Source: a virus
Reading direction: 5' to 3' (one strand)
IMG/VR virus record: IMGVR_UViG_3300032229_001005
Location: 1-20,311 of that record
DNA length: 20,311 bases
Made by a program: the position numbers and the translations under genes. How positions within the stretch are numbered: the stretch's first letter is position 1; each line of letters begins with the position of its first letter. The notes below the pieces were generated by a model. That model was not told the DNA's origin, did not search any database, and saw only the letters and a list, made by a program, of their open reading frames with translations. Positions 1-20,311 of this stretch are shown here, piece after piece.

Positions 1-29
1 GAGGTACCTTTTATGTAGTTTGTTCGATA

Positions 30-719
30 TTACCTGAACGATGTTTTATAGACTTCATTATCTAAACCTCCACCAGGTTGGAACGAATTTTTTATATCAT
101 TTACATTAATATCAGTAACCTCGTCAGCAGTTAAAACATAATCATTTTTTCCTGTCTTTTCCATTTCGTCTTGTTTATCATCAAAAAATTGTGAAAGTTT
201 TTGACTGAATGGATATGAGTCATAGGTTCTTAACTCTAACTTTTCTTGTGGAGTTTTTTCTCTATACTTTTCAAGTTTAGTTTCAAGAGAATTAAGTTTA
301 TCCATAATACTATCCATCTCTCCTAACTTAGATTGCAAATCATTAAGTTGGTTGAATAAGTTGTTGAAATATTCTTCTTGTTTGGTTTCGATATTTTTTT
401 GTGAATCTACCAATTCAGTAATATCTAATTCTTCAGAACCTGATTCTCCTCCTTCTTGTGATTCACCTTCGTCATCAATTTTCTCAACGTCAGGATCTGA
501 TTCAACATCAATTGGTTGTGGTTCAGTTGCCCCTGCTTCAGGTGCCGGTGGTGGTACTGCTTCTGCAGGTGCCGGAGCAGGTGCAGGTTCTACTCCTGGT
601 GCAGGTGCCAATGCTCCTAATACATCTTCCTCAGGGGCCGCTCCAACTTGCTCTAAGATATACTGATTGATTTTTCTGTGTCTTTCAATCTCCTTAATAA
701 TTTTCTTGTCTAAACTCAT
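30..719 (-). CDS. Hypothetical protein with Ala/Pro linker, acidic stretch and coiled coil
   Basis: The 229-residue protein is not one I can name. Its visible architecture is clear. Residues 1-28 form a charged helix (KKIIKEIERHRKINQYILEQ). Residues 30-72 are an Ala/Pro-rich, probably disordered linker with repeated PAPAP units. Residues 73-98 are strongly acidic (DVESDPDVEK, then GESQEGGESGSEE). Residues 103-157 form a coiled-coil candidate with heptad-like Leu spacing (YFNNLFNQLNDLQSKLGEMD). The C-terminus (about 165-229) has a compact sequence with TYDSYPFSQKLSQFF and ADEVTDINVNDIKNSF that looks like a small folded domain. No signal peptide or membrane segment is seen. The start ATG 719 lies three bases after the stop of the upstream small gene. 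It could be a structural or scaffold-type phage protein, given the context. The gene ends 29 bases before the window edge, with no further ATG in that remainder. Confidence 0.65.
   Translation of the reverse strand: MSLDKKIIKEIERHRKINQYILEQVGAAPEEDVLGALAPAPGVEPAPAPAPAEAVPPPAPEAGATEPQPIDVESDPDVEKIDDEGESQEGGESGSEELDITELVDSQKNIETKQEEYFNNLFNQLNDLQSKLGEMDSIMDKLNSLETKLEKYREKTPQEKLELRTYDSYPFSQKLSQFFDDKQDEMEKTGKNDYVLTADEVTDINVNDIKNSFQPGGGLDNEVYKTSFR
525..628 (-). repeat. Ala/Pro-coding low-complexity repeat
   Basis: This stretch is dominated by repeated GCAGGTGC-type units (plus-strand reading), which encode short Pro-Ala repeats in the 229-residue protein. It is more GC-rich than the surrounding sequence and is prone to length change by slippage in multiples of three. 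It is a protein linker, not a transposon or tandem element with independent meaning. Confidence 0.6.
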
Positions 720-722
720 TTT

Positions 723-947
723 TTATCCGTTTAATAATGTTTTTATCCCGTTAGGAGTTTCCACTCTCACTCTTCGATTTGCAGTTGTCTGATGTCCCGC
801 TCTTTCAATAAGACCATCTCTTTCTCTAACTGTATAACAATCTCCTGTATCTAAGTCACAAACTTGTTTAGTTCCATCTCCGTTGTCTTCCTGAGAAAAT
901 CTTACAGATTTACCAAGATAATTGTCTAATGCCGTTTTTATGTTCAT
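723..947 (-). CDS. Conserved-looking small protein of unknown function
   Basis: This 74-residue protein follows the hub gene after a 39-base gap and precedes the next gene by only three bases (TAA, then AAA, then ATG), so the two are likely translated together. I do not recognise it. It has a short helix-like start (KTALDNYLGKSVRFSQE) and a pair of cysteines (C30 and C37) flanking DLDTGD, which could form a disulfide or metal-binding loop. A basic turn (TTANRRVRVETPNG) precedes the hydrophobic C-terminus. Codon composition matches its neighbours. Its position at the end of the baseplate genes suggests a structural or assembly role, but nothing more can be said. Confidence 0.6.
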   Translation of the reverse strand: MNIKTALDNYLGKSVRFSQEDNGDGTKQVCDLDTGDCYTVRERDGLIERAGHQTTANRRVRVETPNGIKTLLNG

Positions 948-961
948 AAAAATCTTTTTAT

Positions 962-968
962 ATAAATA
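962..968 (-). promoter_or_regulatory. TATTTAT motif upstream of the 74-residue gene (candidate promoter element)
   Basis: The 39-base gap after the hub gene contains CATATTTATATAAAAAG on the minus strand, with the heptamer ending 14 bases before the ATG of the small gene. It is the fifth intergenic gap with the same heptamer, and the flanking ATAAAA-like run also recurs. No -35 element is recognisable. Confidence 0.3.
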
Positions 969-986
969 TGTAAGTTATCAATTAAA

Positions 987-3900
987 TTACTTTAAGATTA
1001 CCGTGAAGTCAAAATCTCTAAAAACCTGTCCAATTATATCGTCAGGATTTTGAGTTTGATTATATTTTACAAATGAGTCATCATTATTACCCAAAAGTAT
1101 TACTTGATTGTATATTTTAGTTATTTTCTTAATGTCATCTGGTTCATTAAGGTCTTTACTTACAATATCAATAATTGCAGATTCAGTGACGAAAAATGAT
1201 TTTCCGTCTGGGTTCACATAAACTTGCAGTTGTGTACTACCCACTCTGCTTTGTATTTTTTTCTCAACAAAAGTGTTGTTCGGACCAGCCTCAATACCGA
1301 CCGCGGTCCAACTCCATTTCGTGTACTGAGGAACAATTCTCCAAGGTCCTGCCGCAGGATTAACATTTACTGTTAAAGAAGTATCACTTCCGAGTATATT
1401 AGTCGTAGTTCTTCCTGTTAAAACAGGTGGTCCAGTTTCTTGTGATTGGCCATTAGCATTTGGAATACCTGGGACGTTTTCAGGTGGAATTGAAGCAGAT
1501 GGTCCTTGAGCAGTGGTTGGTTGTGCCGATGTTGGGATTGCAACCATAGTCGGATCATATGTGAAATTATTAGTACTAGTTGTTGTACCATAATCCGTAG
1601 TTATACTAATCTTTTCTTGTACTTTAACTCCAGACCCAACCTGAGGTACAGTAAATCTAATTGTACTAGAATTCAAAATTGTAACTCCTGAGAACGGTAC
1701 AATAGTAGTACCAATTTTAATCTCTTTAGTTGTTTCGAAATTTGCTCCATTTATCTGAACAATAGTGTTTATTTTACCAATCGTAGGTGAGAATGAAGTA
1801 ATGATTGCAGGAGGACAACCAGGAGTTGGTGATGGTGTTGGTGTAACTCCTGGTGTATTATTTTTACCATCGTCCAAAGGCTTTTTATATTCGAGTAACT
1901 TATCCACATCTAATAAATCGACTGACTTTGCAGATGCCAAAGCCTTGTTAAATGTTGTTATAGTCTGATTAAACTCATTAATATTATTATCAAAATATTG
2001 TTCAGAAATATTATCTACTGGCCAATGACAAACATAGTATTTAGCCAATCCCATGGTTGGCTCTAAAATTTGATTAACTCTCGATCTTAATCTACCAGCC
2101 ATGAAACTTATATATTTGTCCAAAGACTCGAAGTGAATTATTGGTTGTGAAGAAGTAGTTGAAGGGTTAGTTCTTATGTTGACACAACTATAAACTCTAG
2201 GGAATAATTGAACTTGGCCTTGCCAATCTACACTCAATGACAATGTTCCCAAGTTATTATTCCATCCATTGAAAGTCCCTTCTTTAGAATTAGAATTTTC
2301 TTGGAAGGTTCTGATATAAGAAATAGAATATATAACAGTTCGTAAATCTGGTTCGTCCGGTAATAATCTTTTCAAGGCCGCTGCAAAATCTGTAGGAGTA
2401 ACTTTGGTTAAAGTTCCAACTTCCGCAACATAACCTGGATTTGCATTTGTATAAACACCTGCAGTAATTTTAGAAGTACATGAGTTTGTTGTATCCAATG
2501 TATTGTCTGCGGATTGTACAACTTCAGTAGATTTGATATTATTAGTAGTTGCACTAGTCTTTACTTGGTCTTTATTTATTTTGAGTATTTCCTCTAACTT
2601 TGTAACTAAGTTCTGATTGATACTCTGAAGTAAACTATCAATCGTAGGTAAGTCAAAAAACCCTTGTCTGACACCATCAAATGTGGTTTGAAACGAACCA
2701 GGTTGAATTGAATGACTCACATCTGTAATCATGTAAGACCCCTCAAACATTGGTACGTGTCTCAAGTTGAAATACATAGTCGGTTGTATCAACGCATTTC
2801 CCAAACTAGTTACTGTTGCCTTGTAAGACCTGTTCTTATAGTAGTTGTACAATCCAGTATTTTGTGTTGCAATCGCTCTGCCTGAGGCTTGATTTGCCAT
2901 ATCTAACTGTATATTGATAGATTCAGATGTCGCGTTACCATTATCTTGGGATACAGTAAATGAGTAGAATATATTTTGATTTCTAATACCAACATCTACA
3001 TTGAATCCCACACACCTATTAGATAACGCTCGGTCTCTTCGTGTAAAAGGTAATTGAGACAATAATGGATTTCCAGATGCCCTCCTCATTTCAAAAGCGT
3101 CACTCCTGTATTTAGAATTTTGTTTCGGTAAGTTCGGATACTGTGAAGGTTTTCCAACAAAGAAACACAAGAATTTTGAACTCGAGTTTCGATAATCAAC
3201 ATCCAAAAATGTTCCCCATAGATTATTCGCAAATTCCAAAGACCCCTCAGGTTTTACTATGTCTGTCCCGTCAATTTCTTGAACATTGTAAAAATTTACA
3301 TAAGAGGGAAGAGGCATAACAGTAAAGTTGTTACGAATTAAAATACCACTTACGAATGTAAAAACACTCATCGCTTGATTCAATGATTCTGTATTGAATA
3401 CCTTTTTAAGTGCGAATATATCTATGAGAATTTTATCACCGATGTTTCTTGACGCTCTATCCAAAAACAAGAAGTCTTCAAATAAAGTTTTGGTATTATA
3501 ATCTCCGCCAGCAATCCATTTGTCGTTTAATGCTTTGAATACTTCATAGTTTTCAACTTTACTTTGTTCTCCAGTAATTACACTGTTAATAACTCGTTCA
3601 GGTAACTGTTGTTGATTAGGTAGACTTTTTCTAACCCCTGTCAAAACTTCATTCAAGAAATTATTTTGGAGACTCGTTTCTCTTCGCAAATATTGACTTA
3701 ACTGATTTTGAAACTGGCTTGCACTTATATTTGGATTGTTTAACTTTTGAGTTGCAAACATTTTAATAATTGGAGCCAACAAAGTTACATTACGGCTTGT
3801 AAACTCAATGTTATTGTCAATAAAGAAGTCAGTAATGTAAGAACCAAAAGAACTATATCTAACATTTAATATTGTTGAAAAACCAACTTCAGTTTCTAAT

Positions 3901-6900
3901 GCTAACCATGCTTGCGGATTAATGGCTTGTGATTGACTTAGCGTCAAATTACCACCAATTTGAGGTAAAGAATTCGGAACGTATGGATTGAAGGTTATTG
4001 GGTCAACAACTACATCAGTATTATTGTGAGACAAATATGAATCAAATATTCTTCGTTGGTAGTTCGATGGATTACCATACTTGAATATCACATCATACTC
4101 CATGAATGATTTTATTCCATTTTGGAAAAGTGAATATTGATTATTAATTGTGTTTGTAAAATATTGTTCATCTGCCTCATCCTGTAGTTGGACAGGAACT
4201 GTCATCAAACTTCTGAATAAAGATTGAAAATTTCTGAAGTTCGCATTCATATCGACAGGCGATTGACCGAAAGTTACATTCTGAACTCCACCAGTAACAT
4301 TGTTAATTGACTTACAGAAATTCAAAAATTCTAACTCAAATGAATCCAATATTTTCTTTTCGAAAACCGAGAAAACTTCCTCGATTTTAGTATAATTGTC
4401 TAGAGTCAAAAAGTGTAACGGTGTTTGGACAGTTGAACCCGTAGTAATAAAATTTAAGTATGAGTCCGGTTGCGGAAATGCCAACTGATTACTATCAAAA
4501 TACCCATAATTTGGAGTAGACCATAAACAACGAACTGATCCATTGAATACACTTGTGTTGTCCGTAAAGTTTACTTTTGTTGTTGGTATCGTAGATACAT
4601 TTTCAATACAAGCAGCAACAGACTGGTTTAACGGACTTCCAAAAGAAGGTACTACAAAATAATCGGAACCTTTTGTATTATCATTTGGATTACAATCTAT
4701 TGGTGCTTCTGGTGTTGTATTTGGTAACACTACCGACCAAGTAATTAACCTTAAACTTTTATCACCTTGTTTGGCATTCACAATGTTTGAGTCACTGAAA
4801 TTATACAATTTCATACCCGCGTTCACACTTTGTTGGATTTCCTTGTCTGTGTAATTTAAGTACAAATCATATCCATTGTAAAAAACATTAAAATCATTGA
4901 TTAGTTTCGGGTAAAACCCAACCTGCATTGATATATCCGCAACACCTTCACTTTGTAATTGAATGTCTCTCGTTGAACCTTTGTATTGAAATAAATAAAC
5001 TTTGGTTGTTGAACTTGTAGGTGGATAAAAATTTTCTTGGTAGTTAAAGTTTTTCCACGCAGTTTCTAATATATCTACATTAGACTCTTTATATTTTTTA
5101 TATCTGTGCCATATAGACCCATACTTTAATATCCATGCATATGGTAATTTGTGTATTGCTCCGAATTTTTTTAACGCCGAAGAAATATAATCCAAATCAC
5201 TTGTAACATTATTTTCGTACGATTTGTATTTTTCTCGAAGTGTCGCCAACGGTAAAGAATTCAGAAACAAATACGCCGCCTGAACATATGGATATGTGTT
5301 ACCCGAAAATCTTGAGTTATAAACTCCATTTTGAATAGCATTTATAAAATATGGAGTATTCAACATTGATGTGGTTGTTCTCGAACCAACTACACCTGTT
5401 GGTGTGTTTCCATCCACATATCCTTCAGTAGCAACAAAATCTTTCGGACTCCTATAAGTATATAAAAATCCTACACCAACTGGACCAAATGTGCCAATAC
5501 CACTTGTTTGAACCGTAGTGTAAGGATTTTGATTAATTAAGTAAGAAAAATTTGTTACAGGTCTATTAGTTGTATAATTATAAACGTCTGTGAAGTTTGC
5601 AATTATTTTTCTTGGTTCAAAAATAGTTAGAGACTTATTTGTATTATATACTTGATTAGAAACTGCGGTATTACCTTGATTCAAATTATTCAAGCACCAA
5701 TTCGGGTTTGTATAAGGTAAAGTATCGACAATCAATGGTGTATTCGAATCATTAACAATTAATGACCTTAACGCTTCTGATTTTGTTGAAACTTGTGGTA
5801 TTTTACCTAAATCGAGTGTACTTAGAATTTCATAAGAATTTTCCGTTACACCTCTTAAGTAAGGTGTCACAAAGAAATCTCTTATATAATCTTGATAAGC
5901 CCGACCAGTTCCTGAGTTTGATATTGTTCTCAAAAACTCAGGATAGTTTGATGAATTTAGATTAAAATTTTTAAGTTTTAATGAGAGGTAAGGTGAACTG
6001 ATTCCAAGTTTAGTTACAATGTTGTTAACCTCAGTTTCAACATTTAATTTAATCAATTCATCAACTTGGTTCAAATTTGCTCTAATCAAACCAGAATAAT
6101 GAGAAGTAATGAATTGTCTTTCCCATATTTCGTAGAAAAATTTGACTTCTTCTTTATTTGAATATGCCAACCCAGCTGATGGATATTCAATAGCATTGAT
6201 GTTAATTACGTTAGTATCTCTCTCATTATCCAATGGTGGAGCAACATTTGGGTTCTGAAACTTTTGAGTTAAACCTTTCATATACTCCTCAACAAATTCA
6301 ACTTCGGGCCACTTGTCAAAAAGGTACCCTTGGGTCAAATCAACAACAGTTGGATCTGCAATATATTTTAATTGAAATTTTGGTTCCCCATCTTCATTTG
6401 TTTCAACAAAGAATTGAGGCCATGGATAAACTGGAATTTGAGAATTTACCGCAGCAGAATCCATTTGGTTTTCATTCATCAAGTTGGCTTGGTCTCTAGA
6501 TACAAAGTCTACCGTCTCGCTACTTTGAGCCGAAGAAGGGTTTTCTAAAATTGCTTTAGATCTAACAGGGTCATATTTTACCGCCCATGCATTTGTATGA
6601 ACTTCATCCATTAGACGAATAAATCCTTCTGCAGATGCCATTATCACCGCAATCATATTTCTAACTGTTGGTTTGAAACCAATACCCGTCGCAGTATCTT
6701 CTATTTTTCTTAGTAATAATGATGTAATTTCACTTTCATAATTTGCAAGTTTTTTGTTTGCTTGAGTCTCGAGTAAAGTAATTTGTTTATCAAATCTATC
6801 TTCACCTTCAAAAACAAACCATTCTTGTTCTACAAGATTCAGATTAGAATTCAATCCAACTATTGCTCCGATTGGATTACTAGAAGCTTCAATTTCTTGG

Positions 6901-8384
6901 GGTGTAAATAAAGATGTCACAGAACTTTTGATTCTAACCTCATCTTGTAATGTTGGATTTATTATTCCTGTTTGAATTCTCGTAGTCTCTCTCCAATCAA
7001 TATCGTTTATTCCAGGAGGTTTTGTAACCAACATGTCATACTTTATAGGATTTGGAATCGGTGTTAATCCCTTAACACCCAAAGTGGCGTTTTCCGCTAA
7101 TGCGTTATTAGATTCAGTAATTATTTTTTTTAATTCTTCTATCGCATCATTCTTTTGTTGCCTTGATAATTGCTTGAAAACATATAGTTTTTGTCCAGAT
7201 TTCAGTACAAATGGTTTGGGGCTCAGATATGTAATAAACCAAGATGTATTACTACCTCTAACGGCACTAAAATATTTTGTTAAATCTCCCTTATAATTTC
7301 TAACGTTTGTTAACGGAGCAACATCTACTTTGTCGAACGATGATGTAATATTATTTTCAAAATTTTCTAACTTTGTCATCAACTGAACTAATGTTAATTC
7401 AGGAAAGTTAGGTTCAATCAGCCCTTTTGCTTTATATTCACTATATACCTCAACAATTTTTTGATATCCCTTTTCCGCAACAATTTGTGTGACTACCGCC
7501 TGGTTGGTCCCCAAGTTATTTGCACCTTTTTCCGCTTGAGTACTTGCTTGAGATTCTGTTGACTTATTTGGTTGTTGAGGTCCTTCAACTGTTTGACTGA
7601 TATCAAACCTTTGGCTATACATGTGTGGTGCTGCCAACAAGTGTCCCATCGAAATTTCATTCAGGATATTGAATTTGTATCCCACAAATTGCAACCTCAC
7701 AGTGTAGTTACCACTAATTCCATTGAATGAAGCGTGAAATTTGGTTAGATTTAACTGATATCTTACCGCTTGACCATAGTATCCTTTAAGTGTCAAATAA
7801 AACTGTGGATACGGTAATTGGAAAAAGGCTGAGTAGGGAGAATTGTCTCCTAACTGAAATAAACCTCTTCCTTGTACGTCTTCTAAAAGTATTTCAATAG
7901 TAGGTACAAAACTTGTATTTGTTCTTATATTAATCGATGTAATCCCCAATAAGCCAGTGTCTATAATATTTTTTTCGTCGACAACTGAAGTACGAGTATA
8001 TGGATTTTCTCCATTATTTCCACCCTCTGTTAATTCTAATGGTTGATTTATCCCCTTTGCTTGTGTTGTGTTCTGTCCAGTTAATTCATCATAGTAACCG
8101 GTCCCCAAGTATGAATTTTTTGTTGGTTTTAAGAAATTGATTTTTGCCACTGAAATTGTCTCAAATCCACTGTTTTGAGGACTAATTCCAACCGCAAGTT
8201 TGGTTCTTGGTAAAACATCCGCTTCCAAATTGGCATACATTACAAGATTCTCGTGGTCAACAAGTCTATCTTTAATATTTCCAAAATCATCTATGGTCTT
8301 GTTGGGGTCGACAACAATTATACTATCATAGTCAAATTCAACTAAAATGTTCCCACTTGTGTCTGCCTGTACGTTACCTGCCAT
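987..8384 (-). CDS. Giant baseplate hub protein with putative cell-wall-degrading domain and IPT/TIG domain
   Basis: The 2465-residue protein is the largest in the window. Residues 1-130 carry an N-terminal module (VDPNKTIDDFG, DHENLVMYANLEADVLPRTK). Residues 140-260 look like the gp27-type hub platform (GLLGITSINIRTNTSFVPTI, QLPYPQFYLTLKGYYGQ). Residues 1800-1900 contain a conserved hub signature (YSFTVSQDNGNATSESINIQ; HVPMFEGSYMITDVSHSIQPG). Around 1990-2150 there is a stretch with NGWNNNLGTLSL, HFESLDKYISFMAGRLRSR and MGLAKYYVCHWPV. It recalls phage muralytic (glucosaminidase/lysozyme-like) domains, and I cannot point to a certain catalytic residue. A Pro/Thr-rich linker (2175-2192) leads to an IPT/TIG immunoglobulin-like domain at 2195-2276 (ITSFSPTIGKINTIVQINGANF). 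A C-terminal domain ends in DFDFTVILK. The start overlaps the LysM-like gene by 11 bases. In T4 the hub is gp27 plus gp5 lysozyme-spike. Hub role probable; the lytic part is tentative. Confidence 0.68.
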   Translation of the reverse strand: MAGNVQADTSGNILVEFDYDSIIVVDPNKTIDDFGNIKDRLVDHENLVMYANLEADVLPRTKLAVGISPQNSGFETISVAKINFLKPTKNSYLGTGYYDELTGQNTTQAKGINQPLELTEGGNNGENPYTRTSVVDEKNIIDTGLLGITSINIRTNTSFVPTIEILLEDVQGRGLFQLGDNSPYSAFFQLPYPQFYLTLKGYYGQAVRYQLNLTKFHASFNGISGNYTVRLQFVGYKFNILNEISMGHLLAAPHMYSQRFDISQTVEGPQQPNKSTESQASTQAEKGANNLGTNQAVVTQIVAEKGYQKIVEVYSEYKAKGLIEPNFPELTLVQLMTKLENFENNITSSFDKVDVAPLTNVRNYKGDLTKYFSAVRGSNTSWFITYLSPKPFVLKSGQKLYVFKQLSRQQKNDAIEELKKIITESNNALAENATLGVKGLTPIPNPIKYDMLVTKPPGINDIDWRETTRIQTGIINPTLQDEVRIKSSVTSLFTPQEIEASSNPIGAIVGLNSNLNLVEQEWFVFEGEDRFDKQITLLETQANKKLANYESEITSLLLRKIEDTATGIGFKPTVRNMIAVIMASAEGFIRLMDEVHTNAWAVKYDPVRSKAILENPSSAQSSETVDFVSRDQANLMNENQMDSAAVNSQIPVYPWPQFFVETNEDGEPKFQLKYIADPTVVDLTQGYLFDKWPEVEFVEEYMKGLTQKFQNPNVAPPLDNERDTNVININAIEYPSAGLAYSNKEEVKFFYEIWERQFITSHYSGLIRANLNQVDELIKLNVETEVNNIVTKLGISSPYLSLKLKNFNLNSSNYPEFLRTISNSGTGRAYQDYIRDFFVTPYLRGVTENSYEILSTLDLGKIPQVSTKSEALRSLIVNDSNTPLIVDTLPYTNPNWCLNNLNQGNTAVSNQVYNTNKSLTIFEPRKIIANFTDVYNYTTNRPVTNFSYLINQNPYTTVQTSGIGTFGPVGVGFLYTYRSPKDFVATEGYVDGNTPTGVVGSRTTTSMLNTPYFINAIQNGVYNSRFSGNTYPYVQAAYLFLNSLPLATLREKYKSYENNVTSDLDYISSALKKFGAIHKLPYAWILKYGSIWHRYKKYKESNVDILETAWKNFNYQENFYPPTSSTTKVYLFQYKGSTRDIQLQSEGVADISMQVGFYPKLINDFNVFYNGYDLYLNYTDKEIQQSVNAGMKLYNFSDSNIVNAKQGDKSLRLITWSVVLPNTTPEAPIDCNPNDNTKGSDYFVVPSFGSPLNQSVAACIENVSTIPTTKVNFTDNTSVFNGSVRCLWSTPNYGYFDSNQLAFPQPDSYLNFITTGSTVQTPLHFLTLDNYTKIEEVFSVFEKKILDSFELEFLNFCKSINNVTGGVQNVTFGQSPVDMNANFRNFQSLFRSLMTVPVQLQDEADEQYFTNTINNQYSLFQNGIKSFMEYDVIFKYGNPSNYQRRIFDSYLSHNNTDVVVDPITFNPYVPNSLPQIGGNLTLSQSQAINPQAWLALETEVGFSTILNVRYSSFGSYITDFFIDNNIEFTSRNVTLLAPIIKMFATQKLNNPNISASQFQNQLSQYLRRETSLQNNFLNEVLTGVRKSLPNQQQLPERVINSVITGEQSKVENYEVFKALNDKWIAGGDYNTKTLFEDFLFLDRASRNIGDKILIDIFALKKVFNTESLNQAMSVFTFVSGILIRNNFTVMPLPSYVNFYNVQEIDGTDIVKPEGSLEFANNLWGTFLDVDYRNSSSKFLCFFVGKPSQYPNLPKQNSKYRSDAFEMRRASGNPLLSQLPFTRRDRALSNRCVGFNVDVGIRNQNIFYSFTVSQDNGNATSESINIQLDMANQASGRAIATQNTGLYNYYKNRSYKATVTSLGNALIQPTMYFNLRHVPMFEGSYMITDVSHSIQPGSFQTTFDGVRQGFFDLPTIDSLLQSINQNLVTKLEEILKINKDQVKTSATTNNIKSTEVVQSADNTLDTTNSCTSKITAGVYTNANPGYVAEVGTLTKVTPTDFAAALKRLLPDEPDLRTVIYSISYIRTFQENSNSKEGTFNGWNNNLGTLSLSVDWQGQVQLFPRVYSCVNIRTNPSTTSSQPIIHFESLDKYISFMAGRLRSRVNQILEPTMGLAKYYVCHWPVDNISEQYFDNNINEFNQTITTFNKALASAKSVDLLDVDKLLEYKKPLDDGKNNTPGVTPTPSPTPGCPPAIITSFSPTIGKINTIVQINGANFETTKEIKIGTTIVPFSGVTILNSSTIRFTVPQVGSGVKVQEKISITTDYGTTTSTNNFTYDPTMVAIPTSAQPTTAQGPSASIPPENVPGIPNANGQSQETGPPVLTGRTTTNILGSDTSLTVNVNPAAGPWRIVPQYTKWSWTAVGIEAGPNNTFVEKKIQSRVGSTQLQVYVNPDGKSFFVTESAIIDIVSKDLNEPDDIKKITKIYNQVILLGNNDDSFVKYNQTQNPDDIIGQVFRDFDFTVILK

Positions 8385-8697
8385 AATAATAAAAATAATT
8401 TTCTATTGCTGCCTTATAATCCTGTAAAGAAGGTACCAATGGAAACGGAATAATCAATATAGCACCATCATATATATTATTTTCGAGTCCACCAAATTGT
8501 GGATTTGCTTGAAGAATCAACCATCCAAATACAGGTGAATTATAAAATTCTTGTGAAACTTTGTCTAATCTACTTTTCGCGACTTTATAGATAAAAGTTT
8601 GGTCAGTTGGTTTAGAAGGCACTTTCACAAAGGGGACAACTGTTTGTTCTCCATTTATAAGAAAATCACTGTATCGGTTCCAATATTGATATGACAT
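8374..8697 (-). CDS. LysM-like baseplate protein (gp53 / tail protein X type)
   Basis: The 107-residue protein holds one LysM-like unit at about residues 35-90. It reads FIYKVAKSRLDKVSQEFYNS, then VFGWLILQANPQFGGLENNI, then DGAILIIPFP, the strand-helix-helix-strand arrangement of LysM in phage baseplate proteins. T4 gp53 has a LysM domain and links the wedge to the hub; small P2 gpX-type proteins play a similar role. The protein is shorter than T4 gp53 (196 residues), so the family assignment is by domain only. An N-terminal hydrophilic segment (YWNRYSDFL) may be a docking tail. Its ATG shares its A with the TAA of the baseplate gene upstream, and its last 11 bases overlap the hub gene. This chain of overlaps indicates that these three baseplate genes are translated together. 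No catalytic motif is seen. Confidence 0.72.
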   Translation of the reverse strand: MSYQYWNRYSDFLINGEQTVVPFVKVPSKPTDQTFIYKVAKSRLDKVSQEFYNSPVFGWLILQANPQFGGLENNIYDGAILIIPFPLVPSLQDYKAAIENYFYYYGR

Positions 8698-11600
8698 TAG
8701 TTAAGTTTTGCTTTAGATATGTATCCAGGATATGAGTTATTATTAAGGTCATTCCAAGTTAATACATCTGTATTTTGATTAGTAGTATTACCCAAACCTT
8801 TAATCATATTTTGTTGAGTCTCTTTCTGTACTGTATTAAAGAAATTTTCAGTAGTAAATGTGAAATTTCTTTGTTTTACTACATCGAAAGGTGTATATAT
8901 TAAATAATCTTTCAAGTCATTTTTTTCCAAATTTTCTATGAATGATTTGGTAATATTGTTTTCCTCTAAGAAAATTGGTTTTACAGTCCTAATCCAATAT
9001 GTATCAAAGATACCTTCGATGTCAAGAGATCCGTTACCAGTCAGAGCTTGGTTTCCAACTATGTTCCCAATCATTTGTTGTTTGAAAGTTTCATATTTTT
9101 TCTCGTCAATTACATCATCAGAAACAATCATATACACTCTCCTGAAAGGTTCACTTCCAAAACTTGCGTTCTGACTAAACGGTGTAAAAACTTGTTTAAC
9201 GGTTACTACGTTGGATTTCCCATTATCAGTGGTGAAAACTAAAATACCTTCATATGTTTTATTATCACCAGGATATACGAATGTTTTTCTACTCTGTATT
9301 ATATCATTGAAAGCCTTAATATCTGATTCTATTTTTTTGGTATCATTTACTAATTCCGAATAAGTGTTTGCCCCTGTAGATGTTGGATGTACATCTGTAG
9401 TACCTGATGTAACATAAATGGTTACAGGTCCATTGTTCGATTGGAAACCATCAGTACCTGTATTTCCTGAGACCGTCGGGCTATATAAAATAGTGTTTAA
9501 TCTACCTAAAGTTTGAATATAAGTTTGTTCTTGGTTAACTAAACTTTGTATTATCGATGATATAGCATTCTGAAACGAACTACGTTTTTTTGAAACAAGG
9601 TTAGAATAATTTTCTTTAAGGGTTCTAATGAGTTGTGGTGATAAGTTTTTTGACGGTTCTGAAATATACTGAATAAATCCTTCAGTATCATTTTTTATGT
9701 TTTCACCTAGCTCAGCAAAAATTTCATCAAACCTTTTTTCGACATTATTGGGTTTACCAAAAATTACGGTACGGGAATTACTAACAGCGAGATTACCTTG
9801 AGTATAATTTCTCTCCAACATCCATTGTTGTCTAACAGCATTATTATATTGATTAACAGTTTCTTTAGTTTTATTTACAACATTTGTAAAATACGTTTGT
9901 GTCTCAGAAACTACTTTATCCATAAATCCACTATAACTAATTACTCCAGTTGTAACCCCACTTGTATTTGTTAATGAACTAACAATATCACCTATAGTAC
10001 TATTATTATTTTGTCCACTATTAGATGCCGTGTTACCTGCACCAGGTATTGGTGGAGGTGTTTGTCCTTCTAAGAATATCTGATCTAAAACTCTTGACGA
10101 TTCCAAGTCAGTCGCATCCGCTCTGTCATCATAAATTTCAGTGTTGGCATAATAATTAAATGTCAAAGCATTTTGTAGTTTATCAACCGATTCTTTCAAT
10201 CCACTACCTCCAACAAATTTGAAGTTCATACTAACTGTCGCAATCATGGGTTGAACACCGATTCCTTCAGGGTTAATATCTAAACCCTCATAAGAAAGTG
10301 ATAAGGAATCCGGTATAATCTTTGTGTTATAAAAATCGCCAACTCTTAATACCAATACAGGAGGTGCTCCAAATGATGTATTCGTAGCATTGTTATACTG
10401 TAACTGAGGGTCACTATCTGATGTCGATTTTTTGACAGTAGGAATTGTATCACCAGGTCTCATACATTGTTGTAGAAACGTCAATCTTGAGTTCAACCCC
10501 TCGGGAGTTATTGAATGAAAAGCCGGTTGAAAAAACTTCAACTTATCTTTTAAGTTATCATAAACCATAGGGGTAGTTTCCTTTATGGTTTCAAAATAAT
10601 CACATTCAGTTAATAACGCTCTTACAACTCTTTTGGTTATATTATCTCTAGGTCTCCATTCATCAGTAACTACGGGTACAAATTCTGGAAGGGTTACTCC
10701 AACACCTAACAAAAATCCTCCTCCTGCTCCTTCTCCTCCTCCAGTTGGATCTGTTGGTTGAGGTCCTCCACTTGGATTTGTTGGTTGAGGATTATTCAAT
10801 GTTGACACAATTTTTGATATATATGCTCTTCTACATGCCATTGCGCCAACTGTAAATATTTCATTCGCTCCAACTTGAGTGTCTCCAGCTCCAGCGGTAG
10901 TTGTGTCAGAACAATTAAAAGTTGCCCCATAAGATTCAAACGCTCCAGGAGGAAACGGACCTTCTGTCTTAGTACTTCTTCGAGGTGTCGATCTGGCAAT
11001 TTCACCTTGAGCACCTGCCGGATTTGTTATTGGTTCTAGATTCGGATCTTCTTTAACGAGTAACCTCGAATTTGCAACAAACTTACTTGTTGCGGTATTT
11101 TCAGTAAAATACTTTATCATTGCCCTAACTCTTCTTTGAGACAATCCTTTGTTGTAATCCACAGTTGCTGGTGCTGAACAACTCGAACTAATATAAATGG
11201 TAACAATTCCAACAGGATTAACTTCCAGTTGTTTCCCTAATTCTATCGCAAATTCATTTATCGCCTTATAATTTGGTGTTACTACAGTATCAAAAAAAGA
11301 ACTTGTAGCCTGAGCATTTGACTTCGTATTATAATACTTTCTATTTGGTTCCGAAGTATATCTATCGTATTCTGTAGTATAATTGATTTCCGTATTTGGT
11401 TTTGGATAGTCATTTCCGAAATAAAACCCTAGTTGTTCATATGTTTTGAATTCTAAGTCAGTATTTCCTCCTCCTCCTTGTTGAGAAACAGATTGATCCC
11501 CTCCGTTTGGAGAATTGTCTCCTGATTGAATTGTAACTTTGGCATAAATTAGTTGTTCTCGGGATAACTCCTTGTAAGAAATTGCTTGTTGTAATTCATA

Positions 11601-13820
11601 CAAATCATTTGGATTAATCGTTACATATTTCTTAGCCAGTTCGTAAATGTCATATTTTCTACATCCAGCAAAGAATGATTCCAAAATACTATCGACACGA
11701 GTCCTATTCGTCTCGTTACCCAATACTTTATTTACAATAACATTTAATACTGACGGATGGTCAACAACTATTTTCCATTGTAAAGTACCTGTTCTAGATG
11801 TACTTTTATAAGTGTAAATTGGTTCTGGTCGTCCTAAGAATTGAGATTCATTCCAGCCCGCACTTACTGATTCAGTGAATGTCAAATCATATGGAGGAAA
11901 CCACATAACCCTTCCTCCATTCGGTCCTCTCTCACAAACAGGTAAATCTGATGTAGAAAATCCAGGAGTATTTGATGTTCTCCACGCCAAATTCTCGATG
12001 GAGAACATGTATTTTTTTGCAACTGCGTTGTTGATTGTACCAACAATGTTCGTTGAATCTTGTCCTCCTTCTTGTTTATTTGGTACAATGTTCAAGTTGT
12101 AAGTTTTATCTAAAACAGAATATGCAAATCTTCTACCTTCAGTTGTAATACCGTCTTGTTTTTGTAAGTCATTATATTGTAAGTAAGGTAAATCTTTAGC
12201 AAATACACGACAATATTCCGTTCCAACTTCTTGTCCGATTGCTCCAACATATCTATAAACTCTTGAACCTTTGGTTAATTCCTTATATCCGTCGTTAAAA
12301 ATTTTACTGACTTGGTCGATAGCATTTCCAACATGTTGAAGACGTTTACCACCTTGAGGTTGACTATCTATTATTCTTTGAGTGTTGTCAAGTATGGAAC
12401 CTTCTTTAAGTGGTATCCCAACCGATTCTGTATTTACATATGATGATGGTCTAAAGTCTTCATCTTCATTTGTAACCTCTCCACCAATACCAACTTTTTT
12501 ACCAGCATTTCCTCTATATTTTGGTGAAACCCAAGTAAATCCTCCTTCAATACCACCTCCGTTACTATATGTAGGTCCATTCGCACCAAGTCTAACTGAT
12601 TGACCCGGCCCTTCATATAATTGAGCTAATTCAGATGGTCCATAAACTGGTGATTGTTGTTCAATGCCAAATTGATTAACAGGAACATCACCTACAGGTG
12701 AAAAAACTTGAGATGGATTAGAATTAATACTTCCAACATAAAAATTACTGTTGTCTGAAACCGTACCCAAAAGAGTCCCTCCTAACCTTTGGAAAAAGTT
12801 TCTCGGAAAATTCGGCTTATATCTGTTGAAATCAATGTTCTTGAATAGTCTAGACCTTTGTCCTGCTCCCATGTTGTTGAACATGATTTGAGATCCTGTC
12901 TCTCCACCTCCCATTAATCGATTAAAAAACTTTCCAACACCACTTCTTCTGAAAGCATTACCTAACTGTTGAATAGTTGTAGGTTGTCCTAATGTTACAT
13001 TAGGATCGAAATACGAACCAGGTATTGGAGACACAGGTAAAATACTACCTGCCAATCTTAACGCAAAGTTAGTCGCGGCCAATACTGGATTCGCAGTTAC
13101 CGTAATTGTATAAACCGGCTCTATAATTGGGACAACACCTGTTAATATATTAACTAAGTCTGTTCCACTACTAACATTAAGAATGTTTGCTCTACCTAAT
13201 GTATCTTGTCGTATTTGGGCTGCAATTCTTTGTTCAAACTCTCTTCTCAAAGTTTGTGCTCCTAAACGAGCAATAAATGAATCTTGACTTAATAAACCAT
13301 TACTTCCACTTGGATCTGGTGACAATAATATTGATACAGGTGTATAATTAGAAGATACAAATGTTGTTGGATATGGTTGGTTATTATTACTATTGGTAGT
13401 AAGTGGTCTATTTAATGATCCAAAAAATTCAGCACTATCCAATTGGACTTGACTTCCATTGGAAAAAACATTGAGGGGTTTCCATTTTTGAGATTCAGGT
13501 AATGATTGACCAACTATATTTGCGTCTTGGTATCCATATTCACCCTCATTAGACTTCGTATTTAATAACGATCCAGGATCTGGTACTTGTTCATAACCAC
13601 CCTCATTCCCATATTGATTCAATGGAAATAATTTATTTGCAAAAGACGGTTCGTCAATTAACTTATCAGGACTATCTTGTACAGATGTGTCCGACTGAAT
13701 ATATTCAGTATTAATAGGTTGTGTTGGTCTGTTTGGAGCCTTAGCGTAGGGAGTCAAGTTCCTAACAATAAGTTTCTTTCTAAACCCATCTGAATTTACA
13801 AAATCTAACGGACTTGCCAT
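8697..13820 (-). CDS. Giant baseplate/tube-cap protein with internal OmpA-like domain
   Basis: This 1707-residue protein appears to be a multidomain baseplate component. Residues 1-600 are Gly/Asn/Pro-rich and of low conservation. Around residues 600-740 is a tail-tube-cap-like domain with the segment MWFPPYDLTF, then SAGWNESQFLGRPEPIYTY and RTGTLQWKIVVDHPSVLN, a pattern I associate with phage baseplate proteins next to the tube. Residues 840-930 resemble an OmpA C-terminal domain (NEFAIELGKQLEVNP, then SSSCSAP, then DYNKGLSQRRVRAMIKYF). A Gly/Pro linker with a tandem repeat follows near residue 1010. At 1150-1235 there is a second cap-like domain (PPVLVLRVGDFYN, LSLSYEG, ATVSMNFKFVGG). Residues 1290-1707 are helical and coiled-coil-like, then a globular end. 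It precedes the LysM-like gene with the stop and start sharing one base (TAATG), implying translational coupling. T4 uses separate gp48 and gp54 here; this may be a fused or duplicated cap plus a peptidoglycan-binding insertion. Baseplate role is likely; exact equivalence is uncertain. Confidence 0.72.
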   Translation of the reverse strand: MASPLDFVNSDGFRKKLIVRNLTPYAKAPNRPTQPINTEYIQSDTSVQDSPDKLIDEPSFANKLFPLNQYGNEGGYEQVPDPGSLLNTKSNEGEYGYQDANIVGQSLPESQKWKPLNVFSNGSQVQLDSAEFFGSLNRPLTTNSNNNQPYPTTFVSSNYTPVSILLSPDPSGSNGLLSQDSFIARLGAQTLRREFEQRIAAQIRQDTLGRANILNVSSGTDLVNILTGVVPIIEPVYTITVTANPVLAATNFALRLAGSILPVSPIPGSYFDPNVTLGQPTTIQQLGNAFRRSGVGKFFNRLMGGGETGSQIMFNNMGAGQRSRLFKNIDFNRYKPNFPRNFFQRLGGTLLGTVSDNSNFYVGSINSNPSQVFSPVGDVPVNQFGIEQQSPVYGPSELAQLYEGPGQSVRLGANGPTYSNGGGIEGGFTWVSPKYRGNAGKKVGIGGEVTNEDEDFRPSSYVNTESVGIPLKEGSILDNTQRIIDSQPQGGKRLQHVGNAIDQVSKIFNDGYKELTKGSRVYRYVGAIGQEVGTEYCRVFAKDLPYLQYNDLQKQDGITTEGRRFAYSVLDKTYNLNIVPNKQEGGQDSTNIVGTINNAVAKKYMFSIENLAWRTSNTPGFSTSDLPVCERGPNGGRVMWFPPYDLTFTESVSAGWNESQFLGRPEPIYTYKSTSRTGTLQWKIVVDHPSVLNVIVNKVLGNETNRTRVDSILESFFAGCRKYDIYELAKKYVTINPNDLYELQQAISYKELSREQLIYAKVTIQSGDNSPNGGDQSVSQQGGGGNTDLEFKTYEQLGFYFGNDYPKPNTEINYTTEYDRYTSEPNRKYYNTKSNAQATSSFFDTVVTPNYKAINEFAIELGKQLEVNPVGIVTIYISSSCSAPATVDYNKGLSQRRVRAMIKYFTENTATSKFVANSRLLVKEDPNLEPITNPAGAQGEIARSTPRRSTKTEGPFPPGAFESYGATFNCSDTTTAGAGDTQVGANEIFTVGAMACRRAYISKIVSTLNNPQPTNPSGGPQPTDPTGGGEGAGGGFLLGVGVTLPEFVPVVTDEWRPRDNITKRVVRALLTECDYFETIKETTPMVYDNLKDKLKFFQPAFHSITPEGLNSRLTFLQQCMRPGDTIPTVKKSTSDSDPQLQYNNATNTSFGAPPVLVLRVGDFYNTKIIPDSLSLSYEGLDINPEGIGVQPMIATVSMNFKFVGGSGLKESVDKLQNALTFNYYANTEIYDDRADATDLESSRVLDQIFLEGQTPPPIPGAGNTASNSGQNNNSTIGDIVSSLTNTSGVTTGVISYSGFMDKVVSETQTYFTNVVNKTKETVNQYNNAVRQQWMLERNYTQGNLAVSNSRTVIFGKPNNVEKRFDEIFAELGENIKNDTEGFIQYISEPSKNLSPQLIRTLKENYSNLVSKKRSSFQNAISSIIQSLVNQEQTYIQTLGRLNTILYSPTVSGNTGTDGFQSNNGPVTIYVTSGTTDVHPTSTGANTYSELVNDTKKIESDIKAFNDIIQSRKTFVYPGDNKTYEGILVFTTDNGKSNVVTVKQVFTPFSQNASFGSEPFRRVYMIVSDDVIDEKKYETFKQQMIGNIVGNQALTGNGSLDIEGIFDTYWIRTVKPIFLEENNITKSFIENLEKNDLKDYLIYTPFDVVKQRNFTFTTENFFNTVQKETQQNMIKGLGNTTNQNTDVLTWNDLNNNSYPGYISKAKLN
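10741..10791 (-). repeat. Imperfect tandem repeat, 27-base period, coding a Pro/Gly linker
   Basis: Two copies of a 24-base block (10741-10764 and 10768-10791), spaced at a period of 27 bases, differ at only a few positions and encode repeated PQPT-(N/D)-P-(S/T)-GG units followed by a Gly-rich run. It forms a flexible linker between the OmpA-like region and the second cap-like domain of the baseplate protein. The frame is preserved because the period is a multiple of three. Confidence 0.65.
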
Positions 13821-13831
13821 CTATGTTTTTT

Positions 13832-13843
13832 TATTTATAAATA
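13832..13843 (-). promoter_or_regulatory. Palindromic TATTTATAAATA upstream of the large baseplate gene (candidate promoter element)
   Basis: The 42-base gap before the 1707-residue baseplate gene contains a perfect 12-base palindrome, TATTTATAAATA, ending 11 bases before the ATG. It holds both the TATTTAT heptamer shared with the other gaps and, on the coding strand, TATAAATA, the exact T4 late promoter octamer. In T4, such a lone AT-rich element is read by the gp55 sigma factor with gp33 and gp45. Whether this phage has that system cannot be seen here. Confidence 0.4.
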
Positions 13844-13862
13844 GGGATATTCTTGTTTTTTA

Positions 13863-15713
13863 TTATTGAAAAGTAGCCATTTGATTGGGTCCAAACGAAT
13901 TTTCTCGTCTGTTAAGATTGATAATATAATTCTTGAATGATTGTTCATTGATTGCCATATTAAATGCCTTAATTACTTCCGCCATTTGTTCAGATGTCAA
14001 ATTAGTTGGTAAATTTTGGAACTGAACATCTACTTTTATATCTCCATCAACTTCGATGGGTTTTTGTGGTGAGCCTGGAGCAGACCCTTGGCTAAAGTTT
14101 GGATTCACACCTGTCTGACCGAGCACTGAAATATTTCCATATGATGTGGTATCTGTTGAAGTTGGGATACCAGTTGCTGAAGTGGTTGTACTGACTCCTG
14201 TCGCTGTCGTTCCCCTATTTTTGAATTTACTATACTCCGCTAACAAATCCGCAGAAATTTCTGCAGACATACCTTCAACCTGTTTCAAAAGTTCTGGCCC
14301 CAAATCTGTCAATTTCTCTCCCGATCCGGCCATTAATTCGGTCAATATTTCATTAGGATTAAATGTACCTTTTGAAATAATTCTCGTAATATCTCCTTCT
14401 ATGTCCCCGAATATTTTTTCTGCTTTCTTTCTTATACTATCAGTTGAAAACTTTTCATCTTTGCTCACTCTATCAACATACTTTTGTGAAAGAGTCCTAA
14501 TTGATTCATTTAGATTCTGCATGGTTGGTGCCGTTAAGACTCCACCCACAACTGCAGCTTTAATCGCTGCCACATTGTTGCCCAAAATTTCATCTAATCT
14601 TAACGATGCTTTTGCAGTTTCTTCAAGACCTTTTGGTTGGTTTTTTTGTGCCTCAATTAATCTATTAAAATCCTCTTGTTGTAAATCCGCTAATTGTTTT
14701 GCTTCACCGCTTTCTAAGGTAACAGTATATTTTCCATCTTTTAATTTGAGTATATTTGCTAAATACTGTTTGTCTTCTTCTGTGGCAATTTTAAGACCAG
14801 CGGCGTCAACCGCTGATAATCTTTGGTCAAGTTCAGATGCCGCTAATCCCATTTTGGACAATGATCCTGCGGATAACCCCGCAGCTTTTTCCATTTCTCT
14901 TAATGTTAAAACCCCTTGAGGATTAATTTTAAAAGTTTTGGTCTCAGCGTCGAATTCAGTAAACTGTTTCGCAATGTCCGCTAAACTGTCTTGTAATCCT
15001 GAAGGGTCATTAATTGACATATTCATTAATTGGAATGGGTCAACTAAGTTACCCGCAGCAACTCCCAATCTTTGGAATGCTCCTGCGACTTCTATTGCTC
15101 CCTCGGGGTCTAAAACTTTTTCTGCCAATGCAAAGGTTTCTTTCATTTCGAACCTCAACATTGAGGCCCTTGCAGCCATTTTTGTTAAACCTTGAACCCC
15201 TCCTTCAAACTGATATCGGTTCATTTGTTCCATATTTTTTTGGACATCACCGATAACTGTTTTAGCATTTCCACCAATACTTTGAACATAAGTCATGGAC
15301 TTTTCGAGGGTTTCAGGTATTTTTTCAATACCCAATCCTACATCCAAAAAACTATTTGATAAAGTTTCAGCTCCTAATCCTAAAACTTTATTAATCGCAT
15401 ATAACTGTTCAACTTCTTCAGCAGTAGCAATAACATTTCGTCTAGATGCTATTGCAACTTGACCTATAATTTCAGACACATCTTTAATGTCTCCTCCCAA
15501 CCTTCTTACATTAGGAATAGAATCTGCTATAGCAGTTTGTACCTCATAAACTCTCGCTCTTGTTTGAGTGAATGCTTCTAATACCCTATTACTATACTCA
15601 GATAATGCTTTTTGAGATTCAATAAAGTCTATTTTGAAGTCGTCCCCTTTACCTCCATAAGAAAAACTTTCTCCTGCTGGTGTACCTGTACCTGATCCTG
15701 TCGTTTGAAACAT
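13863..15713 (-). CDS. Tail tape measure protein
   Basis: The 616-residue protein is predicted to be almost entirely helical in residues 25-490. It has long amphipathic runs (KIDFIESQKALSEYSNRVLE; EQLYAINKVLGLGAETLSNS; ALRKEAEKIF-like segments) and no obvious enzymatic motif. A Ser/Thr-rich linker (about residues 500-530) leads to a short folded C-terminus containing IKVDVQFQNLPTNLTSEQM. A hydrophobic stretch around residues 376-398 (VAAIKAAVVGGVLTA) could be a membrane-active segment, as in other tape measures. It sits directly after the chaperone-like frames and before the baseplate genes, the standard position. Length is close to T4 gp29 (590 residues); at about 1.5 angstrom per residue it predicts a tail near 90 nm. 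Start is ATG 15713, without a Shine-Dalgarno sequence. I identify it from context, length and helical pattern more than from a conserved motif. Confidence 0.78.
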   Translation of the reverse strand: MFQTTGSGTGTPAGESFSYGGKGDDFKIDFIESQKALSEYSNRVLEAFTQTRARVYEVQTAIADSIPNVRRLGGDIKDVSEIIGQVAIASRRNVIATAEEVEQLYAINKVLGLGAETLSNSFLDVGLGIEKIPETLEKSMTYVQSIGGNAKTVIGDVQKNMEQMNRYQFEGGVQGLTKMAARASMLRFEMKETFALAEKVLDPEGAIEVAGAFQRLGVAAGNLVDPFQLMNMSINDPSGLQDSLADIAKQFTEFDAETKTFKINPQGVLTLREMEKAAGLSAGSLSKMGLAASELDQRLSAVDAAGLKIATEEDKQYLANILKLKDGKYTVTLESGEAKQLADLQQEDFNRLIEAQKNQPKGLEETAKASLRLDEILGNNVAAIKAAVVGGVLTAPTMQNLNESIRTLSQKYVDRVSKDEKFSTDSIRKKAEKIFGDIEGDITRIISKGTFNPNEILTELMAGSGEKLTDLGPELLKQVEGMSAEISADLLAEYSKFKNRGTTATGVSTTTSATGIPTSTDTTSYGNISVLGQTGVNPNFSQGSAPGSPQKPIEVDGDIKVDVQFQNLPTNLTSEQMAEVIKAFNMAINEQSFKNYIINLNRRENSFGPNQMATFQ

Positions 15714-15730
15714 AATATTGTGTTATAAGT

Positions 15731-15737
15731 ATAAATA
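15731..15737 (-). promoter_or_regulatory. TATTTAT motif upstream of the tape measure gene (candidate promoter element)
   Basis: On the minus strand the 40 bases between terminator stem and tape measure start read TATATTTATACTTATAACAC, with the heptamer ending 17 bases before the ATG. It lies just downstream of an intrinsic terminator, a place where a fresh promoter would be expected. It overlaps the T-rich tail of that terminator, so the composition could equally be explained by the terminator alone. Confidence 0.3.
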
Positions 15738-15739
15738 TA

Positions 15740-15763
15740 AAAGGACTGAATTTTCAGTCCTTT
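15740..15763 (-). terminator. Intrinsic terminator between chaperone frame and tape measure gene
   Basis: AAAGGACTGA (15763-15754) pairs perfectly over ten bases with TCAGTCCTTT (15749-15740) around the loop AAAT, followed on the minus strand by the T-rich TATATTTAT. The TGA stop of the 59-codon frame lies inside the upstream arm of the stem. The near-symmetric A/T flanks mean it could also work on the other strand. It would limit readthrough into the tape measure gene, a protein needed in few copies. Confidence 0.7.
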
Positions 15764-15933
15764 CTATTTAATTCAACCCATTTATCTAAAAGATACTTTC
15801 TCACAAACAATGGCATTATCAAAAAATCAGAATATGAAATACCCAAAAGTGTTTTGAGATAATAGAATTCGTCTATTTGTCCCTTTCTATAATCAGAAGA
15901 AAGGGCGAAAAAAGTCCACCCCAAACCCAACAT
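15754..15933 (-). CDS. Small overlapping reading frame, likely frameshifted C-terminal part of the tail chaperone
   Basis: In the +1 frame relative to the gp26-like gene there is a 59-codon frame from ATG 15933 to TGA 15754-15756. It overlaps the upstream gene by 41 bases and extends about 137 bases beyond its stop. The peptide looks like real protein: after the overlap it reads SSDYRKGQIDEFYYLKTLLG, then SYSDFLIMPLFVRKYLLDKW, ending ELNRKD. The pattern of a helix, a 'MP..VRKYLLDKW' motif and a charged tail recalls the short second component of phage tail assembly chaperones, which detect the tape measure. It may be translated as a fusion by a +1 slip at TTT TTT C, or independently from ATG 15933; a GGAG sits 15 bases upstream of that ATG, too far to be convincing. 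It ends within a terminator hairpin just ahead of the tape measure gene. I recognise the type of protein by pattern, not by a firm family match. Confidence 0.7.
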   Translation of the reverse strand: MLGLGWTFFALSSDYRKGQIDEFYYLKTLLGISYSDFLIMPLFVRKYLLDKWVELNRKD

Positions 15934-16636
15934 TGACTGTTAGTTTCTCTCCTGATGGGGCTATTACTGTTCTTGTTAAATCTAATTTAGGTTCATTTTC
16001 ATCCATGAACTTTCTAATGTATTTTGAATCTGCGATTGGCATTTGGTCAATAAATTTAGAAATTTCAGACCTATCCTGGACTCCATTAATTTCTATGATT
16101 TGTTTGTTCAATCTCCATGTTACTTTCGGTGCCACTCTACCTTGTGGATAGGATTCAGCCATTTTTTGGACTTCCATAATTTCACCATAAGTCATGGGTT
16201 TTAATTTAACCGTTGCTTGAGATTTTGGTAACGTAGTAACAAATGTTCCATCTTCTAATGGTAATTGACCTTTTATAACATTTAACTCGTCTAATCTAAC
16301 TGTTCCCGTAAATGGTTTTTTTGTAATTGGGTCTGACAAACTTAATTCCATTTCAGGACCGAATGCGGTATTTCTAAGAAAAATTAAAATAGATTCAACA
16401 TCTCCTTCCAACAAATCTTCGATACGTATATCGGGTTCATATATTTTCGATCTCAATAAATTTTGAGTCATGTCATTTCCGCCACCCATCAAAATGTTTT
16501 CATCGTTAGCGGTTAGATATCCAACTTTGATTGATTTTTTCTTATTCTTGTAAAAGACACCTTGTGAAGGTAAAGGCACAACATCGTGTGGTAACGAAAA
16601 GTTTGCTTGACCGTAATCTCTTGATTGATTTTCCAT
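15893..16636 (-). CDS. gp26-like T4_baseplate-family protein, probable tail assembly chaperone
   Basis: The 247-residue protein has the features of the T4 gp26 family (Pfam T4_baseplate). These are an N-terminal VPLPSQGVFYKNKKKSIKVGYL segment, then LTANDENIL, a region of helices with RIEDLLEGDVESILIFLRNTAFGP, and a C-terminal GFGVDFFRPFF. T4 gp26 (208 residues) is listed as a baseplate hub component. Here the gene lies between tail tube and tape measure, the classic site of the tail assembly chaperone (lambda G, P2 E), which binds the tape measure during assembly. Its last 41 bases overlap a 59-residue frame in the +1 frame, and the overlap contains TTT TTT C followed by CGC, a plausible +1 slip site. 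A fusion would run about 293 residues. The start at ATG 16636 directly follows the T-run of a hairpin and lacks a Shine-Dalgarno sequence. The family is well supported; the chaperone role is inferred from position and overlap. Confidence 0.82.
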   Translation of the reverse strand: MENQSRDYGQANFSLPHDVVPLPSQGVFYKNKKKSIKVGYLTANDENILMGGGNDMTQNLLRSKIYEPDIRIEDLLEGDVESILIFLRNTAFGPEMELSLSDPITKKPFTGTVRLDELNVIKGQLPLEDGTFVTTLPKSQATVKLKPMTYGEIMEVQKMAESYPQGRVAPKVTWRLNKQIIEINGVQDRSEISKFIDQMPIADSKYIRKFMDENEPKLDLTRTVIAPSGEKLTVNVGFGVDFFRPFF

Positions 16637-16643
16637 ATAAAAA

Positions 16644-16676
16644 TTTAACCGTAAAGTTTATTGCTTTACGGTTAAA
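16644..16676 (-). terminator. Hairpin with U-tract after the tail tube gene
   Basis: TTTAACCGTAAAG (16676-16664) pairs over 13 bases with CTTTACGGTTAAA (16656-16644) around a seven-base loop. On the minus strand it is followed at once by TTTTTAT and then directly by the ATG of the gp26-like gene. Stem plus U-run fits an intrinsic terminator of the abundant tail tube message. The oddity is that the U-run abuts the next start codon, so a transcript ending here cannot express that gene, and a transcript that reads through has its start next to the stem. Partial termination that lowers gp26-like expression relative to the tube is a reasonable inference. Confidence 0.65.
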
Positions 16677-16697
16677 TATAAAAGTGTTTTATTTTTA

Positions 16698-16704
16698 ATA
16701 AATA
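16698..16704 (-). promoter_or_regulatory. TATTTAT motif in the tube-chaperone gap (candidate promoter element)
   Basis: The minus strand carries CTATTTATTAAAAATAAAA just after the tail tube stop codon, 61 bases before the gp26-like start. A second, weaker TATATTTAA lies closer to the hairpin. Because a strong hairpin lies between this motif and the next gene, any transcript from here would have the hairpin in its leader. It is called only through recurrence of the heptamer in other gaps. Confidence 0.25.
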
Positions 16705-16717
16705 GTATCTTGATAAA

Positions 16718-17206
16718 TTAGTAGACTAACACACATCTGTCCATTCTCAAACTAGCAGTAATTTCTGCTAATCCGTCTGTGCTATATCCTAATGAACCAA
16801 AGTTAACATCTGTTAAAAATGTTCCATAAAGAATCCACTTTTCCACAACAACTCCGGTTGGGTCTAACATTTCGAGGTCGATGTCTTTCTTATAACCTGC
16901 GGCATATCCCATACGACCTGTTACAGATTCAGCGTGTAAACGAACCCACTCCATAAGAGCCTGTGCCGCTGATGGACCAATTGGGTCTCTAAATTTCACA
17001 CTAATCGGATCCCAATTGAATCGTCCCGCAACGAATGTTGATGTATTTAGGAATTGGATTTCTGTAGATCCTATTTTAATTGATGGTCTTGCTGCAGATT
17101 CAACAAACCACTCATTTATACCAAGTGATGATGGAAACCTTAAGATAAAACGATTCTGTCGTTTTGGTTCGTAAGGAATCGGCATTTTCATTAATAAATC
17201 AGCCAT
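16718..17206 (-). CDS. Tail tube protein, gp19-like
   Basis: This 162-residue protein builds the inner tail tube through which DNA passes. It matches the T4 gp19 family in length (T4: 163 residues) and in sequence layout. It has an N-terminal FILRFPSSLGINEWFVESAARPS segment (leading strand and loop), a central WDPISVKFRDPIGPS segment typical of the family, the helix AAQALMEWVRLHAE, and the C-terminal strands DIDLEMLDPTGVVVEKWILYG and AEITASLRMDRCVLVY. The start is ATG 17206, preceded by an A/T-rich leader (AATTAAAAACAC) with no Shine-Dalgarno sequence. It lies downstream of sheath and HAD genes and upstream of the chaperone-like gene, which fits a tail operon. The 96-base leader is one of the longest gaps in the window and holds a candidate promoter motif, suggesting separate or boosted transcription of this abundant protein. 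Confidence 0.93.
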   Translation of the reverse strand: MADLLMKMPIPYEPKRQNRFILRFPSSLGINEWFVESAARPSIKIGSTEIQFLNTSTFVAGRFNWDPISVKFRDPIGPSAAQALMEWVRLHAESVTGRMGYAAGYKKDIDLEMLDPTGVVVEKWILYGTFLTDVNFGSLGYSTDGLAEITASLRMDRCVLVY

Positions 17207-17244
17207 GTGTTTTTAATTTTTTTTTTGTTTCTGTTATTTTATAG

Positions 17245-17251
17245 ATAAATA
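17245..17251 (-). promoter_or_regulatory. TATTTAT motif upstream of the tail tube gene (candidate promoter element)
   Basis: The 96-base gap between the HAD gene and the tail tube gene contains TATTTAT followed by CTATAAAATAA on the minus strand, 38 bases before the tube start. The same heptamer occurs in all five larger gaps of this window, which makes it a candidate phage promoter element. A high-output structural gene follows. No experimental or consensus match supports it; T4 late promoters read TATAAATA, which is nearly the reverse complement. Confidence 0.3.
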
Positions 17252-17302
17252 TATCCGTACTCAAAAATTTTTCTATTTACTTTTTTTTTGAGATCCGTAT
17301 TC

Positions 17303-18163
17303 TTAATTTACTTCTTTCTTATAGCCTCCAGCAGTAGAATAAGTTTTAACAATATTATCTGGTTTATTTTTGAAATGCTTTTGCATTACTTCTATATTTT
17401 TTGGGTCATCGTCACTAAATCCTATTGATAATTTTTCCGGATTAAATTTATTAGCAATATCCTTTTTTAAGAAGGCTTTTTTATTAAGTACTGCTGCCAT
17501 TCCTTTAATATAACTAACAAAATCTTCCATCGCTTCGACTTTGGCTTCTTCAGGATTAACAGCCCCTTTGTCGTCTCCAAAAGATACCGGATGATACTTA
17601 TTAAGTTCTAAATAAGATTTGATAAGTTCCTCATCCGTCATTTCATCTTCACCCACAAAAGACCTATATTTTTTTAGATTTTTTATTAACTCATCTTTAT
17701 CTATCCCGTTGAAACCTTCTATAATATAGTTATAAATTGCTTCTTTTATAGTGTTTGGATTATGACCTCTCGCAGTTATTATCGCAAATATTGAACCATT
17801 ATTTATTGCTTCTCTAAAATCATCGAACGCCGGTCCTTTTTTTGCCCTTAAAGAGTCCACCAAAAAATCTTTGTCTCCCTCAGTTCTAAAATTTCTAAAT
17901 GGTGAGTCGGCATACCCTACAATAGTATTACCTTTATATGAGAATGGTTCGTTACCAATCTTGTGTCTGAACTCGGCAAAATCATCAGTAGACATGCCAA
18001 TCTCATTACCATCTTCATCTTTGACCAAAATTTTTGTTGGCATATGAACTATATTATCGTCCCAATCGAACGCATAATACTTTAGGTCCGGTGCCCCTTC
18101 ACTTTTGAATCCTTCTGTAAACTCTTTTCTCATTTGGCTAAAGGGGGGATATTGTCCCCCCAT
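17303..18163 (-). CDS. HAD-superfamily phosphatase-like protein
   Basis: The 286-residue protein has the ordered motifs of haloacid-dehalogenase-type phosphotransferases. Motif I is YAFDWDDNIV, with the expected nucleophile and acid/base aspartates at about D33 and D35. Motif II is IITARGH, with the Thr near residue 130. A Lys-rich stretch (KKAFLKKDIANKF) could supply motif III. Motif IV is IGFSDDDPKNI near residue 248, for Mg2+ binding. The catalytic set looks intact, so it is probably an active phosphatase. Phage HAD proteins include polynucleotide 3'-phosphatases and RNA-repair-associated domains, but nothing here fixes the substrate. It starts 9 bases after the sheath stop codon and is presumably cotranscribed with the sheath gene. 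Its position between sheath and tube genes is unusual, since it has no evident structural role. The start is chosen at ATG 18163 because it is the first in frame after the sheath stop; codons 1-7 lie in a GC-rich hairpin. The cap region (about residues 40-120) is not one I can name. Confidence 0.8.
   Translation of the reverse strand: MGGQYPPFSQMRKEFTEGFKSEGAPDLKYYAFDWDDNIVHMPTKILVKDEDGNEIGMSTDDFAEFRHKIGNEPFSYKGNTIVGYADSPFRNFRTEGDKDFLVDSLRAKKGPAFDDFREAINNGSIFAIITARGHNPNTIKEAIYNYIIEGFNGIDKDELIKNLKKYRSFVGEDEMTDEELIKSYLELNKYHPVSFGDDKGAVNPEEAKVEAMEDFVSYIKGMAAVLNKKAFLKKDIANKFNPEKLSIGFSDDDPKNIEVMQKHFKNKPDNIVKTYSTAGGYKKEVN
18143..18161 (-). promoter_or_regulatory. GC-rich hairpin at the start codon of the HAD gene
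   Basis: On the minus strand GGGGGGA (18161-18155) pairs perfectly with TCCCCCC (18149-18143) around the five-base loop CAATA. The first G of the stem is the G of the ATG start codon. Only a short TTT follows, so it is a poor intrinsic terminator. A 7-bp stem with six G:C pairs is exceptional in this AT-rich window and would be expected to reduce ribosome loading on the HAD gene or to protect the 3' end of the sheath message. The structure is seen in the sequence; the effect is inferred. Confidence 0.6.
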
Positions 18164-18172
18164 AATTTGTTA

Positions 18173-20311
18173 TTAGATATTTTCGAACGAAGCTCCTGTT
18201 GGAGTGATGAAGAATTCGATATCGATGAATTCTAGTGCCTTCGTTGGTTTTAAGTATATCTTACCTGTTAATGTATTTCTATCTAAGTCTTCAGGTGTAG
18301 AAGAAACTGTTACTCTGAAGTCATAAAGACCTCTATCTCTCCTTATTGAATCTAAGATAGGGTTAACACTATCTAAGAATTGTTGTCTAACGATTTGGTC
18401 GTTTTGTTCGAACAACAATCTTACCGCTACTGCTGAAATTAACTTTCTTGCTTGAAGTAACAATCTTCTTACGTTCAATCTGTTAAGTGCGGTGTCAGCA
18501 ACTTGTAAAGTTTTGTTACCCCAAATTACTGTTCCCACATCAGAGAAAGTTGCGATAGGGTTAATTCTACCTTGATAAAGTGTGTCTCTATCTTCTTGAG
18601 TCAACTTAACTCTCGCCTTGATTGAATTTACAAGACCTCTTGTGTAACCCGCTGATGCGAACCAAGGGAATGCGATGTTATCTGTCAATGCTAAGTTTCT
18701 ACAAACTTCACCTGTTGCAGGTAAGTAAATTTGTGTATTATTAACAGTATCTCTTGTAAGAATCCAAGGATAGTAAGTTGCTGTGTAGTTAGAATCAATT
18801 CCTGTGTTATCCAAGTTATCAACTGCTTCTTGAGAGTAAATGATGTCTTGAGGATTAGTTGCATCAGGAGTATACATGTTATAGTCAGGAGTAGTTGCGA
18901 TATAAACTGAATCCGCTCTTGAGAATTGTACCATGTCGATAGTCTCTTCTACAAGGTTAGAGTTGTTTACATAATCGATACTTGATGTTGCAAATACGTT
19001 GATATTAGTTGATTCAGGATTTGCAAATGTCAAAATACCGAGTAAGTAAGCGTAGTAGTCAGTGTTTGCAAAATCTTGAGTATTGTTTTGAACTACAATT
19101 CTTTTGAATAGACCGTCTCCAGTTGCATTTGGATATCTTGTTGAAGGGGATGCTCCCGCTAAGTACCCATCTGCACCTAACACGAATCTATCTTGATTTG
19201 TTCTAAACTCTCTATAGATATCCCATCCATCAAATCCACCAGCGAAACATACTGTATATTTTCTTGAATAAATAAAGTAGTATGGGTTTTCTTGAGTTTC
19301 AGGGTCTCTTGTAAAGTCAGCAACACCACACTCAAAAGCAGTTTGACCACTTGTCAAGGATGAGTTTGAGATTGTAACAACAGTAGCACCTGAGTCCATG
19401 TGGAAACCTTTACTTAAGTAGTTCCAAGCAGAACCATCAACAGGTAATGGGGACTGAATCCAGTTTGTTGGATTCTGTGTACCTTTATATTGTAAGAATG
19501 AATCATCAACTCCAAATTGACTTGAGAAACCTAAGTAACTTCTTCTTACAATGTCTCCTGAAGATTCAACAACGTCAGTTGGAGCTCCGAAAGGAGGATT
19601 GTAAACAACTTCACCAGGGAAATAATATTTTGTTTTGAAAATTGGAACTGGTGAAGGGTTTGTTACAGATTCGTATTCTCTTTGAGTATATCCATAGAAA
19701 CCACAAGGTATTGCGTCCACAGGTGCTTCGTCCGCCATTTCAATCATTATGTATCTTGAAATCAATGCGTACTCTCCATCTGTAGATCCTATTTTCTTAG
19801 CAACAAAGTTGTTAGACAATGGGTCCATGTTACAATTAGTAAATTTCTCAATAACAACAGGATTTGCATCGGTGTCAAAGAAATTTCTAACCAACACGTC
19901 AAATGTCATATTATTAAAAGATAAATTAGTAATTGAAACTTTTACCTCGGTGTTCGCCGCGTTACCATCCGAAATTGAAACGAACTTGAATAAGTTATAA
20001 ACTTTATTACCTCTTAATTCAGAAACTAAAAATGGTGTACTTGGTGCTTTGTATTGTGTTACATTATAAGCAATTGATGTTGGGTCTTCAGTTCTTGCAT
20101 CTGGTAGAGCGATTAAATTACAATTTAATCCACGTATATATCCTTGATTGTAAGCGTATGTCAAAGTACTTGGATAAATTTCTTCAACATAAACAGGAAC
20201 TTCATTTCTTGATTTACCGAAGTTATCAACACCTAATACCTTAGTAATATATTTCGAAGATGATGCAGACATTGAAGTTTCAAAAGAGAAATTGTCACCG
20301 TCTTTAGTTAC
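18173..20311 (-). CDS. Contractile tail sheath protein, gp18-like (5' end outside window)
   Basis: This is the protein that forms the contractile outer sheath of the phage tail and shortens to drive the tube through the host envelope. The C-terminal ~200 residues carry the hallmarks of the T4 gp18 / phage sheath family: a VIWGNKTL segment, then LNRLNVRRLLLQARK, a QFLDSVNPILDSIR helix, GLYDFRV, and IYLKPTKALEFIDIEFFI near the end. An ATG at 20272 could serve as a start, but the frame stays open for 13 more codons (VTKDGDNFSFETS) to the window edge, with no stop and no ribosome-binding site at that ATG. I therefore treat the gene as truncated by the window, with about 712 residues visible, already longer than T4 gp18 (659). 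The N-terminal and middle part is less conserved, as is usual for the surface domains. Stop is TAA; the next gene begins 9 bases later. Family assignment is secure; the true start is not visible. Confidence 0.95.
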   Translation of the reverse strand, partial: VTKDGDNFSFETSMSASSSKYITKVLGVDNFGKSRNEVPVYVEEIYPSTLTYAYNQGYIRGLNCNLIALPDARTEDPTSIAYNVTQYKAPSTPFLVSELRGNKVYNLFKFVSISDGNAANTEVKVSITNLSFNNMTFDVLVRNFFDTDANPVVIEKFTNCNMDPLSNNFVAKKIGSTDGEYALISRYIMIEMADEAPVDAIPCGFYGYTQREYESVTNPSPVPIFKTKYYFPGEVVYNPPFGAPTDVVESSGDIVRRSYLGFSSQFGVDDSFLQYKGTQNPTNWIQSPLPVDGSAWNYLSKGFHMDSGATVVTISNSSLTSGQTAFECGVADFTRDPETQENPYYFIYSRKYTVCFAGGFDGWDIYREFRTNQDRFVLGADGYLAGASPSTRYPNATGDGLFKRIVVQNNTQDFANTDYYAYLLGILTFANPESTNINVFATSSIDYVNNSNLVEETIDMVQFSRADSVYIATTPDYNMYTPDATNPQDIIYSQEAVDNLDNTGIDSNYTATYYPWILTRDTVNNTQIYLPATGEVCRNLALTDNIAFPWFASAGYTRGLVNSIKARVKLTQEDRDTLYQGRINPIATFSDVGTVIWGNKTLQVADTALNRLNVRRLLLQARKLISAVAVRLLFEQNDQIVRQQFLDSVNPILDSIRRDRGLYDFRVTVSSTPEDLDRNTLTGKIYLKPTKALEFIDIEFFITPTGASFENI

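Follow-up and report, generated by a model that had tools for sequence, protein, structure and literature searches.

In the window (the whole stretch of virus DNA analysed, a fragment of 20.3 kb), a gp26-like gene on the minus strand overlaps at its 3' end a nominal 59-codon open reading frame in the +1 frame, which raises the question of whether the two are expressed as one protein and, if so, by which kind of recoding event. The source seems to be a tailed phage from freshwater belonging to the T4-like group; a search for its host among genome contigs gave no match. Read along the minus strand, the genes run in the order tail sheath, an unassigned gene, tail tube, gp26-like gene and a gene of 616 aa (Table 1). 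The initial annotation had proposed a programmed frameshift joining the two frames into a chaperone fusion. We consider it very probable that the locus encodes a tail assembly chaperone in two forms (TAC-N and, with the TAC-C extension, TAC-NC) through a +1 slip of the P-site Phe codon at TTT-C, with a hairpin upstream.

Table 1. Positions in the window of the candidate frameshift locus, its elements and its neighbours
Feature	Position	Strand	Basis or remark
Tail sheath protein		minus	phrog_23
286-aa gene between tail tube and sheath	17303-18163		without family match
Tail tube protein (gp19-like), upstream neighbour of the gp26-like gene	16718..17206	minus	phrog_4542, E=9.4e-24
TAC-N, gp26-like (T4_baseplate PF12322 / phrog_150), zero-frame ORF, 247 aa	15893..16636	minus	
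Conserved upstream RNA hairpin	15918..15961	minus	47-sequence alignment, covariation, tree-aware null, stability
Hairpin outer helix	15961-15956 with 15923-15918	minus	
Bulge UCAGGAGA, nearly invariant	15947-15955	minus	GGA 76/76, TCA 69/76
Hairpin inner helix	15946-15938 with 15932-15924	minus	
ATG of the nominal 59-codon ORF	15931..15933	minus	probably not used as start; missing in 27/76 homologues
GAC before the slip	15916-15914	minus	sequence
Slip site TTT TTT CGC	15905..15913	minus	P-site TTT 76/76 homologues, A site always CGN
First Phe codon TTT	15913-15911	minus	sequence
P-site TTT	15910-15908	minus	sequence
A-site CGC	15907-15905	minus	sequence
TAC-C, +1-frame extension, shifted TTC codon to stop	15754..15909	minus	
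Zero-frame stop TGA ending TAC-N	15893..15895	minus	sequence
Putative tape measure protein, 616 aa, downstream neighbour	13863..15713	minus	position and size only

Conservation and selection at the frame junction

The zero frame of the gp26-like gene closes with GTG GAC TTT TTT CGC CCT TTC TTC TGA, and in the +1 frame the junction reads ACT TTT TTC GCC CTT TCT TCT GAT, remaining open for 46 codons beyond the zero-frame TGA to the stop at 15756-15754. The GAC TTT TTT CGC ending and the open second frame are as the initial annotation had described them, and the join read as +1 gives a fusion of 293 residues, matching its estimate. Since approximately 1.9% of the 46-codon stretches read out of frame within the window's genes happen to contain no stop, one open frame in a single sequence is weak evidence, and at this chance level (about 2%) it was rejected as proof.

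Approximately 500 IMG/VR relatives were collected by a search independent of the junction, and further relatives by a pattern scan permitting every synonymous codon at the slip; the 122 distinct junctions were reduced to 76 diverged homologues (<95% identical). The +1 frame is free of stops over 40 codons in 76/76, while each other frame contains a stop in 76/76, and dN/dS over these homologues is 0.167 in the +1 frame against 1.66 and 0.81 in the other two. The +1 frame is under purifying selection. TAC-C aligns with the TAC-C of relatives, P and R being invariant, and the homologues conserve the slip site as well as both frames, as the proposal of a joined product had foreseen; this conservation shows the open second frame to be more than chance. 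In L182 the TAC-C frame continues in frame into the putative tape measure gene, which it does not in the near relative L115, and this is probably an assembly indel.

The zero-frame Val codon preceding GAC varies among GTG, GTT, GTC and GTA (entropy 1.63 against 1.62 expected, 76 homologues), and the +1 frame over it reads W, L, S or stop and changes freely. From the slip on, the zero-frame codons are frozen (TTT 72/76, TTT 76/76, CGN, CCT 74/76, TTC 76/76 and TTC 74/76); the A-site CGN stays free at its third base. Such an end of synonymous freedom at the slip is expected if the +1 frame codes from TTT-C and not earlier. The stop of TAC-N is TGA in 60 homologues, TAA in 14 and TAG in two.

When the A site holds a sense codon, +1 slippage as a rule requires a strong pause. 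The ten genes of the window contain 247 Arg codons, of which 71% are AGA and a single one, that at the slip site, is CGC; this fits the earlier suggestion that CGC may be slow, although the rarity is no proof by itself because the C is also forced by the +1 frame. A strong A-site pause would be supported only by the rarity of CGC in the fragment, and relatives also use TGG at this position. Published work likewise finds that +1 shifting usually requires a slow A-site codon (PMC10885494). No Shine-Dalgarno sequence was found at the tested spacing before the slip, where the A site holds CGN or TGG.

A Mel-JY01-like group, collected without using the junction, carries TTT TTT TGG with a homologous +1 extension, and P-site TTT is present in 58/58 diverged junctions of this type, before TGG or TAC. 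The junctions fit a rule under which P-site TTT would move +1 to TTC or TTT.

A conserved hairpin upstream of the slip site

A feature that the initial annotation had not mentioned lies in codons -15 to -1 of the homologues, which hold in succession RCCCCN, a bulge of 9 bases (mostly UCAGGAGAA), an inner hairpin and YGGGGU, leaving 4 bases up to the first TTT. Helix cells are paired in 89.7%, as against at most 55% when partners are slid by 1 to 3 columns. In a tree-aware null, in which substitutions were redistributed over a phylogeny of the flanking sequences (300 replicates), pairing was 72.9 +/- 3.8% (89.3% observed) and covariation 0.098 +/- 0.019 (0.244 observed, attained in 0/300 replicates), and doubly changed helix cells numbered 80 against 25.4 expected. 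RNAalifold alone recovered the outer helix only. Codon-column shuffling was dropped as evidence of RNA folding, since unrelated stretches also scored large values of both signs, and the tree-aware test took over. Additionally, the mean folding energy of the 45 bases just upstream of the slip is -10.8, as compared with -4.15 +/- 1.05 for other parts of the gene, and that of the Mel-JY01 clade -8.1 against -4.4 +/- 1.0, folding and pairing figures alike not being independent samples because the sequences are related. In 67 cyanophage homologues with a -1 arrangement at T TTT TTC, stable RNA is found downstream (-10.1 against about -4.9), the upstream region being ordinary.

In vitro, with 70S ribosomes, hairpins placed upstream raise +1 shifting and weaken -1 shifting (PMC6321510), and by extension from such artificial constructs the hairpin described here, the 3' arm of which ends a few bases before the Phe codons, would probably refold behind the ribosome and push it forward. 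It would thereby take the part of the rRNA-mRNA duplex in prfB, which shares the one-base forward move of the P-site tRNA, the slow A site and an upstream duplex near the E site; prfB, however, employs a stop codon in the A site and an rRNA duplex, where the window phage has CGN, a sense codon, and a hairpin within the mRNA itself. Shine-Dalgarno-like leaders are absent from all ten genes of the window, so an intramolecular duplex may here replace the rRNA duplex; Flavobacterium has the prfB +1 frameshift and keeps the rRNA-type site (PMC8710568). On balance we lean towards a natural +1 shift driven by hairpin refolding behind the ribosome in phage genes lacking Shine-Dalgarno leaders, with homologous genes combining +1 with structure upstream and -1 with structure downstream. 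If the hairpin acts in this way, it would provide an example from nature of the effect known from artificial upstream hairpins.

It is less likely, though still a reading to be reckoned with, that the hairpin has a different role, for instance in the stability of the mRNA or in controlling translation locally, and that the +1 slip works without it. Relatives under the same slip rule show weaker and different upstream folds, the structure in the Mel-JY01-type clade being less uniform as well, and the near invariance of the bulge UCAGGAGA would also speak for such a role. Against this stand the position of the hairpin only a few bases before the slip, the unusual stability of the upstream RNA in the second +1 clade too, and the opposite placement of structure in the homologous -1 cyanophage genes.

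In most members the bulge UCAGGAGAA is complementary to UUCUUCUGA near the zero-frame stop; no compensation for this pairing was seen where that stop is TAA. The near-invariant bulge UCAGGAGA of the window, too, is complementary to UUCUUCUGA, which lies around this stop.

Start codons and the direction of the slip

The second frame might also be a separate small gene, overlapping the gp26-like gene and translated by coupling from the ATG at 15933. This ATG occurs in the window and in 49/76 homologues, AGGAG lies 15 bases before it, and such an arrangement is found in L220 and L226, which have lost the slip site (TTC TTG TAT or TTC CTT TGG) and encode TAC-C from its own ATG in another frame; at the level of sequence, these two are a natural control for the slip rule. 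However, the ATG is missing from 27/76 homologues, in keeping with the expectation of the initial annotation that no start would be shared at 15933, and in 8/76 the stretch from the last +1 stop to the slip contains no ATG, GTG or TTG at all. A +1 stop directly precedes the slip in L094, L115, L137, L197 and L200, and potential starts are next met 9 to 31 codons into TAC-C, at varying positions. Given these missing starts, the 59-codon ORF is very probably not separately started. Furthermore, the +1 residues vary before the slip and are frozen after it, the ATG overlaps the 3' arm of the hairpin, and the window's genes lack Shine-Dalgarno-like leaders, so that a separate gene is very improbable.

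A Mu-like -2 ribosomal slip on the T-run would join the same frames with one extra residue, and the T6 or T7 of most members would let the P-site tRNA re-pair two bases back. The run is broken, however, in GAT TTC TTT CGC (L081, L140 and L160) and GAT TTC TTT CGT (L165), in GGC or GGT TTC TTT TGG (L211-L223; the GGC form in the LR756508-like group) and in LR756508, the junction of which is AAC TTT CTA. The four GAT sequences, the GGC form and LR756508 re-pair poorly after a -2 move, while all of the T-run-breaking variants retain TTT followed by C or T. The Mu-type shift, although it reaches the same frame, is excluded here by these variants, and we give it scarcely any credence; of the alternatives "+1 (or -2)" offered in the initial annotation, the first is upheld and the second falls. 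Slippage of RNA polymerase on the T6 or T7 of most members, yielding mixed mRNAs, is the least credible reading, as the same layout occurs with just T3 or T4 in several members, six bases are short for slipping and the hairpin would be left unexplained.

With the +1 slip of the P-site tRNA retained as the preferred reading, LIS04 (L204:3700-3740) is a poor fit to the rule, as its GAG TTT TTT AGT would need TTT to move to TTA; it may use -2, or may slip at the earlier of the two TTT codons.

The chaperone reading and its relatives

Under the +1 reading, most ribosomes would stop at 15893 and release TAC-N (247 aa), whereas some would pause while tRNA-Phe holds the P-site TTT and the A site presents CGC, a rare Arg codon. 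The tRNA-Phe would then slip forward by a single base from TTT onto TTC, with which it pairs perfectly, and the shifted ribosome would go on in the +1 frame to produce TAC-NC (293 aa) with a three-helix TAC-C domain. By analogy with lambda G/GT, TAC-N would coat the tape measure protein and TAC-C would recruit tail tube subunits.

TAC-N matches Pfam PF12322 (T4_baseplate) at 28.2 bits (cut-off 24.5) and phrog_150 with E=1.1e-11, the latter family being matched by 48/49 aligned homologues. Structures were predicted for the two halves separately. The AlphaFold model of TAC-N (mean pLDDT 87) gave Foldseek matches to T4-like baseplate hub and hub assembly proteins and, weakly, to the HK97 tail assembly chaperone 2ob9 (PDB rank 4, probability 0.51, TM 0.47 by target, E=1.0), and TAC-C was modelled as three helices (pLDDT 85), with no solid family or fold match for TAC-C alone. 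Pfam DUF6760 was matched weakly by 5/22 TAC-C sequences (alignment A5; best E 0.005).

The locus has a conserved C-terminal extension that lies out of frame and lacks a start of its own, and the slippery site, at the 3' end of the first frame, is conserved as well. As to the proposed place of the chaperone gene before the tape measure gene, the tail tube is clear upstream (phrog_4542), and the downstream gene of 616 aa, for which Pfam and phrog profiles gave no match of weight, is a putative tape measure gene by its size and place only. Gene order, two-form output and the 2022 work on T4-like TACs together make a TAC-N/TAC-NC pair of the lambda G/GT kind the best match, by analogy, for the gp26-like gene and its +1 extension.

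The lambda gpG/gpGT pair (Xu, Hendrix, Duda 2004; PMC5009743) occupies the same gene place, from tube to putative tape measure, and likewise consists of a short form and an out-of-frame long form made by programmed frameshift; here, by contrast, the shift is +1 and not -1, the N domain is of the gp26 family and a hairpin lies upstream. According to the citing papers PMC10885494 and PMC12846349, gp26 and gp51 were proposed as T4-like TACs by Vladimirov, Gautam and Davidson in 2022, -1 poly-T signals occur in TAC-N genes of T4-like phages, and in some such phages the short and the long form are said to be encoded by separate genes; the window phage shares the N-domain family of gp26/gp51 but, on our reading, shifts +1. 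Tailed phages already use -1, -2 or +1 for TAC frameshifts, so the kind is known, and the haloarchaeal myovirus HSTV-2, an archaeal virus, very likely has a +1 shift in the same tail chaperone position (PMC5009743). The departure from the usual -1 announced in the initial annotation therefore holds as regards direction, but it has precedent. As far as the literature consulted shows, the new elements are the +1 rule in the T4-like group and the conserved, covarying upstream hairpin.

With these results, the range of frameshifted tail chaperones comes to include a large group of T4-like phages from the environment, and a clear +1 slip rule is added, TTT then C or T, mostly followed by a zero-frame CGN or TGG codon. 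Among isolates, the small second ORF is out of frame with the gp26-like gene by +1 in SP-15 and Mel-JY01 and by -1 in S-SM2, XacN1 and RAS14, and S-SM2-type gp26-like genes (L311-L390, cyanophage-like) have a -1 extension in 77/77, at T TTT TTC. Versions with +1, -1 and unfused layouts within one gene family make up a natural set for what sets frameshift direction. No gene is annotated over the TAC-C stretch of LIS04 (L204). In other isolates short TAC-C genes pass as separate hypothetical genes: those of SP-15 (L207:3755-3874) and Mel-JY01 (L203:3746-3982) are annotated as independent hypothetical proteins, as is the -1 extension of S-SM2 (L206:3640-3869).
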